A stretch of DNA of 64,000 nucleotides from Microcaldota archaeon (GTDB taxonomy: Archaea > Micrarchaeota > Micrarchaeia > Micrarchaeales > CABMGC01). The DNA lies in assembly GCA_021818925.1 (NCBI GenBank), contig JAKASU010000001.1, positions 522,911 through 586,910 on the forward strand. Reading direction: 5' to 3'. Under the pieces are notes generated by a model. The model was not told where the DNA came from. It saw only the letters and a list, made by a program, of their open reading frames with translations, and searched no databases. The position numbers and the translations under genes are program-made. Below are positions 1 through 64,000 of this stretch, in pieces; within the stretch, counting starts at the first letter, position 1, and each line of letters starts with the position of its first letter.

Positions 1-7
1 AAAGGAA

Positions 8-364
8 GTGACAGAAGCGGCGAAATCGCTCAAACCGCAAGAGAGAAGGGTGCCGCTTAGCGCGCGCCCCGGTTCCTACGCGTGGATAGAGAAGCTACTC
101 GAAACTCCGATAGCTGACGTTAGGCACAGGTCGGTCAACCTCATCTTGGCCCCGTATCTTGTGAACGTCAAGGGCCTCGATGAGGAGAGCGCGGCAAAGG
201 TTATAATAGACTACATCGAAAGGTGCAAGACGATAAACCCGAACACGAAGATCAACGAATCGTACATAAGATACCAATGCAAATACGCCAAGAACAAGGG
301 CATGAGACCCCTTTCCATGGCGAAGGCAAAGGACCTGCTAAAGGAGGTCGCGGAATTCGAGTGA
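8..364 (+). CDS. PriX-like / primase-associated helical domain protein, possibly 5'-truncated by window edge
   Basis: Translation has WIEKLLETPIADVRHRSVNLILAPYLVNVKGLDEESAAKVIIDYIERC...YIRYQCKYAKNKGMRPLS, resembling PriX/primase C-terminal helical domains. The reading frame is open to the window start. Confidence 0.55.
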   Translation: MTEAAKSLKPQERRVPLSARPGSYAWIEKLLETPIADVRHRSVNLILAPYLVNVKGLDEESAAKVIIDYIERCKTINPNTKINESYIRYQCKYAKNKGMRPLSMAKAKDLLKEVAEFE

Positions 365-368
365 GCAG

Positions 369-527
369 ATGGAGGTGAGGAAATCTATAGGGATGTGCCA
401 CATATGCGGAATGCTTGCGTCAAACTCGTGCACCAACTGCGGCAAACTGGCGTGCGACAAGGACTTCGACACGAAGATGGGAATCTGCATGGCGTGCAGG
501 CGCGGCCGCGTGCTCAGCAAGAGCTAG
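369..527 (+). CDS. Small HIT-type zinc-finger protein (52 aa)
   Basis: Not in the ORF track. Translated by hand: MEVRKSIGMCHICGMLASNSCTNCGKLACDKDFDTKMGICMACRRGRVLSKS, with CxxC-x7-CxxC pattern. Confidence 0.65.
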   Translation: MEVRKSIGMCHICGMLASNSCTNCGKLACDKDFDTKMGICMACRRGRVLSKS

Positions 528-790
528 CCTTCCTTGAAATCCATTGCACTGGTTCCGTGCGGAAACGCCTTGCCGTTCGGCGCCTCTGCGGGCAGGCCCA
601 TTTCCTCTGATATCTTTGAGAGCTCGGCGAGCTCTATCTGCCTGTCTGTGAACAGTTCCACATACTCTATGTTGCCCATCTTTGCCTTCCTGACCCGAAA
701 CGTAATCTGCTGGAACATGCCGCTGCGGCTGACGCGCAGTTTGATCGCACCCTGCCTGATTATCTCCTTGGCCTTGGCTGAAAGCTCCAA
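524..790 (-). CDS. Conserved-looking hypothetical protein, 88 aa
   Basis: Intact ORF filling the gap before nuoA; no family recognised. Confidence 0.5.
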   Translation of the reverse strand: MELSAKAKEIIRQGAIKLRVSRSGMFQQITFRVRKAKMGNIEYVELFTDRQIELAELSKISEEMGLPAEAPNGKAFPHGTSAMDFKEG

Positions 791-854
791 AACATCCCCG
801 TTATCGTTGTAAAATACATATGAATATTAACATTTTGAGTTCATAAGCTATTCG

Positions 855-1211
855 ATGGCCGACCAATACCTTGCTCTGCTGATTTTCGCCGCGATAGCGG
901 TATTAGTGCCTCTGTCAACGCTTCTTTTCTCAAGGATGGTGAGACCCAACACCGAGGAGAACGACGTTAAGACGCTCACATACGAGAGCGCGGAGCAGAG
1001 CGTCGGGCAGCACGTGGAGATAATGCACGAGTACCTGCATTACTTCATAGCTTTTCTTGCGTTTGAGATAGTGGGGGTCATAGTGCTTATATGGTCGACA
1101 TTCAGCCGCGGGGCGCAGATTGGAAGCGGCATGTACATGGTTTTCCTGATGATATTCGGATTCGTGTTTGAGGTTTTCCTGCTTGCGATAAGCAGGAGCG
1201 GGGTGAAATGA
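855..1211 (+). CDS. nuoA: NADH-quinone oxidoreductase-like subunit A
   Basis: Three-TM NuoA-like protein with YESAEQSVG motif; first gene of the nuo operon. Confidence 0.9.
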   Translation: MADQYLALLIFAAIAVLVPLSTLLFSRMVRPNTEENDVKTLTYESAEQSVGQHVEIMHEYLHYFIAFLAFEIVGVIVLIWSTFSRGAQIGSGMYMVFLMIFGFVFEVFLLAISRSGVK

Positions 1212-1351
1212 TGGAAGTTTTGAGATGCGGATGCAAGATAGAAGAGGGCAGGTTCATGGTGGGAGATGATTGCGCGTACTGCAAGGAGTGCAACGCGATG
1301 GCGGAGATGCATCCTTTTGGAGAGAAGAGGCTGGCTGATTTCGTTATGTGA
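1208..1351 (+). CDS. Cysteine-rich 47-aa microprotein between nuoA and nuoB
   Basis: Hand translation: MMEVLRCGCKIEEGRFMVGDDCAYCKECNAMAEMHPFGEKRLADFVM. ATG overlaps the nuoA stop; TGA lies 4 nt before the nuoB ATG. Confidence 0.6.
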   Translation: MMEVLRCGCKIEEGRFMVGDDCAYCKECNAMAEMHPFGEKRLADFVM

Positions 1352-1355
1352 TCAA

Positions 1356-1925
1356 ATGGAAGAAGCTCCGTACGAAAAGGAAAGGTTCCTCAACGCCGAG
1401 ATGGAGATGAGCAAGCTCGTAAAGGCGTCGATGCATAAATATGAGGCAAAGCCGAACGTCATGTTCGCAAAGTTCTCGGATATCTCGAAGGCCATGTCAA
1501 AGGGGCTTATCGAGTGGTCTAGGATAAGGTCACTGTGGCCGCTGCAGTTCGGGCTTTCGTGCTGCGCGATGGAGCTGATGAACTTCGGATCTGCAAGAAT
1601 CGACGCCGAGAGACGCGGCTTCCTTTTCTTCAGGGCCACTCCGAGGCAGGCTGACGTGATGGTCGTTGCTGGCTGGGTCACAAAGTCTATGGTTCCGGAG
1701 ATAAAGAGGCTGTACGAGCAGATGCTCAGGCCGCGATACGTCATAGCGTTCGGCGAGTGCGCAACCTGCGGAGGACCCTGGTGGGAGAGCTACAATATAA
1801 TCCAGGGGATAGACCAGGTCTTGCCTGTTGACGTTTACGTTGTTGGCTGCCCGCCGAAACCGGAGAACCTCTACGCAGGCTTCATTAAACTGCAGAAGAA
1901 GATCGGTGGGGAGATTGAAGACTGA
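1356..1925 (+). CDS. nuoB: NADH-quinone oxidoreductase-like subunit B (N2 cluster)
   Basis: LSCCAMELM and CATCGGPWW...VVGCPPKPENL motifs. Start set at MEEAPYEKE, downstream of the ORF-track start. Confidence 0.93.
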   Translation: MEEAPYEKERFLNAEMEMSKLVKASMHKYEAKPNVMFAKFSDISKAMSKGLIEWSRIRSLWPLQFGLSCCAMELMNFGSARIDAERRGFLFFRATPRQADVMVVAGWVTKSMVPEIKRLYEQMLRPRYVIAFGECATCGGPWWESYNIIQGIDQVLPVDVYVVGCPPKPENLYAGFIKLQKKIGGEIED

Positions 1926-2286
1926 ACGCAACGAACTTGTGCAGGTCGCCAAGAGCCTGAAGACGCAGGGCTACTCCTACCTCGTGAAGATAACAGCTGT
2001 CGACTACGAGAAGTACCTCGATGTTTTGTACTTCCTGAGGAACATGCCTGCTGGAAAGGATGAGGTACTGGAGGTGCAGATCGACCCAGCAGACGCCTGG
2101 GTCCCAACGCTGATGGGCGAGTTCGAGGCAGCTGACTGGTACGAGCGTGAGTTGTTTGAGATGTTCGGGATAGAGGTGAAGGGCAGGAGTATGGAGAGGC
2201 TGCTGCTGGAGAAGTGGAATGGCACCGGAGCCCCTCTACGCAAGAACTTCACGTGGAACGCGCCCTACGAAACGGAGGGAAGCTGA
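1915..2286 (+). CDS. nuoC: NADH-quinone oxidoreductase-like subunit C
   Basis: WVPTLMGEFEAADWYERELFEMFGI is a NuoC signature; TTG start overlapping the nuoB end. Confidence 0.9.
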   Translation: MKTERNELVQVAKSLKTQGYSYLVKITAVDYEKYLDVLYFLRNMPAGKDEVLEVQIDPADAWVPTLMGEFEAADWYERELFEMFGIEVKGRSMERLLLEKWNGTGAPLRKNFTWNAPYETEGS

Positions 2287-3380
2287 TGGCGATAACAAGG
2301 ATAAACATAGGACCGGTGCACCCGAGCACGCATGGGGTCATCAGGCTTGTCGCCGACATAGACGGAGACACAGTTGTCAACCTCGAGCCCCACATAGGCT
2401 TCCTTCACAGGGGCGTGGAGAAGCTCGTAGAGACGAGAATGTACATGCAGAGTCCGCCGTACATGGAGAAGCTTGATTACGTCGCTCCGATGTCCTATGA
2501 CGAGGCGTACGTGGCCGCGGTAGAGAAGGCGATGGGGGTGGAGGTGAAGGAACGCGCGATGTGGGTGCGTACGATACTCCTTGAGCTGCAGAGGATAGCA
2601 AGCCACCTGCTCTGGCTTGGCACAATGGCAAACGACGTCGGCCAGTTCTTCACCGTGTTCATGTGGTGCTTCAAGGACAGGGATCTTATACTGAGGCTTC
2701 TTGAGGAGGCTTCGGGGGCGAGGATGTTCTATGTCAACATGAGGATAGGCGGGCTGATAAGGGACCTGCCACCCGGGTTTGATGACAGGGCGAGAGAGAC
2801 GCTCAACTACATGGAAAAGCGCATCGGTGAGTACGAGGACTTCCTTGAGAAGAATCCGATATTCATTGAGAGGATGAGGGGCGTGGGAGTGATGAACCGC
2901 GACAAGGCGATAGAGCTGGGGGTCACGGGGCCGGTGCTGCGGGGTTCGGGGGTAAGCTACGATGTCAGGAAAGACAACCCGTATTACGTATACGACAAGC
3001 TAAACTTTGAGCCGCAGGCCAGGAGCGAAGGGGACTGCTTCGCAAGATACAAAGTGAGGATGCTTGAGATGCGGGAGAGCATCAAGCTGGTAAAAGACGC
3101 GCTCTCGAAGATGCCCGGCGGTGACGCGCTGGGCATGCAGGTCAGGCTTATACTTCCGAGCGCGAAGAATAGGGAGGTTACGCTTAGCAGGGAAATGCCT
3201 AGGGGCGAGTGCATGATGTACATGGTAGCAGATCCACAAAAGCCCTACAGGCTCTCGATAAGGTCGCCGTCGTTCATCAACCTCGCTGCGCTGAATGAGA
3301 TTGCAAAAGGCTGCAGGACCGCTGACATATTCGCAATAATGGGCAGCCTCGACCTGGTGATGGGCGACGCTGACAGGTGA
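2286..3380 (+). CDS. nuoD: NADH-quinone oxidoreductase-like subunit D
   Basis: INIGPVHPSTHGVIRLV...EPHIGFLHRGVEKL, typical NuoD; ATGA overlap with nuoC. Confidence 0.95.
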   Translation: MAITRINIGPVHPSTHGVIRLVADIDGDTVVNLEPHIGFLHRGVEKLVETRMYMQSPPYMEKLDYVAPMSYDEAYVAAVEKAMGVEVKERAMWVRTILLELQRIASHLLWLGTMANDVGQFFTVFMWCFKDRDLILRLLEEASGARMFYVNMRIGGLIRDLPPGFDDRARETLNYMEKRIGEYEDFLEKNPIFIERMRGVGVMNRDKAIELGVTGPVLRGSGVSYDVRKDNPYYVYDKLNFEPQARSEGDCFARYKVRMLEMRESIKLVKDALSKMPGGDALGMQVRLILPSAKNREVTLSREMPRGECMMYMVADPQKPYRLSIRSPSFINLAALNEIAKGCRTADIFAIMGSLDLVMGDADR

Positions 3381-3384
3381 GCCG

Positions 3385-4383
3385 ATGTCGGATTTGAACA
3401 CAATAGTTTCCACGTATCTCGGCGTTAGCGGGATTCTGGCGGAGATTATAGGGATCGTGGCTTACGCTGTCGCTGTATCGATACTCATAGTCGCTTTTGA
3501 CTACGTATTCGGATGGGTTGAGAGGAAAACTATAGCGAAGATACAGAAGAGGCATGGCCCGACATACGCGGGCAAGTACGGGATACTGCAGAACATGGCA
3601 GACTTCGTAAAACTGCTTTCTAAGGAACACGTGGTACCAAAGAGGGCTGACAAGCTCCTGTTCCTGCCCACCATACCTGCCATGCTTGCGCTGTCAGTAT
3701 TCCTGATCTTCTTGATTCCGCTGACACCGGAATTGATAGAGACCAACATAGGGTTGGGGCTGCTAGTGATTCTGGTGCTTCTCTCATTCATGCCATTGAT
3801 AATCTTTGCAAACGGGTTCGGAAGCGGGAACAAGTTTGCTGCGATAAGCGCCCAGAGATCTGTCGTAATGCTCCTGAGCTACGAGATACCTCTGGTTTTC
3901 GTCATCGCCGCGGTGGGCGTGCTGGCGAACGGTTACACGCTTTCCGGCATTATGAGCGCGCAGAATCATTGGTGGTTCGTTTTCCTGATGCCGATCGGCT
4001 TCTTCGTCTTCTTCATAGTAATGCTTGCGGAGCTTGAGAGGCCACCGTTCGACATGCGCGAGGCAGATAACGAGCTCATCGCTGGCTGGCTCACCGATGT
4101 GAGCGCGCCGTACTACACGCTCGCACTGTTCCTCGATTACACGAGGATGTTCCTTGGCAGCCTCCTTATAGCCATACTCTTCTTCGGAGGTTGGAACGGG
4201 CCGGTGCTGCCTCCCGTGGTCTGGCTTCTGCTCAAGGTTTTCATAATCAGCTTCTTCATAATGATAGTGAGAGCTACGACCGTGAGGATGAGAATCGACA
4301 GGCTGCTGCGCTTCGGCTGGACCTGGCTGCTCCCGCTATCGCTGCTTAATTTAATACTTATCTATCTATTATTCATCGGGTGA
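3385..4383 (+). CDS. nuoH: NADH-quinone oxidoreductase-like subunit H
   Basis: Polytopic protein with VERKTIAKIQKRHGP and ELERPPFDMREADNELIAG motifs. Confidence 0.95.
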   Translation: MSDLNTIVSTYLGVSGILAEIIGIVAYAVAVSILIVAFDYVFGWVERKTIAKIQKRHGPTYAGKYGILQNMADFVKLLSKEHVVPKRADKLLFLPTIPAMLALSVFLIFLIPLTPELIETNIGLGLLVILVLLSFMPLIIFANGFGSGNKFAAISAQRSVVMLLSYEIPLVFVIAAVGVLANGYTLSGIMSAQNHWWFVFLMPIGFFVFFIVMLAELERPPFDMREADNELIAGWLTDVSAPYYTLALFLDYTRMFLGSLLIAILFFGGWNGPVLPPVVWLLLKVFIISFFIMIVRATTVRMRIDRLLRFGWTWLLPLSLLNLILIYLLFIG

Positions 4384-4390
4384 CAAGATT

Positions 4391-4753
4391 GTGCTGAAGC
4401 CTTTACTCGAAAGCATAAAGAGCCTTGGAGAGGAGCGCTTCACCGTGGAGTTCCCAGAGGAGCGCGAAGCCCTGGACGACCGCGAGAGGTACATGTTCAG
4501 ACTGGACATGGACACGTGCATCAGCTGCTCGGCGTGCGAGCGCATATGCCCGAACAAGACGATAACGATGGTCGAGGTCATAACAGACCGAGGGCCGAAG
4601 GTCATGCCGCAGGTAGGGATAGAGAGATGCCTCTTCTGCGGGCTGTGCGAGGAGGTATGCCCTCCCAAGTGCCTAACGCTTACCAAGGGCTATGATTTCG
4701 AGGCCTACGACAAGAGGAATTACATAAAGAGGCCCGAGGAGCTCAGGGGATAA
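4391..4753 (+). CDS. nuoI: NADH-quinone oxidoreductase-like subunit I (2x 4Fe-4S)
   Basis: CISCSACERICP and CLFCGLCEEVCPPKC ferredoxin motifs. Confidence 0.93.
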   Translation: MLKPLLESIKSLGEERFTVEFPEEREALDDRERYMFRLDMDTCISCSACERICPNKTITMVEVITDRGPKVMPQVGIERCLFCGLCEEVCPPKCLTLTKGYDFEAYDKRNYIKRPEELRG

Positions 4754-4756
4754 GCT

Positions 4757-5230
4757 ATGGCTCTCGGCTTTTTGGCAATCATACTAGCAATCCTGACCGC
4801 AGCATCAGGAATAGCCATGATACTGCAGAGGAGACTGGTGCATTCGGTGATATTCCTCGCCGTGGCGGCCGCTTTCAGCTCCTTCATCTTTCTTTACCTT
4901 AACCAGGTGCTTGTCGCGCTGCTTCAGCTGCTTGTGTTCGTAGGCGGGCTCTCCACGTATCTGATAGTCGCTGTTGCGAGCGAGGTGAAGCAGGTGAAGA
5001 TAAGGAACGTGGCCGCGTTCTTCATAGCCGCGTTCATAATAGTGGCTGGGCTCATGGCCGCCGTCTTCTCGCTACAGGCACCAACGGGAGGAGGAAATGA
5101 CTTCTCAGCTGCCGCGCAGAACGGCATCTCAACCTACTATCCCGTTCTCTTCATCTCGGTCTTCCTGCTCTTCGCAGCTGCGATAGGCAGCGTCATCGTG
5201 ATAAAGAGATTCACGAAATTGGTGGTTTAG
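4757..5230 (+). CDS. nuoJ: NADH-quinone oxidoreductase-like subunit J
   Basis: Membrane protein of NuoJ size and position. Confidence 0.88.
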   Translation: MALGFLAIILAILTAASGIAMILQRRLVHSVIFLAVAAAFSSFIFLYLNQVLVALLQLLVFVGGLSTYLIVAVASEVKQVKIRNVAAFFIAAFIIVAGLMAAVFSLQAPTGGGNDFSAAAQNGISTYYPVLFISVFLLFAAAIGSVIVIKRFTKLVV

Positions 5231-5532
5231 TGATAAGCTTCATACTCGTGGCCGCGGTTGCGCTCCTGGGGATAGCGCTTGCGGGAATAATAACGGACAG
5301 GCACTTCATCGTGATCATGCTTGCTGTCGAGCTGATGTTCATCTCAAGCACCATCCTGCTGATGTACTTCTTCTACCATGCAAGCAACCCCGACCCTTCC
5401 GTATTCCCGATGATGGTCTCGATATGGGCTGTCGCTGCCGTGGAGGTCATTGCGCTCATCACCTTCTATGTCTACATGAAGTTCCGCGGGTTCGACTTCG
5501 ACGTTACGAGGCTCTCGAAACTAAAGTGGTGA
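5230..5532 (+). CDS. nuoK: NADH-quinone oxidoreductase-like subunit K
   Basis: Three-TM NuoK-like protein (LAVELMFISSTILL) with GTG start overlapping nuoJ. Confidence 0.9.
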   Translation: MISFILVAAVALLGIALAGIITDRHFIVIMLAVELMFISSTILLMYFFYHASNPDPSVFPMMVSIWAVAAVEVIALITFYVYMKFRGFDFDVTRLSKLKW

Positions 5533-5534
5533 AC

Positions 5535-7298
5535 ATGATAGCTTTTGCGCTGTTGGCGCCGTTGCTTGCTGCGATCCTAGCTGTGGCTGCGATCAAGAGC
5601 CACAAGTACGCAAAGTACTTCGCAATCGCAGGATCGCTCCTGAGCCTTGCGCTCTTCCCGCTGATAGACAGCGGCACGGAAAACGTTGGATGGCTCTCGA
5701 TAGGAGGCGTGCAGCTTCCGCTCACTGCCTCGGTGCTCCCGCTGAACTACATGCTGCTCTTTCTTGTGCTGACCATCGGCCCGCTGATAATGATATATTC
5801 GGCGGGCTTCATGGACCTGCCGAGCGAACAGAGGCGCTACTACATAGAGATGCTGGCTTTCGAGGCCGCCATGCTCGCCTTTGCCATGGCCGGCAACTTC
5901 ATCGTGCTCTTCATAGCCTGGGAGTTCCTCAGCATGACAAGCTACCTGCTGATAGGCTTCTGGTACGACAGGGACAAGGCTGCCGCAGCGGCGCGCAAGG
6001 CGATAACGATAATACTGATAGGCGACATAGCCCTGCTCGCTTCGATGGTGATGTTCCAGAACAACTTCGGGAGTCTGCAGTTCAGCGTGATTCTCAACGG
6101 GATCGGCAACGGGGGGCTTACGCTAATTCCGGTAGCTCTGCTCTTCATCGCCATAATGACCAAATCTGCGCAGTTCCCAACAGAGGAATGGTTGGTGGAT
6201 GCGATGGAAGGCCCTACACCAGTATCGGCCTTCCTGCACAGCAGCACGATGGTGAAGGCCGGAGTTTTCGTTGCGCTGGTCCTCTTTCCTCTCTTCGCAG
6301 CTACTGGAATGCTCAACGTCATGCTTGCCGTGGGTGCGATAACCGTGGCTCTGGCCGTGTTCAGTGCGACAAGGTCACGACACGTGAAACGCGTGCTGGC
6401 TTACTCCACGGTGCAGGAACTGGGCTTCATGCTGGTCGCAATAGGCAGCAACGCCCTGCTTGCAGCAGTCTACTTCTTCTTTGCGCAGAGTTTCTATAAG
6501 GCGCTGCTCTTCTTCAGCGCTGGAAGCGCCATGAAGGCCACGGGCAAGGAAGATCTCGCTGACATAACAGGGCTGCAGCGCAATAGGCTCATATACATAA
6601 CCACGATCTTCGGCGCCCTCGCTCTTGCAGGATTCATTCCGTTCGATGGGTTCTTCGCCAACATAGGAATAGACTCCGCTTTCTCTACAAACCTCATAGC
6701 ATATGCGCTTGTGTCGCTTGCCAGCTTGGCGACCAGCTTTTACATCTTCAGGTGGCTCTTCAGCCAGACGAGGAAGGAGGGGAGCGCAAGGGTCTCGCTG
6801 AACTACGCCTCTACGCCGAAGAGCATGAGCTACAGCATGCTCGTCCTTGCCCTTGCCACGCTAGGAGCCAGTGTGGCGTTCTTCATGTTCCCTTCAATGT
6901 TTAGCGGGCTTGGAGGCGGCACGCTGACCATAGGAGCCATAGATGGTGTGGTCGAGACCGTGCTCATCGCGATAGGCGCGTACGTTGGCTTCGTGCTCTA
7001 CAAGCAGAGGAAGAGGAACAGGCTGAAGATGGTGCAGCCGGAAGTTCTGTTCAACACGATCTATTCCGCTGCGCTCATGAACGCATTCTACGCCCACATC
7101 GCTGGTTTTGTTGAGGCGATTGCGAGTGCGGTAGCGTATGCTGACGCGAAGCTCGATGCCGTCTTTGACTGGCTCGGACATATTGCGATGAGAGCTTCGG
7201 GGGAGATGAGGCTCTTCGCAAGCGGAAGCGTGAATGCCTATGTGGCGCTCTTCGCTGCCGGGATGGTGGTGCTGATAATAGTTGTGGTGGCACTATGA
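5535..7298 (+). CDS. nuoL: NADH-quinone oxidoreductase-like subunit L
   Basis: Antiporter-like subunit: FIAWEFLSMTSYLLIGFWY, PTPVSAFLHSSTMVKAGVF. Start chosen at MIAFALLAP. Confidence 0.93.
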   Translation: MIAFALLAPLLAAILAVAAIKSHKYAKYFAIAGSLLSLALFPLIDSGTENVGWLSIGGVQLPLTASVLPLNYMLLFLVLTIGPLIMIYSAGFMDLPSEQRRYYIEMLAFEAAMLAFAMAGNFIVLFIAWEFLSMTSYLLIGFWYDRDKAAAAARKAITIILIGDIALLASMVMFQNNFGSLQFSVILNGIGNGGLTLIPVALLFIAIMTKSAQFPTEEWLVDAMEGPTPVSAFLHSSTMVKAGVFVALVLFPLFAATGMLNVMLAVGAITVALAVFSATRSRHVKRVLAYSTVQELGFMLVAIGSNALLAAVYFFFAQSFYKALLFFSAGSAMKATGKEDLADITGLQRNRLIYITTIFGALALAGFIPFDGFFANIGIDSAFSTNLIAYALVSLASLATSFYIFRWLFSQTRKEGSARVSLNYASTPKSMSYSMLVLALATLGASVAFFMFPSMFSGLGGGTLTIGAIDGVVETVLIAIGAYVGFVLYKQRKRNRLKMVQPEVLFNTIYSAALMNAFYAHIAGFVEAIASAVAYADAKLDAVFDWLGHIAMRASGEMRLFASGSVNAYVALFAAGMVVLIIVVVAL

Positions 7299-8668
7299 TG
7301 CTAGAAATCTATGCGTTCGGGGCCCTGACCGCGGCGCTCGTGCTTGGTAACATGCTGCTCAGGATCAGCAGCGGGAAAAAGTTCCATCTTGCATTCAACC
7401 TCGTTGTGCTTGCTCTGCTTGCCGCAAGCGTCCTCACGCTCTCGCAGGTGCAGGGCACGTACTTCGGCATTATCTCCATAAGCCAATACTCGGTGTTCTT
7501 CTTCGCGCTCTTCACCGTGGCTATGCTGCTGCTTAACCTGCTGGCTTACGCGCGCTCCAACGGGTACAACAACTTCGCTCTTCTTGGAGCTTTCGCGCTT
7601 GTGGGCATGTATCTTGTGGTTTCGTCTGTTTCGCTGATAACCATATTCCTTGGACTCGAGCTGATGGTCATACCCTCCGCATTCATAGTGCTTCTGTCCC
7701 GCAGGGAGAGCCTTGAGGCCGCCACGAAACTGTTCATAATGGCTTCTATATCGATCGCGCTCCTCTCCTTCGCCATAGTGCTGGTGTACGGGTCTGCGAA
7801 CTCGCTGTCGCTCCAGGCGCAGCAGCCCGGTACGCTCATGCTGTTTGCTCTAGTCCTATTCATTACGTCGCTGGGGTTCGAGGCGTCGGTGTTTCCCTTC
7901 AACATACTACTGCCTGACGTGTACGAAGGCTCTGCAGGATATGCGACCGCGATGCTGGGAGGCCTGAACAAGAAAGTGGGGATAGCAGCACTGATGCAGG
8001 TACTGATTCTTGTGTTCATCTCATTCCGCACTGCCTTTGCAATAATCGCCGCGCTTGCGGTGCTCACCATGTTCTATGGCAACCTGGTCGCGCTGGCGCA
8101 GGACAACCTCAAGCGGATGCTAGCCTACTCATCCATATCGCAGGCAGGTTACATACTGATAGGAATAGCGGTCGCTACGCAGAGCGGGATCTCGGCCAGC
8201 ATCTTCCAGATATTCGCGCACACGTTCATGTTCATAGGCGCGATGAGCATAGTCGCGTGGCTCGAGAACAGGAACAGGAACGGGATCAACGACACGATAG
8301 GCCTCTATAAGGAGAATAGGTTTGCAGCTATCGCGCTGAGCATATTCATGCTGGCGATGATCGGCATCCCGTTCACAGCCGGCTTCGTAGGCAAGTTCCT
8401 CATATTCTTCAGCGCTGTGAACAACGGCCTGCTGTGGCTTGCGCTGCTGGGCATAATAAACAGCGTAATATCCGTCTTCTATTACGCAAAGGTAATGACG
8501 GCAATGTACACGGACAAGCTGGGAGCGTACCGCATAAAGCTAGACACGCCAACGCTTGTAGTGATAGTGGTCTGCCTTGCCGCGGTCATGCTTTTCGGCG
8601 CTTATCCGCAGCCAATGATACAGGCGGTGAGCGGGGCTGCAAGCCATCTCTTCGGAGCTGCCACGTAA
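7295..8668 (+). CDS. nuoN: NADH-quinone oxidoreductase-like subunit N
   Basis: Antiporter-like subunit: FGLELMVIPSAFIVL..., LAYSSISQAGYILIG; terminal nuo position. Confidence 0.88.
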   Translation: MMLEIYAFGALTAALVLGNMLLRISSGKKFHLAFNLVVLALLAASVLTLSQVQGTYFGIISISQYSVFFFALFTVAMLLLNLLAYARSNGYNNFALLGAFALVGMYLVVSSVSLITIFLGLELMVIPSAFIVLLSRRESLEAATKLFIMASISIALLSFAIVLVYGSANSLSLQAQQPGTLMLFALVLFITSLGFEASVFPFNILLPDVYEGSAGYATAMLGGLNKKVGIAALMQVLILVFISFRTAFAIIAALAVLTMFYGNLVALAQDNLKRMLAYSSISQAGYILIGIAVATQSGISASIFQIFAHTFMFIGAMSIVAWLENRNRNGINDTIGLYKENRFAAIALSIFMLAMIGIPFTAGFVGKFLIFFSAVNNGLLWLALLGIINSVISVFYYAKVMTAMYTDKLGAYRIKLDTPTLVVIVVCLAAVMLFGAYPQPMIQAVSGAASHLFGAAT

Positions 8669-11452
8669 TCATCTCCTCCCGTACTTGCTGAAGAAGGCGA
8701 GATACCTGCCCATTATCAGCGTGGGGGCTGAAGGCCTCGCCCTCTGGATCAGGTCTGTGATGTTTGCGAGCTTTATCTTGACCTCCTTCCCGGTCATCAG
8801 GCTGGATTCGAGGGTGTTCAGCTTGACCTGCCTGCATATGTTTGCTATGTCCGCGCCTGTGTAGCCCTCGGTCACCTGCGCCAGCCTCATGAAATCTACA
8901 TCCTTGTCGAGCGGAGCCTTCTGCAGGTTGAGCTCGAAGATCCTGGCCCTGCTGTTCGGGTCCGGAGGCGGCATGAATATCAGTCTGTCGAACCTGCCCG
9001 CTCTGAGGAGAGCTGGGTCGAGCGCCTCAGGCCTGTTCGTAGCAGCCACCACGACGACTCCTGAAGCTTCCTTTATCTTGTCGAACTCCTGCAGGAATTC
9101 GCCGGCTATCTCAAGGTTGGTCGCCATAGCGCTGTCCCTTGACGGCACTATCGCGTCTATCTCGTCCACGAAGACTATTGAAGGCGCATTTTCTTTCGCC
9201 CTGTCGAATATGCCCTTTATCGTTGCGCTGGCGTTTCCTGGCCCTCCCTTTGCTATGTCGTAGCCTGACAGTATCATCACGTGGACATCGCCGACCTCGT
9301 TTGCTACTGCCTGCATCAGCATCGTCTTGCCGGTTCCGGGAGGACCGAAGAGCAGTATGCCCTTTATGTTGCCGATGTCATACTTCTTGAGCAGTTCCGG
9401 ATGCATTATTGGTATCTCTACAGCCTCGTGCAGCGCCTTCTTCGCTTCGTCGAGGCCTATCACATCGTCAAGGTTCACCTTCTTCTCCTCCTCCACCTGG
9501 CTCTCCGGGTGTACCCTCCTCTCGTAATCGAGTCTAAAGGTGTTGAACTCCTCGAGCTGGGAGAGTGACGTCGAAGGCTTGGTGCCCTTGATTACGTGAA
9601 CAACATCGGCCATCTTTATAGTGAGCACCTGGTGTTTCGTTATCGCCTCGTCGCCGACCTCCCTGCTGACCTCCTCGCATACGTTCTTTATGTCAGCGGC
9701 CGAGAACCTGTTGGTCAGGCTGGCCAGTTTCTCGTAGTCTATGTCGTTGCCTATCGGGAGCGCTGCCAGGTAGTGTTGAAATATCTTCTCCCTGCCTGGC
9801 TGGTCCGGTAGTGGCATGTATAGTATCTTGTCGAACCTTCCGGGTCGCATTATCGCAGGATCGAGGAGCTGCGGAGCGTTGGTGGCGCCGACTATGACCA
9901 CATCTGATATCGTCTTGAAGCCGTCCATCTCGCTGAGCAGGGTGGTTATGAGCTCGAGTCCGCTCGTGTTGGTCTGTTGTTCCCTTTTCCCCGCTATGTT
10001 ATCTATCTCGTCGAAGAAGAGGACGCAGGGTGCGTGTTTCTTCGCAGTTGCAAATATCCTTGAAAGCGCCTGGGCGCTCTCGCCAGGATAGGGGGACATG
10101 AGCGACGACGCGCTTACGTAGAAGAATCCTGCACGGATCTCGTTTGCCAGGGCCCTCATTATCAGCGTTTTGCCTGTTCCGGGAGGGCCGAAGAGCAGTA
10201 TGCCCTTTGCGGGCTTGACGTTGTACGCTCCGGCTATCTCCCTGTGCTCTATGGGACCGAGTATTGATTCCTTGAGCTCCTGCTTCGTCTCATCGTAGTT
10301 CGCCACATCATCAAGCGTCTCTGTGGTTCCCTGGGTGAGGTCCTCCAAAGCGACTCCGAACTTGCCAAGGATGTCACGCTTCATCACGTCCAGAGCCTGC
10401 ACGACCTCTATGTTTGAGCTCTCGAGCGCGAAGATGGCGATCGGGGTCAGGAGGAAGCTGATTATGACAAGCGGGTTGAAGCTCGTTCCTGTAGGTCCGG
10501 AGAGCAGGAATGACGATACCGGAAGCACAACGCCAAAAAGGCTCGACACCGTGCCCTTGTACGGCGACCTGCTTTTCACAGCGTAGCTGGCGACGCTGAA
10601 AGCCACGAAGACCCACAAGACTATCTGAAGTATCGTGTACTGTATGTCAAAAGCCAGGGCGGCGCCTGCGTAGTAGAATGTGTCGAACAGGTGGTCATCA
10701 ACGGTTGGGCCGAAGAACACTGCAAGAGAAGATGATGCTTTCGAAATGAAGTTGCCGAGCGTTGCGGCAGGATATGTTACTGTAAAGTATTCCGCGTATG
10801 AGAGCGACGCTATGGACTGGTGGCCAAGCTGTGAGTTGTAGGCGATTGGACCCGAGACGGGTATGTTGGCAAGGTTCGATACTATGGCGACAATCAGTAT
10901 CACGAGCACGCCTATTATCGCGCCGCGCCTGAAGCCGAGCGTCAGGACCGCTATTATGAAGCCGGGGACCTCGAAGAGGAGGCCGAGAGGCGTGAGCGGC
11001 AGCGCAACGAGTGCGTAGGCGTAGGATATGGAACGGTAGTGCTTGTACCCCAGAAATAGGGACGCGCTTATGAATATCGTTATCAGCCATGCCAGAAGCG
11101 GCGCCTGATAGATTAGCATTGGAAGCGTCAGAAGTAGGAGCGCCATGAGCCCCAGGAGTGGAGCTATATAGGTGAACGCGAACACGAGCAAGAGGAGCGG
11201 TACGAAGAGCGCTAGCGGAAAGAACGGGAAAGCGATGCCTATGCTTATGAATGCGAAGGATGTGGCCAGCGAGTCATGGAAGTTGTGGTTCGACACTACG
11301 CGCTTGACAAAATCCTTGAGCCAGTACACCGAGATCGGCACCAGCTTGCGCTTGAGCATGTCGGCGGTAGACTCGCCTGATGGTGGGTCGCCCCCAGAAG
11401 GCACGCCGCCTTTTTTGCCCCCGGTTCTCCTCTGCATACTCTTAACTCTCAA
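8669..11452 (-). CDS. Membrane-integrated CDC48/VCP-like AAA+ ATPase: about 10 N-terminal TM segments plus D1 and D2 AAA+ domains
   Basis: About 345 hydrophobic N-terminal residues, then two modules, each with GPPGTGKT, DEID and RPGRFDK / RAGRFDR. Start could instead be the internal Met at about 11437. Confidence 0.9.
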   Translation of the reverse strand: MRVKSMQRRTGGKKGGVPSGGDPPSGESTADMLKRKLVPISVYWLKDFVKRVVSNHNFHDSLATSFAFISIGIAFPFFPLALFVPLLLLVFAFTYIAPLLGLMALLLLTLPMLIYQAPLLAWLITIFISASLFLGYKHYRSISYAYALVALPLTPLGLLFEVPGFIIAVLTLGFRRGAIIGVLVILIVAIVSNLANIPVSGPIAYNSQLGHQSIASLSYAEYFTVTYPAATLGNFISKASSSLAVFFGPTVDDHLFDTFYYAGAALAFDIQYTILQIVLWVFVAFSVASYAVKSRSPYKGTVSSLFGVVLPVSSFLLSGPTGTSFNPLVIISFLLTPIAIFALESSNIEVVQALDVMKRDILGKFGVALEDLTQGTTETLDDVANYDETKQELKESILGPIEHREIAGAYNVKPAKGILLFGPPGTGKTLIMRALANEIRAGFFYVSASSLMSPYPGESAQALSRIFATAKKHAPCVLFFDEIDNIAGKREQQTNTSGLELITTLLSEMDGFKTISDVVIVGATNAPQLLDPAIMRPGRFDKILYMPLPDQPGREKIFQHYLAALPIGNDIDYEKLASLTNRFSAADIKNVCEEVSREVGDEAITKHQVLTIKMADVVHVIKGTKPSTSLSQLEEFNTFRLDYERRVHPESQVEEEKKVNLDDVIGLDEAKKALHEAVEIPIMHPELLKKYDIGNIKGILLFGPPGTGKTMLMQAVANEVGDVHVMILSGYDIAKGGPGNASATIKGIFDRAKENAPSIVFVDEIDAIVPSRDSAMATNLEIAGEFLQEFDKIKEASGVVVVAATNRPEALDPALLRAGRFDRLIFMPPPDPNSRARIFELNLQKAPLDKDVDFMRLAQVTEGYTGADIANICRQVKLNTLESSLMTGKEVKIKLANITDLIQRARPSAPTLIMGRYLAFFSKYGRR

Positions 11453-11492
11453 ATACCTATATTAATATTGATTAACTGCTATAACTATGTTT

Positions 11493-11592
11493 CCCGCAGT
11501 AGCTCAATGGCAGAGCGCGCGCCTGTAGTTTTGGAAACTGACAAAAAGGGGTCAGAAAGCGCGATGTTGCTGGTTCGACTCCGGCCTGCGGG
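11493..11592 (+). tRNA. tRNA-Tyr (GTA) with about 29-nt intron at 37/38 (about 11529-11557)
   Basis: Acceptor CCCGCAG/CTGCGGG, D-stem GCTC/GAGC, anticodon stem CGCGC/GCGCG, T-arm GCTGG-TTCGACT-CCGGC; extra sequence after CTGTAG. Confidence 0.92.
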
Positions 11593-11602
11593 ATTTGCAG
11601 AT

Positions 11603-11869
11603 GTGGCTCCTGTGGTAGATCTTGCTTCTCTTATCGGCTACGCTGCAGGAATCATAATTGCAATAGCGTACGTGCCGCAGGTCATGAAGGTATACAGGAC
11701 AAAGTCTGCCAAGGATCTATCCAAGTGGTAGCTCGCGATACTTATCGTGGGGGACGGGGCCTGGCTCGTATACGGTGCGATACTGGCCTCACTTCCAATC
11801 ATTGCATCGAACCTCGCGCTGCTCGTCCTCACGGCGGCACTCGTTGTCTTCAAGATAAGGTACGGATAA
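11603..11869 (+). pseudogene. SemiSWEET/PQ-loop transporter interrupted by in-frame TAG (11729-11731)
   Basis: IAIAYVPQVMKVYRTKSAKDLSKW-TAG-LAILIVGDGAWLVYGAILASLPIIASNLALLVLTAALVVFKIRYG; PQ-loop homology continues in the same frame to TAA at 11867. Confidence 0.8.
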
Positions 11870-11914
11870 CGCTCCTATCAACAATTATAAACCTGAAACG
11901 AGCAGTTCTATCGC

Positions 11915-11987
11915 GCCTTGGTAGTGTAGTGGTCTAGCATACGAGCCTGTCACGCTTGTGACCCGGGTTCGAATCCCGGCCAAGGCG
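11915..11987 (+). tRNA. tRNA-Asp (GTC)
   Basis: GCCTTGG...CCAAGGC acceptor, anticodon loop CTGTCAC, T-arm CCGGGTTCGAATCCCGG. Confidence 0.95.
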
Positions 11988-12095
11988 TATACGTCCTTTT
12001 CCTGCTCTCCTTTTTCACGAATCTGTATGCAAGTATATCGGACGTAAACTCTGATTTAAAAGGTTTTTATTTCACCATTAACTCAAGGTGGGAAT

Positions 12096-12575
12096 GTGCA
12101 AGAAGCGTATGATAAGCCTCTGACGGAAAGCGAGGCGCGGTCCCTCACTGTTAGAGATATAATGAGTTATCCTGTTGTGACCGCTAGCGAGAAGACGAGC
12201 ATAAGGGAGATAGCGAAGCTCATGAAGAAGCACAGCATAGATGCGATAGTGATAACGGACAAGACCGCCGCACCTGCTGGAATAATAACAGAGGGCGACA
12301 TAGTGAGAAGGCTCGTCTCGACGAAGAGGAACCTGTGGTTCGTCAAGGCGGGGCACGTTATGAGCAGGCCGCTTATCACGGTGAGCAGGGACATGACACT
12401 TGAGGCCGCTGCGCGTTTCATGGCAGAGAAGAAGGTCAAGAAGCTGTGCGTAGTGGATGCGAACAGGAAGCTGCTTGGCATGATCACAACAGAGGACATC
12501 ACAAAGAACGCTGGATACCTGATCAACGTGCTTGAGGAAGTTATTCACACAGGCTATTACATGGGCCTTTTGTAG
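12096..12575 (+). CDS. Tandem CBS-domain protein
   Basis: Two CBS repeats (VRDIMSYPVVTASEKTSIREIAKLMKKHSIDAIVIT..., AGHVMSRPLITVSRDMTLEAAARFM). Confidence 0.9.
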   Translation: MQEAYDKPLTESEARSLTVRDIMSYPVVTASEKTSIREIAKLMKKHSIDAIVITDKTAAPAGIITEGDIVRRLVSTKRNLWFVKAGHVMSRPLITVSRDMTLEAAARFMAEKKVKKLCVVDANRKLLGMITTEDITKNAGYLINVLEEVIHTGYYMGLL

Positions 12576-13997
12576 CTAGGCAAACGGGGACAGGAGCAAC
12601 GACGGGACTATTCCTAGCAGCACTGCCGATATGGAGAGAAGCGCCATAGAGACCTTGATATCCAATCCCGGGGTCGTGTAAGGCTCAGAGGCCTTCGATG
12701 TGCTTAGGAACGCGCGCTCCGCCACGAAAAACAGGAAGGCGCCGATTATCAGCACCGCCGCAAGCGGCACGACGCCCCATATGCTGTATGCGGCGAACGC
12801 CCCGATGAAGACAAGAAGGTCGCCTACGAAGCCTGCGGTAAGCGGTATGCCGATAAGCGCGAACACACCGAAGATGAAGCCGTACGCGAGAAGCGGAATG
12901 CTCTTGACAATCCCCTTGAGCCTTGCGACGAGCATTGTGCCGTACGCCTCGTCCACGGCGCCGACTATCATGAAGAGGAGTGATATGACTATCCCGTGGC
13001 TCAGCATCGCGTAAAGCCCTCCGGCTATGCCGAAAGGCACGAGAGAGGCGATGCCTAGAGACGCTATGCCCATGTCAACTATGCTAGTGTAAGCGATGAG
13101 GCGCTTGAGATGTGCCTGACGAATCGCCACCATGGAACTGTAGAGCGCTGAGAATCCGAAGACCGCGGCCAGCGGAAGCGCGTACGAGGATGCGGCCGGA
13201 AGGAGGAGGAACATGAGCAGAAGCCCGTAGCCGCCAAACTTTAGCAGCACTCCTGCAAGTATCATGCTGCCTGTCGTGGGCGCCTCGGTATGGGCGTCCG
13301 GCAGCCAGCTATGGAACGGGAACGACGGTATCTTTATCATGAAAGCTATTGCCAGCAGCACGAGAGCGATGAGCTGCGAAGATGCAGGAAGCGAAGCTGA
13401 TTGTGAGATTATGGAGGTTATAGTGAACGTTCCTGTAGGGAGACCCGCGTAGATCACCAGTATGCCGATCAGGAGGAGCAGGCTCGCGGCTATTGAGTAT
13501 ATCAGGAACTTTATGGCCGCGTAGCGCCTGTCGTACCCCCCGAACACGTAGATTATGAAGAACATGGAGATCTCGCTGATCTCGAAGAAGACGTAGAACA
13601 GGAAGAGGTTACCTGACAGGAAGACGCCAAGCGCCGAGCCTGACACGAGGAGGAAGAGCAGATTGTAGATACGCTGTGACTCCTTGATGAAGCTCTTTGC
13701 AACGATTGCGGCCGCGAGGAGCACTATGGCTGACATAACCATGAATATGTTGCTGTACTTTGTGAGCTCGAGGTCGAGGTTCACTCCTATGCTCTGTATG
13801 TATCCTTGCTGGAATGAGAGTGATGGGAACCCCTGCGTCAGGCCGTATGCCGACGCGGCAAGAACGGCAAGCAGGACCAGGAGCGATGATACTATGGAGA
13901 CCGCGAACGAGTGCCTTTCCGGAAGAAACAGCAAAGGTATGATGAACAGGAAGGGCAGGAATACTATAAATGCGAGAAACGGAAGCATCCACATCAC
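12576..13997 (-). CDS. nuoM: NADH-quinone oxidoreductase-like subunit M
   Basis: Antiporter-like protein: FYVFFEISEISMFFIIYVFGG, FPFHSWLPDAHTEAPTTGSMILAGVLLKFGGYG. Confidence 0.92.
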   Translation of the reverse strand: MMWMLPFLAFIVFLPFLFIIPLLFLPERHSFAVSIVSSLLVLLAVLAASAYGLTQGFPSLSFQQGYIQSIGVNLDLELTKYSNIFMVMSAIVLLAAAIVAKSFIKESQRIYNLLFLLVSGSALGVFLSGNLFLFYVFFEISEISMFFIIYVFGGYDRRYAAIKFLIYSIAASLLLLIGILVIYAGLPTGTFTITSIISQSASLPASSQLIALVLLAIAFMIKIPSFPFHSWLPDAHTEAPTTGSMILAGVLLKFGGYGLLLMFLLLPAASSYALPLAAVFGFSALYSSMVAIRQAHLKRLIAYTSIVDMGIASLGIASLVPFGIAGGLYAMLSHGIVISLLFMIVGAVDEAYGTMLVARLKGIVKSIPLLAYGFIFGVFALIGIPLTAGFVGDLLVFIGAFAAYSIWGVVPLAAVLIIGAFLFFVAERAFLSTSKASEPYTTPGLDIKVSMALLSISAVLLGIVPSLLLSPFA

Positions 13998-14064
13998 AGC
14001 AGAATACTCTTCCTAGCGAAATTAAACTTATATAGACTCGCTGGTGTTTCCTGCGATTACAAAA

Positions 14065-14373
14065 TCAGATTGCTGCGTCTATGCTGCCCTCGGGGAAGCC
14101 GAGGTTGACCAGCTCCTTCTTCGCAGACGCGATGTGATCTCCCTGGAGCTCTATCATTCCCTTCTTGTGCGTGCCGCCGCACGCGAGCTTGTTCTTGAGC
14201 GCCACGGTTGTCTTGTCGAGCTCGTCTCCGCTGAGGCCCTCGACTATGGTCACGAACTTGCTGAACTTCGCCCTGGCCTTGTATATCTTGATGCGCTTTG
14301 TCGCCTCCCTGTCGAGAATCTCGCAGACGCACAGTTCCTTGGGTAGTCCGCACCTTGGGCACATCTCAGGCAT
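14065..14373 (-). CDS. Translation initiation factor SUI1/aIF1
   Basis: CPRCGLPKELCVCE N-terminus plus VTIVEGL...LKNKLACGGTHKKGMIELQGDH. Confidence 0.93.
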   Translation of the reverse strand: MPEMCPRCGLPKELCVCEILDREATKRIKIYKARAKFSKFVTIVEGLSGDELDKTTVALKNKLACGGTHKKGMIELQGDHIASAKKELVNLGFPEGSIDAAI

Positions 14374-14375
14374 TA

Positions 14376-14579
14376 CTAGTTGGCACCTTTCTCCTTTAGC
14401 AGTGTAAGAATCTGGGCCTTGGTGCGCCTCATCTCCCTTACCTTGACCTTCTTGCTCTGCACACCTGTGGCTGCTATCTTCCTTTTTTCTATTGACAAAT
14501 CGAGTGAAAGTTGCTGAAGCCTGTTCCTAAGCATGTCTACGCTCATCTCCCTTAGCTCCTTTATACGCATTACAATCAT
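14376..14579 (-). CDS. rpl29: Ribosomal protein uL29
   Basis: Small basic helical protein in S10-operon position. Confidence 0.88.
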   Translation of the reverse strand: MIVMRIKELREMSVDMLRNRLQQLSLDLSIEKRKIAATGVQSKKVKVREMRRTKAQILTLLKEKGAN

Positions 14580-14606
14580 CTATTATGCATTTTCTGGTAT
14601 TTATTA

Positions 14607-15233
14607 CTATCTCGCGCCCTCCAGCGACTTCGGCATCTCTATCTTCTTAAGCTGCCTGTCGGCGAACTGCGTGCCGGGCTGCACTATCCTCACCTGTATT
14701 CCTATGGCACCGTACTTCGGGTAGGACGTCAGCAGCGCTGTATCTACCTGTTTTACCGTGTCGCCTGCCTTCGGTATGTAGCCGAATCTGACCTTGATCT
14801 GCTTCGCCTTCGCGCCCTTCGCGGCAAGCTTGCCTGTGGCGATTATCTCGGCACCCAGGGCGCCGTTCTCTATTATGGTCTTGAGCGTAGAGTGGAGCAG
14901 GCTTCTGGCGTTGGCGCCTCTTTCGAGCGCGTTCGAGATGTGCCTTGCCACGAGTCTGGGCTCTAGCACCTCGTTCTTCACCTCTGCCACGCTTATCTGC
15001 GGATTGTCGATCTTGAACTTTGACTTTATCTCCTGCGTTATTGCGTCTATCGTGGAGCCGCCTCTTCCGATGACCCTGCCGGGGTTGGTAACGTAAGCGG
15101 TAATCCTTGTTATGACAGGCGTCTTCTGTATCTCCACCCTAGAGAAGCCAGCGCGGCTCAGCGTCTTCTCAAGGTACTTGGAGATCTCGTGCTTCACCAT
15201 CGCGTCCTCGATAAACTTCCTTTCTACCACCAT
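14607..15233 (-). CDS. rps3: Ribosomal protein uS3
   Basis: KH domain NPGRVIGRGGSTIDAITQEIKSKF. Confidence 0.95.
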   Translation of the reverse strand: MVVERKFIEDAMVKHEISKYLEKTLSRAGFSRVEIQKTPVITRITAYVTNPGRVIGRGGSTIDAITQEIKSKFKIDNPQISVAEVKNEVLEPRLVARHISNALERGANARSLLHSTLKTIIENGALGAEIIATGKLAAKGAKAKQIKVRFGYIPKAGDTVKQVDTALLTSYPKYGAIGIQVRIVQPGTQFADRQLKKIEMPKSLEGAR

Positions 15234-15237
15234 CGTA

Positions 15238-15864
15238 TCACTTCTTTGCCGTCGCCTCGACCTTCGCCTGTTCAGCCCTCGCCTTCGGCTTCGACGCCGG
15301 CTTTTGCTGCGGCTTTGATTTCACGGCCTTCACCGGGTTCCTGATCTTTATCAGCCTCTTCATGTTGTCGGTGAGCGAGGGCGCGTCGGGGTTGGCGAGG
15401 CCGATCTCGACCTTTGCGTACTCTATGTCGCTATGCACTCTTGCTCCCAGACCGTACATTCCCCTGCCCCATGAGAGCGAACCCTTTGAAGGGCTCCTCC
15501 TCTCTATTCTCGTCTTGTTCGCAGAGGCGTGAACTATGTAGAGCGCCTCCTCATCGAGCCCCTTGTTCCTAGAGTTTGCCACGGCGTTCAGCAGCACAAG
15601 CCTTATCTCGCGTGCAGCCTTCACCGGAAACGCCCCCTTCCTTCCACCCAGCTCGTGCCTCGATCCCATGTGCTTGTTGTACTTGTTGAAGAGTATCGGC
15701 CTTTCCACCTTTACTATTCCGTCAATTACCTGCAGTGCCCTGTCAGTCTTGAGGTACCTTATGGCATCGCATACGGCAGAGAGGTCCTTGAAGCTGGCGT
15801 TGATATCGTAACCGTGGGCCAGGGCGATCTGCTCCTTGCCTATGTTGATCGAGTACCTCATCAC
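15238..15864 (-). CDS. rpl22: Ribosomal protein uL22 with Lys/Ala-rich C-terminal extension
   Basis: uL22-like body in S10-operon order, tail VKAVKSKPQQKPASKPKARAEQAKVEATAKK. Confidence 0.92.
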   Translation of the reverse strand: MMRYSINIGKEQIALAHGYDINASFKDLSAVCDAIRYLKTDRALQVIDGIVKVERPILFNKYNKHMGSRHELGGRKGAFPVKAAREIRLVLLNAVANSRNKGLDEEALYIVHASANKTRIERRSPSKGSLSWGRGMYGLGARVHSDIEYAKVEIGLANPDAPSLTDNMKRLIKIRNPVKAVKSKPQQKPASKPKARAEQAKVEATAKK

Positions 15865-16247
15865 TTCACCGCGAGGAACTTGCTTCCTCTTGTTGCCCTA
15901 ATTCCAGGAGCCGAGTGCTGCACGCGCTTTGTCGTGTATGCGAACTCTCCGAGTCTGTGGCCCAGCATCTCCGGACTTATGACTATCTCCTTGAACTCCT
16001 TGCCGTTGTGCACCCCAAATGTCATTCCGACCCACTCCGGCAGTATGACAGCCTCCCTTATCTGCGTCTTTACCGTTCTTCCTGACTTCTTGGCCTCCGC
16101 CGCCTTGGCGATGAGCTCCTTGTATCCTAGGCTCATTCTCTTCAGCGCGCGCCTCTCTCTAGAGGTGACGAGCTTGGAGTAATCCGCTATGCTGAGCTTC
16201 TGGAGCTCCTCCAGGCTCTTGCCTCTAAAACTAAACGTCCTTGCCAT
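15861..16247 (-). CDS. rps19: Ribosomal protein uS19
   Basis: VGMTFGVHNGKEFKEIVISPEMLGHRLGEFAYTTK. Confidence 0.95.
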   Translation of the reverse strand: MARTFSFRGKSLEELQKLSIADYSKLVTSRERRALKRMSLGYKELIAKAAEAKKSGRTVKTQIREAVILPEWVGMTFGVHNGKEFKEIVISPEMLGHRLGEFAYTTKRVQHSAPGIRATRGSKFLAVK

Positions 16248-16248
16248 T

Positions 16249-16968
16249 TTAGTTCCTCTTCTTCCTTCCTACACGCCTTGCTGCTATGTGGCCGACCTTC
16301 GCCCCAGGAGGGGCGTTGCGCGACACCATGCTCGAGGCGCCCTTGTGGTGCTGCTTGCCACCGAACGGATGGTCTACAGGGTTCGCCTTGACTCCACGGT
16401 GGTGGGGCCACGGCGCGTTTATCGCATGATGCATGTAGTGGCTCTTGCCCGCCCGCAGTATCGGCTGCGCGTCCGCGCCTCCTCCTGCTACCACTCCTAT
16501 CTGCGCCCTGCACATCGGACTCATGTCCATTACGCGCTTTGAGGGCAGCAGCAGGCTTACGCTGTCCGCCGAATGCGAAACTACGGTTGCGTAGTTACCT
16601 GCGGCTCTGGCGAGCTTCCCCCCGTCTCCGGGAAGGGACTCTATGTTGTAAACCGGAGTTCCGTCAGGTATCTTCAAGAGAGGGAGTACGCTGCCGAGAG
16701 TTATGTCGGCTGCGGCGCCTTCCTGTATTCTTGACCCGACGCGTATGCCCTCCGGCGCAATGAATATCGTCTCGGAGTTGTCCTCGTAGATGACCTTCAT
16801 CAACGGCGCGCTGTGCCCGGGGTCGTCTATGAACTCCATTACTTCGCCTGTTATCTTGGATTCCGTCTTTATGCTTCCGAATGTCACATCTGCCTTGAAG
16901 GTGTTGGGAGGCTTCCTGAAGGCATTGGTGCCTCTGCCCCTTCTCTGCTGGTGTAGATTCTTACCCAT
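16249..16968 (-). CDS. rpl2: Ribosomal protein uL2
   Basis: MGKNLHQQRRGRGTNAFRKP...HYMHHAINAPWPHHRGVKANPVDHPFGG. Confidence 0.95.
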   Translation of the reverse strand: MGKNLHQQRRGRGTNAFRKPPNTFKADVTFGSIKTESKITGEVMEFIDDPGHSAPLMKVIYEDNSETIFIAPEGIRVGSRIQEGAAADITLGSVLPLLKIPDGTPVYNIESLPGDGGKLARAAGNYATVVSHSADSVSLLLPSKRVMDMSPMCRAQIGVVAGGGADAQPILRAGKSHYMHHAINAPWPHHRGVKANPVDHPFGGKQHHKGASSMVSRNAPPGAKVGHIAARRVGRKKRN

Positions 16969-16979
16969 TCATTTCACCT

Positions 16980-17231
16980 TTACACTAGCTTCAGCTTGAG
17001 AGCTATGTCGCTCGCCTTGAACTCCTTTCTTATCCTTATGTAGGCCCTCTTCCTGTTCCTCGGCTCTATCTCAACGTTAACCTTGTCAACCTTTACCTTG
17101 AACATGTCCTCGAACTCCTTCCTTATCTGGGTCTTGTTCGATCTAGTGTCCACCATGAACGTGACCACGTTGTTCCTCTCGATCATGTTTATCGCCTTCT
17201 CCGTTGCTATTGGATACATTAGCACGCTCAT
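16980..17231 (-). CDS. rpl23: Ribosomal protein uL23
   Basis: YPIATEKAINMIERNNVVTFMVDTRSNKTQIRKEFEDMFKVKVDKVN. Confidence 0.95.
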   Translation of the reverse strand: MSVLMYPIATEKAINMIERNNVVTFMVDTRSNKTQIRKEFEDMFKVKVDKVNVEIEPRNRKRAYIRIRKEFKASDIALKLKLV

Positions 17232-17235
17232 CCGA

Positions 17236-18045
17236 TCACTTATTCCTGTTCACCGCCGACTTGCTTATCCCGTCCACGACAGATTCGACAGCCGCTTCGG
17301 ACCAAACCGTGAGCCTTGGCCTCCCTCCCGGCGCGAGTTTCGCGACCTTCAGCCTGTCAACTTCAAGCACGTCGACTCCGGGGATGTTCCTGCCGGCCCT
17401 CTCGACGCTCTTCGAGTCCTTTGCGACTATGAGCACGCTGTTCCTGAAATATCTCCTCCTGCTCCTTCTCCTGTTATTGAGGCTCAACCTCGGTGAGTGC
17501 GATCTTTCCAGGTCTTCCGAGAGCCCGAGCGCGCCGAAAACCTTGAGCAGGTCCTTGGTCCTGCCTATCTTCTCTATCTGCGCAGACACGACTATCGGCA
17601 GCGGCTCCTTCTGGTAAGCGTATGACTGTTTTATCAGCGTGGCATTCCCGGTTCCGCCTACCGCGCTCGAGATCGCTTTCGCGTACTCCTTTCTGTTTAT
17701 CCTCTCTACTATCGTCTTCTCGACCTTGTGCGGATGCGCGCGCCTTCCCTTTACCGACGAAGGTATCTTCCTTACGTCCCCGGAGCCGCCCTTCGCAAGC
17801 CTCTGCCTCGGCCTGGGAGGCCTCCCGGTGTGCCTCTGCGTCCTGTATGTGCCGTATCTGCCGGTATACGATGCCGAGGTGTCCATTCCAGCAAGCAGGT
17901 AGTGGCCCTGCGGCTGGTACTCGGCGCTCTGCTCTGCGAGCAGCGCACGCTTCACTATGTCCTCGTTGAACGCGGTGCCGAAGACCTCTGGCAGGGCTAT
18001 CTTTTTCTCGACCTTGCCGTCAGTTTGATAAACATTCGCTTCCAT
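17236..18045 (-). CDS. rpl4: Ribosomal protein uL4
   Basis: GQRLAKGGSGDVRKIPSSVKGRRAHPHKVEKT-type uL4 core; start at MEANVYQTDG. Confidence 0.93.
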   Translation of the reverse strand: MEANVYQTDGKVEKKIALPEVFGTAFNEDIVKRALLAEQSAEYQPQGHYLLAGMDTSASYTGRYGTYRTQRHTGRPPRPRQRLAKGGSGDVRKIPSSVKGRRAHPHKVEKTIVERINRKEYAKAISSAVGGTGNATLIKQSYAYQKEPLPIVVSAQIEKIGRTKDLLKVFGALGLSEDLERSHSPRLSLNNRRRSRRRYFRNSVLIVAKDSKSVERAGRNIPGVDVLEVDRLKVAKLAPGGRPRLTVWSEAAVESVVDGISKSAVNRNK

Positions 18046-18046
18046 A

Positions 18047-19027
18047 TCAGGCACCCTGTTTTGATTCCAGTGACACATACGTTAGCTTTGGCGCTACGGG
18101 CTTCCTGCTCGGCCTCAGTGCCTTTCTTATCCTCAACAGCCTCTTCGCCGGGCCCGGAATGGAACCGTCGATTAGCAGATAATCGTTCCTTATGTTACCG
18201 AAGTTCAGGAAGCCGCCTCGTGGCGTTACCGCCTCCGCATCCTGCGCTGTGCCTATCTTCAGCACGCGCTTGTTAAGATCTGTCCTGTAGTTGAACCCCA
18301 TGTGGCCTGCCTGCGGGACGGAGAACATGACCTTCGGGGGGTGCCAAGCTCCCAGGCTTCCGACGTGCCTTACCTTTCCTGTTGCTTTGTGGAACTGCCT
18401 CGCTACGTGGAACCTGTGCACCGGGCCCTCCCATCCCTTGCCCTTGGACACGGATATCACGTCTATGAAATCTCCGTTGGCGAGGACCTCTCCTAGTTTG
18501 AGCTCCTTGCCGATAATCTTCTCGATGAACGCCAGCTTGCTTGCAACGTCCTTGCCTCCAACTGGGATCTCAAACCTGAGCGTCTTCTTTATCCCTATTC
18601 CGAGCGATCCTGGATCAGCGAACGCGAGAGCGGTTACGTCACTGTACGTCGATGCGCCCTTCTTGAGCTCCTCGATCTTCGGCACCTTCGCATCCTTTAT
18701 GCCGACCTTCTGGGCGGTGGCCGCGTCATAAGTTTCTGCCACCGGCTGGCTGTAGAGGTACTTCTTCCCGTACGCCCTTGCCCCGTACACGAAGATCTTC
18801 GGCAGCACCACGGCTGTGACTGCGCGCATCACCTCCTGGCCCTTGGTGTGCGACTGCGAGTCGTCTATCATCATCACGTGGGTCATGCCGACCTTGAACG
18901 CGAGAAGCGACTGCACTGACGGCTCTGCTGTGGCGGGCCAGTTCCTCACTCTTGGAAGTAGCCTCTTGGCCATTCTGTGTGGCCAGTACTCTAGGGATCC
19001 TTTGTGGGAACCTTGTCTGTGAGCCAT
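18047..19027 (-). CDS. rpl3: Ribosomal protein uL3
   Basis: MAHRQGSHKGSLEYWPHRMAKR... and KGWEGPVHRFHVARQFHKATGKVRHVGSLGAWHPPKV. Confidence 0.95.
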   Translation of the reverse strand: MAHRQGSHKGSLEYWPHRMAKRLLPRVRNWPATAEPSVQSLLAFKVGMTHVMMIDDSQSHTKGQEVMRAVTAVVLPKIFVYGARAYGKKYLYSQPVAETYDAATAQKVGIKDAKVPKIEELKKGASTYSDVTALAFADPGSLGIGIKKTLRFEIPVGGKDVASKLAFIEKIIGKELKLGEVLANGDFIDVISVSKGKGWEGPVHRFHVARQFHKATGKVRHVGSLGAWHPPKVMFSVPQAGHMGFNYRTDLNKRVLKIGTAQDAEAVTPRGGFLNFGNIRNDYLLIDGSIPGPAKRLLRIRKALRPSRKPVAPKLTYVSLESKQGA

Positions 19028-19179
19028 GCTGATGCACCTTAAAATGAGCGCAGTTACAAAGGCGAGTCCTGAGCGCCTAAATAACGTTAACAATAGGCTG
19101 ATTTAGCTTTATAAAAGTGTTGGAAAGGGGGTGTTTGCGGAAGTAAAGCCGGAGTTTTAAAAGAGGGCGAACTAGAGGG

Positions 19180-19389
19180 TCAGTAGGGGTGGGAATATGT
19201 TGCTGTCTTGCGCTTTTGGGGAGCTCTCTTTTGAGGAAGGTTTGACTCGGGGATGCGGCGCAGGGCTTTGAATATCTCAATCTCTGTTTTCGTCCTCATC
19301 ACTCTGTCTATGATGGCATCGTCTGAAGCTATTGCCGTTCTTGGCTTCTGCTCCTGGTTGCCTGACGTTTTTGCATCGCCTAGACTCAT
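19180..19389 (-). CDS. Small hypothetical protein, 69 aa
   Basis: ORF between uL3 and Pcc1; weak evidence for coding. Confidence 0.35.
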   Translation of the reverse strand: MSLGDAKTSGNQEQKPRTAIASDDAIIDRVMRTKTEIEIFKALRRIPESNLPQKRAPQKRKTATYSHPY

Positions 19390-19439
19390 CGCACCATCTT
19401 TTGAGACATTGCCGATTCTGGCTATTTATACTTTGTGTG

Positions 19440-19676
19440 CTACTTTGTTAAAAGGGATCCGACGTCTCCAACGACCTTTAGCTGCTTTACCGCGCTTGAA
19501 ACAGATGCCAGAAGCGCGACCGGATCGTCAGCCTCCACCCTTATCTCTACGCTGTCATTTGTGGCTTTGAAAGATACGCTGCCCCTCTTGTATCTCTCCC
19601 CCTTGCCGACTATCTTGACATAGTCTCTTGCTCTTGGCCCAAGCTTGAGCTTAAGAATAGCGTCGGGCACGCGCAC
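19440..19676 (-). CDS. KEOPS complex Pcc1-like protein
   Basis: VSFKATNDSVEIRVEADDPVALLASVSSAVKQLKVV matches the CTAG/Pcc1 fold pattern; adjacent to eL15. Confidence 0.75.
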   Translation of the reverse strand: MRVPDAILKLKLGPRARDYVKIVGKGERYKRGSVSFKATNDSVEIRVEADDPVALLASVSSAVKQLKVVGDVGSLLTK

Positions 19677-19678
19677 AC

Positions 19679-20254
19679 CTAATCCTTTCGCCTGCTCATT
19701 CCCTGAGTGACGCTGGGCCTGTTCCTCGTGGTCCCGAACCCTTTGTCGATAAGACCTCTGAATTTCTTGCCCGCGCTCGTGAGACCGCGTACGGCTCTTC
19801 CACGCTGCGCCACCACCGCTGCGTAACCGGGATCGCTAAGCACCGAGGGATGTGTCCTGTCGAGCAGGATGACCTCGAAGAACTTGTAGTTGCCGTCCTC
19901 TCCGACAAAATAGGAGTTGAGCACCTCGCAGTTTGCGAACCTGTTAGAGGCGCGTTCCTCGGCCCTTGCCTGAAGCGACTTCCTGAATGCGTAAAATCTT
20001 CCTGATTTTGAGGGCTTCCTGCCCGCCTGTATCTTCCTCCTCTTGCTCAGCCCCCTGTCGACCCTGACCCTGGCTATTATCACCCCCTGCTTGGCCTTGT
20101 AGCCAAGAGCTCTTGCCCTCGCAACGTTGGTGGGCTTATCTACGCGGGCTACGGGCGACTGTGCCCTCCATGACGCTATGCGTTGCTTCAGCTGCGTGGA
20201 TCTCGTCTTGTAGCTGTGCTGGAACGACTTGTTTATGTATCCGTAACCGCCCAT
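19679..20254 (-). CDS. rpl15e: Ribosomal protein eL15
   Basis: MGGYGYINKSFQHSYKTRSTQLKQRIASWRAQSPVARVDKPTNVARARALGYKAKQG. Confidence 0.95.
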   Translation of the reverse strand: MGGYGYINKSFQHSYKTRSTQLKQRIASWRAQSPVARVDKPTNVARARALGYKAKQGVIIARVRVDRGLSKRRKIQAGRKPSKSGRFYAFRKSLQARAEERASNRFANCEVLNSYFVGEDGNYKFFEVILLDRTHPSVLSDPGYAAVVAQRGRAVRGLTSAGKKFRGLIDKGFGTTRNRPSVTQGMSRRKD

Positions 20255-20290
20255 GTTTACACCGAGAGAATACGACTTGCTCGCTGAATC

Positions 20291-21448
20291 TCAGTTGCTA
20301 TTAAGTATATCTGCCAACCCCTTTAAATACAAATAGGTTGCCGCGTATGCTGGCAGTTCGAGTGTCTCGTTCTTGTAGGGCCCGAACTCCCTCCCGTTTA
20401 TCGAAAGCTTGTATCTTGAGTCGACGCGAACCTTGAGCTCTCCTGTCTTGAAGGCGACGGCGCCCTTCATCGGGTCGAATATCTCTAGAGCGGCAAGAGA
20501 GGGCACCTTTTTAGCCGCCAGCCCTGTGCCCCCGTGTATGCTGTTCGGGAGTCGCATAAGATGGGAAGGATCATTTGTCACCCCCTTGTCTATCCTGTTG
20601 CCCTGGTTGATTATCTGCCTGTTCAACAGGTTGACAAGAACTTCTTTCCTGTTTGGTATTGGATGAAAGTCCCAGTTGCCCTGGTTTATGTCCTTCCTCA
20701 CCGCCTCTATGTTCCTAAATATCCATGAAGCCGTAGTCTTGTCGATCCCGAGGGATGTTAGGTCTCCTTTGCTGCTTGCCGCGTTGAGAAATGCATGTGC
20801 CACTTTGCCCCTCCATCCTCCGTCGCTTGGCCTGGGACCCATCTGCTTCTCGTGCCTTGGGTCGATGCGCACAGTGTAGAAGAAGGCATCATAGTCGGGC
20901 TCGTTGCCGAAGATGTAGCTGCTTATCTCTTCGCGCGCAGGCTTATCGAGTGAGAGCACGCTTTCCTTGTGCACATGCACGTGGTAGCCGCGGTTGCCGC
21001 TGAAGTTGATCTCCATCTCCTTGGTGGAGAACCCGAAGTCCGGAACGAGGAAGTTCTCTATGAGCTTGATCACCTCTTCCTTTGCAGCGTCAAGGCACTT
21101 GTCGCAAGACCATTCCTTGCCGTGCTCTATCCTGCACGGCAGCTTGACTATGTCTCCTGCATCGATATCAAACCTGAGCTCGGAGCCCAGCCACTCCTTC
21201 TTGTCCATCGGGGCTTCGGGATGTTTGTAATAAGCGGCTGAATAGTCAACGTGGAGCGGTGCGGTGTCGATAAGGTACGCGCGCAGTTCGCTGTCATTCC
21301 TGAACACAGTATGCCTTACTGCAATCCTGTTAGCGAAGCTGCCGAACCCGAACTCCCTCTCCGCAATCCTCTCTGGTGCGATGCTGCCAATGTTTTTGTA
21401 GTAGTCCTTTATGTAACTTGAGACTGTTTTGTTGCCGAAATCCGACAT
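20291..21448 (-). CDS. priS: DNA primase catalytic small subunit
   Basis: REFGFGSF...ELRFDIDAGDI...FSGNRGYHVHV... and KHEKQMG-type PriS motifs. Confidence 0.93.
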   Translation of the reverse strand: MSDFGNKTVSSYIKDYYKNIGSIAPERIAEREFGFGSFANRIAVRHTVFRNDSELRAYLIDTAPLHVDYSAAYYKHPEAPMDKKEWLGSELRFDIDAGDIVKLPCRIEHGKEWSCDKCLDAAKEEVIKLIENFLVPDFGFSTKEMEINFSGNRGYHVHVHKESVLSLDKPAREEISSYIFGNEPDYDAFFYTVRIDPRHEKQMGPRPSDGGWRGKVAHAFLNAASSKGDLTSLGIDKTTASWIFRNIEAVRKDINQGNWDFHPIPNRKEVLVNLLNRQIINQGNRIDKGVTNDPSHLMRLPNSIHGGTGLAAKKVPSLAALEIFDPMKGAVAFKTGELKVRVDSRYKLSINGREFGPYKNETLELPAYAATYLYLKGLADILNSN

Positions 21449-21554
21449 AATTAGCTTCCTATTATGTTACAGCGTTTAAGCTTAATAGCAGTTGCGTCAA
21501 GTGATTTAACGGGAACGTATTTAAAAGAGGAAAACCGATACGGACAGCGATCGG

Positions 21555-22163
21555 ATGATATTTGTAGACAATGAAAGCGTGAATCTTGACCCTAGAAGCC
21601 TGGTCTCCTTGGGGGCCGTTGAGTACGAGAGGCACAGCAACACGTTTTATGAGGAGTGCAGGGTGCCTGAGGGCATGCAAATAAGCGAAGGAGCGCTGAA
21701 GATAAATGGATTCACGGTTGAGCAGGTCACGGACCCTAACAAGCAGGGCCTCGGGACGCTGATGCTGCATTTCTGCGACTGGACAAAATCAGTAGAAGAG
21801 GTAACGCTTGCGGGAGAGAACGTGGGATACTTCGATATGAGGGGCATCACGGACAGCCTTGGAAAGTTCGGCATAGAGAACGTGTTCGGACACAGGTCTG
21901 TGGATCTGCACACGGTGATGCGCAAATTCCATGAGGTGAACGGCTTCCAGATTCCGATAAAGGGGAAGCACGATGACATCTCGCTTGACTACGCGCTTGA
22001 GTTTGTGGGCATGCCGAAAGAGCCAATGCCGCACAATGGGCTTACCGGAGCAAAGCTTGAGGCTGAGGTCTACTCGAGGCTCCAGAGAGGGAGCGGACTG
22101 TTTGAGGAGTACGCGAAACACCAGGTATCTGAGAAGGTGGCCAAGGCAAAGATACGCGTCTGA
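21555..22163 (+). CDS. DnaQ/RNase T-like 3'-5' exonuclease domain protein
   Basis: MIFVDNES (DxE), AGENVGYFDM, terminal HNGLTGAKLEAEVY. Confidence 0.75.
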   Translation: MIFVDNESVNLDPRSLVSLGAVEYERHSNTFYEECRVPEGMQISEGALKINGFTVEQVTDPNKQGLGTLMLHFCDWTKSVEEVTLAGENVGYFDMRGITDSLGKFGIENVFGHRSVDLHTVMRKFHEVNGFQIPIKGKHDDISLDYALEFVGMPKEPMPHNGLTGAKLEAEVYSRLQRGSGLFEEYAKHQVSEKVAKAKIRV

Positions 22164-22202
22164 TCCTCCTGAAAGTAATAAAATACCTGAGTGCAGACTA
22201 TG

Positions 22203-22562
22203 AACATGGATGATGTCAAGCAGGTCATCGTGGTAAGGAAGGACCTTAAGATGGGTACCGGCAAGCTCGCGGCTCAGGTCGCACACGCGTCGATGCTGAG
22301 CTACTCAGAGGCATTGAAGAGGGACAAGGAGATAACGAAGGCTTGGTTCGATAGCGGTCAGAAGAAGATTGTGCTTGAGGGAGATGATGAGAAGATGCTT
22401 GAGAAACTTTACAAAGCATTCCAGTACGAAAAAGTGCCGTGCGCGCTGGTCGATGATGCTGGACTCACGCAACTGCCGCCTGGAACAACGACCGCGCTTG
22501 GGATAGGACCTGATCTTGCGGCTAAGATAGACAAGTTTACAAAACCGCTTAAGTTGTTATAG
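22203..22562 (+). CDS. pth2: Peptidyl-tRNA hydrolase, Pth2 family
   Basis: KQVIVVRKDLKMGTGKLAAQVAHASM...DAGLTQLPPGTTTALGIGP. Confidence 0.95.
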   Translation, partial: NMDDVKQVIVVRKDLKMGTGKLAAQVAHASMLSYSEALKRDKEITKAWFDSGQKKIVLEGDDEKMLEKLYKAFQYEKVPCALVDDAGLTQLPPGTTTALGIGPDLAAKIDKFTKPLKLL

Positions 22563-24008
22563 CTAGAGATAGTCAAGTTTGTGCTCTTCTTTCCAAAGAC
22601 TCAATCTTCCGTGCAGCCACGGGTAAAAGTCGAAATTGCCGTTTTCGAATTTATTGCTAAGTATGCCAACGATCTTTTTGGACACCTCGCCTGGCCTTCC
22701 GTATATTTGTTTCTTCTTTTTTAGCTGTATTCCTAGATCACCGTCTCTTTTGTATGCCTCTTCGATGATCGGTAGCATCCAATCTTTGCTCACAGGGGGC
22801 GCCAGAATGTTGCTTTTTGATTCGAAAACGGTTTCTGGCCTGTCTGTGTTTAATCTCACTGTAAGCGAAAGCACCTTTGAGAAGTAAAGCAGCTCTTCTT
22901 GCATCGATCCTGAATCGGTAAGCTCGGCCCAGCAGTGGCCGCTATCAAGGAACTCTATAACATGGGCATATTCTTTCCACAGCGGAGTTACCATGAATTT
23001 GTCAGGGTAGTTAGTCTGAAGCAGTTTGAGCCTGTTCTCAAGACCGTAGTTCTTGATTGCGGCATTGGTAGCGGTAAGCATGACAAGAACAAGCTTGTGA
23101 TCCGTATCCTTCACCAGGTGCTCTATGGTGCTAAGCACTGATTTGAATCTTCGTTGTGTGAGATTTTCCCTTCTGTGGATATCGATTCTCATCCACTCTC
23201 CTGATTCCAACCGCGGATACATATCAAAGATGCTGCGTTCTGCGTGCTCTTTTCTCTTGAGCTTAATTGCATCAACCACAGAGTTACCGACGACAAATAC
23301 ATCCTCTTCAGGATATCCCTCATTAATCAGGTTGTTGCGGTTCAGTTTTGTAGGTGCAAAGAAATATTTCGTCCCTGCAGAGCTGACCCATGTATCTATC
23401 TGCTCTGGGAACGGTTCCTCTCGTGCTCTGAACCATCTGCCATAGAGTTGCGCGCTGATGAATTCCTTGACGCGTTCTTTTGACGGTTTGTGATCAACAT
23501 TTATTTTTTTCATGGCTTCGGGAGCCATAGACCTGAGCCCTGCTTCGTTCTGCCCCACTTTCATTCCAAGTCCAAACACCCATGCAAGGCTGCCTATACC
23601 TGCAACGAGAGTGTCTCCGTGAACTATCGGCAGCATGTCTCTTCCGTTAGAGTAGGTTTTGCTGCAGTATCTGCCGAAGTAACCTAGTTTTATCATCAAC
23701 TCGCTTGCTTTTTCGAGAAGATCGCCGCGTACCTGCAGGTCTGCGCACATGAACTTTTCGAGGCTGAATTCTTTTATCCCAAACCCAAGAACCTCGTCGT
23801 AATGCTGACCCGTATTGATTATCAGCACGGGAAGTCCTTCTTTTGCGGCTTCTGCTACAAGCGGAGCTTGTTTGTAAAAATCGGGTTTTGTCGCTGTGAC
23901 CACTGCTATGACAGGAGCTCTCTGTTTCCGTGCTTGAGCAAATATGCTGTCAAGAAGCTTCTTGTTTATCTTTATCGGAAGATACTTCACATCGACTTTG
24001 AAATCCAT
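22563..24008 (-). CDS. UDP-N-acetylglucosamine 2-epimerase family protein
   Basis: VIAVVTATKPDFYKQAPLVAEA..., NTGQHYDEV, VGQNEAGLRS, FDIHRREN-like motif. Confidence 0.88.
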   Translation of the reverse strand: MDFKVDVKYLPIKINKKLLDSIFAQARKQRAPVIAVVTATKPDFYKQAPLVAEAAKEGLPVLIINTGQHYDEVLGFGIKEFSLEKFMCADLQVRGDLLEKASELMIKLGYFGRYCSKTYSNGRDMLPIVHGDTLVAGIGSLAWVFGLGMKVGQNEAGLRSMAPEAMKKINVDHKPSKERVKEFISAQLYGRWFRAREEPFPEQIDTWVSSAGTKYFFAPTKLNRNNLINEGYPEEDVFVVGNSVVDAIKLKRKEHAERSIFDMYPRLESGEWMRIDIHRRENLTQRRFKSVLSTIEHLVKDTDHKLVLVMLTATNAAIKNYGLENRLKLLQTNYPDKFMVTPLWKEYAHVIEFLDSGHCWAELTDSGSMQEELLYFSKVLSLTVRLNTDRPETVFESKSNILAPPVSKDWMLPIIEEAYKRDGDLGIQLKKKKQIYGRPGEVSKKIVGILSNKFENGNFDFYPWLHGRLSLWKEEHKLDYL

Positions 24009-24023
24009 CTCAACACGTCCCCT

Positions 24024-24383
24024 TTACTTTAAGTGTTTATTAAAAGTTCTCCCGAAATCGTCTTCTATTCTTATTATGTCGTTCTCATCGAATTTCCCAA
24101 ACGCAACTTCAAGTACGATAGTGTCAGTTAATCCGGTTATTCTGTGTTTTGCAAGTTTTGGCACTACCGTTTCGCCGTCCTTGCGCAGTTTTTTGTCCTT
24201 TCCGTTGATCGTAACTACAGCTTCTCCTGATACGACATGCCAGAACTCAGACCTGTGCCTGTGGTACTGGTAGCTGAGTTTTTTGCCCGCTTTAATGTAG
24301 AGGAGTTTGACTGTACTTCTTTCGTTGAGGGTGAATTGTTCGAATCTCCCCCATGGTCGCTCGTCTGTTATTTTTGTTCCCAT
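24024..24383 (-). CDS. Cupin, phosphomannose isomerase type II C-terminal-like
   Basis: RPWGRFEQFTLNERSTVKLLYIKAGKKLSYQYHRHRSEFWHVVSGEAVVTING. Confidence 0.9.
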   Translation of the reverse strand: MGTKITDERPWGRFEQFTLNERSTVKLLYIKAGKKLSYQYHRHRSEFWHVVSGEAVVTINGKDKKLRKDGETVVPKLAKHRITGLTDTIVLEVAFGKFDENDIIRIEDDFGRTFNKHLK

Positions 24384-24398
24384 TTTCCCAAAATTTTA

Positions 24399-25310
24399 TC
24401 ATATGTAGGTCAGCCAATCTTCGAAATCCTTGTTTTTGCCCGTCACGACTTCGCTGTAAGCATCCATCAGCATCTTTGTTATCGGACCGGATTTGCCGTT
24501 TCCTATCTTCTTGGAGTCTATCTTGGTTATCGGGGTCAGCTCTGCCGCAGTTCCTGAGAAGAACACCTCGTCACTCGTGTACAGTTCCTCGCGGTGGATC
24601 TCTAGCTCCTCAACCTCGAGCCCTTTCGCTTCGGCTATCTTTATTACGCTGTCCCTTGTTATGCCGAGAAGTATGTCTGCGGTCTTCGAAGGCGTGACGA
24701 TCCTCCCGTTTTGGACCATGAAGATGTTCTCTCCGGGGCCTTCGGCAACGTAGCCGTCATGCGACAGCATTATCGCCTCTTCAGCACCGTCTTTTTTCGC
24801 CTCCATGGAGGCGAGTATGGAGTTCAGATAGTTCCCGCTGCCTTTTGCCTCCGGAGGCATTATCAGCGAGTTGATCCTCTGCCACGAGGATACCTTGCAG
24901 CTTATGCCCTTCTCCTTGTTGGCGAAGTAGCTCCCGAACGGGATTGCTGCGACTATGACGCTGACCTTCTTTCCCATCGGGTTGAGGCCTATGTGCTGGT
25001 CGTTGTAGAAACCGAACGGCCTTATGTAGCACTCATCAAGCCCGTTCTTTGACACAGTGTCGATTATCGCCTTTGAGAGGGCCTTCGGAGTTATCGGAAG
25101 AGGCATGCCGTAGATCTCAGCGGTGTTGAAGAACCTCTTGACGTGGTCGCTCAGTCTGAATATCGCGGGCCCGTTGCCTGTCCTGTAAGCCCTTATACCC
25201 TCGAAGATGCCGCTGCCGTACTGCAGGGAGTGAGTGAGCACGTGCACTTGAGCTTCTGCAAACCCAATAAACTTGCCATCGAACCATATGTGCTGTTCCT
25301 TTCGCTGCAT
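24399..25310 (-). CDS. ilvE: Branched-chain amino acid aminotransferase
   Basis: WFDGKFIGFAEAQVHVLTHSLQYGSGIFEGIRAY...GSGNYLNSILASMEAKKDGAEEAIML. Confidence 0.95.
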   Translation of the reverse strand: MQRKEQHIWFDGKFIGFAEAQVHVLTHSLQYGSGIFEGIRAYRTGNGPAIFRLSDHVKRFFNTAEIYGMPLPITPKALSKAIIDTVSKNGLDECYIRPFGFYNDQHIGLNPMGKKVSVIVAAIPFGSYFANKEKGISCKVSSWQRINSLIMPPEAKGSGNYLNSILASMEAKKDGAEEAIMLSHDGYVAEGPGENIFMVQNGRIVTPSKTADILLGITRDSVIKIAEAKGLEVEELEIHREELYTSDEVFFSGTAAELTPITKIDSKKIGNGKSGPITKMLMDAYSEVVTGKNKDFEDWLTYI

Positions 25311-25344
25311 GCTACTCCTTTGTAAGCAAAATTAAAATATGCGT

Positions 25345-25698
25345 TTAGAATACAGGTCCAAACCCATAGTTGGAGAGCGGATTATTCCGCCCTCCTTGTA
25401 CCCCATCCTTCCTCACGTCGCTCATGTAAGCGCGGAAGGCCTCTAGTCCCTTATCGGTCATCCTTAGAGGCTTCTGCTCCTCCCCTCTTTCCGTGAATTC
25501 CACCACACCCTTGTCCTTAAGTTTCTTCAGCACGTACCACGCTCCGCTGCGGGATATCTCATAGCGGTCGCACATGTACTCGACGAAGCTCGTTGCTGTG
25601 GACCCCCAATCCATGCCTATCTCAGCAAGCACCTGGGCCTCCTTCCCGCTAAGACGGAGCACCGCAATAGCATAGCTACTAGTTCGTCCCACTTGCAT
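25345..25698 (-). CDS. Winged-helix transcriptional regulator (MarR/PadR-like)
   Basis: DRYEISRSGAWYVLKKLKDKGVVEFTERGEEQKPLRMTDKGLEAF. Confidence 0.75.
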   Translation of the reverse strand: MQVGRTSSYAIAVLRLSGKEAQVLAEIGMDWGSTATSFVEYMCDRYEISRSGAWYVLKKLKDKGVVEFTERGEEQKPLRMTDKGLEAFRAYMSDVRKDGVQGGRNNPLSNYGFGPVF

Positions 25699-25840
25699 AA
25701 GAGCACCAGAAGAAAGACAGAAAGCTTAGCCCTTACGCAGCGGGCTTGATATTATTAGCAAAGTAGCATGTCAGAGGCATGCTTGTGGCTATCCTTGAGA
25801 ATGAGTCGTGCCACTGCATTTCTCTTTCGCTGCTTTGCAT

Positions 25841-25866
25841 ACGAACACAGTATTTTATTTGTTCGT
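25841..25866. promoter_or_regulatory. Inverted repeat ACGAACA-N12-TGTTCGT upstream of prepilin-peptidase gene; candidate operator
   Basis: Perfect 7-bp arms just upstream of a TATA-like ctatttaaatctt in a divergent intergenic region. Confidence 0.4.
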
Positions 25867-25908
25867 TGCTCATGCTATTTAAATCTTTTGTGCTGAATCT
25901 GGGAGAGA

Positions 25909-26760
25909 ATGGACTTACAGATGACGGTGTCACTGTTTGCGCTGCTTGCAGTAGCGGTGCTCTACGCTGCGTTCGATCTCTTCAACAAGAGGAATGTGCC
26001 TGACGTCTTCGCCTATCTGAGCGTCATAGTAGGGGTAATCATCACTTTTGCCTTCAACCAGGCCGACCTGCTGTACAGCCTGGCGATAGCGCTCACCGTA
26101 GGGGTCATAGGATACGTGATATACAGGATGGGTTTGTGGGGAGCGGGCGATTACTTTGAGCTTGTGGCCATAAGCCTGATCTTTCCGATACAGCCGTTGC
26201 CGATATTAGCTAACGTGGCACAGTTGGACCTCCCTTTTATACTGTCTGTCTTCATAGCTACGGGGGTTGCGGCGATATGGATAGTGCCGATATTCTATCT
26301 GGTTTTTGTTAAGAAAAGTTGGAGGAAGATGCCTGACGAGAAACACGTGATCTACGGCGTATCCCTATTCCTGCTGTACATGATTCTCCTGTTCTTCGTC
26401 TACTACTTCTACGGGTCGACGCTGGGAAGGGTGGCACTCATAATGGTCGTTGCCGTGCCTTCGGCGATCACGCTTGTGTTCGAGGAAGAAATAACCTCAA
26501 GGATGGTGGAGAATATCTATCCAAGGCAACTTGACGAAGGCGACATAATAGCATTCAACATGATGAGCATTTCTGAGATAAAACGTTTCAGCAAGTACAA
26601 GGGTTTCGGAAGGCTTGCCACGAAGAAACTTATTGCTCGCATGAGGAACTCGAGGGAGAAGCTTCCAGTATACAGGAACGCCGCGCCTCTAGCGGTCTTC
26701 ATACTGATAGGAATAATCATCTCGCTCTTATTCGGAAACGTGGTTCTGTTCTTGGTGTAG
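25909..26760 (+). CDS. Type IV prepilin/prearchaellin peptidase (A24 family)
   Basis: Polytopic protein with GLWGAGDYFELVAISLIFP (GxGD aspartyl protease motif). Confidence 0.85.
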   Translation: MDLQMTVSLFALLAVAVLYAAFDLFNKRNVPDVFAYLSVIVGVIITFAFNQADLLYSLAIALTVGVIGYVIYRMGLWGAGDYFELVAISLIFPIQPLPILANVAQLDLPFILSVFIATGVAAIWIVPIFYLVFVKKSWRKMPDEKHVIYGVSLFLLYMILLFFVYYFYGSTLGRVALIMVVAVPSAITLVFEEEITSRMVENIYPRQLDEGDIIAFNMMSISEIKRFSKYKGFGRLATKKLIARMRNSREKLPVYRNAAPLAVFILIGIIISLLFGNVVLFLV

Positions 26761-27636
26761 TCAGTACACCAGGTCCAGAAGGTCGTCCTCGGAATGTACT
26801 CTGGATATCTCTTCCTTGCCTACAACAGGCACGCCCAGCACGCGCCCCTTCTTCCTGCTGCTTAGGAAGAACGGATAGTTGTTCTCGAATGTTTCGCGTA
26901 TCGCGCTGAAGAATGTTGCCCGCTTTGCAAGCGTCCTCGAGTTGGCGTCAAGGCTTATCTCGAATAAGTTCTTGTCCTTGGCGACGATGTCAAACGGGGC
27001 TGTGTTTAGTTTGAGCGCCTGCATTCCAGTGCCTTCCAGGGTGCCGGTTTTGAATACGGTCCTTCTGTAGTACTGCTGACTCTCGGTCCTGACCGAATCT
27101 CCAAGTATTTTTTCCAACCTGGTCACTGTGGTCATCGCGGCGTAGTTCGACGAACGTTCGTGCTTGTAGAGTGTCGATATTGATATTTTGGCCCGCCTTG
27201 CCAGGTCGGGGGCGTTGGATCCCGACATCTTCCTGAGCCTGCGGAGTTTGGTGCCGTCCACCATCGCCTTCAAGCCCACGGATTTAGACGCTAGCGGGCT
27301 TGTGGCAGAATCGGAAAGGTTGGAAAGCATCTCTGGCGAGACACATCTTATCGAGAAGCGATAGTAGCTTACGCCTAGTTTGAGCTTATTGTTCTTCGAA
27401 ACCTCGCCGACCACCAGCGGTTCGGCGCCCATGAACTGCGAAAGTTTTGAGAGCGCGACGGCCTCTTTCCTGGTCACCGAGTCTATGTTGTGCACCGCCT
27501 TGATTATGTACTTGCCTTCGCGGCCCTGTGCAAAGATGTCTGCAAAGGTGTGCATGTTGCTTGCCAATACCGTTGCAAACCCGCTCTCTCTGAGCTCGTG
27601 CTCCGCGGTCTTTGCTGTGCTGCCTCTTTTCATCAA
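26761..27636 (-). CDS. Archaeal HTH transcriptional regulator with N-terminal nuclease-like fold
   Basis: GKYIIKAVHNIDSVTRKEAVALSKLSQFMGAEPLVVGE plus XRE-like LRRLRKMSGSNAPDLARRAKISISTLYKHE. Confidence 0.8.
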   Translation of the reverse strand: MMKRGSTAKTAEHELRESGFATVLASNMHTFADIFAQGREGKYIIKAVHNIDSVTRKEAVALSKLSQFMGAEPLVVGEVSKNNKLKLGVSYYRFSIRCVSPEMLSNLSDSATSPLASKSVGLKAMVDGTKLRRLRKMSGSNAPDLARRAKISISTLYKHERSSNYAAMTTVTRLEKILGDSVRTESQQYYRRTVFKTGTLEGTGMQALKLNTAPFDIVAKDKNLFEISLDANSRTLAKRATFFSAIRETFENNYPFFLSSRKKGRVLGVPVVGKEEISRVHSEDDLLDLVY

Positions 27637-27676
27637 CGGTATTTGCAGGTAAAGGCTTTTATTACAAACAAAAACG

Positions 27677-27751
27677 TGCTCCCGCCGGGATTCGAACCCG
27701 GGTTACGGGGTTGAAAGCCCTGTGTCCTTGGCCGGACTAGACGACGGGAGC
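27677..27751 (-). tRNA. tRNA-Glu (TTC)
   Basis: GCTCCCG...CGGGAGC acceptor, loop CTTTCAA, T-arm CCGGGTTCGAATCCCGG. Confidence 0.95.
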
Positions 27752-27784
27752 AGGCTTATACTCGGCTCTGGGCTTATTTATTTG

Positions 27785-28387
27785 TTACCTTCTTGAGAGG
27801 AACTTATCGACTATCTGCCGCACCTCATTGCTTGTTTCGTCGACGCCGTTCTCGCCGTTCACTATCTTGAACTTGAAGCGCTTGGCCAGGTTCAGGTACG
27901 CCCTCCTGACCTTGTTGAGAGATTCCCTTTTCTCGAAGATCTCTCGCTTCTCCCTTCCGCTCTCTATGCGCGTTAGCGAGATATCTGGGCTTATGTCTAT
28001 GAAGATCGTGAGGTCTGGCATGCGGAACTCACGATTCACGTTGAAGAGCCAATGAGCATCGACTCCGGCTGCGAAACCGTAGGCGAGCGTGGAAAACATG
28101 TACCTGTCGCATACAACCACCCTGCCTTTGTACAGCGCCGGCTCTATCTCGTCCTCTAGATGCCTCGCCCTGTCAGCACAGAAAAGAAGCTGAAGAGACT
28201 TGAACGACGTGCTCCAGTCCTCTTTCAGCGCCGCCCTTATCATTCCGCCTATGAGCCCTGTTGTGGGTTCCTTGGTGAGCAGCGTCTTGTAGCCCTCTTT
28301 CCTCAGGTGCGTTTCGAGAAACGTTGCCTGTGTGGATATGCCTGAACCGTCTAGCCCTTCGAGAACAATGAACGCTCCTCTCGCCAC
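27785..28387 (-). CDS. tmk: Thymidylate kinase-like protein 1 (Walker A GLDGSGIS)
   Basis: FIVLEGLDGSGISTQATFLETHL...VVCDRYMFSTLAYGFAAGVD. Confidence 0.88.
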   Translation of the reverse strand: MARGAFIVLEGLDGSGISTQATFLETHLRKEGYKTLLTKEPTTGLIGGMIRAALKEDWSTSFKSLQLLFCADRARHLEDEIEPALYKGRVVVCDRYMFSTLAYGFAAGVDAHWLFNVNREFRMPDLTIFIDISPDISLTRIESGREKREIFEKRESLNKVRRAYLNLAKRFKFKIVNGENGVDETSNEVRQIVDKFLSRR

Positions 28388-28560
28388 TAAAACACTGTTT
28401 GATCCAACGGAAATTCTATAAACAGTTTAATAAACATACGTAAAAAACTTACCACCTTTCGTGTCTTTACATGCAGACAAATATCGTACAGTAAGAAGTA
28501 AAAAGCTCTAGCATCAACTATTCTGGATTCTTCTTCGGTGTTTTTATCAGGGGGCTATTA

Positions 28561-29208
28561 ATTGCTGTAGAAGGCGCAGACGGCGTAGGCAAGCACACGC
28601 AGGTGGAATTGCTCAGAAAGGATTTGGAGGCGCAGAAACATAGCGTAATCATCCACTCCTTCCCAGATTACGAGTCTGAGGACGGCAAACGCATACGCAG
28701 ACACCTGACAGGGACGGATCCAATGAGCAAGAAAGTGTCTTTTGCCGTGTACTTGACAGACATGCTCGTGAAAGAGGACCTGATAGAAAAGGAACTGGAG
28801 GAAGGGAACGACGTCATACTTGACAGGTATATCTTCAGCACAATAGCGTATGGCAGCGCGGCGGGCACAGACTATGAAAACGCCAAGGCGATTGAGCGTG
28901 CCTTCGCATTGCCACAGCCGGATATTGTTGTGTACATAGATATGCCGATAGAAAAGTCAATGCTATTGAAAGCCGCGCAGAGGAAACTGGAAAACGATGA
29001 GGTTGATAAGTACGAAAGAAACCGAGTTTTGCAAGAAAAAGTCAGGGAGGTGTTCGCTAGGCTCATGGACGAAAATTTCATGGCAAGAAAGTGGGTAAGA
29101 GTGGCAGGGCACAAAAGCATAGAAGAAGTGCACACCTCAATCATGAATGCTATTATGCCTGCGTTTGAGGCAGATAAAACCAAGGTGAAATCACATGATA
29201 CTGTCTGA
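28561..29208 (+). CDS. Thymidylate kinase-like protein 2, apparent ATT (AUU) start; ORF track starts it inside the P-loop at 28603
   Basis: Hand extension: IAVEGADGVGKHTQVELLRKDL...VILDRYIFSTIAYGSAAGTD. No ATG/GTG/TTG between the upstream TAA (28492) and the P-loop. Confidence 0.8.
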   Translation: MAVEGADGVGKHTQVELLRKDLEAQKHSVIIHSFPDYESEDGKRIRRHLTGTDPMSKKVSFAVYLTDMLVKEDLIEKELEEGNDVILDRYIFSTIAYGSAAGTDYENAKAIERAFALPQPDIVVYIDMPIEKSMLLKAAQRKLENDEVDKYERNRVLQEKVREVFARLMDENFMARKWVRVAGHKSIEEVHTSIMNAIMPAFEADKTKVKSHDTV

Positions 29209-29743
29209 CTTCGATCTTGAAAGCTACATACGTGACAAGAGGCTCGTTGTACGGCCTTTCCACGAGAGCACAATAAGGGAAAACGGGCTCGACCTTAGGC
29301 TGAGCAACCAGATCGCGGTGAAGAACACGAAAATGAGCAAGAATTTTGTGCTGGATCCTTATGACGAGAAGAGCCTGAAGAAGGAGTACAAGGTGATGAA
29401 GAGCGCAAGCGAGTTCGCGCTGCCTGGAATGGCCCAGGTGCTCATATCGACGCTTGAGTACCTAGAGCTGCCGGATAATCTGATGGGGTTTATAGAGCTG
29501 AGGAGCACGTGGTGCAGGCACGGGCTCAGCATGCCTCCATCAATAATCGACGCGGGCTTCAAGGGCAACATAACCCTTGAAATAATAAACCACAGCCCTT
29601 ACGCAATCAAGCTGAAGCCGAAAACTAGGTTCGCTCACATAATCTTCGCTACCACGCTCAACCGTGTCAGGAATGCATACTCGGGGCTCTACCTTGGCCA
29701 GCGCGGGATACGTCTGCCTAAGGTAATAAAGGAATTACCTTGA
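29195..29743 (+). CDS. dcd: dCTP deaminase / dUTPase family
   Basis: IRENGLDLRLSNQI...GFIELRSTWCRHGLSMPPSIIDAGFKGNITLEI. Confidence 0.93.
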   Translation: MILSDFDLESYIRDKRLVVRPFHESTIRENGLDLRLSNQIAVKNTKMSKNFVLDPYDEKSLKKEYKVMKSASEFALPGMAQVLISTLEYLELPDNLMGFIELRSTWCRHGLSMPPSIIDAGFKGNITLEIINHSPYAIKLKPKTRFAHIIFATTLNRVRNAYSGLYLGQRGIRLPKVIKELP

Positions 29744-30013
29744 AAGGTCGTTTACCTCTTCCTTAGTCGTTTCCTGCCCGCCTACCGAAGGTGCCGAAAC
29801 AAGCACAACGTCGCCTACGTTCTTCACGCTCTTGTAGAGGACGCTCTTCTGCATCAGCATCTTTCTCATGTCACCCTTCAGTCCCTTCATGGGCATCATG
29901 AGAAGCCTGCTTACCTCGCCCTTCTCAAGGTCGACTATTATGTCCTGCACCTCGCCTAGGTACTGTCCTGAATCGCTGTAGATGTCCATCCTGTAGATCT
30001 CGGAAAGCTTCAT
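29735..30013 (-). CDS. PRC-barrel domain protein
   Basis: YRMDIYSDSGQYLGEVQDIIVDLEKGEVSRLLM. Confidence 0.85.
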   Translation of the reverse strand: MKLSEIYRMDIYSDSGQYLGEVQDIIVDLEKGEVSRLLMMPMKGLKGDMRKMLMQKSVLYKSVKNVGDVVLVSAPSVGGQETTKEEVNDLSR

Positions 30014-30189
30014 CTTCTCGCCTTGTCGCCGCTACTATACCGACGGATACATTTATAAGTTTTAAACAATAGCGGAACAGAAACTCTGGATGAAGGCACT
30101 GCGAAAACGTGGAGGGAACGTAAATTTTGTTTAGTATAAGAAAGATTTCCTTACCTAGTTTTTATAAATTTGATTAGGCTGCATATAAC

Positions 30190-30298
30190 ATCGCACTGGC
30201 GACTAGGTCGGGGACTAATTGAACGCCGGGATAAGAATTCGAAGGCGAAGCCAAATTGAGGCAGAGCCGAAGGTACGCTCGACGCCAACGCACTGGTA
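30190..30298. other. GC-rich intergenic element, candidate structured RNA or small insertion, flanked by direct repeats CGCACTGG
   Basis: CGCACTGG at 30192-30199 and 30289-30296; TGGCG/CGCCA closing stem; TATA-like TTTTTATAAATTT about 25-30 nt upstream; AT-rich flanks. Confidence 0.45.
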
Positions 30299-30305
30299 GA
30301 TTATA

Positions 30306-33194
30306 ATGAATAAGAAAGCGATTGCGAGGCAGCGGGCCGCTGTTGCCTCCAGCGCTGCCACCACTATAGACTATTTTGTAAGTCCCGATGAGGCGGAGGC
30401 GGCGAGGTCGTCTGCGGTCTCTGCTCTGAAGAATGAAGTTGCACGAGATACCAACGTATTGCTTTCCTCAGGGCCGGGAACTGGAAAGACAACCAGGATG
30501 GTGGGCGGCATCGTAGATGAGCTTGCCAAAGGAACTAAGCCGGACAAGATACTTGTTATGACCTATTCAAGGGAGGCCAGCGACGAGATAAGGGAGAGAA
30601 TCTCCAAGGCACTTGAGGAGAGGAAGGTTCCTGGAGTTAGGCCGTCAGATATAGAGGTGAGGACTTTTTACAGTTATACCTACGGCCTCATGCGCGACCA
30701 GGCTACGGAGACAAAGGAGCTTATCTCTAGAGAACAGTCAAGGCTGTTCATGCTTGAGGGGCTGAAACAGAACAATCCGAAGAGATACTCAGATGAGTAC
30801 CTGGCATCGCAAGTAGGCGACGTAGAGAATGCGATACAGTACCTTAAGGGCTTTGGGCTCATGCCGACAAACATTAATTACGATCTGGCGCGCAGGGCGC
30901 TTGAGGAACTGTGCACCAAACGTGGTTATGATGAGAGGAGAACGGCCAACAACCTGCAATTCCTTGACTCTTTCATGAAGACGTTCGGATATTACGAGAG
31001 CAGAAAGAGCGAAGAAGGCTCAATGGACTACAATGACAGACTCATGCTGATGCACGAAAAGCTTGAAAGGGGGGAAGGCGCGTACAAGAAGTATGATTTT
31101 GTGTTCGTCGACGGCATACAGGACATGAACCTCCTTGAATCCAAGATAGTAGAGAACTCGGGCAAGTGGAAACGCCTGGTTAAGGACGAGAAGAAGGGCA
31201 TCTATGAGTTCAGAGGAGGGGGGATAGAGGAGGCATGGAGCGCCACGACCATGGAAGGGATAGTCACCAGCAGCGCGGGTAACGTAAACAAGAGAAACCT
31301 GCGTGAGATTTCGCTCTACGCCCAGGAGTTCTTCCTCAGAAACGTCAGCAGCAGGAAGCAGTACGAGGCGGATTTTGCAGGACTCGTGAACGAAAGAAAC
31401 GACAGAAAGGGCATCGTTAAGCTCATTACTTCAGATGAGCAGGAGCAGAGCGCGGCAGCCATAGTTAAGGAGATACACGACAGGGGAGAGGAGGTCACGG
31501 TAATTGCTAGGACCAACAGACAATTGGCCATTATGGCGGAACAGTTAGACACCCTAGGGATAAAGTATTCCGGGACCATAAAAGGATCTGCAGGAGGGCA
31601 TGCAAAGAAGGATGTGCTGGAGTTCCTGAAGGGGCTCTTCTACAACGATCCGGATGTTGTGATCCGGGCGTTGTTCACCCCATATTCTGGAATCACGTGG
31701 GCCGATGCGTACGACATAAAGGAGAAGTACAAGTCGGGAGAGATTGCGTGGGAGGGGCTGAAAGAGAAGGCGGCGCCTTTCTTTGGGATAAAGAACGAGT
31801 TTACAAGAGACAAGGTGAAGGACCTGTTTACGAACTGGATACTGCCCATGTCAGTGTCGATAAGCAAGGAGCACTTTCTTGTCTCAAGGGCGATATACAG
31901 GAGCCTCGACACTTATGCGGACAAGAGCGACCCTTCCACAAGAGAGTCGCTGTTCGACTACCTGAGCCTCAGCAGCGAAGGTTACGAACCCATCGGAGAA
32001 GGGAATGGGGTGCTGCTGGCTACGGTCCACAAGGCGAAGAGCAAGTGGGCCGACAACGTGGTCTACCTACCGAAGCACTTCGGAGGAGAGGGCTCGTTCA
32101 TGGACAATACGAAATACGCTATAATGAAGTCTACAACGGGAATAGACATAATAGAAAAGACCAGGGACGAGCCTACGAAGGTCGATTTTGTAGCTGTGAC
32201 TAGGGCCAAAAACGAGCTATACATTGTGGCGCCGCCCAAGCTGCAGCCAAGGTTCTACATAGAAGGGCTGATAAAGGAGGAAAAGGCCAAGAAGATAGAA
32301 ATCAAACCAGAGCCAATAAAACTTGCTGACCTGAGGGGCAGCATACGGAAGCCGCTTGACACAGAAGACGGATACAGGGACATAATTTACAGCCACTTCA
32401 AGAAGAACGAACACCTTTCGTTCACGCGCGTCTCCGTACTTGAAAAGCCGTACGATTATCTGCTCACGTACGTGGTCGGAATACACGAGAAAAACAGCGG
32501 CATGGTCGTAGGAGGAGAGATACATGAGATTGCTGAGAAATTCTTCAGGAAGACGCTTGACGAGAGCTCGCTGAACGACACGGAGCGCAGGTTCCTTGAC
32601 AACATAAAGGAGGTCAGGGACAGGATGGGGCTGGCGTTCAAGGCGAAACAGACAGATGCCGAATACGAATTCACGCTTGACATATCTGAGATATTCCCCG
32701 ATATTAAAAGCGGAACGCAGTTCACCGGCAAGATAGACGCAGTGTACGAGATTGACACGCCGAAAGGCAAGAGGTACATGCTGCTCGACTACAAGACCGA
32801 CAAGGATGGATCGTGGCTGGGTGCGCACCTTGAGCAGGTTGCCGTGTACAAGAAAGCGTTCGCTGTAAAGAAGGTCATCGACGAGAAGGACATAGATGTC
32901 GTTGTGGCCTATATCGGGAAGAACACAGGCGGGAACAGTTTCGGAATAGATCTTTATTCTACGGTTCCGGCTGAGGGGATGAAGACTGTGTCCGCGAAAC
33001 AGTTGAGCACCAAGCTCGAAGAGATGAAGGAAGATGTCACCAGGATGATAGACTATAGGGCGGATCCTGAAAAGTTCGTGCAGGCGCTGCTCCAGACCCC
33101 TAAGTCGCAGAGAGACACCAGGTTTAAAATGATAGAGCAGGCGTTGATGGGCAAGCAGGGAGTGGTGCTTAAGGACTTGGAGCGATTGTCCTAG
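30306..33194 (+). CDS. UvrD/AddA-like SF1 helicase fused to C-terminal RecB-like PD-(D/E)XK nuclease
   Basis: SSGPGTGKTTRM, VDGIQDMN, VAVTRAKNELYI; C-terminal GKIDAVYEIDTPKGKRYMLLDYKTDKDG. Confidence 0.9.
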   Translation: MNKKAIARQRAAVASSAATTIDYFVSPDEAEAARSSAVSALKNEVARDTNVLLSSGPGTGKTTRMVGGIVDELAKGTKPDKILVMTYSREASDEIRERISKALEERKVPGVRPSDIEVRTFYSYTYGLMRDQATETKELISREQSRLFMLEGLKQNNPKRYSDEYLASQVGDVENAIQYLKGFGLMPTNINYDLARRALEELCTKRGYDERRTANNLQFLDSFMKTFGYYESRKSEEGSMDYNDRLMLMHEKLERGEGAYKKYDFVFVDGIQDMNLLESKIVENSGKWKRLVKDEKKGIYEFRGGGIEEAWSATTMEGIVTSSAGNVNKRNLREISLYAQEFFLRNVSSRKQYEADFAGLVNERNDRKGIVKLITSDEQEQSAAAIVKEIHDRGEEVTVIARTNRQLAIMAEQLDTLGIKYSGTIKGSAGGHAKKDVLEFLKGLFYNDPDVVIRALFTPYSGITWADAYDIKEKYKSGEIAWEGLKEKAAPFFGIKNEFTRDKVKDLFTNWILPMSVSISKEHFLVSRAIYRSLDTYADKSDPSTRESLFDYLSLSSEGYEPIGEGNGVLLATVHKAKSKWADNVVYLPKHFGGEGSFMDNTKYAIMKSTTGIDIIEKTRDEPTKVDFVAVTRAKNELYIVAPPKLQPRFYIEGLIKEEKAKKIEIKPEPIKLADLRGSIRKPLDTEDGYRDIIYSHFKKNEHLSFTRVSVLEKPYDYLLTYVVGIHEKNSGMVVGGEIHEIAEKFFRKTLDESSLNDTERRFLDNIKEVRDRMGLAFKAKQTDAEYEFTLDISEIFPDIKSGTQFTGKIDAVYEIDTPKGKRYMLLDYKTDKDGSWLGAHLEQVAVYKKAFAVKKVIDEKDIDVVVAYIGKNTGGNSFGIDLYSTVPAEGMKTVSAKQLSTKLEEMKEDVTRMIDYRADPEKFVQALLQTPKSQRDTRFKMIEQALMGKQGVVLKDLERLS

Positions 33195-34348
33195 GGCTGC
33201 ATCCAGTCTATCTCGAAGTAGTCGAGCGCGCTTCCAGGCAGCTTGATCTTCCTTACCCTGTAGTAGGTAACTGCGGTTTCCCTGTCGGCTATGGCAAGCA
33301 GCAGCTCGAGGCCCATCGTGTTTGCCGATGCTAGCGCGCCTGCAAACTCCTGGCCGCCTATGTACTCCTCCTCGCCCAAAGACAGCATCGCGTATTTCGG
33401 CGGGCTCTCGCCGGGCTCGTCGGCCTCGCCGCCGTGCCTATGGTAGAGCACAAAGTCTATATTCTCCTTGGCACCGCCGCTCTTGCCCGGAACCGCTAAT
33501 ATGAACGTCTTCCTTACAGAGTGTGCCACCCTTATGGCGCGCGCCCATTCGGATATGAGCAGTTTTGATTCCTTCGGGAATACCTGTATCACGTGTTTGG
33601 AGTGCGCCTGGTCTCCGTTCCCTGTCTCAGACGGCTTCGCGCCTGGGAAATACGCGCGGAAGTGGGTGCCGAACTTGAATCCGGTCTTTATTACGTAGCC
33701 CTTTTCCCTCCAATCCTTGTAAACCTCATACAATCTGAGGAAATCGCTCCTGCGTTCAGTCGCATGCCTGATTAGTTCGGTTTTTGTTGCGTTCCTCAGT
33801 AAGAGCGCGCCCTCCTCTATCATGAGAAGCGTCTCGAAGGCATCGAGCTTGCTGTGTGAGCCGCGGTCTGCCGCTTTGTAGGAGCCGTACTGTCCTATCC
33901 AGAGCTTCTCATAAAGTTTCCTGCCTGCTTCCTCATCATCCAGGATCGTGACCAGGTCTGTCTTGAAGAAGGTTCCGGAAAGTTTTTGCTTTGGAAGGTG
34001 GAGCGAAGACGCAGGATACTGCTTTGTTTGCTGCGGCCTAGGCTTGCTGTATGGCTTGCCCACAGAGACTGCGGTTAGACCCCTGTCCCTCCAGTCCCTG
34101 TATGTGAAATACCTGGCCATGAACTTGTTGGAGTCAGCGAAGATTGACGCGAGGTCCCAGAACCTGAGTTCTTGGTCTCCGCGCGTGCAAACTGCGTTGC
34201 GCATGTCCATAAGGTAAAGTGCTTCCTCCGGCGAGAGCTTGAGCGACGCCCCTTCTTTTGTGCCGTAAAAACCTCTGTTGAGTATGTCTGTTGTGGAGGC
34301 GCCGCTGGCCATGATAGTGCTTTTACCGCGCAGCGAAAGCTCCAACAT
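33191..34348 (-). CDS. endA: tRNA-splicing endonuclease, single-chain three-unit (epsilon-type) architecture
   Basis: VYKDWREKGYVIKTGFKFGTHFRAYFPG...HSKHVIQVFPKESKLLISEWARAIRVAHSVRKTFILAV, preceded by an EndA-like N-terminal unit (YFTYRDWRDRGLTAV) and followed by a C-terminal unit. Confidence 0.88.
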   Translation of the reverse strand: MLELSLRGKSTIMASGASTTDILNRGFYGTKEGASLKLSPEEALYLMDMRNAVCTRGDQELRFWDLASIFADSNKFMARYFTYRDWRDRGLTAVSVGKPYSKPRPQQTKQYPASSLHLPKQKLSGTFFKTDLVTILDDEEAGRKLYEKLWIGQYGSYKAADRGSHSKLDAFETLLMIEEGALLLRNATKTELIRHATERRSDFLRLYEVYKDWREKGYVIKTGFKFGTHFRAYFPGAKPSETGNGDQAHSKHVIQVFPKESKLLISEWARAIRVAHSVRKTFILAVPGKSGGAKENIDFVLYHRHGGEADEPGESPPKYAMLSLGEEEYIGGQEFAGALASANTMGLELLLAIADRETAVTYYRVRKIKLPGSALDYFEIDWMQP

Positions 34349-34415
34349 ATCTTCGTAGGTATATCTGCAGCAAAGCACATATAAACTTCTAACGTCTCTT
34401 TGTAGTGGCGACTGT

Positions 34416-35414
34416 TTGGCGAATGACCAGGCTTATAGCGAAAGGATGCGGCGCGCCAGGTTCGCGGTATTGAGCATACTTGGCCTCAGCATAGCGGTCT
34501 TCGCGGTCATAGCTGCCCTGGCTGTCATAAACGAGGGCGCTGGAAAGTTTGTCTCGACGTTGGAGTCGATAAACCCGCTGTACTACGTTCTGGCGCTCGC
34601 GAGCGTGATGCTTAGCACTGCCGTTGGTTTCCCGAAATGGGATATGTTTGTCAGGAAGCTCGGCATACACATACCGTGGCAGCAGAACTTCGCGGTGTAC
34701 CAGTCCATGTTCTCGATGGACATCACGCCTGGAAGATGGGGCAGGGCGGTGGTTGCTTACACGCTTAATAGGATCACGGGGATGAGATTCGGGAAAACTT
34801 TCCCGGCTGTAGTGGCCGACATACTCACCGACTTCCTTGGATTCATCGCTGTTGCCCTTGTCACCGCCTTCCTGGTAAGGAGCTTCACTCTGATATCGGT
34901 GGTGATAAGCGTGCTTCTTCTCATACCGTTCTTCTTCATCTATGTGCGCGCACCGTACGAATGGGTGAAGAGAAGGGTAGGCAACTGGAGACGGCTGAGG
35001 GGAATATTCAAGACAGCGGACATGTACTTCAGGAGCAGCAGGTCGCTTGATGCGGGAGCTTATGCGTACGCAATGCTGTTCACCATACCCGCTGTGCTGC
35101 TGAGCGGCCTTGCGCTGTATTTCGTGATCCTGAGCTTTGGGATAAACTTGGATCCTGGAGCGATGCCCACGATTCTCTTCATCTACACCTCTTCGCTCCT
35201 TATAGGGATGGTAACCGGTATACCAGGAACGCTTGGCGTTACAGATGCTGCTATGCTCGGCTATCTTATAGCGTTCTTGGGAAGCGACGGCGTGACGTTC
35301 GGAGTGGCGTCGGCAATAGTGATATTTTTCAGAATAGCGAGCATGTGGTTCACTGAGGGCGTGAGCACGAGCTTCCTTATGTACACAATGAAGTACTGGA
35401 ACATCAGGAGATAG
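34416..35414 (+). CDS. Lysylphosphatidylglycerol synthase TM-region / UPF0104 flippase-like membrane protein
   Basis: Polytopic protein with GRWGRAVVAYTLNRITGMRFGKTFPAVVADILTDF and GIPGTLGVTDAAMLGYL motifs. Confidence 0.85.
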   Translation: MANDQAYSERMRRARFAVLSILGLSIAVFAVIAALAVINEGAGKFVSTLESINPLYYVLALASVMLSTAVGFPKWDMFVRKLGIHIPWQQNFAVYQSMFSMDITPGRWGRAVVAYTLNRITGMRFGKTFPAVVADILTDFLGFIAVALVTAFLVRSFTLISVVISVLLLIPFFFIYVRAPYEWVKRRVGNWRRLRGIFKTADMYFRSSRSLDAGAYAYAMLFTIPAVLLSGLALYFVILSFGINLDPGAMPTILFIYTSSLLIGMVTGIPGTLGVTDAAMLGYLIAFLGSDGVTFGVASAIVIFFRIASMWFTEGVSTSFLMYTMKYWNIRR

Positions 35415-36171
35415 AGGCTATGCGCCTCAGGCTTTCCTCTTCGGCGAAGCTAAGTTTTCCTGGAACTATGAGCGACAGCACTTTTCCCTCGAGCTCCTTG
35501 GAGAGTTTGCCCATCTCTTTGATCTCGGTGACTATTATCGCTCGGTCTGGCCTGCCAAGATTGGCCATGACGATGACTTTTGTGTCAGCAGTCACGCCCT
35601 CTTTCCCCGATATCGCATTTATCAGTATCTCCATTGCCTCTCCTATTTTCATTGGCACGCTGTTCTTGTGGTCTATGTCGAGCAAAACCAGAGTGTGCTG
35701 CCCTTCTCTGAGGTTTTTGTTAATAGAGTCCATGAACGCCGTGGGCTTATACCTTTCTGACCAGAAAGGTATGGTTGCGGTGGGCCCGAACTTGTAGACG
35801 TCGAGGCCGCTCTCCCCTATCGCTATCGAGAACACTGACGGCGCGTGGATGACCTCTGTCTTTATGTGCTGTGACTTGGCCTCGTTGAGGACTATGCTGT
35901 GCGTAGTGGCTATCAGTGGGTCCCCAGGAACAAGTATTACAACTTCTCTTTCCTTTGCTGCGGCAACCGTCTTCTTCAGGTCGTCCTCAAGGTCCTTCCT
36001 GGACAGCGGCACAGGCTTCCTGCCCGCCTCTCTTTCTATGAACTCCGCGTAGCCTTCGGGCAAGAACGCGGTGTACGTCTCAAGAAAAAGGTCGTCTGCT
36101 CTCTTTATCTCGTCGATCGCCCTGAGTGAAAGGTCCTTGGTGCCCAACCCCAAACCTATAAGGAAGAGCAT
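35404..36171 (-). CDS. dph5: Diphthine synthase
   Basis: MLFLIGLGLGTKDLSLRAIDEIKRAD...VLVPGDPLIATTHSIVLNEAK; start set at MLFLIG. Confidence 0.95.
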   Translation of the reverse strand: MLFLIGLGLGTKDLSLRAIDEIKRADDLFLETYTAFLPEGYAEFIEREAGRKPVPLSRKDLEDDLKKTVAAAKEREVVILVPGDPLIATTHSIVLNEAKSQHIKTEVIHAPSVFSIAIGESGLDVYKFGPTATIPFWSERYKPTAFMDSINKNLREGQHTLVLLDIDHKNSVPMKIGEAMEILINAISGKEGVTADTKVIVMANLGRPDRAIIVTEIKEMGKLSKELEGKVLSLIVPGKLSFAEEESLRRIASIS

Positions 36172-36172
36172 G

Positions 36173-36550
36173 CTACCACAGGGGGTCGAGGCTCTCGGCC
36201 CATTTGGCCGCCGCCTGCTTGCTCTCCTTGTTGCCGTCCTTCCTGAAAGCCAGATCGAGCAGCTTGTCGTAGCCGAATACCCTGTCATAGAGCAGGTTTA
36301 TCTGCTGCCTCCTGTCGAGCTTGCCTCTTGCAGCATTGACCAAGGTGACGAACATCTTCGTGTCCTCCTTTAGGAGTGCGATTGCGAGAATGGGGGCTGC
36401 CGATACGACATCCGTGTCATTGGTCCTTGCATCAAGAAGTGAGAAAAGGTCGTCCTTCGTGAAGTCTCTTGCGATACGCGCTATGTCTGCCTTCCCGTCT
36501 ATTATGTTCTTCTTCGTTCCCTGGATGTCTATTACTGCACTAGCCGACAA
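36173..36550 (-). CDS. Hypothetical protein, 125 aa
   Basis: Intact ORF between dph5 and radA in the same orientation; no family recognised. Confidence 0.6.
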   Translation of the reverse strand: MSASAVIDIQGTKKNIIDGKADIARIARDFTKDDLFSLLDARTNDTDVVSAAPILAIALLKEDTKMFVTLVNAARGKLDRRQQINLLYDRVFGYDKLLDLAFRKDGNKESKQAAAKWAESLDPLW

Positions 36551-36558
36551 TCAACCGC

Positions 36559-37509
36559 CTAGTCCTTTATGCCTTCAGGAGTGATCTTGATCACGGTTTC
36601 GCCCTCGGGCATGTTTGGCGAGTCGACCAAACGTATTATCCTCTTCTCCTCCTTGCTCTTCCTTATGTAGAGCCTGGTCGTTGCCGCGTGTGCGACTATG
36701 TTGCCGCCCACCGGAGTCGTGGGGTCCCCGAAGAGCATGCCTGGATTGTCCATGACCTGGTTGGTTATGTACACAGCAAGGAAGTAGTCGTCAGACAGCC
36801 TCTGCAGCTTGTGTATGTGCGCATTGAGCTTCTGCTGCCTCTCGTTCAGCGCGCCCCTCCCTATGAACTCAGCTCTGAATAGGGACATGAGCGAGTCTAC
36901 GATTATGAGCTTGATGTTCTTCTCTCTGATCAGTTTGTCGGCGCGCTCCGCTGTGAGTATCTGCTGGTCGGTGCTTGTGACTCGCGTGACATAGATGTTG
37001 TCCAGCACGCTCTTCGAATCCGCGTCCTGAGCCTTGGCGAGCGCCTCTATCCTTTCGGGCCTGAACGTGCCCTCTGTGTCTATGAAAAGAACGCTTCCGT
37101 CAAGGCCTCCCTTATCTACCGGAAGCTGCACGTTTACGGCAAGCTGGAATCCTAGCTGTGTCTTGCCGCTTGCGAACCTGCCGTACATCTCCGTGATGCC
37201 GTTTGTCTCGACGCCGCCTCCAAGCAGCTCGTCCAGGCCTTTCGAGCCTGTTGAGATCCTCCCTATGGCCTTCCTCTTCTCCAGCACAGACGTTCCGGTC
37301 TGCACCTCTATGTTCGTAGCTTCCCTTGCCGCCTCTATGGCCTTCTTCGCGTTCTCCGCGCTTATGCCTATCATTTCGGATAGCTCGTAAGGCGAGGACG
37401 CGGCCACTTTCTCTATGTTGTCTATCCCGGAACCCCTGAGCTTCGCTGCCGCTGCAGGGCCTATCCCTGGAAGGTCCTCAAGCTCATGAACGCCCTTGTC
37501 TTTAGCCAA
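36559..37509 (-). CDS. radA: DNA repair and recombination protein RadA
   Basis: HhH N-terminus LEDLPGIGPAAAAKLRGSG, Walker A GRFASGKTQL, Walker B LIIVDSLMSLFRAEF. Confidence 0.97.
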   Translation of the reverse strand: MAKDKGVHELEDLPGIGPAAAAKLRGSGIDNIEKVAASSPYELSEMIGISAENAKKAIEAAREATNIEVQTGTSVLEKRKAIGRISTGSKGLDELLGGGVETNGITEMYGRFASGKTQLGFQLAVNVQLPVDKGGLDGSVLFIDTEGTFRPERIEALAKAQDADSKSVLDNIYVTRVTSTDQQILTAERADKLIREKNIKLIIVDSLMSLFRAEFIGRGALNERQQKLNAHIHKLQRLSDDYFLAVYITNQVMDNPGMLFGDPTTPVGGNIVAHAATTRLYIRKSKEEKRIIRLVDSPNMPEGETVIKITPEGIKD

Positions 37510-37611
37510 AAAAGCCCCTAACTTTAGCTCACTTGAAGATATTAAATCTTGCTCTGGAATGGGTTTATAAGATTTGGGGATTAACTAAGCGTGGATTAGG
37601 TAATGCCAAAA

Positions 37612-37711
37612 ATAAAAAAAGGCCAGCACATTTTCATGTGCTGGCAAGGCGACCAGTTTCATACTTTTCCCCACAGTAGAGGATTGGTACGAGAACCTGA
37701 ACTGTATCCGT
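37612..37711 (-). ncRNA. Candidate small RNA or leader with terminator-like hairpin
   Basis: On the minus strand, ACAGT..AGGT..ACC..CCT..ACTGT stem-loop followed by the perfect hairpin GCCAGCACA-TGAAAA-TGTGCTGGC and a U-rich tract. Confidence 0.4.
37622..37645 (-). terminator. Terminator-like hairpin, 9-bp perfect stem, followed by CTTTTTTTATTTTT on the minus strand
   Basis: gccagcaca ttttca tgtgctggc read directly. Confidence 0.5.
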
Positions 37712-37739
37712 TGTTTAAGCTTAAAAACCTTGCTCACTA

Positions 37740-38429
37740 GTGGAAGTTTTCAAAAGGATGAAACTAATGGCCGGCGTTCTCACTCTTGACAAGAAGGGGC
37801 TGGCACTGGCGTTTGTGTTCGGAATCCTCATACTCTACTTCGGTCAGAACTATGGCATTCTGTTCCTGGTAGACATCCTCGCTTTCTTGGTCATTTCTGC
37901 TATAGTCACTGACGCGGGAAAGAGGTTAAAGGAGGGCGCGGGCGTGTATGAAAGCTTGCGTGGCTGGAGGAATGTGGCCTCAAACGGGACGGTGCCGCTG
38001 GTGATCGCTTTCCTGTACTTCCTCAACTACACTTACGGGAGCTTCCCGCAGTCGTTCATAGCCATAGTCTATGTTGCGAGCGTGGCCGCGGTAACCGCAG
38101 ACAAGGTAGCACATGAGATAGGGGTGCTGAACGGCGAGCCCACGATGCTGCTGACCATGAAGAAGGCCAAGAAGGGCACCTCCGGAGCCATAACTCTCTT
38201 GGGCTCAGGGGCCGCGATTCTGAGCGCGCTGGTAGTAGGCTCTAGCGTGCTTCTGGTACACTATTCGCTGGGGCTGGTTGCGATAGTTGCGCTAAGCGGT
38301 TTCTTGGGCAACATGGTCGACTCCGTGCTCGGTTACTTCGAGGAGAAGGGGATAGGGAACAAGCACACCTCGAACTTCCTGTGCGCGGTTTCTGGAGCCC
38401 TTATATGCGCTGCGCTGCTCGTGTTTTGA
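37740..38429 (+). CDS. DUF92 family membrane protein
   Basis: ADKVAHEIGVLNGEPTMLLTMKKAKKGTSGAITLLGSGAAILSA and FLGNMVDSVLGYFEEKG, typical of the DUF92/TIGR00297 family. Confidence 0.85.
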   Translation: MEVFKRMKLMAGVLTLDKKGLALAFVFGILILYFGQNYGILFLVDILAFLVISAIVTDAGKRLKEGAGVYESLRGWRNVASNGTVPLVIAFLYFLNYTYGSFPQSFIAIVYVASVAAVTADKVAHEIGVLNGEPTMLLTMKKAKKGTSGAITLLGSGAAILSALVVGSSVLLVHYSLGLVAIVALSGFLGNMVDSVLGYFEEKGIGNKHTSNFLCAVSGALICAALLVF

Positions 38430-38437
38430 GGCAGTAT

Positions 38438-38462
38438 ACGCAGAGAAATTTTCTGCGTTTTT
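38438..38462 (+). terminator. Terminator-like hairpin after DUF92 gene
   Basis: acgcaga-gaaattt-tctgcgt followed by T run (tttttgg). Confidence 0.5.
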
Positions 38463-38514
38463 GGTTATAAATACCTTAATTTGCAATCAAATTTGCTGTT
38501 TTTGGGTAGCTGAA

Positions 38515-40320
38515 ATGCCAGGACTGACGCGATATGTTGAGAGGTTTAACGAGGACGAAAAACGCATACTTGGCGTATTCTTCACCAACAGCGACAAGAG
38601 CGTATTTGCGCTGAAAAACCTGCCTGAGGACACGAAGGCCGCGCTTTTCGCAAGATACTCGCGCTCATCGATGAGCATGCGAAGGCTCTTTCTGAAAGAG
38701 TTCGTAAGGGACCCGGAGACAGGCGAGTACTATGAGGGCTTCGAAGAGCACATAGGTGCATTGGAAAAAGCCTCAAAGTTTAGGGTCGGCGGTGCCAGAG
38801 CAGGCAAATTTATGGATGTGGTGTTCGCGCAGTACGGCGATGACTCTGTCATCGATTCGGCTTCAGGGCACGTAGCGCTTGAGGGCGTTGATCAGGTCAC
38901 CGCAAAGAAGATTGAGGATGGGAGGCTTGCCGGGTACATTGAAAAATCTTCAAGATACGTTGATTTCACGGCGCGGCTTGCGCTGGATTCCGAGGGGCTG
39001 ATTACAGGCCCGGCAAAGAACGGCGGTAGCTTCCTCTACAAGGAATATCCGGAAATAATGTACTCTTCTGTTGCTGGAACATACACGTACACGATGGACC
39101 TGTTGTTTAACGCAGTAATAGACATGCACGATGCGGTGTCAAGGCAGCTGCGGCAAGCAACCCCGATTGAAGAGCAGCTCTTCGAAATAAACGTGGGAGG
39201 GGAGAGGAGAAAGGTGGCCTTCAAAGACATAGCGTCAACAAACGGCATTGATGCTGAAAAGGAGGAAAAAAAAGCGCTTGCGGCCTACAATGTCTCTATA
39301 AAGGCAAAGACATTTGATCTTACAAGAGGCCCGCTCCCGGCCTCTACGATGACAAACCTAGGCTGGCACGCGTCATTCAGGAGTTTCGACCATTCACTGA
39401 TAAAAATGCTGGCGTCGGATTTTGCGCCCGACGCTGAGGCAGCTAACTTCTGCTACGAAGAGCTGGCTGCCCTTGAGCCTTCGTTGATCAAGAGGGTGAA
39501 GGGCTCGCACGGAATGCAGGAAGCGGAGTACCTTGCAGGCCAGAAGGAAAGGCTGCGCGCGCTTGCACGTGATGTCACCAGAGGTTTGAGGCCGAGGAGA
39601 ACTTATGATGCCGATCTTCTGCACAGGGATGACGATAGGCAGGCCTCTCTCGAGGTTGCGGCCGCGGCGCTCTACCCGTACACGAACGTTTCAATGAGTC
39701 AGCTGGAGGCCCGGCTTTACGAGCTTGAAGGCGCGGGAGACCGTGTCGTGTCGCGGGTAATAAAGGCCAGTGCCGAGGGGAGGACAAACAGGAGGCACAA
39801 GCTCCCCCGTGCCTTCGAGAATGCGCAGGTGATGTTTGAGTTTGAGGGCAATTTTGGGATATTCAGAGACCTGCAGAGAAACAGGTTCACTCTCCAGGAG
39901 AGGCAGAAGCTGACCACGGCGAACGGATACGACATGCCTCCGATAATCATAGATGCGGGCAGGGAGGGGTTGTTCAAAGACGCGATGGAAGCTTCGGACG
40001 CGCTGTACAAGGAACTAGTCCTCAGGAAACCGGCTTACGCAGAAACTGCGGTTACATTTGCGCACAGGGTGAAGTGGATAGCGACCTGCGACATAAGGCA
40101 GGCTGCGTGGTTCTTGGAACTGCGCAGCGGACCGCAGGGCCATCCGGATTATAGGAGGAGGGCCCAGCTTGCGTATAAGCAGTTGAACGAAACCTTGCCT
40201 ACGTTGGTGAACGATACGACGATGCAGTTTATCGACATGAATGAGTATCCGCTGGAAAGGCTGAGCGCGGCGCACAAGACAGAAGAAAAATTGGAGGCGT
40301 TGAAGCCAAAGCGGGCTTAG
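38515..40320 (+). CDS. Tandem (double-domain) ThyX-like FAD-dependent thymidylate synthase homologue, about 600 aa
   Basis: Two ThyX-like halves: ...YIEKSSRYVDFT...VSRQLRQATPIEEQ... and ...RDLQRNRFTLQERQK...CDIRQAAWFLELRSGPQGHPDYRRRAQ. Confidence 0.8.
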   Translation: MPGLTRYVERFNEDEKRILGVFFTNSDKSVFALKNLPEDTKAALFARYSRSSMSMRRLFLKEFVRDPETGEYYEGFEEHIGALEKASKFRVGGARAGKFMDVVFAQYGDDSVIDSASGHVALEGVDQVTAKKIEDGRLAGYIEKSSRYVDFTARLALDSEGLITGPAKNGGSFLYKEYPEIMYSSVAGTYTYTMDLLFNAVIDMHDAVSRQLRQATPIEEQLFEINVGGERRKVAFKDIASTNGIDAEKEEKKALAAYNVSIKAKTFDLTRGPLPASTMTNLGWHASFRSFDHSLIKMLASDFAPDAEAANFCYEELAALEPSLIKRVKGSHGMQEAEYLAGQKERLRALARDVTRGLRPRRTYDADLLHRDDDRQASLEVAAAALYPYTNVSMSQLEARLYELEGAGDRVVSRVIKASAEGRTNRRHKLPRAFENAQVMFEFEGNFGIFRDLQRNRFTLQERQKLTTANGYDMPPIIIDAGREGLFKDAMEASDALYKELVLRKPAYAETAVTFAHRVKWIATCDIRQAAWFLELRSGPQGHPDYRRRAQLAYKQLNETLPTLVNDTTMQFIDMNEYPLERLSAAHKTEEKLEALKPKRA

Positions 40321-40326
40321 CGAAGG

Positions 40327-40596
40327 CTAGCTTGCCTCGTACTGCTTCCACTCGCTGTGCTTCTCAAGGAAGTGGGGTATGTAAGGGCAGTCGGGCCTTA
40401 CCTTGAAGCCCTTTTCCTTTGCATACTCGAACGCCGCCGTTGCAAGCTCTTCAGCTATACCCTTCCCGCGGTCTTCGTCAGGGGTAAACGTGTGGTAGAA
40501 GCTAAGCGTCTTCGCGTCTACCTGTGAGTACAGCAGTTCGGCTGTGCCGTGCTGCGTCTTTGCGAAGAACCTCCCGGGCTCGTGTTTTATCTCCAT
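40327..40596 (-). CDS. GNAT-type acetyltransferase (COG2388-like)
   Basis: TFTPDEDRGKGIAEELATAAFEYAKEKGFKVRPDCPYIPHFLEKH. Confidence 0.88.
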   Translation of the reverse strand: MEIKHEPGRFFAKTQHGTAELLYSQVDAKTLSFYHTFTPDEDRGKGIAEELATAAFEYAKEKGFKVRPDCPYIPHFLEKHSEWKQYEAS

Positions 40597-40605
40597 GTAA
40601 GTGCA

Positions 40606-40678
40606 TGCGCATGCCGGGATTTGAACCCGAGTTGATGCCTTGGGAAGGCATCGTCCTACCAGGCTAGACTACATGCGC
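40606..40678 (-). tRNA. tRNA-Gly (CCC)
   Basis: GCGCATG...CATGCGC acceptor, anticodon stem-loop ATGCC-TTCCCAA-GGCAT, T-loop TTCAAAT. Confidence 0.93.
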
Positions 40679-40704
40679 CCGGTTTTAATTGGGCGCCGAG
40701 TATT

Positions 40705-41472
40705 TTATCTTATATAGCTCGTGTCCTCCTTTGGCTTGCTCTCTGAAGGGAAGGACATCATCTTCGTGTCGTCCAGCTCCTTTAGCATCCTCTCCGTCTC
40801 TCCGCTCAGCTTCTCTATGCTCCCGAGTTTTATCTCCCTGCCTATGACCTTGCCGACAACCCGGATGACCGCCTTGGCAGAGTTTGCGTCAACGTCGAGC
40901 ATCCCCGTCTCGCCCATGATGCACGCGGCTTCTATCTTGTGCTTCTTTGAGAAGGCAACTATCATGCCCGCTGAACCTAGAACAGACATCCCCGTAGCTT
41001 CCGTGGGGGTCACCCCGAGTTTCTTCATCTGCCCGACTGTGCTAGCATCAGTGCCGAGCCCGAACACGCGCGGTTCCTTGACGTACTGCGCACCCATGCT
41101 GTATCCGCCTATTGTGTATATTCTCCTGCCGCCAAGGTGCTTGAAGAACTCAACTATCTTCTCATTGACCTCGTACTGGCCCTCTGGGCTCAGCGGCTGT
41201 GCGTCGCCGAGGAGTATTACTATGTCGCTCTTGCCTTTTGCACCCTTTGAGAGATAGAACCTGTTGCTGACGAGCCTGAATGACCCTTTCTTCAGCATGA
41301 TTATCTGGTACGGGAAGTACGGGGAGTAAAGGGTGGCAAACTTCTTCGCCTTGAGCTCCTTCTTCAGGTGCTCTGCCACTAGGCTGCCTATGCTTCCTAT
41401 GCCCGGAAGCCCGACGAACAGTATGGGGTCGTTCAGCTTCGTCTTCTTGTAATATATCTTTGTTTCCCTCAT
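40705..41472 (-). CDS. PAC2 family (proteasome assembly chaperone-like) protein
   Basis: PILFVGLPGIGSIGSLVAEHLKKEL...YTIGGYSMG...EATGMSVLGSAGMIVAFSKK. Confidence 0.9.
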   Translation of the reverse strand: MRETKIYYKKTKLNDPILFVGLPGIGSIGSLVAEHLKKELKAKKFATLYSPYFPYQIIMLKKGSFRLVSNRFYLSKGAKGKSDIVILLGDAQPLSPEGQYEVNEKIVEFFKHLGGRRIYTIGGYSMGAQYVKEPRVFGLGTDASTVGQMKKLGVTPTEATGMSVLGSAGMIVAFSKKHKIEAACIMGETGMLDVDANSAKAVIRVVGKVIGREIKLGSIEKLSGETERMLKELDDTKMMSFPSESKPKEDTSYIR

Positions 41473-41479
41473 CCCACCA

Positions 41480-42226
41480 CTACCTCTTTATCGCGACGCT
41501 CAGCGTGCTCTTATACTTCTCTAACACCCTTTCTGCCTCCTTTATCTTGCCCTCTACAGCAGGGTAGCTCGGCCCCTTGGCCGTAAGCTTGTAGTGCGGC
41601 GCGCCCTCGTACAGTACGTCGACGCCGAGCGCCTCTACCTCTGAGAATGCCTTCTTTATCGTGCCGACGCTGCCTTTCCCCCCCAGCGCCCTAAGCTCCA
41701 CCGAATAGCCAACCTCATACTCCTTTGGTTTTACGTTCTTTGCAAGTATCTCATCGTATGCCTTCTTGACATCTGAGTCTAACACGCCTGCGGGCATCTT
41801 GCCCTCAACTGTAAGGTCAAGGAGCTCAGAGTACGTCTTCACGACCTGAGCGGCCTTCTTTTTTATCTCGTCGGTTTTGCTCTCTTTGTGAGCCGCCTGT
41901 ATGGCCTGCGTGAAGAATTTCTCGGCGCGCTTCTCAAGGTTGTACTCGTTTATCTTGTCCTTCTTCTCTTTCGATGTGACCTTCTTCAGCGAAACGTCAA
42001 GCGCCCTCTTTGTCTGGTCAACGAAGACCACCTTCGCTACGTCGCGCTGGCCCTCCCTTATGAACTCGTGTATGTTTTTGATCCATCCGCTCGCGACCTC
42101 GCTTATTGGCAGATAGGCGTCGGCCTTGTACTCGACGAGCTCGCAGTATGCTCCGTACGGCATTATCTTCGTTATGTTTACCAGTATAATCTCTCCCATG
42201 TCAGGGAGCTCCTTCTGCGCTATCAA
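41480..42226 (-). CDS. Translation initiation factor aIF2 alpha subunit
   Basis: S1 domain GEIILVNITKIMPYGAYCELVEYKADAYLPISEVASGWIKNIHEFIREGQ. Confidence 0.95.
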   Translation of the reverse strand: MIAQKELPDMGEIILVNITKIMPYGAYCELVEYKADAYLPISEVASGWIKNIHEFIREGQRDVAKVVFVDQTKRALDVSLKKVTSKEKKDKINEYNLEKRAEKFFTQAIQAAHKESKTDEIKKKAAQVVKTYSELLDLTVEGKMPAGVLDSDVKKAYDEILAKNVKPKEYEVGYSVELRALGGKGSVGTIKKAFSEVEALGVDVLYEGAPHYKLTAKGPSYPAVEGKIKEAERVLEKYKSTLSVAIKR

Positions 42227-42230
42227 ATAG

Positions 42231-42512
42231 TCACCTCTTCACTTCGACCTTCTTCTTCGTCCTTCCGAAAAGCGCCCTCTGGACTGTTTTCTTGCATACG
42301 GTGCACTGGAGCAGCAGCACCTGCCTCTTCCCAAGCTTCTTGGCCCTGACCTTCGGCTCTACGCTGCCTACGTATCCCTTGATGGACCTGTTGTGCGCAA
42401 GCGTATGCCACGCCAGGCCCCTCGGCGCTTTCTTCGAGAAGACGCTCACTTTGTGGGGCGTGTGCTTGTTGCAGTACGGGCAATAGGCCATTATCTGGTT
42501 CTCTATCTTCAT
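42231..42512 (-). CDS. rpl44e: Ribosomal protein eL42 (L44e)
   Basis: YCPYCNKHTPHKVSVFSKKAPRGLAWHTLAHNRSIKGYVGSVEPKVRAKKLGKRQVLLLQCTVCKKT. Confidence 0.95.
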   Translation of the reverse strand: MKIENQIMAYCPYCNKHTPHKVSVFSKKAPRGLAWHTLAHNRSIKGYVGSVEPKVRAKKLGKRQVLLLQCTVCKKTVQRALFGRTKKKVEVKR

Positions 42513-42519
42513 AAGCTCA

Positions 42520-43020
42520 CTACACTACAATCTCTCCTATCTTGTTCTTTATAATGAACTCGACATCGTTGCTGCTGGATATCTCGACCACCTCACCCTG
42601 CTTGAACGGGCCTATCTTGTTGCCCTTTGAGGTAAGAACCTCAGGGATATCGGACGTGATCTTTAGCTTTGATACCTTTGCCTGCGTGTTGTTCTTGTTT
42701 AGTATTAGGAAGATTTCATTATATAGGCTTTCCTCTTCTTCTGGAACTGATGGTGGGAGCGGCTTGTTGTAAGCGATATAGAGGAGTATCTTCTGCCTCC
42801 TTTTGTCCTTCAGGGAAGAGAGTAGTTTCTTCGAGTTTTCCAGCTGCTTCGCGGCGTCCTCGCTCGCCGGCTGTTTTGAGAGCGCGAAAAGGTGACTGTT
42901 GGCCTGAGAGTAGAAATCGTGCTGAAGTTGCTGCAGCTCTCCTGTGGCCTTCTCCTGTTGCAGTAGGGAAAAAAGAAACTCTGTTGATATTGTTAGAGGC
43001 AGGCAAACACCGATGACCAT
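42520..43020 (-). CDS. GINS complex subunit
   Basis: N-terminal ISTEFLFSLLQQEKATGELQQLQHDFYSQANSHL; C-terminal LKITSDIPEVLTSKGNKIGPFKQGEVVEI (GINS B-domain). Confidence 0.85.
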   Translation of the reverse strand: MVIGVCLPLTISTEFLFSLLQQEKATGELQQLQHDFYSQANSHLFALSKQPASEDAAKQLENSKKLLSSLKDKRRQKILLYIAYNKPLPPSVPEEEESLYNEIFLILNKNNTQAKVSKLKITSDIPEVLTSKGNKIGPFKQGEVVEISSSNDVEFIIKNKIGEIVV

Positions 43021-43147
43021 GCGGTTCCACTATTAATTTTCTGAACTTTTTATTAATACTTGCTGCAAGGTTACAATTATCATCATACATATAACTGCAT
43101 AAAAGTAAACGATTAGTGGAATTGAACCGTCCCCTGAAACTGTGAAA

Positions 43148-43222
43148 TAGCGAGGGGAAGATTTGAACTTCCGATCTTCGGGTTATGAGCCCGACGGGTA
43201 CTCCAGGCTACCCTACCTCGCT
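43148..43222 (-). tRNA. Initiator tRNA-Met (CAT)
   Basis: AGCGAGG...CCTCGCT with A1-U72 and three G-C pairs GGG-CTCATAA-CCC in the anticodon stem. Confidence 0.92.
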
Positions 43223-43266
43223 ATGCAAAAGAATGACCTGTTAATGTATAAAAAGCTTCAAACGAG

Positions 43267-43650
43267 CTACTGTCTACTCTTTCCTTCGGGCATTATGAGA
43301 AACAGCCTAACTGCTTTCAAAGCGTCCTCGTTAGTTTCTGTTTTGGGCATTCCAGACAGGCGCTCCTCAACGCCCTTTGCGAACCTCAACGTGCGGAGCC
43401 TCACCGTCTCTTTCAGCGATTCTCTTTCCGCAGGGCTGCACATTCTTTCCGCCAACGGCATGGTTCTGCCTTGGATTTGCACCCAATACTCTATAGATCG
43501 CTTTCTCTCCGGGCTGTGTTTCTCATCGTCAGCCCACACAACATGCAATTGTTCGTCTATGGCAGTAGCAAGCGTAGTTTCTTGGCAGTCGTGCTTCACA
43601 ACCCGAATTCCGACACGTCCCCATGCCGGTATGACGTGCCCAGAAACCAC
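43267..43650 (-). CDS. Hypothetical protein, 127 aa
   Basis: Intact ORF; no recognisable family. Confidence 0.5.
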   Translation of the reverse strand: MVSGHVIPAWGRVGIRVVKHDCQETTLATAIDEQLHVVWADDEKHSPERKRSIEYWVQIQGRTMPLAERMCSPAERESLKETVRLRTLRFAKGVEERLSGMPKTETNEDALKAVRLFLIMPEGKSRQ

Positions 43651-43659
43651 AACTTCACC

Positions 43660-44400
43660 TTAAACAGGAGCAGCGGTAATTCCCTTGTCGTTGCTTGTAG
43701 AAGCCTCCTCAAAAAGTACCCTGGCCTCCTCCTTGCTCATCTGCTTTAGCGCCTTCCCGCAACCCTCGCATTTGAACTGGCTCTCAAATGCAGCATCGAA
43801 AGGCAGTATGACCTTCGCCTCCTCATAGCATTTTCCGCAGTAGAAGAAGTCGTTGCAGTTCTCAGGCATCTTGTAACCATCCCCAGGCTTTGAATTCACA
43901 GCGTTCTGATGCAGTTCTGTCAGCTTCTCGCCGTCGAGGTACCACTTAAACGTTAGCCAGCCCTTGCTGTCCTTATTGGTGTCGTACCTAGCCACTCCGT
44001 AGCTGTCAAGCACGTTTAGCACGCGCCTTACCTCATTTATCTTCACGTTCAGGTCCGCTGCAATCTTCTCATCGGTTTGTGGCTCGTTAAGCATCTTTAT
44101 TACGCTTATGGCTTTCTTGCCTATGTTCTTTGATATAAAATCAGCAAAAACAGCATTGTCCAGAAGTCCCTCAACCCTGAGCCTTTCGTTCTCAGCCGCC
44201 TCCAAATCCAGCTTCGCCTGTTCTTTTAGAGCCTTCTTCTGAGCCTTCAGCTTCAGTTCCCTCCTTGCCTCAAGGCGCATCTTCTTCACGCGCACGCTCA
44301 TGGGGTGTGTTTTCCTCGCATTCACATGCGCAGTATTCCTAGTTCCAGCGTTGGCCTTCTTGCCCTTTGGCATCCTTACACGACCGGTCTTCTTGTTCAT
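43660..44400 (-). CDS. tfe: Transcription factor E alpha (TFE) with basic N-terminal extension
   Basis: VRRVLNVLDSYGVARYDTNKDSKGWLTFKWYLD; zinc ribbon FFYCGKCYEEAKVILPFDAAFESQFKCEGCGK. Confidence 0.85.
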   Translation of the reverse strand: MNKKTGRVRMPKGKKANAGTRNTAHVNARKTHPMSVRVKKMRLEARRELKLKAQKKALKEQAKLDLEAAENERLRVEGLLDNAVFADFISKNIGKKAISVIKMLNEPQTDEKIAADLNVKINEVRRVLNVLDSYGVARYDTNKDSKGWLTFKWYLDGEKLTELHQNAVNSKPGDGYKMPENCNDFFYCGKCYEEAKVILPFDAAFESQFKCEGCGKALKQMSKEEARVLFEEASTSNDKGITAAPV

Positions 44401-44432
44401 ATAATACGCACCACACTAATAAATAACCGCTT

Positions 44433-44618
44433 TTATACAGGCCTCTTCCTCACAATTCCGTGAACGACGTCAACATCAACCTTCTGTTCTTTACGCAGGT
44501 TCTTGATTATGGTCTCCCTTGAGAGGCCCGTGTCTCTTTGCATCCATGCTATACTTGTCTCCTCGTTGTACGAAAGCGCGTCTACCGCCCTCTTTAATTT
44601 GTCACCGTTGTCTGCCAT
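44433..44618 (-). CDS. Small HTH-like hypothetical protein
   Basis: MADNGDKLKRAVDALSYNEETSIAWMQRDTGLSRETIIKNLRKEQKVDVDVVHGIVRKRPV. Confidence 0.6.
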   Translation of the reverse strand: MADNGDKLKRAVDALSYNEETSIAWMQRDTGLSRETIIKNLRKEQKVDVDVVHGIVRKRPV

Positions 44619-44766
44619 AGCACCACAGCTAATAATATGCGTTTCCTTATATATAAAGGGTTTCTTATTTTGCATAATACAGACAAAGTCCTGTTATTTT
44701 GCTACTTTACCCTCTTCTGTCGCCAATATGTATTATGCATCTCCTGATATTTAAACAATTCGAGAG

Positions 44767-44841
44767 CGGGCTCGGTGGGATTTGAACCCACGACTTGCTG
44801 GTTAAGAGCCAGCCACTCTGACCAATCTGAGTTACGAGCCC
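44767..44841 (-). tRNA. tRNA-Lys (CTT)
   Basis: GGGCTCG...CGAGCCC acceptor, anticodon stem-loop GCTGG-CTCTTAA-CCAGC, T-arm GTGGGTTCAAATCCCAC. Confidence 0.94.
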
Positions 44842-44851
44842 AAAATAGGGG

Positions 44852-46189
44852 TCACTTGACCCTTGCCCTTACAAACTTCTCTATTAAAGAATCAAATTCC
44901 TTTCCATGTGGGCGTATCTCATAGGAAACCTGGACTATCGGCTTGTTGGAGTTTATGATGTTCCTTAGGTTGGTCGGCGTTGCCGAAAGGACGATGTCAC
45001 AGTCGGCCTTGTTGACCGTGGCCTCGAGGTCACGTATCTGTTTTGCGCTGTAGCCCATGGCTGGGAGCTCCTTGTCAAGGGCCGGGTACTTGGCAAATGT
45101 GTCTTTTATCGTGCCCGTTGCGTATCTCTTGGCATCGGCCACCCTCGACACTCCGTACTTCTTGGCTGCCACGGTGGCCGCTCCGAATCTCATGTTTCCA
45201 TGGGTTATTGTAGGGCCGTCCTCAACAAGCAACGCGCTGCTGCCCTTAACCAGAGATGGATTGTCCACGCTGACCGCAGAGTCCGCAAGGATCATCTTCG
45301 CCTTGCCATTTATCCTTTCAAGGTTGCGCTTGACCGTGGTGATCTCATCAGCGCTCGCCGAGTTCACCTTGTTTACCAGCAGCACGTCTGCTGCTCTCGC
45401 ACACACCTCTCCAGGATAGTAGGAAACCTCGTTTCCAGCCCGCAGCGGGTCAACAACAGTTATCATGAGGTCCGGCTTGATGAATGGCATGTCGTTGTTT
45501 CCGCCGTCCCAGATCACAAGATCCGCCTCCTTCTCCGCCTTTCTCAGTATCCTCTCGTAGTCGACCCCGGAATAAACGATAAATCCGTTCTTTATGTGCG
45601 GCTCGTAGTCTTCCCTCTCCTCTATAGTGGTCTTGTACTTCACCAGGTCTTTTAGCGTAGCAAACCTCTGCACAGCCTGCTCCTTCAGGTCGCCGTACGG
45701 CATAGGGTGCCTTATTATTACGGTCCTTACCCCGTTATCGCGCAACAGCCGCGAAACGTACCTTGTGGTGGGGCTCTTTCCCGAACCCGTCCTTACCGCG
45801 CATATGGCGATGACCGGTTTTGTCGACCTTAGCATCTGCGCTTCCGGATTGAAGAGCACAAAGTCGGCCCCGCACGCGTTCACCAAGCTGCTCTTCTCCA
45901 TGACGGTCTGGTACGGGAGGTCGCTGTAGGCAAGCGAGCACGCATCTGCCTTCAGCCTCTTTATCAGCCGTGGCAGCTCGGCCTCGTCATAGATCTTTAT
46001 GCCCTTCGGATACAGTTTCCCGCTCAGCTCCTTCGGATATACCCTGTTTGCTATGAACGGTATCTGCGTTGCGGTAAAAGCCACGACCTCATACGAAGGG
46101 TTGTCCCTAAATAATGTGTTGAACTGGTGGAAGTCCCTTCCCGCGGCCCCCATTATGATAATTCTCTCCCTTTTCAAATACTCCTCCAA
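44852..46189 (-). CDS. Cyclic 2,3-diphosphoglycerate synthase family GTPase
   Basis: RIIIMGAAGRDFHQFNTLFRDNPSYEVVAFTATQIPFIANRVYP, RTGSGKSPTTRYVSRLL. Confidence 0.92.
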   Translation of the reverse strand: MEEYLKRERIIIMGAAGRDFHQFNTLFRDNPSYEVVAFTATQIPFIANRVYPKELSGKLYPKGIKIYDEAELPRLIKRLKADACSLAYSDLPYQTVMEKSSLVNACGADFVLFNPEAQMLRSTKPVIAICAVRTGSGKSPTTRYVSRLLRDNGVRTVIIRHPMPYGDLKEQAVQRFATLKDLVKYKTTIEEREDYEPHIKNGFIVYSGVDYERILRKAEKEADLVIWDGGNNDMPFIKPDLMITVVDPLRAGNEVSYYPGEVCARAADVLLVNKVNSASADEITTVKRNLERINGKAKMILADSAVSVDNPSLVKGSSALLVEDGPTITHGNMRFGAATVAAKKYGVSRVADAKRYATGTIKDTFAKYPALDKELPAMGYSAKQIRDLEATVNKADCDIVLSATPTNLRNIINSNKPIVQVSYEIRPHGKEFDSLIEKFVRARVK

Positions 46190-46344
46190 TCAGATTGGCA
46201 CACGAAAATATAATACCTTTTAGGGGGTTCGTTTCAGCGCAAAGGAACGGCATTTTACGAGGACAATTTTTCGACGACAAAACGCCCCCAGAAGCTTTAT
46301 ATTGCTTAAACAGCCATTACACTAACAGGGTGCCAGTCGATTTC

Positions 46345-48249
46345 ATGCAGGAAGAAGCAGATGAGTATAACGCATCAAAGATAATTGTGCTTCAGGGGCC
46401 GCAGGGGATAAGGAAAAGGCCCGCGATGTACATAGGTAGCACCAGCAGCGCCGGATCGCTGCATCTTCTATTCGAGGTGCTCGACAACGCGGTTGATGAA
46501 GCCCTCGCGGGCTACGCAAAAAACATAAGCATACATCTCACTCAGGACGAAACTGGCGACATCGCGGAGGTTTCTGACGACGGGAGGGGCATACCTGTTG
46601 ACGTAATGCCCAAGTTCAACAAGAGCGCGTTGGAGGTGATAATGACCACGCTGCACAAAGGAGCCAAGTTCAACAACGACACGTACAAGATATCTGGAGG
46701 GCTGCACGGCGTAGGGCTCACAGTCGTAAACGCACTTTCAGAATTCACCAACGTATACGTGGCGAAGGACGGCAAAAGCTACAAGCAGGCGTTTTCCAGG
46801 GGTGCACCAACAACAGATCTTGAGTTGCTGGGCGAGACGCAAGCGAACGGTACAACTGTCAGGTTCAAGCCAGACCCTGAGATATTCCCCGCGCCGAGGT
46901 TCGACTCGGCGCAGCTCAAGGACAGGCTCAGGTACCTAAGTTTCCTCAACCCCAGGCTCAAGATAAAGCTCACGGACGACAGGTTCAGCTCGCACGAGGA
47001 AGAGACCTTCTTCTCAGAAAAGGGCATGGAGGACTTTCTTAGATACATAAACAGGGAGCAACAGAGCGTCACCAACATAATACATGAGAGGAGGCAGGAG
47101 AACGGAATGGTCGTCGAGTTCGCACTGCAGTACGTCAACTCTTATGACGAGAGGCTTGAGGCGTTTGTCAACAACATAAGGACGGCGGAGGGCGGCACCC
47201 ACGTAATCGGCTTCCACTCCGGGCTTTCAAGGGCGATCGTCAACTACCTCTCAAAGAACAGCAAGAACGGCGTCAAGGTCACTGGAGACGATGTAAGAGA
47301 GGGCCTCGTGGCCATACTCAGCGTTCTCATGCCCAACCCAGAATTTGAGGGCCAGACAAAGGAAAAGCTGGGCAACTCTGTGGTAAAGAGCATAGTAGAG
47401 TCAACGGTATACTCTTTCCTGTCAAGGTACTTTGAGGAGCATCCCGCAGAAGCAAGGAGCGTCACAGAGAAGGCGATAGGTGCCATGAACGCGAGGGAGA
47501 GCGCTAGGCGTGCCAGGGAGCTTGCCAGGAAGAAGAACATATTCGAGAGCGCCGTGCTGCCTGGGAAACTTGCTGACTGCATAGAGGACGATCCTGAAAG
47601 GACCGAGCTGTTCATTGTTGAGGGGAAGAGCGCAGGCGGTTCGAGCAAGGAGGGCAGGGACAAGCAGATTCAGGCCATACTGCCGCTCAGGGGCAAGATA
47701 TTGAACGTCGAGAAGGCCAGCGAGGAGAAAATCTTTGACAGTGCTGAGCTAAACGTGCTCGTAACGGCGCTGGGCACCGGGATAAGGGAGACTTTCAACC
47801 CGGAGAAGACGAGGTACAAGAAGATAGTAATAATGAGCGACGCCGACGTTGATGGCGAGCACATACGCACTCTGCTGCTCACCTTCTTCTACCGCTACAT
47901 GAAGAAACTGATAGAAAGTGGTTACGTCTACATAGCACAGCCTCCGCTCTACAAGGTCACCTCTGGCAAATCGGTCAACTACTGCTACACGGACGAGGAG
48001 CTTGAGGAAAGAAGGAAGGAGTACGACGGGAAGATGGACGTGCAGAGGTACAAGGGCCTCGGAGAGATGAACGCTGAGCAGCTCTGGGACACAACCATGA
48101 ATCCCTCAAACAGGATATTGAAGAGAGTAGCCATATCAGATGCGGAACGCGCGAACAGCCTGTTCGCAATCTTGATGGGTGTTGATGTGCACAAGAGGAG
48201 GAAATTCCTCGAGGAACACTCAGGGGATGTGAAGTTTCTGGACGTATAG
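46345..48249 (+). CDS. gyrB: DNA gyrase subunit B
   Basis: GPQGIRKRPAMYIGST...EVLDNAVDEALAGY...EGKSAGGSSKEGRDKQIQAILPLRGKILNVEKA; start placed after the TATA-like gctttatattgctt. Confidence 0.96.
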   Translation: MQEEADEYNASKIIVLQGPQGIRKRPAMYIGSTSSAGSLHLLFEVLDNAVDEALAGYAKNISIHLTQDETGDIAEVSDDGRGIPVDVMPKFNKSALEVIMTTLHKGAKFNNDTYKISGGLHGVGLTVVNALSEFTNVYVAKDGKSYKQAFSRGAPTTDLELLGETQANGTTVRFKPDPEIFPAPRFDSAQLKDRLRYLSFLNPRLKIKLTDDRFSSHEEETFFSEKGMEDFLRYINREQQSVTNIIHERRQENGMVVEFALQYVNSYDERLEAFVNNIRTAEGGTHVIGFHSGLSRAIVNYLSKNSKNGVKVTGDDVREGLVAILSVLMPNPEFEGQTKEKLGNSVVKSIVESTVYSFLSRYFEEHPAEARSVTEKAIGAMNARESARRARELARKKNIFESAVLPGKLADCIEDDPERTELFIVEGKSAGGSSKEGRDKQIQAILPLRGKILNVEKASEEKIFDSAELNVLVTALGTGIRETFNPEKTRYKKIVIMSDADVDGEHIRTLLLTFFYRYMKKLIESGYVYIAQPPLYKVTSGKSVNYCYTDEELEERRKEYDGKMDVQRYKGLGEMNAEQLWDTTMNPSNRILKRVAISDAERANSLFAILMGVDVHKRRKFLEEHSGDVKFLDV

Positions 48250-48256
48250 TGGTTTT

Positions 48257-50677
48257 TTGGCCGAGACGAAGAACGTTGTGCTTGAGGAGGAGCTGCAGAC
48301 CAGCTTCCTTGATTACGCCATGAGCGTGATCATAGACAGGGCTATACCCGACGCAAGGGACGGCGTCAAGCCGGTGCAGAGGAGGATCCTCTACGCGATG
48401 TACAAGATCAACAACACCCACGATAGGCCCACGAAGAAGAGCGCCACCGTCGTCGGCGAGGTGATCGGTCACTTCCACCCGCACGGAGACATACCGATCT
48501 ACGATGCGTTGGTGCACATGGCACAGCCGTTCGCGATGAACCACACGCTCGTGGAGGGACAGGGCAACTTTGGCTCTATAGACGGCGATCCTCCCGCGGC
48601 AATGCGTTATACGGAGGTGCGGCTCGCCAAGATAGCCGAAGACGTGCTTGCAGATCTTGACAAGGAGACTGTCAACTTCCTCCCCAATTTCGACAACACG
48701 GAAAAAGAACCAGAGATGCTGCCAACAAGGATCCCGAACCTCCTTGTGAATGGCGCGGCCGGGATAGCTGTAGGGGTTGCCACAAGCATACCTCCGCATA
48801 ACCTTTCCGAGGTGTGCGATGCCGTGCTTTATGTGCTTGGGCACAAGGAGGCCACAGTAGAAGAAGTGCTAGGAATAATCAAGGGTCCGGACTTCCCTAC
48901 AGGCGGGATAGCAATAATGAGCCAGAACTCAATAAACGGCTATAAATACGGAAGAGGCCAGCTGACAGTGCGCGGTAAGGCAGAGATAGACACGGAGAAG
49001 GGCAGGATAAGCATAACCGAGATCCCATACAACGTGAACAAGGCGTCGTTTGTTGAGAACGTGGCGAACCTCGCGCGAGACAGAAGGATAATCGGCATAA
49101 GGGATATACGCGATGAGAGTGACAGGAACGGCATCAGAATAGTCATGGAACTCACGAGAGACGCTAACGCAGACCAGATACTGAACCAGCTATACAAGCA
49201 CACGCAGCTCGAGACAACCATGCCCATCATAAGCCTGGCCGTTACCGGCAAGATACTCAAGAGCTTCAGCATAACTCAGCTTCTCACCGTTTTCATCAAC
49301 TACAGGAGGGAGATAGTCACAAAGAGAAGCCAATTTGAGCTCAAGGTTGCCAAGGACAGGCTGCACTTGGTGGAGGGCCTGCAGATAGCCGTTGCCCAGA
49401 TTGACCGTGTTGTCAAGACCATAAGGGACAGCAAGGAGGTCAGCGAGGCACGCTCCATGCTCATGGCCCACTATCAACTCTCAGAAAAACAGGCGAACGC
49501 CATCCTTGATATGAGGCTTAGCAGGCTCACGCAGCTGGAAAGCAGGACGCTGGACAATGAGGCCAAAGACCTGAACGAGAGAATACAGTATTATACTGGA
49601 GTGCTGGCAGACCCGACAAAGATAGATGAGATAATCAAGACAGAAACGGCAGAGATAAAGAAGAAGTATGGGAGGCCGAGGAAGACAGAGATACTCCAGA
49701 TGGATGAGGAACTCGAGATACAGGACGAAGACATGATAAGCAACGATGAAGTCAGCGTGATACTCACCAATTCTGGCTACGTGAAAAGGATAGGTATAGG
49801 AAGCTACAGGGAACAGGAGAGGGGAGGGAAGGGCATAATCGCAATGAACCTAAAGGATGGCGATTTTGTCAAGCACATTATCACGCCTCGCAACAAGGAT
49901 TACATCCTCTTCGTTTCCAACAAGGGACGCATGTACTGGCTCAAGGCCTACAACATACCAGAAGGAGGCAGGTACTCCGAAGGCAGGTCCATAGCGAACC
50001 TGCTCAACCTGCAGGGTGAGAACATAGTGACCATGTTCAAGATCAATGACTTCGAAAAATCGAGTATAGTCTTCCTCACCGTCAAAGGGCTTGTTAAGAA
50101 ATCTGACGCAGCGCTGTTCTCAAGGCCCAGATCCACAGGAGTGAGAGCTATCTCGCTTAACGAAGGCGACGAGATAGCAGATGTTATAGTGCTTAAGGAC
50201 CACAAGTACCTTGTCATTTCGACGAAGAACGGCAAATCGATAAGGTTTGAGGAGAACGATGCGAGGTCGATGGGGAGATCTGCGGCAGGTGTCCACGGCA
50301 TCAGACTTCATGACGGCGACACAGCGAAGAACCTCATTGCCGCAAACGACGAAGGCAGCATACTCACAGTTTCCGAGAAAGGCTACGGAAAGATAACCGA
50401 GATATCGGAATACAGGATGCAAGGCAGGGGAGGCGGCGGCGTGATGAACCTGAAGGTAAACGACAAAACCGGCCCTGTAGCAAAGTCCCTCTTCCTAAAC
50501 AAAGAGACGAAGCTTTTGCTGATAACTTCCAAGGGTGTTAGCATAATGATACCCATAGCGTCGATTAGGGTTACTGGCAGGGCAGCAAGCGGAGTCAGGT
50601 TGATGCGTGTAGAGCCGGGAGCAAAGGTTATAGACGCCAAGCTGATGAGCGACGCTAACGTTTCCATAGGAAATTAA
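48257..50677 (+). CDS. gyrA: DNA gyrase subunit A
   Basis: [33 protein letters not shown]...[29 protein letters not shown]. Confidence 0.97.
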
Positions 50678-50715
50678 TAAAAACAAGGAAGAGTAAGTCG
50701 TTCTTTGATGTTGAA

Positions 50716-51327
50716 ATGAATATGAAATGGGTCATGAAGAATGCGAGAAAACAAGCGCATCCTAATCCGACAAGCGTGCCTGGATACAAATCAGGACTAG
50801 CCATCGAAACAGAAGAAGCTATAAAACAGCTTGGAGTGCCTTACGACACTGAAAAACCAGTATTTGACCTTGAGTTCGCAAACGGTGAGACGCACACGTT
50901 CACCCCTGATTTCTTATTGAAGGTGTCCGCAGACGTGATAGGCAGGCAGATGCTTGTCGAATGCCATGGGTCGCAATATTTCGACAAGGCGTTCCTCAAC
51001 AAGCTAAAGACATTCATGCAGTCACAGCATCACAAGAACTATTTTCTTGTAGTTGTAACAAACCACGCCTTCCTCTCTTACGTAAGGGCCAACATGGACT
51101 CTCTTAAGCTTTCGGAAAAGGACATATCCGACCGTTTCATCCTAATTGGAACTAAAGACATGTCGGACACCAGAGGGGAAAGAATCGCAGCGCTGAGCAA
51201 AACTCTTAAGATGCAGATAAGGCGCGGCGAAACCTTCTCGAGCTTCTGGGCTCTTCTAGAGCGGGACGGAGCAGGAACTACTTCCAGTACTTCTTCGTCC
51301 TTACAAAATTCTTCTGCGCGTCTATGA
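50716..51327 (+). CDS. Putative PD-(D/E)XK-like nuclease-fold protein
   Basis: HTFTPDFLLKVSADVIGRQMLVECHGSQYFDK resembles restriction-endonuclease-like D...ExH cores. Confidence 0.55.
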   Translation: MNMKWVMKNARKQAHPNPTSVPGYKSGLAIETEEAIKQLGVPYDTEKPVFDLEFANGETHTFTPDFLLKVSADVIGRQMLVECHGSQYFDKAFLNKLKTFMQSQHHKNYFLVVVTNHAFLSYVRANMDSLKLSEKDISDRFILIGTKDMSDTRGERIAALSKTLKMQIRRGETFSSFWALLERDGAGTTSSTSSSLQNSSARL

Positions 51328-54058
51328 GGTCTATCAAGAACTGCTTGTTGCTCTTCCTAAGCAGCTTAAGCACCCGCGCCGCGGTCGATGCTCCCACACC
51401 GTAAACCGAAAGCGCTGCGACAGCCTTGCTTCCGTACGCTCCCACAAGCCCAGCTTCACGGATAGCTTCGCTGTAGCTCTTTCGATCCGCTGAGTCTAAA
51501 CTTTTGTCACCTATCTTCTTTCTCACCGCAGTGCTTTTGCCCTCGCTGCTCACACACACCATCGGGCTTTTGCACCGAGGGCATTGTATCTTCTCCTCTG
51601 TCTGCACCAAAATTTGCTTCTGGAACTCAAGCCCGCAATAGGTGCAAAGCAAATCAGTCTTCTTTTGGTTTATCCTTTGCTCAAGCTCGTTTATGTCAGC
51701 TTCAGAAGGCAGCACAGGCAGCAGAAGTTCTTTGTAGTTGTATGTTGCGCGCATTATCTCTTCGGCTAGTGGCGAAGCCGCGCCCTCGAAGACCTCCAAC
51801 CGCGTGGTTCCCTTTCGCAGCCCTTCTACAAATGAGACAGCTGCATCTATGTCGAAGTAGTTTTTCCTCAGGTCGCGCAATGTTTCCTGCGCTATCGGCG
51901 AGTCCTTGTAGAACCTGACGAGCCTGTCTGCGTTGCTCTTTGTTATCGTCGCTTTCTTTTCAACTATCCCAAATAGCTTGCATATCTGAACAAACTTATA
52001 CCTGAACAGGTCAGTGTTAACTATAAAGCTGCCGCTGCTGACGATGTCGTCGATCTTGTAGGTTTTTATTGTGTCAAATATTCTTTTTGTCGCAGGCCGT
52101 CTCTTCGCGCCGGTAAAATCTATTATCAGGGCATACGGAGTGGCTCGCACCGACACCCTGCCTCCACCCGCCTGGGTAGCAACGTATCCCACAATCCTTC
52201 CGATGAACTCGTTGGCCAGCTTGCCGAGCGCCATATGCACCACCGCGTAACCCTCCAGTTCCTCTATCGCAAGTAAGTCATCTGCTGGGACAAAACACTT
52301 CTTCTGCGACTCGATGAACTTTTCAACAGAGTTTGCAGTTTGCTTGTCTATGACCTCGGATTCTTGATGCAGGCCCTGTTTAAGCATGGAATAAACCCCG
52401 CGTGCAGTAGCTTCTGATACGGGTATGTCTTCTCCCTCCCAGTCAGGTATCGCGGCCTCGAACTCCTCGCTCTGCTCAACAAAGATAACATTCTTCTCGA
52501 TGCTCACCACTTTCCACGGCAGACCCTTTGTTATGAAAGTGGCGCCCTCTTCAAGGTAATTTGTCGCGAATTGCTCGTCGACGGTTGATATCACCCTGTT
52601 ACCAACGGTGCTTTTAACTACGAACCTGAGCGTGTCTGGTATGACGCTTATGTTGGAGAAGAAGTATGTTCTAGACCGGTATCCTATGCTTGCAAACTTG
52701 TCCTTCGCTCTTATCAGTTTCTCTGCGTCAAGAAACTCGATTATTTTGTCAAAAACATTCCTCTCAAGCTTCGCGTATGACGCCGAACGCTTTGCTATCT
52801 CGAAGATCTTTGAAATCTCTACCTTCTTGTGCTCAAGAACGATTGCGCATATCTGGTTTGCAAGCACATCAAGCGCGTTTTCCTCTATGAGATATCTTTC
52901 TATTCTGCCCTCCCTCATCTGCCTGACTATCGAAAGCGATTCCAGGATCTCTATGTTGTTCGCAACAATCATTCTCCCATAGGACACTTCTTTTTCCCTA
53001 TGACCGCCCCTTCCTACTCTCTGCACCAGCCTTACAACCTGCCTAGGCGAACCGTACTGCACAACGAGGTTTATCGAACCTATGTCTATCCCTAGCTCCA
53101 AAGAGCTTGTTGCTATTATGCTCTTGACCTTGCCGTCCTTAAACTCGTTTTCGACCTTTATCCTCTCCTCCTTATCCAACGAACTGTGATGTACGCCTAT
53201 GCCCCCAAACGGCTCAATCCTGTTGAAATAGACAAGCTTGCTACCAAGCGATTCCACAACCTGCCTCGTGTTTGCGAAGATCAGCGTCGAGGACGAGGCC
53301 CTAATCAGAGCAGTTATGCGTTCTATCCTTGCAAGCGTCTGCGTATCAAGGCCGAACTTCTGCCCGAATTCCGAATAATCCTTTTCAGGCTGCTGCGGCA
53401 TCTCCACCGTCACTTCGATGCGCTTCTCTCCTTTTGCATCTACGAGCATGCAATCCCTTCCGTTGCACAGGAACCTTTTCGCCTCCTCTGAGTTGCCCAG
53501 CGTGGCGCTTATACCTATTCTCTGGTAGCCCTTTGCCAGCTCCTCAAGGCGCTCCAGCGCAACCCCAAGCTGCGCTCCTCTCTTGTTAGCATAAAGCTCG
53601 TGCAGCTCATCTATGACGATTGCCCTGATGTTTGCCAGTGCGTTCCTAAGTCTTGGAGAGAGGAAGAGATTCTGCAGCGTTTCGGGGGTGGTTATCAGCA
53701 CCTGCGGTGGCGAAGCCGCCTGCAGCTGCCTCTCTTTTGTCGGAGTATCTCCGTGCCTTACTGATATGCTCACGTTCAGTTCTTTCGCAAGAACCTCGAG
53801 CCTTTTCATGAGGTCCCTATTGAGCGCCCTCAAAGGGGTTATGTATATGAGCCATATCCCCTTTGCCTCTTTTTCGTTTACAAGTCTTTTGAACAGCGGA
53901 AGTATCGCCGCTTCTGTCTTACCGCTCCCGGTCGGGGCGGTGATTACGCAGTTCTCACCATTCTCCACGTGCTCGAACGCGGCCTTCTGTACGTCTGTGA
54001 AGCTTCCAAATCGCCTCAAGAAGATATCGTACGGATCTGCAACCATATCCTTAGCCAA
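51278..54058 (-). CDS. Lhr-type ATP-dependent helicase with C-terminal Zn motif and HhH-like end
   Basis: APTGSGKTEAAILPLF, VIDELHELYANKRGAQLGVALERLEEL, VQRVGRGGHR, CTYCGLEFQ...CPRCKSPMVC. Confidence 0.93.
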   Translation of the reverse strand: MAKDMVADPYDIFLRRFGSFTDVQKAAFEHVENGENCVITAPTGSGKTEAAILPLFKRLVNEKEAKGIWLIYITPLRALNRDLMKRLEVLAKELNVSISVRHGDTPTKERQLQAASPPQVLITTPETLQNLFLSPRLRNALANIRAIVIDELHELYANKRGAQLGVALERLEELAKGYQRIGISATLGNSEEAKRFLCNGRDCMLVDAKGEKRIEVTVEMPQQPEKDYSEFGQKFGLDTQTLARIERITALIRASSSTLIFANTRQVVESLGSKLVYFNRIEPFGGIGVHHSSLDKEERIKVENEFKDGKVKSIIATSSLELGIDIGSINLVVQYGSPRQVVRLVQRVGRGGHREKEVSYGRMIVANNIEILESLSIVRQMREGRIERYLIEENALDVLANQICAIVLEHKKVEISKIFEIAKRSASYAKLERNVFDKIIEFLDAEKLIRAKDKFASIGYRSRTYFFSNISVIPDTLRFVVKSTVGNRVISTVDEQFATNYLEEGATFITKGLPWKVVSIEKNVIFVEQSEEFEAAIPDWEGEDIPVSEATARGVYSMLKQGLHQESEVIDKQTANSVEKFIESQKKCFVPADDLLAIEELEGYAVVHMALGKLANEFIGRIVGYVATQAGGGRVSVRATPYALIIDFTGAKRRPATKRIFDTIKTYKIDDIVSSGSFIVNTDLFRYKFVQICKLFGIVEKKATITKSNADRLVRFYKDSPIAQETLRDLRKNYFDIDAAVSFVEGLRKGTTRLEVFEGAASPLAEEIMRATYNYKELLLPVLPSEADINELEQRINQKKTDLLCTYCGLEFQKQILVQTEEKIQCPRCKSPMVCVSSEGKSTAVRKKIGDKSLDSADRKSYSEAIREAGLVGAYGSKAVAALSVYGVGASTAARVLKLLRKSNKQFLIDLIDAQKNFVRTKKYWK

Positions 54059-55694
54059 AAGGCACGAACGCGCTGCCCACGACTACCTGCGTCGAATTGG
54101 AGACTGTATAGTTGACCGCGATTCCAAGGTGCAGATTGATCGACAGCCCGTTTATTGGCGAGGTGACGTTGTAGCACGGGGTGCTTATCCCTGTACTTCC
54201 TCCAGGCACGAGAGTCTGGTTAAGAGGAGTGCTGTACACTCCGGCTGTCTGATAGCATCTAACGCTGTTCAACCTCGCGCTCTGATCAAGCTTGTTTATT
54301 AGCGTGAAACTGGCTTTGCCGTTGCCGTACTGCAGGTTGCTGCAGCCAAATGTGTCGTTGAACTCGCACGAGTTCACCAGAGCAGAAGTGAAGGTCAGGG
54401 GAGCGCCTGTGGCGTTTATCTTCTGTAGTACTGCAGCCGCACTACCTACTTGCGAAAGAGTGAACGAAGCGTTTACGAGCGAGAAAGCGGTGAGGTTGTA
54501 TGGACCCTTGTATGCTGTAGTGCGTATTAGAGATATGGCGCCTATTTTCCCTGACTTTGGCAATATGTATGTGCTGCAGAACGACGTGCCATTGAGCGTG
54601 CTTATGACACCGTAGCAGGTTGTGTTTCTCGGACCGCTCGTGTTAGATATGGTGTCGTAGATGAACGACGAATTTGAAATAAGATATACGCCCGCAAGGA
54701 AGTCGCCTTCCTCGCCGTGAGAGCTGTAGCTGCCCAAAACACTCGCGTTCGTTATGGAAAGCCCACTCAGGAACATTTTGCTAAAAACGGCGGGCTGAGA
54801 AGCGTTGGCGCCCAGGCTGCTCTCGTTCATTATTGCGTAGCATGCCTGCGAATAGTTCTGTTCTGCAAGGATCTTTAGCCACCCGCCAGAGTACCAGCCA
54901 CAGAACGTTGTGTCGTTGAGCATCTTGATGAAGGTAGCCTCGCCCATTTTTGTGCTTACGTTAGTTGTGCTGAGCGAAGATCCCACTGTCGCAGCAGAGA
55001 ATATGCTTGGAGAAAGATAGCCTTTCACCCATATTGAATACACGTCGGAGTTGTTGGGGTACGTTGCCTCTGCAAGCGTCACGTTCTTGATGTAGTAAGA
55101 AGTGAGGTTAAGGATCGGCTTGAGGAAGGTATCAATCTGCCCGTTGCCCGTGAGCCTGAAAAGGCCGACGTTGTATTGGTCGAAGAGATATGTGCCAAGC
55201 AGTAGCCCACCGTTTGTAAGCGACGCGTTCCTGAAGCTCATGATTCCGTTGCTCGGCAGCATCGACGCTGGTGAAGCGGCCTGAGCCGCAAAAACCCTTA
55301 TGGAAGTGCTCACAAGCGTCTTTGATCTGTCCGCAATGTTGTAGAGCTTGCCTGGATCTGCCACCACGCTTATGTTGTAGCTTCCTTCAGCGGTCGGAGA
55401 GTAGTTGTATGCTATCGTTGTCTTTTTGCCTGACGGCAGCGTTACTTTGTATAGCGTCGAGAGGTTACCGTTGACAAGCACGCCTATGCTCAGGTTGCTC
55501 ACTGCGCTGCTGCCGTTGTTGAACACGTTTATCTGGAACGCGGCCTTCTGATACGGATAGAAATGCGAGGTTGGGCCTCCATTTATACCAAGAGCAACGC
55601 TTATCTGCGGCTGCCAGAAGTACCTGAAGTACAGCGCCACTCCTACAATCGCTATTATGATTACGGCCCACAAGTAGATCTCGTTCTTCATCAA
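54051..55694 (-). CDS. Membrane-anchored, Ser/Thr/Asn-rich surface protein
   Basis: N-terminal TM (YLWAVIIIAIVGVALYFRYFW) followed by Asn/Ser/Thr-rich extracellular-like region with CARDB-like start. Confidence 0.65.
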   Translation of the reverse strand: MMKNEIYLWAVIIIAIVGVALYFRYFWQPQISVALGINGGPTSHFYPYQKAAFQINVFNNGSSAVSNLSIGVLVNGNLSTLYKVTLPSGKKTTIAYNYSPTAEGSYNISVVADPGKLYNIADRSKTLVSTSIRVFAAQAASPASMLPSNGIMSFRNASLTNGGLLLGTYLFDQYNVGLFRLTGNGQIDTFLKPILNLTSYYIKNVTLAEATYPNNSDVYSIWVKGYLSPSIFSAATVGSSLSTTNVSTKMGEATFIKMLNDTTFCGWYSGGWLKILAEQNYSQACYAIMNESSLGANASQPAVFSKMFLSGLSITNASVLGSYSSHGEEGDFLAGVYLISNSSFIYDTISNTSGPRNTTCYGVISTLNGTSFCSTYILPKSGKIGAISLIRTTAYKGPYNLTAFSLVNASFTLSQVGSAAAVLQKINATGAPLTFTSALVNSCEFNDTFGCSNLQYGNGKASFTLINKLDQSARLNSVRCYQTAGVYSTPLNQTLVPGGSTGISTPCYNVTSPINGLSINLHLGIAVNYTVSNSTQVVVGSAFVPFG

Positions 55695-56182
55695 ACCACA
55701 TCCATCGCGCTCTTGCTCCGCAGCTCGCGTATCGCCTCGTTTATCTTGCTTGCTATTTCCTTGTAATCCGATTCATAAAGCGCCGTGGCCCAGGTCAGTG
55801 CGTCGTACTTGTCTCCGACCGCTGGCGGCTTGAGGTAGAACTTGCCCTGCGAGTTCTCCACGAGACCCGTCTTCTTCATGCGCAGCAAGTGATATCTGAG
55901 CGTCTTCTCGTTTATCGGCTCCCAGTTCTTCGTTATGTACTCGGCAAGCTCGGAAACAGACGGATCGCTCCTCTTTACGAACTGGAAGTTTATCAGCGCG
56001 TCAAGCACCGCAACCGAGCTCAGTCGCGATTCTCCCGGGTTAATCACGCCGAGCGATAACGCAAGCCACCTGACTATTGACCTGCGCGTCTCGAGCACCT
56101 CCTTTGTGAGGCGCATGTTCCTGAGCGTGACCTCTTTGTCTATGAGTTCAGATTCGCTTAGCTCCGCCATTCGCAAAACCAA
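55691..56182 (-). CDS. Winged-helix DNA-binding protein
   Basis: SVSELAEYITKNWEPINEKTLRYHLLRMKKTGLVENSQGKFYL. Confidence 0.7.
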   Translation of the reverse strand: MVLRMAELSESELIDKEVTLRNMRLTKEVLETRRSIVRWLALSLGVINPGESRLSSVAVLDALINFQFVKRSDPSVSELAEYITKNWEPINEKTLRYHLLRMKKTGLVENSQGKFYLKPPAVGDKYDALTWATALYESDYKEIASKINEAIRELRSKSAMDVV

Positions 56183-56231
56183 AATCTTCTTAGCCTACTC
56201 TTATATCTTTATCCCGCTAGGTTTATATGCG

Positions 56232-56444
56232 ATGCCTAGATACTGCAAGGTGTGCGACAGCAAGCAGATTTTCGTCACGGTTGACGACGGCGTAGCGGCG
56301 ATAATCAAAGATGAGGCTTGCACGAAGGGGTTCCTCTTGAAGTATCAGGCAAAGCTTATGAAATTTGGGATAGATAACCTACCGAAGAACCTTTTCGAGG
56401 GCGCCGATTCCCATGACGTACACGTGGAGGAACTGAAGAACTAG
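56232..56444 (+). CDS. Small conserved archaeal protein with CxxC, 70 aa
   Basis: MPRYCKVCDSKQIFVTVDDGVAAIIKDEACTKG...; immediately upstream of prefoldin beta. Confidence 0.6.
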   Translation: MPRYCKVCDSKQIFVTVDDGVAAIIKDEACTKGFLLKYQAKLMKFGIDNLPKNLFEGADSHDVHVEELKN

Positions 56445-56456
56445 ACAGGTGAAAGG

Positions 56457-56810
56457 ATGGCACAACAGGCGAACACGCAGAACAACGAGGCAGAGAAGAC
56501 GGTACGCGATTACCAGATGGTACAAGAGCAACTGAGAATGGCTACCATGCAGCTCGAGCAGTTGCAGGTGCAGAAAGCCGAACTCTCAAGGGCGAAGGAC
56601 GAGGTGTCCGTCTCTGGAGGCAAAGTGTACATAACTGTCGGAGGGGTGATAGTGGAGACCACCAAGGACAAGGCGCTTGCAGACATAAAGGAGAAGGCGG
56701 AACTCGCAGATGTGAGGGTCGCTTCGCTCAACAAGCAGCTAACCGAACTGAAGAGCAGGGAGAAGCAGCTAGGAGAAAAGATAACACAACTGTACAAGCA
56801 AGGTCAGTGA
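56457..56810 (+). CDS. pfdB: Prefoldin subunit beta
   Basis: Coiled-coil / beta-hairpin / coiled-coil: YQMVQEQLRMATMQLEQLQVQKAELSRAKDEV...GGVIVETTKDKALADIKEKAEL. Confidence 0.9.
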   Translation: MAQQANTQNNEAEKTVRDYQMVQEQLRMATMQLEQLQVQKAELSRAKDEVSVSGGKVYITVGGVIVETTKDKALADIKEKAELADVRVASLNKQLTELKSREKQLGEKITQLYKQGQ

Positions 56811-56814
56811 GCTA

Positions 56815-57813
56815 ATGCGCGCCATCGGATTCGATGAGCTTTGCGACTTGCTCAAGGAGTACAGGGACAAGCGCGTTGTGCTCACCTTCCACACGATAGG
56901 TGACAGAGACGCGGTTGGATCTGCGGTAGCTCTCTCTACTTTTTTCCCAAGGTCGGAGGTCGTAACTCCTGATTTCATAACCAACAACGCCAAAAGGATG
57001 CTGTCTTACCTGAACATGTCAAACACCGTGACTCCAAATTTACCAGAAGTTGCAGATCTTTTCATAGTCCTTGACGCGAACAACACCCTTGCGCTCGGTA
57101 GGCTCGGCGAGCGCCTTGTACCCTCTCTCGCAAAGATACTGTTCATCGACCATCACGCCTTTCACGAGGAAGTGAAAATAGACTCCGTAGCGTACAATGA
57201 CGAAACCTACAACTCAACCGCAAGCATAGTTTGCGAGGTCATGAAGAGGCTCGGAGCGCCAATCAGCAGCAACGCAGCGTTCTGCCTGCTAAACGGCATA
57301 ATAGCAGATTCAGCAGAGATGCAGAACTCATCTCCGCTCACCTTCAGGCAGGTTGCAGAGCTCCTCGAGATAGCCAAGAAGGACTACTCGTTCTTTTCCG
57401 AGTACTTCCACGAGAACATACCGCTGAGCAACAGGTTTGAAGTGATAAAGGACATGGCAGCGGCAAAAGCAGAGGTGGTAGGAAAGTACATATTGGTCTA
57501 CGGCAGCGCTATGGCGCACGCGAACGTCGCCGCCGACGCCGCGCTGAAGCTTGAAGCAGACGCATCTGTGTTCTGGGTGACAGGCAACACGGAGGCCTCG
57601 GTGTCGGCAAGGCTCAGGCCTCCCCTTGACAAGAAACTCTCGATGCACCTCGGGCTTATAATGCAGGACATAGGGCAGATAATCGGTGGATCCGGAGGAG
57701 GACACGCTTGCGCAGCAGGGGCATACGGCCAAAAACGCGAGGCGGCGCAGCTCGCCGGCGAAGAAGCAGTAAAGCGCATAAAGGAAAAGCTGCTTCAGGG
57801 GAGCAAGCAATAA
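56815..57813 (+). CDS. DHH/DHHA1 family phosphoesterase
   Basis: FHTIGDRDAVGSAVAL, ILFIDHHAF, C-terminal GGSGGGHACAAGAYG. Confidence 0.9.
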   Translation: MRAIGFDELCDLLKEYRDKRVVLTFHTIGDRDAVGSAVALSTFFPRSEVVTPDFITNNAKRMLSYLNMSNTVTPNLPEVADLFIVLDANNTLALGRLGERLVPSLAKILFIDHHAFHEEVKIDSVAYNDETYNSTASIVCEVMKRLGAPISSNAAFCLLNGIIADSAEMQNSSPLTFRQVAELLEIAKKDYSFFSEYFHENIPLSNRFEVIKDMAAAKAEVVGKYILVYGSAMAHANVAADAALKLEADASVFWVTGNTEASVSARLRPPLDKKLSMHLGLIMQDIGQIIGGSGGGHACAAGAYGQKREAAQLAGEEAVKRIKEKLLQGSKQ

Positions 57814-57875
57814 GCACACCGTCACATTTCCCAGAAGTGTTTTATCTATTCCCGTGCAAATAGGATGGGATACTT

Positions 57876-59075
57876 TTGAAGATAGCAATAGCTTCCGATT
57901 TTCACCTCGGCTATGAAAGGTTCAGGGAAGACGCATACAGGCAGGCAGAATCTGCGCTAGAGCAGGCGGCAACAGTGGCCGACGCCATAATCATACCCGG
58001 CGACGTCTTCGACATGCGCGTTCCCAAGCCCGACGTACTTGCCGAGGCAATAAACCTTTTCAGGAACCTGTCAAAGAAGGATTGGAAGGCGAAAGTTACC
58101 GAGGTGGCCGCTACAAGCAAGGCGTACACGAGAGCGCCAATACTTGCGATTCCAGGCACGCACGAAAGGCGGGCACAGGGGGTCGAGAATCCTGTAAACT
58201 TATTGGGCTTGGCCGGCCTTCTTGTAGATATAAGCGACGGTTACGCCGTTTTGGAGAAAGGCGCCGAGAAAGTCATGGTGTACGGGATAGGTGGCGTGTC
58301 AGAGGAACGTTTCCTCGAAACGGTAAAGAAACTGGACCCCAAGCCGAAGCCCGGCCACTTCAACATCTTCATGTTCCACCAGTCAACCTATGAGCTCCTC
58401 CCATTCAGCGACGATTTCATAAGGGCGGAGCAGCTGCCCATGGATTTCGACCTCTATGTTGACGGCCACATACACAACAAGGTCGAGAAGAGGGTGCACG
58501 GCAGACACTTTCTCATACCAGGAAGCACTGTTCTCACGCAGCTTAAGGAGGCGGAGCAGGAGGACAAGGGCTTCATCGTCTACGACACTGTCGCAAACTC
58601 ATACACGTTCCATAAGATAAACTCGCGCAAGTTTGTGTTGGCAAAGGTAGAGCTGGAAGGCAAAGACCCCGCACGCGTGGCAAGCGACATAAGGAAGGCT
58701 ATAGATGGTGCGGTCCAAGATGGAACACAGGCTCCTGTTGTCAGGGTGGAACTCACCGGCTCTATGAAGAAAGGGTCGCGCAGCATCGATGTAGATTTCA
58801 ATAGAATAGTGAAGGACTACCAGGGCAGGGCAATCGTCGAGATATCAAAGCCCGGAATGGAGACGATAGAGACCAGCACAGATGTGGATTCGCTCAGGAA
58901 GGGTTCGCTCGAAAACATGTCCGTAAAAGATTACGGGCTTGGAATATTCCTTGAGAAGCTGAAGCAGGGCAAGTACGAGCTCGGCGTTGGCCCATCTGAT
59001 CTCTTCGATCTCCTCAGCGAGGAGGGCAGCAAGGACAAGGTAATAAAGAAGGCCCTGGAAGAACTGTTCTCGTAG
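57876..59075 (+). CDS. Mre11/SbcD-like metallophosphoesterase
   Basis: IASDFHLGYERFREDA, IIIPGDVFDMRVP, IPGTHERR, MFHQSTYELLP, YVDGHIHNKVE. Confidence 0.88.
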   Translation: MKIAIASDFHLGYERFREDAYRQAESALEQAATVADAIIIPGDVFDMRVPKPDVLAEAINLFRNLSKKDWKAKVTEVAATSKAYTRAPILAIPGTHERRAQGVENPVNLLGLAGLLVDISDGYAVLEKGAEKVMVYGIGGVSEERFLETVKKLDPKPKPGHFNIFMFHQSTYELLPFSDDFIRAEQLPMDFDLYVDGHIHNKVEKRVHGRHFLIPGSTVLTQLKEAEQEDKGFIVYDTVANSYTFHKINSRKFVLAKVELEGKDPARVASDIRKAIDGAVQDGTQAPVVRVELTGSMKKGSRSIDVDFNRIVKDYQGRAIVEISKPGMETIETSTDVDSLRKGSLENMSVKDYGLGIFLEKLKQGKYELGVGPSDLFDLLSEEGSKDKVIKKALEELFS

Positions 59076-59082
59076 GATTTCG

Positions 59083-60468
59083 CTAGTGCCTTTTCTTGTA
59101 TTCCGCATATTCGAAGAGCGCTTCCAGTGAGCTTACCGCAGAAATCGGGGAGTCGTAAACGGGCACGCCACCATCCTCCAGCAACTTTGCCTGCCTGAGC
59201 GTATAGTCTGTGCCCACGGTCACCACAAGGAGCGGCTTGCTTAGTGTTATCTTCTTCTGTATCACCTCTCTTGTGACTCCAGGGTCCGCGCCGGGCGTCT
59301 GGTAGAGTATTATGACAAGCAGCATGTCCACTTCAGGATCGGATCCCAGAGCGTTCATGGCGTCCATGTACCTCCCGGCATCCGCGTCCCCGGCAAGATC
59401 AAGAGGGTTCGTGATGTTCACAAGGGACGGCATTATCCTCCTGAGCGACTTCTTCACCGATGGCGAATACTCCGCCATCCTCAGATGCTTCGAAGACCCT
59501 ATCTCGTCGGCCGTGATGACTCCGGCCCCTCCTCCATTAGTGATTACGCCCACCCTGTTTCCCTTCGGCTTTACCTCAGAGGCGAATATCTTCGCGTAAT
59601 AGAGCAGCTCGCTAATGTCGTTCGCTACCGTGAACCCGAACTGCCTGAAAATCGCTTCCTGCACCGCATAATCTCCTGCAAGCGAAGCGGTGTGAGAGTG
59701 CGCCGCCGCTGTGCCGGCGCTTGTCCTTCCCGCCTTGAGCACCACAACGGGCTTAATCTTTGTAATCTTCCTTGCCAGCTCCACGAACTCTTTGCCCCTC
59801 TTTATGCCCTCTATGTAGAGCACTATGACCTTTGTTTCAGGGTCGTTCATCAGGTATTCGAGTATGTCGACCTCGTCTATGTATGCCGCGTTGCCGTAAG
59901 ATATGAACTTGGAGAGGCCGATGCCCTCGCCCGCTATCACGTCCAGCACCGTGCTGCCTACCGCTCCGCTCTGCGAGACGAAACTGACGAACCCCACCTT
60001 GGGCTTGCTTATCTTCTTCGTCGGAAGGAAGAGCGTGTCGACCTTAGAGCGCATGTCCATGACGCCCAGGCAGTTTGGGCCCACCATTGCTATCTTGTAC
60101 TTCTCTGCTATCTCCGTTATCTTGTCCTGCAGTTCTACCTCACCCACCTCAGCAAAACCCCCGCTCACAACCACCGCGGACCTGACCTTCGCCTTGCCGC
60201 ACTGCTCCAACGCTCCGGGTACAGCAGGAGCAGGTATGGCTATGACCGCAAGGTCAACAGCCTCTTTAATGTCAAGTATGCTCTTGTACGCCTTGTACCC
60301 TAAAACCTCATTGGCGTTAAGGTTTACAGGATAAAGCTTGCCTTCGTAGCCGGCGCTGATGTAGTTCTGCAGTATCACGTTCCCCACCTTGTGCGGATCC
60401 CTCGAAGCTCCTATTATCGCCACGCTTCTCGGCTTCATCATCGGCGTAAGGTCCGCTTTCTTGTCCAT
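59083..60468 (-). CDS. Acetate-CoA ligase (ADP-forming) alpha subunit
   Basis: VAIIGASRDPHKVGNVILQNYISAGYEGKLYPVN...MVGPNCLGVMD...HTASLAGDY. Confidence 0.95.
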   Translation of the reverse strand: MDKKADLTPMMKPRSVAIIGASRDPHKVGNVILQNYISAGYEGKLYPVNLNANEVLGYKAYKSILDIKEAVDLAVIAIPAPAVPGALEQCGKAKVRSAVVVSGGFAEVGEVELQDKITEIAEKYKIAMVGPNCLGVMDMRSKVDTLFLPTKKISKPKVGFVSFVSQSGAVGSTVLDVIAGEGIGLSKFISYGNAAYIDEVDILEYLMNDPETKVIVLYIEGIKRGKEFVELARKITKIKPVVVLKAGRTSAGTAAAHSHTASLAGDYAVQEAIFRQFGFTVANDISELLYYAKIFASEVKPKGNRVGVITNGGGAGVITADEIGSSKHLRMAEYSPSVKKSLRRIMPSLVNITNPLDLAGDADAGRYMDAMNALGSDPEVDMLLVIILYQTPGADPGVTREVIQKKITLSKPLLVVTVGTDYTLRQAKLLEDGGVPVYDSPISAVSSLEALFEYAEYKKRH

Positions 60469-60472
60469 CTAA

Positions 60473-61090
60473 TCACACTATAATCCTTATGTCTACTGCG
60501 TCGTAGGAGCCCTGCCTTATTATGACCGGATTGAGGTCAAGCTCCACTATCCTTTTGTTTTCGGTGAACATTTTAGATACCTTGAGCAGCAGCTCCACAA
60601 CCTCTTCCTCCGCCTTCCCGTCGTAGGTTATTATCTTACGCGACTCGAGCCCGAAAAGCATGTCCTCCGCATCTGCCTTGGTTATCGGGCAGAGGCGCAG
60701 CTGCACGTCTTTGAAAGTCTCAACGTATATGCCTCCCAATCCGACGAGCAGCATCTTCCCGAACTGCCTGTCTGTGTTGCCGCCTATTATTATCTCCACT
60801 CCGCCTTCGGCCATCTTCTGTGCAAGTATCTTGTAAGGCCTGAGGCTCTTTCCGCGTCTGGAAAGGTCTCCATACGCCGCCCTTATCTCACCTTCCCCCT
60901 TCAGGCCGAGCTTCACAAGCCCCGCTTTGGTCTTGTGAAGTGCTTTGTCGGAGAGAAGCTTGAGCACTATCTTCCCGCCCGCTGAGAAGCGCACGGCATC
61001 GTCCGCGCTCTCCACGTACTTGCTGTCAACGCTCCTGATCTTGTACTTTTCAAGCAGCTTCTTCGCCAGCATGTAGTCTAGCAGAGGCAT
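60473..61090 (-). CDS. Acetate-CoA ligase (ADP-forming) beta subunit (ATP-grasp)
   Basis: ATP-grasp fragment: LKLLSDKALHKTKAGLVKLGLKGEGEI...GGVEIIIGGNTDRQFGKMLLVGLGGIYVE. Confidence 0.93.
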   Translation of the reverse strand: MPLLDYMLAKKLLEKYKIRSVDSKYVESADDAVRFSAGGKIVLKLLSDKALHKTKAGLVKLGLKGEGEIRAAYGDLSRRGKSLRPYKILAQKMAEGGVEIIIGGNTDRQFGKMLLVGLGGIYVETFKDVQLRLCPITKADAEDMLFGLESRKIITYDGKAEEEVVELLLKVSKMFTENKRIVELDLNPVIIRQGSYDAVDIRIIV

Positions 61091-61094
61091 GGGC

Positions 61095-61814
61095 TCACAG
61101 TGTGAAGGGCAGAAGCCCCTGGCTGTTTAGGTACAGAACAACAAGCACGATCACGAGCACCGCCGCTATGCCGAGCGTAAGACCCTTCCTGCCTCTCTTC
61201 GGCCTCTTAAGCTCGACCGCCATCTGGTCTATTCCGTTGGCAGATGTCTGCTGAGCCTTCATTTGAGGCTGCGTTCCCTGCTGTGCCGGGGTCTGCGCCT
61301 GTGCCTGCGGCTGGATCACGGCCTGCGGAATCTTCGGCGTCTGAATTGCCTGCGTGGGCCTCGCCTTCAGGAAGCCCTGCTCCGTAAGCATGAGCTCGAC
61401 TGTGCCGTTCTTCAGCTCGTAACTGAGATAGCTCTGCTTGAACAGTTTGTAGAGATGAAAAGCCAGGTCCTTTGAGCGTATGTTCAGCGTGCTCTGCAGC
61501 TCCGCCGGGAACCTCTTGCCTCCCGACATGTGCTTCAATATCTCGTCGTCGAGCCCGTCGGTTGCCTCCGCGCTCTTCGCGTCAGCATCCGCCTTCAGCT
61601 TCTTTCCTGCATCGGTCACAACGATGCTGTTGGGTCCCGGATAGTATGCAGTGAAATCTATTAGCCCCTTCTGCTTCAGCGAACCGGTTATGTTTGCGGC
61701 GTCGAACACGCTCGCATTTATGGTGCTGCCAAAGCGCTCGAGAGTTGTGTCCTCGCTGATCTTGAAGAGGCACGCAAGGTCTAGGAAGTTTATGTTCTCA
61801 GGATCAGAGGCCAT
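61095..61814 (-). CDS. Two winged-helix-like regions, Pro/Gln-rich linker and C-terminal TM anchor
   Basis: Two wHTH-like segments, linker IPQAVIQPQAQAQTPAQQGTQPQMKAQQ, basic KRPKRGRKG then hydrophobic LTLGIAAVLVIVLVVLYL at C-terminus. Confidence 0.65.
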   Translation of the reverse strand: MASDPENINFLDLACLFKISEDTTLERFGSTINASVFDAANITGSLKQKGLIDFTAYYPGPNSIVVTDAGKKLKADADAKSAEATDGLDDEILKHMSGGKRFPAELQSTLNIRSKDLAFHLYKLFKQSYLSYELKNGTVELMLTEQGFLKARPTQAIQTPKIPQAVIQPQAQAQTPAQQGTQPQMKAQQTSANGIDQMAVELKRPKRGRKGLTLGIAAVLVIVLVVLYLNSQGLLPFTL

Positions 61815-61864
61815 GCAACCAATTAACCTTTATAAGTTAACAATTAATAGTCTTTCACAGTTTT

Positions 61865-63124
61865 GTGATTTCTTTGGAACTGCAGTTTCTAGGCGGGGCG
61901 AGCGAGGTAGGGCGCTCTGCCATATTGTTCAAGGGTAGCAAGCACATAATCATGGACTACGGCATCAAGCTCAACCACAAGACAGAGTACCCGATGCCGC
62001 TAGGCAGGGTCGATGCGTGCGTGCTCAGCCACGCTCATATAGACCACAGCGGCAACTTCCCGTTTCTCTACAAGGAGGCGCTTCCGATAACCTACGGCAC
62101 CGACCCGACGAAGGAGCTCAGCCAGCTGCTCATCGAGGACTCGATGAAGGTGGGGAAGAAGAACCACCAGCCTCCGAAGTTCAACAAACACAATTTGCAC
62201 AGCATGCTCGAAAGATACGCATCTCACGAGTTCGGCGAGGAGGTCGACCTTGGAGACTATACGCTGACGCTGTTCGACGCCGGTCACATAAGCGGCAGCT
62301 CGATAACGAAGCTCGAGAGTAAGGAGACGGGCAGGAAGCTCGTGTACACGGGCGACTTCAAGCTCGAACCACAGATGATCCAGGGCAGCGCCGACATAGT
62401 GAAGAGCGATGTGCTCGTGACTGAGACCACTTACGCAACTAGAGACCACCCTGAAAGGGAGGAGCTCATGAAGAAGTTCGTGGACGAGGTGAAGGAAACC
62501 CTTGATGCGGGCGGCACGGCCCTCATCCCCTCGTTTGCGGTAGGCAGGGCGCAGGAGATCCTCGCCGTGCTTCACAAGAGCAAACTGACAGATTTCGTTT
62601 TCGTCGACGGCATGGCGCGCAAGGCAACACAGATAGCGATGCGGTATCCCGAGTACATGAGGAACGCCGACCTGCTGCATGACGCGATAAAGAAGATAAT
62701 GTGGGTCGGCAGCGAGGAGCACAGGGGCAGCGCCCTGGCAGGATCTAGCATAATAGTCACTACGGCAGGCATGCTGAACGGCGGGCCGGTGCTCAGCTAC
62801 CTCTCGAAGCTGAACCAACACTCAAAGATCTTCCTTACCGGGTATCAGGTAGAAGGGACGAACGGCAGGAAGCTCATGGACGGCAAGCCGCTCCTCATAG
62901 ACGGCAGTAAGGAGGTCATAAAGACACCGTGGGTCTTCTACGATTTCTCAGCTCACGCCGGCAAATCCGATCTCTACGAGTACGTCAGGAAGAGCAATCC
63001 GGAGACGGTGATATGCGTGCACGGCGACCAGAAGACATCGGAGGCATTCGCCGAAGCACTGAACGCGGAGGGCTTCAAGGCGCATGTGCCAAGGCAGGGG
63101 GACACGATCAAGCTGGACTTCTAA
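61865..63124 (+). CDS. Metallo-beta-lactamase / beta-CASP ribonuclease (aCPSF2/RNase J-like)
   Basis: FLGGASEVGRSAILFKG, LSHAHIDHSG, SSIIVTTAGMLNGGPVLSYL, YDFSAHAGKSDL, VHGDQKTSEAFAEAL. Confidence 0.95.
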   Translation: MISLELQFLGGASEVGRSAILFKGSKHIIMDYGIKLNHKTEYPMPLGRVDACVLSHAHIDHSGNFPFLYKEALPITYGTDPTKELSQLLIEDSMKVGKKNHQPPKFNKHNLHSMLERYASHEFGEEVDLGDYTLTLFDAGHISGSSITKLESKETGRKLVYTGDFKLEPQMIQGSADIVKSDVLVTETTYATRDHPEREELMKKFVDEVKETLDAGGTALIPSFAVGRAQEILAVLHKSKLTDFVFVDGMARKATQIAMRYPEYMRNADLLHDAIKKIMWVGSEEHRGSALAGSSIIVTTAGMLNGGPVLSYLSKLNQHSKIFLTGYQVEGTNGRKLMDGKPLLIDGSKEVIKTPWVFYDFSAHAGKSDLYEYVRKSNPETVICVHGDQKTSEAFAEALNAEGFKAHVPRQGDTIKLDF

Positions 63125-63205
63125 TGGTTGAAGAAGTATCCCTATCCCCCTTGCTTGGAACCTTTATGGATGTTAAAGTAGTCTTATAAAGATTAAAACT
63201 GAATC

Positions 63206-63862
63206 TTGAACGATAAAATGGACATTACTCCTATCCTTGCTTTTTTCGATGTTAGGAACAAGCTCGATGCCATATTTTTCCAGTTCAGAATAAAGAAAAC
63301 AGTAACGCTGCGGGTTTACGGTCAAAAATTCAAAATTAGTAACGTATCTCTTCCTTATACACTTGGGGTTCTTTACAACGTCTTCAGAAAACAAATCTAC
63401 AAAGATTTAGAAATACAAGGGAAGAAAGTAATCGACGTCGGAGGCTACATAGGTGATTCTTCTATATATTTTGCAAGTAGAGGTGCAAGTAAAGTTTATT
63501 CAGTAGAGGCTTACCCCCAACTTGCTAATCTTATAAAGGAAAATGCCAAACTGAATCGCTTTAAAATAGAGGTCATCAACGCAACGATATCTCCGAAAAA
63601 ATACGAAGCAATCTCAGAAAATGTGTTGGTATCAGGCAAGTTGATGGGGGGGGGGCGACGCAAGGTTAGAGGACTCAGAATTACAAAACTCCCAAAAGCT
63701 GATGTATTAAAAATCAACCTCGATCATGTAGTCGATTCTTACATCATGAATGAGATGCCAGTTCTAAAGAAAAAATACGTACAAATATACTGGAAAAGGC
63801 ATTTTAAAAATTCAAATAGAATAATTGTAATTGGAAGCAAATTAACACAGAGCTTGCGCTAG
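63206..63862 (+). CDS. FkbM-like methyltransferase
   Basis: KKVIDVGGYIGDSSIYFASRGASKVYSVEAYPQLANLIKENAKLN; AT-rich codon usage. Confidence 0.7.
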   Translation: MNDKMDITPILAFFDVRNKLDAIFFQFRIKKTVTLRVYGQKFKISNVSLPYTLGVLYNVFRKQIYKDLEIQGKKVIDVGGYIGDSSIYFASRGASKVYSVEAYPQLANLIKENAKLNRFKIEVINATISPKKYEAISENVLVSGKLMGGGRRKVRGLRITKLPKADVLKINLDHVVDSYIMNEMPVLKKKYVQIYWKRHFKNSNRIIVIGSKLTQSLR

Positions 63863-63893
63863 GCGTGATAAAAACCTAAGAAACAGGGTACTA

Positions 63894-64000
63894 TTATTCG
63901 CCCTTTCCTACGACTTCTATCTTGCCGTACTTTCCTGTCGAAAGCTGAGGGTTGCCCTTGAACTCGCTCACGTAGCCGTTGGTTATCTTTACCTTGTCTC
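63894..64000 (-). CDS. OB-fold ssDNA-binding/RPA-like protein, C-terminal fragment (runs off window)
   Basis: Hand translation: DKVKITNGYVSEFKGNPQLSTGKYGKIEVVGKGE*. Confidence 0.65.
   Translation of the reverse strand, partial: DKVKITNGYVSEFKGNPQLSTGKYGKIEVVGKGE

Follow-up and report, generated by a model that had tools for sequence, protein, structure and literature searches.

Gene structure and domain organization

The analysed stretch of 64,000 nucleotides, referred to here as the window, comes from a Micrarchaeota genome of 760,734 bases that is 97.6% complete. A gene encoding a protein with a predicted N-terminal membrane domain and two AAA+ modules, hereafter the membrane ATPase, was identified on its minus strand. 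Window positions 11452 to 8669 are open throughout in one reading frame, which starts from TTG and spans 927 codons; the coordinates given in the original prediction were exact, and the strand had gone unstated there. The conserved ATG is codon 6 of this frame, at position 11437. It lines up with the starts of the orthologues and gives a protein of approximately 922 aa, and the TTG is probably not the true start. A tRNA-Asp gene (11914-11988, plus strand) is located upstream of the ATPase gene. A nuoN-like gene (7295-8668, plus strand) converges on it from downstream and ends beside its stop codon. The features of the gene and its product are listed in Table 1. A separate N-terminal gene, a frameshift and a misassembly were ruled out by the identical single frame in more than 200 genomes. 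The recurrence of this single-frame architecture also excludes a chance origin of the fusion.

Table 1. Features of the membrane ATPase gene and its product in the window.
Feature	Residues	Window positions	Strand	Basis or remark
Whole gene, conserved ATG to stop codon		8669..11437	-	Open frame and orthologue start alignment
Membrane domain, ten predicted TM helices, N-in/C-in	58-345	10418..11281	-	Hydropathy, AlphaFold, charge distribution, conservation
Predicted TM helices 1-5	58-74, 80-96, 98-116, 118-135, 136-153			
Predicted TM helices 6-10	157-172, 174-195, 270-293, 299-321, 328-345			
Extracytoplasmic loop of membrane domain	196-269			About 74 residues
Membrane-to-D1 linker	346-378	10319..10417	-	Alignments; conserved, KFGxAxEDL here, KFGKFGLQDL in deep lineages
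AAA module D1	379-622	9587..10318	-	Pfam PF00004; nearest solved, p97/VAT
D1 Walker A, GPPGTGKT	422-429	10166..10189	-	Sequence; P-loop Lys invariant
D1 pore loop 1, SPYPGES	453-459	10076..10096	-	SxWYGES in many deep orthologues
D1 Walker B, DEID	481-484	10001..10012	-	Sequence; D and E invariant
D1-D2 linker, insert of about 20 residues (PSTSLSQLEEFNTFRLDYERR)	623-655	9488..9586	-	
AAA module D2	656-886	8795..9487	-	Pfam PF00004; nearest solved, VAT D2
D2 Walker A, GPPGTGKT	703-710	9323..9346	-	Sequence; P-loop Lys invariant
D2 pore-loop-1 position, KGGPGNAS, without aromatic-hydrophobic pair	735-742	9227..9250	-	
D2 Walker B, DEID	763-766	9155..9166	-	Sequence; D and E invariant
C-terminal tail, ending in RYLAFFSKYGRR, without HbYX motif	887-927	8672..8794	-	

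The ten-helix membrane domain

Eight hydrophobic segments were detected in the membrane domain by a 19-residue hydropathy scan with a strict cut-off. The AlphaFold model of the domain alone (44 sequences; pLDDT 79, pTM 0.75) contains ten membrane-length helices, of which the helix at residues 136-153 is weakly hydrophobic. The full-length AlphaFold model also gave ten helices; its pTM is just 0.40, so the domain arrangement in that model is not reliable. The Lys and Arg residues of the domain are found mainly at the N-terminus and on the presumed cytoplasmic loops, suggesting that both ends of the domain face the cytoplasm and that the AAA modules are cytoplasmic. The original prediction of a polytopic N-terminal domain with roughly ten TM helices was thus borne out by two AlphaFold models, hydropathy and charge distribution, and membrane embedding of the ATPase is strongly predicted. 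The domain is strongly conserved in the alignment of orthologues.

The membrane domain matched no Pfam family and had no relative among PDB sequences. Comparison with PDB folds returned no match (best E about 1, TM below 0.25), nor did comparison with viral fold models, and viral contigs searched for relatives of the domain yielded none. No known transporter or channel fold was thus recognised in it by the Pfam, PDB-sequence, PDB-fold and viral-fold comparisons. At the sensitivity of the Pfam, PDB and viral-fold searches, the ten-helix domain is undescribed.

The AAA+ modules

The AAA family PF00004 was matched twice in the membrane ATPase (E = 1e-78), and both modules are nearest to VAT/p97 in sequence and model comparison. 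The motifs reported for them at the outset, with Walker A, Walker B and arginine fingers intact in each, were confirmed. GRFDK and GRFDR are both present in the sequence. The sensor-1 Asn is located at residues 525 and 806 and the arginine fingers at residues 536/539 and 817/820. Among 32 orthologues, neither module shows any variation in the P-loop Lys, the Walker B Asp and Glu, the sensor-1 Asn or the arginine fingers.

The two modules differ in their pore loops. The D1 pore loop keeps an aromatic residue, here and in many deep lineages (SxWYGES/T). At the corresponding site of D2 (KGGPGNAS, KRGYEYS and similar), both the aromatic-hydrophobic pair and the GES are gone. The soluble CDC48 has SKFVGES or similar pore loops in its D1 and D2 rings alike. 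The insert in the D1-D2 linker resembles the protein's own C-terminal tail motif and is missing from soluble CDC48.

An HbYX-type C-terminus, defined as a hydrophobic or small residue followed by Tyr or Phe and then X (most commonly MYR), was found in none of 19 membrane ATPases versus all 21 Micrarchaeota soluble CDC48s. Direct docking of the membrane ATPase to the 20S proteasome through HbYX is therefore unlikely. No protease domain, neither M41 nor Lon_C, was detected in the protein by Pfam and NCBIfam searches, in agreement with the earlier statement that no protease follows the AAA modules.

Distribution across Micrarchaeota

With profile A2, the membrane domain was retrieved from 238 of 295 Micrarchaeota genomes, all of one class, including 86 of the 96 high-quality genomes. 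In nearly all cases the same frame also encodes both AAA modules. Complete copies have frames of approximately 890-985 aa, and more where inteins occur; the shorter frames with the membrane domain, part of which were checked, are probably contig-end pieces. The phylum-wide search gave matches from the class of the source genome alone. A contig scan using patterns fitted to the window's own family retrieved near relatives only. The wider profile A6 added three genomes with the membrane domain and none from families f5, f9, f11, f15 and f21, so the membrane ATPase is probably truly absent from these families.

One genome (G038) carries two copies of the membrane ATPase gene (L053 and L054), approximately 30 kb apart. 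Intein-like inserts were observed at the D1 pore-loop site (..GE, then the insert S..HN, then SEKN) of orthologues L077-L084 from families f12, f13 and f14, and the L083 orthologue has a second intein-like insert directly before the D1 Walker B. Domain fusion was considered for the deep-lineage frames of 1072-1950 aa and rejected, since the extra length resembles D1 inteins.

Companion ATPases and proteases

Companion genes were surveyed in 118 genomes of the class that are at least 88% complete. The proteasome was found in all of them, the soluble CDC48 N-domain in 116 and Lon_C in 117, the last encoded by a gene separate from that of the membrane ATPase. The original prediction had called for a survey of the architecture beside soluble CDC48 and the proteasome, and all three coexist. 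FtsH-type M41 was detected in 0 of the 118 genomes, and the same search was positive in 10 of 14 control genomes.

When the source genome was searched with the membrane ATPase, just two other proteins matched strongly, the 718-aa soluble CDC48 and a TPR-AAA protein, and thus no separate PAN-like gene was seen in this genome. The TPR-AAA protein (G000:C3:454655-455395; L003; L068:6146-7630) has 494 aa; its N-terminus is TPR-like, it contains a single Cdc48/FtsH-like AAA module, and it is the third classic AAA ATPase of the source genome.

LonB of the source genome (G000:C3:148244-151441) is encoded by one 1113-aa frame with an intein. LonB in genomes G079, G071, G075 and G101 is encoded by two separate genes, cut at an identical place. 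An intein-like C-terminal half precedes the second piece of the split LonB in these genomes (L187/L141, L144 and L194 in G079, G075 and G101), and at L194, where it was read, an intein-like N-terminal half follows the first piece. Judging from these sequences, the split LonB genes likely carry a naturally split intein. Extra Lon_C matches in the families lacking the membrane ATPase were considered as compensation and turned out to be at least partly intein-split LonB halves.

A LonB-like ATPase of approximately 480-520 aa that lacks a protease domain and carries a zinc-ribbon-like insert of the CxxC type was identified in several Micrarchaeota families (L190-L193 and L195-L197). It is present, with a length of about 490 aa, in all eight membrane-ATPase-free genomes examined. 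A role as a membrane-bound replacement was rejected: hydrophobic segments are absent in the proteins read, and G067 and G101 encode the LonB-like ATPase alongside the membrane ATPase.

Proposed function

We tentatively propose, with somewhat less than even confidence, that the Micrarchaeota membrane ATPase uses D1 to dislocate or remodel membrane proteins and does so with no protease of its own. The protein would form a hexameric double ring with D1 beside the membrane. The ten-helix domain would bind or laterally release membrane proteins, the D1 pore loops would grip their exposed parts, and D1 would then pull them into the cytoplasm or separate their complexes. D2 would mainly power or steady the ring. 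Release of the substrate is proposed because the membrane ATPase has neither a protease nor an HbYX tail; the freed substrate may be reused, or destroyed by the soluble CDC48-20S proteasome or by LonB. The membrane ATPase would in this way take the dislocase role held in bacteria by the motor of FtsH.

Dislocation is supported by the conservation of the fusion across the phylum, by the intact ATPase sites of both modules and by the closeness of these modules to the VAT/p97 unfoldases. The threading-type pore loop in D1, the absence of FtsH M41 and the near-universal presence of the proteasome, Lon and CDC48 point in the same direction, as do the predicted ten-helix topology with cytoplasmic AAA modules and the lack of a protease domain and an HbYX tail. 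Against dislocation, D2 differs from p97 in having no pore loop of the gripping type, and families f5, f9, f11, f15 and f21 live without the membrane ATPase. The dislocase niche is not empty, as these archaea already have a membrane AAA protease, LonB. The dedicated extraction or translocation machine of the original prediction is a plausible candidate function, with the S-layer neighbourhood and the lost D2 pore loop leaving other roles.

Gene neighbourhood and alternative functions

The setting of the membrane ATPase gene varies among families. In the source genus the gene lies amid complex I genes, and this setting is confined to family f1. The nuoL and nuoN genes (window 5424-8668, plus strand) are located downstream and converge with the ATPase gene, and nuoM (12576-13997, minus strand) is located upstream, so that the usual L-M-N order is split around the ATPase gene. 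This split arrangement is common to near relatives. Housekeeping genes adjoin the ATPase gene in family f2. In families f3, f4, f7, f8, f10 and f12, the ATPase gene is followed by an S-layer gene (PF05124) in the same direction, and in deep families glycosyltransferase and GH57 genes are located upstream of it. In deep Micrarchaeota, a conserved co-directional block of glycosyltransferase, GH57, ATPase and S-layer genes, followed by two more genes, was observed at L085, L086, L089-L093 and L095. The last two genes encode membrane-anchored extracytoplasmic proteins of approximately 690 and 155 aa that share a domain of unknown function. A match to FtsH_ext (E 0.044) on a 166-aa neighbour in L090 was weak and was not counted as significant. 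The gaps between the ATPase and S-layer genes measure 218-374 bases at three loci, making a shared transcript uncertain. S-layer genes are common in genomes with or without the membrane ATPase, and in the source genome the S-layer gene lies approximately 270 kb from the ATPase gene.

The main rival to membrane-protein dislocation is an envelope role, in which the ATPase would power the export of S-layer proteins or other proteins of the cell surface, or their assembly or turnover, with the ten-helix domain serving as a channel or dock. Deep lineages conserve S-layer and glycan genes beside the ATPase gene, and not proteolysis genes, which counts against dislocation. The co-directional S-layer gene in six families, the two membrane-anchored extracytoplasmic proteins encoded after it at several loci, and the glycosyltransferase and GH57 genes upstream all fit an envelope role. 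However, the arrangement is not kept in families f1 and f2 or at the f14 loci read, and the gaps between the genes leave a common transcript uncertain. Families without the ATPase also have S-layer genes, and that of the source genome is far from the ATPase gene. We regard an envelope role as unlikely.

Similarly improbable is remodelling of one defined membrane complex in an NSF- or Bcs1-like manner, in which the ATPase would dismantle or mature a single partner. The protein has neither a protease nor an HbYX tail, its strongly conserved ten-helix domain suits a specific partner, and its gene lies amid complex I subunit genes in the source genus, all of which is consistent with such a role. 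However, no partner gene is consistently adjacent phylum-wide, and the complex I setting does not extend beyond f1.

Relationship to CDC48 and origin of the tandem

The best NCBIfam model for the membrane ATPase is the CDC48 model TIGR01243, with 458.9 bits, under the cut-off of 802.65; the soluble CDC48 of the source genome scores 1027 with this model. The CDC48_N double-psi barrel was not among the Pfam matches listed for the membrane ATPase. In an AAA domain tree built from a reduced set with few outgroups, D1 and D2 of the membrane ATPase group with each other (99/97). The groupings were put to the test once the first tree was known; among them, the constraint placing membrane D1 with soluble CDC48 D1 was rejected (p-AU 0.0168), and that placing it with soluble CDC48 D2 was borderline (p-AU 0.054). 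The pairing of D1 with D2 and the rejected D1-with-D1 constraint therefore suggest that the membrane tandem represents its own lineage within the Cdc48-type AAA domains, and not a CDC48 with a new N-terminus; the evidence for this is good but not final. The tree suggests that the tandem arose more than once and thus bears on the evolution of Cdc48-type double rings. The membrane ATPase is a member of the Cdc48-like AAA group but falls short of the Cdc48 family proper in the barrel, the family cut-off, the D1/D2 orthology and the D2 pore loop.

The original prediction held that the barrel is replaced in this protein, which was not upheld. An origin from a CDC48 orthologue by exchange of the N-terminal barrel for a membrane domain is quite improbable: VAT/p97 are the nearest solved proteins to both AAA domains and TIGR01243 is the top NCBIfam model, but its score falls well under the cut-off that the soluble protein exceeds, barrel-bearing soluble CDC48 coexists in 116 of 118 genomes, D1-with-D1 orthology is rejected (p-AU 0.017) with both domains of the membrane protein grouping together, and the HbYX tail is missing.

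A broader reading, possible but rather doubtful, is that the membrane ATPase is a membrane machine of a new class, in which six subunits would place approximately sixty TM helices of undescribed fold around a double AAA ring and act as an ATP-driven channel or dislocase that carries proteins across the membrane or out of it. Such a machine would stem from an AAA duplication of its own, within Micrarchaeota or earlier, and would replace FtsH-type handling of membrane proteins.

Comparison with known systems

How faulty membrane proteins are removed in archaea without FtsH is poorly known, and LonB is the best-studied candidate. The membrane ATPase is a nearly universal, uncharacterised and catalytically intact motor, predicted to be set in the membrane, across an archaeal phylum with minimal genomes. 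No published description of its ten-helix double-AAA architecture was found in the open-access literature. The original prediction had named a prior description, two or fewer TM helices and a separate N-terminal gene as outcomes that would speak against it, and none of these was observed.

Like CDC48, p97 and VAT, the membrane ATPase has two AAA modules in tandem, and both retain the full set of catalytic residues. It differs from them in having the ten-helix domain where CDC48 has the double-psi barrel, in its D1 and D2, which are not orthologous to those of CDC48 in the tree, and in its linker insert, lost D2 pore loop and missing HbYX tail. The lack of a C-terminal HbYX also sets it apart from the proteasome-activating PAN and archaeal CDC48. 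With FtsH and the i-AAA and m-AAA proteases it shares a membrane domain at the N-terminus, a cytoplasmic AAA ring after it, and likely membrane-protein substrates. These proteases have one or two TM helices where the membrane ATPase has ten predicted ones; the latter also has two AAA modules, which are nearer to Cdc48, and lacks an M41 domain.

Archaeal LonB is also a membrane-bound AAA+ machine (PMC9263693). Its TM segments, however, lie inside the AAA module, it has a serine protease domain, and here it is encoded by a separate, coexisting gene. Msp1/ATAD1 are membrane-anchored, protease-free AAA ATPases that handle membrane or transported proteins. Bcs1 is likewise a membrane-anchored AAA ATPase without a protease that acts on membrane or transported proteins (PMC10567702). 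Unlike the membrane ATPase, Msp1/ATAD1 and Bcs1 each have a single TM helix and a single AAA module. The Spaf-like proteins of core eudicots, which belong to the Cdc48 family, have a double AAA, a membrane anchor and no N-domain (PMC5070193). Their anchor is a C-terminal TM segment gained in plants, in contrast to the N-terminal ten-helix domain described here, and this C-terminal anchor on a plant Cdc48-family protein is the nearest printed precedent. As a working analogy, the membrane ATPase may be seen as the motor of FtsH minus the protease, or as p97 with the membrane recruiter built in. Its membrane-docking part is in the same chain and not recruited through an adaptor as in p97, and the system therefore looks self-contained and testable with a single gene.
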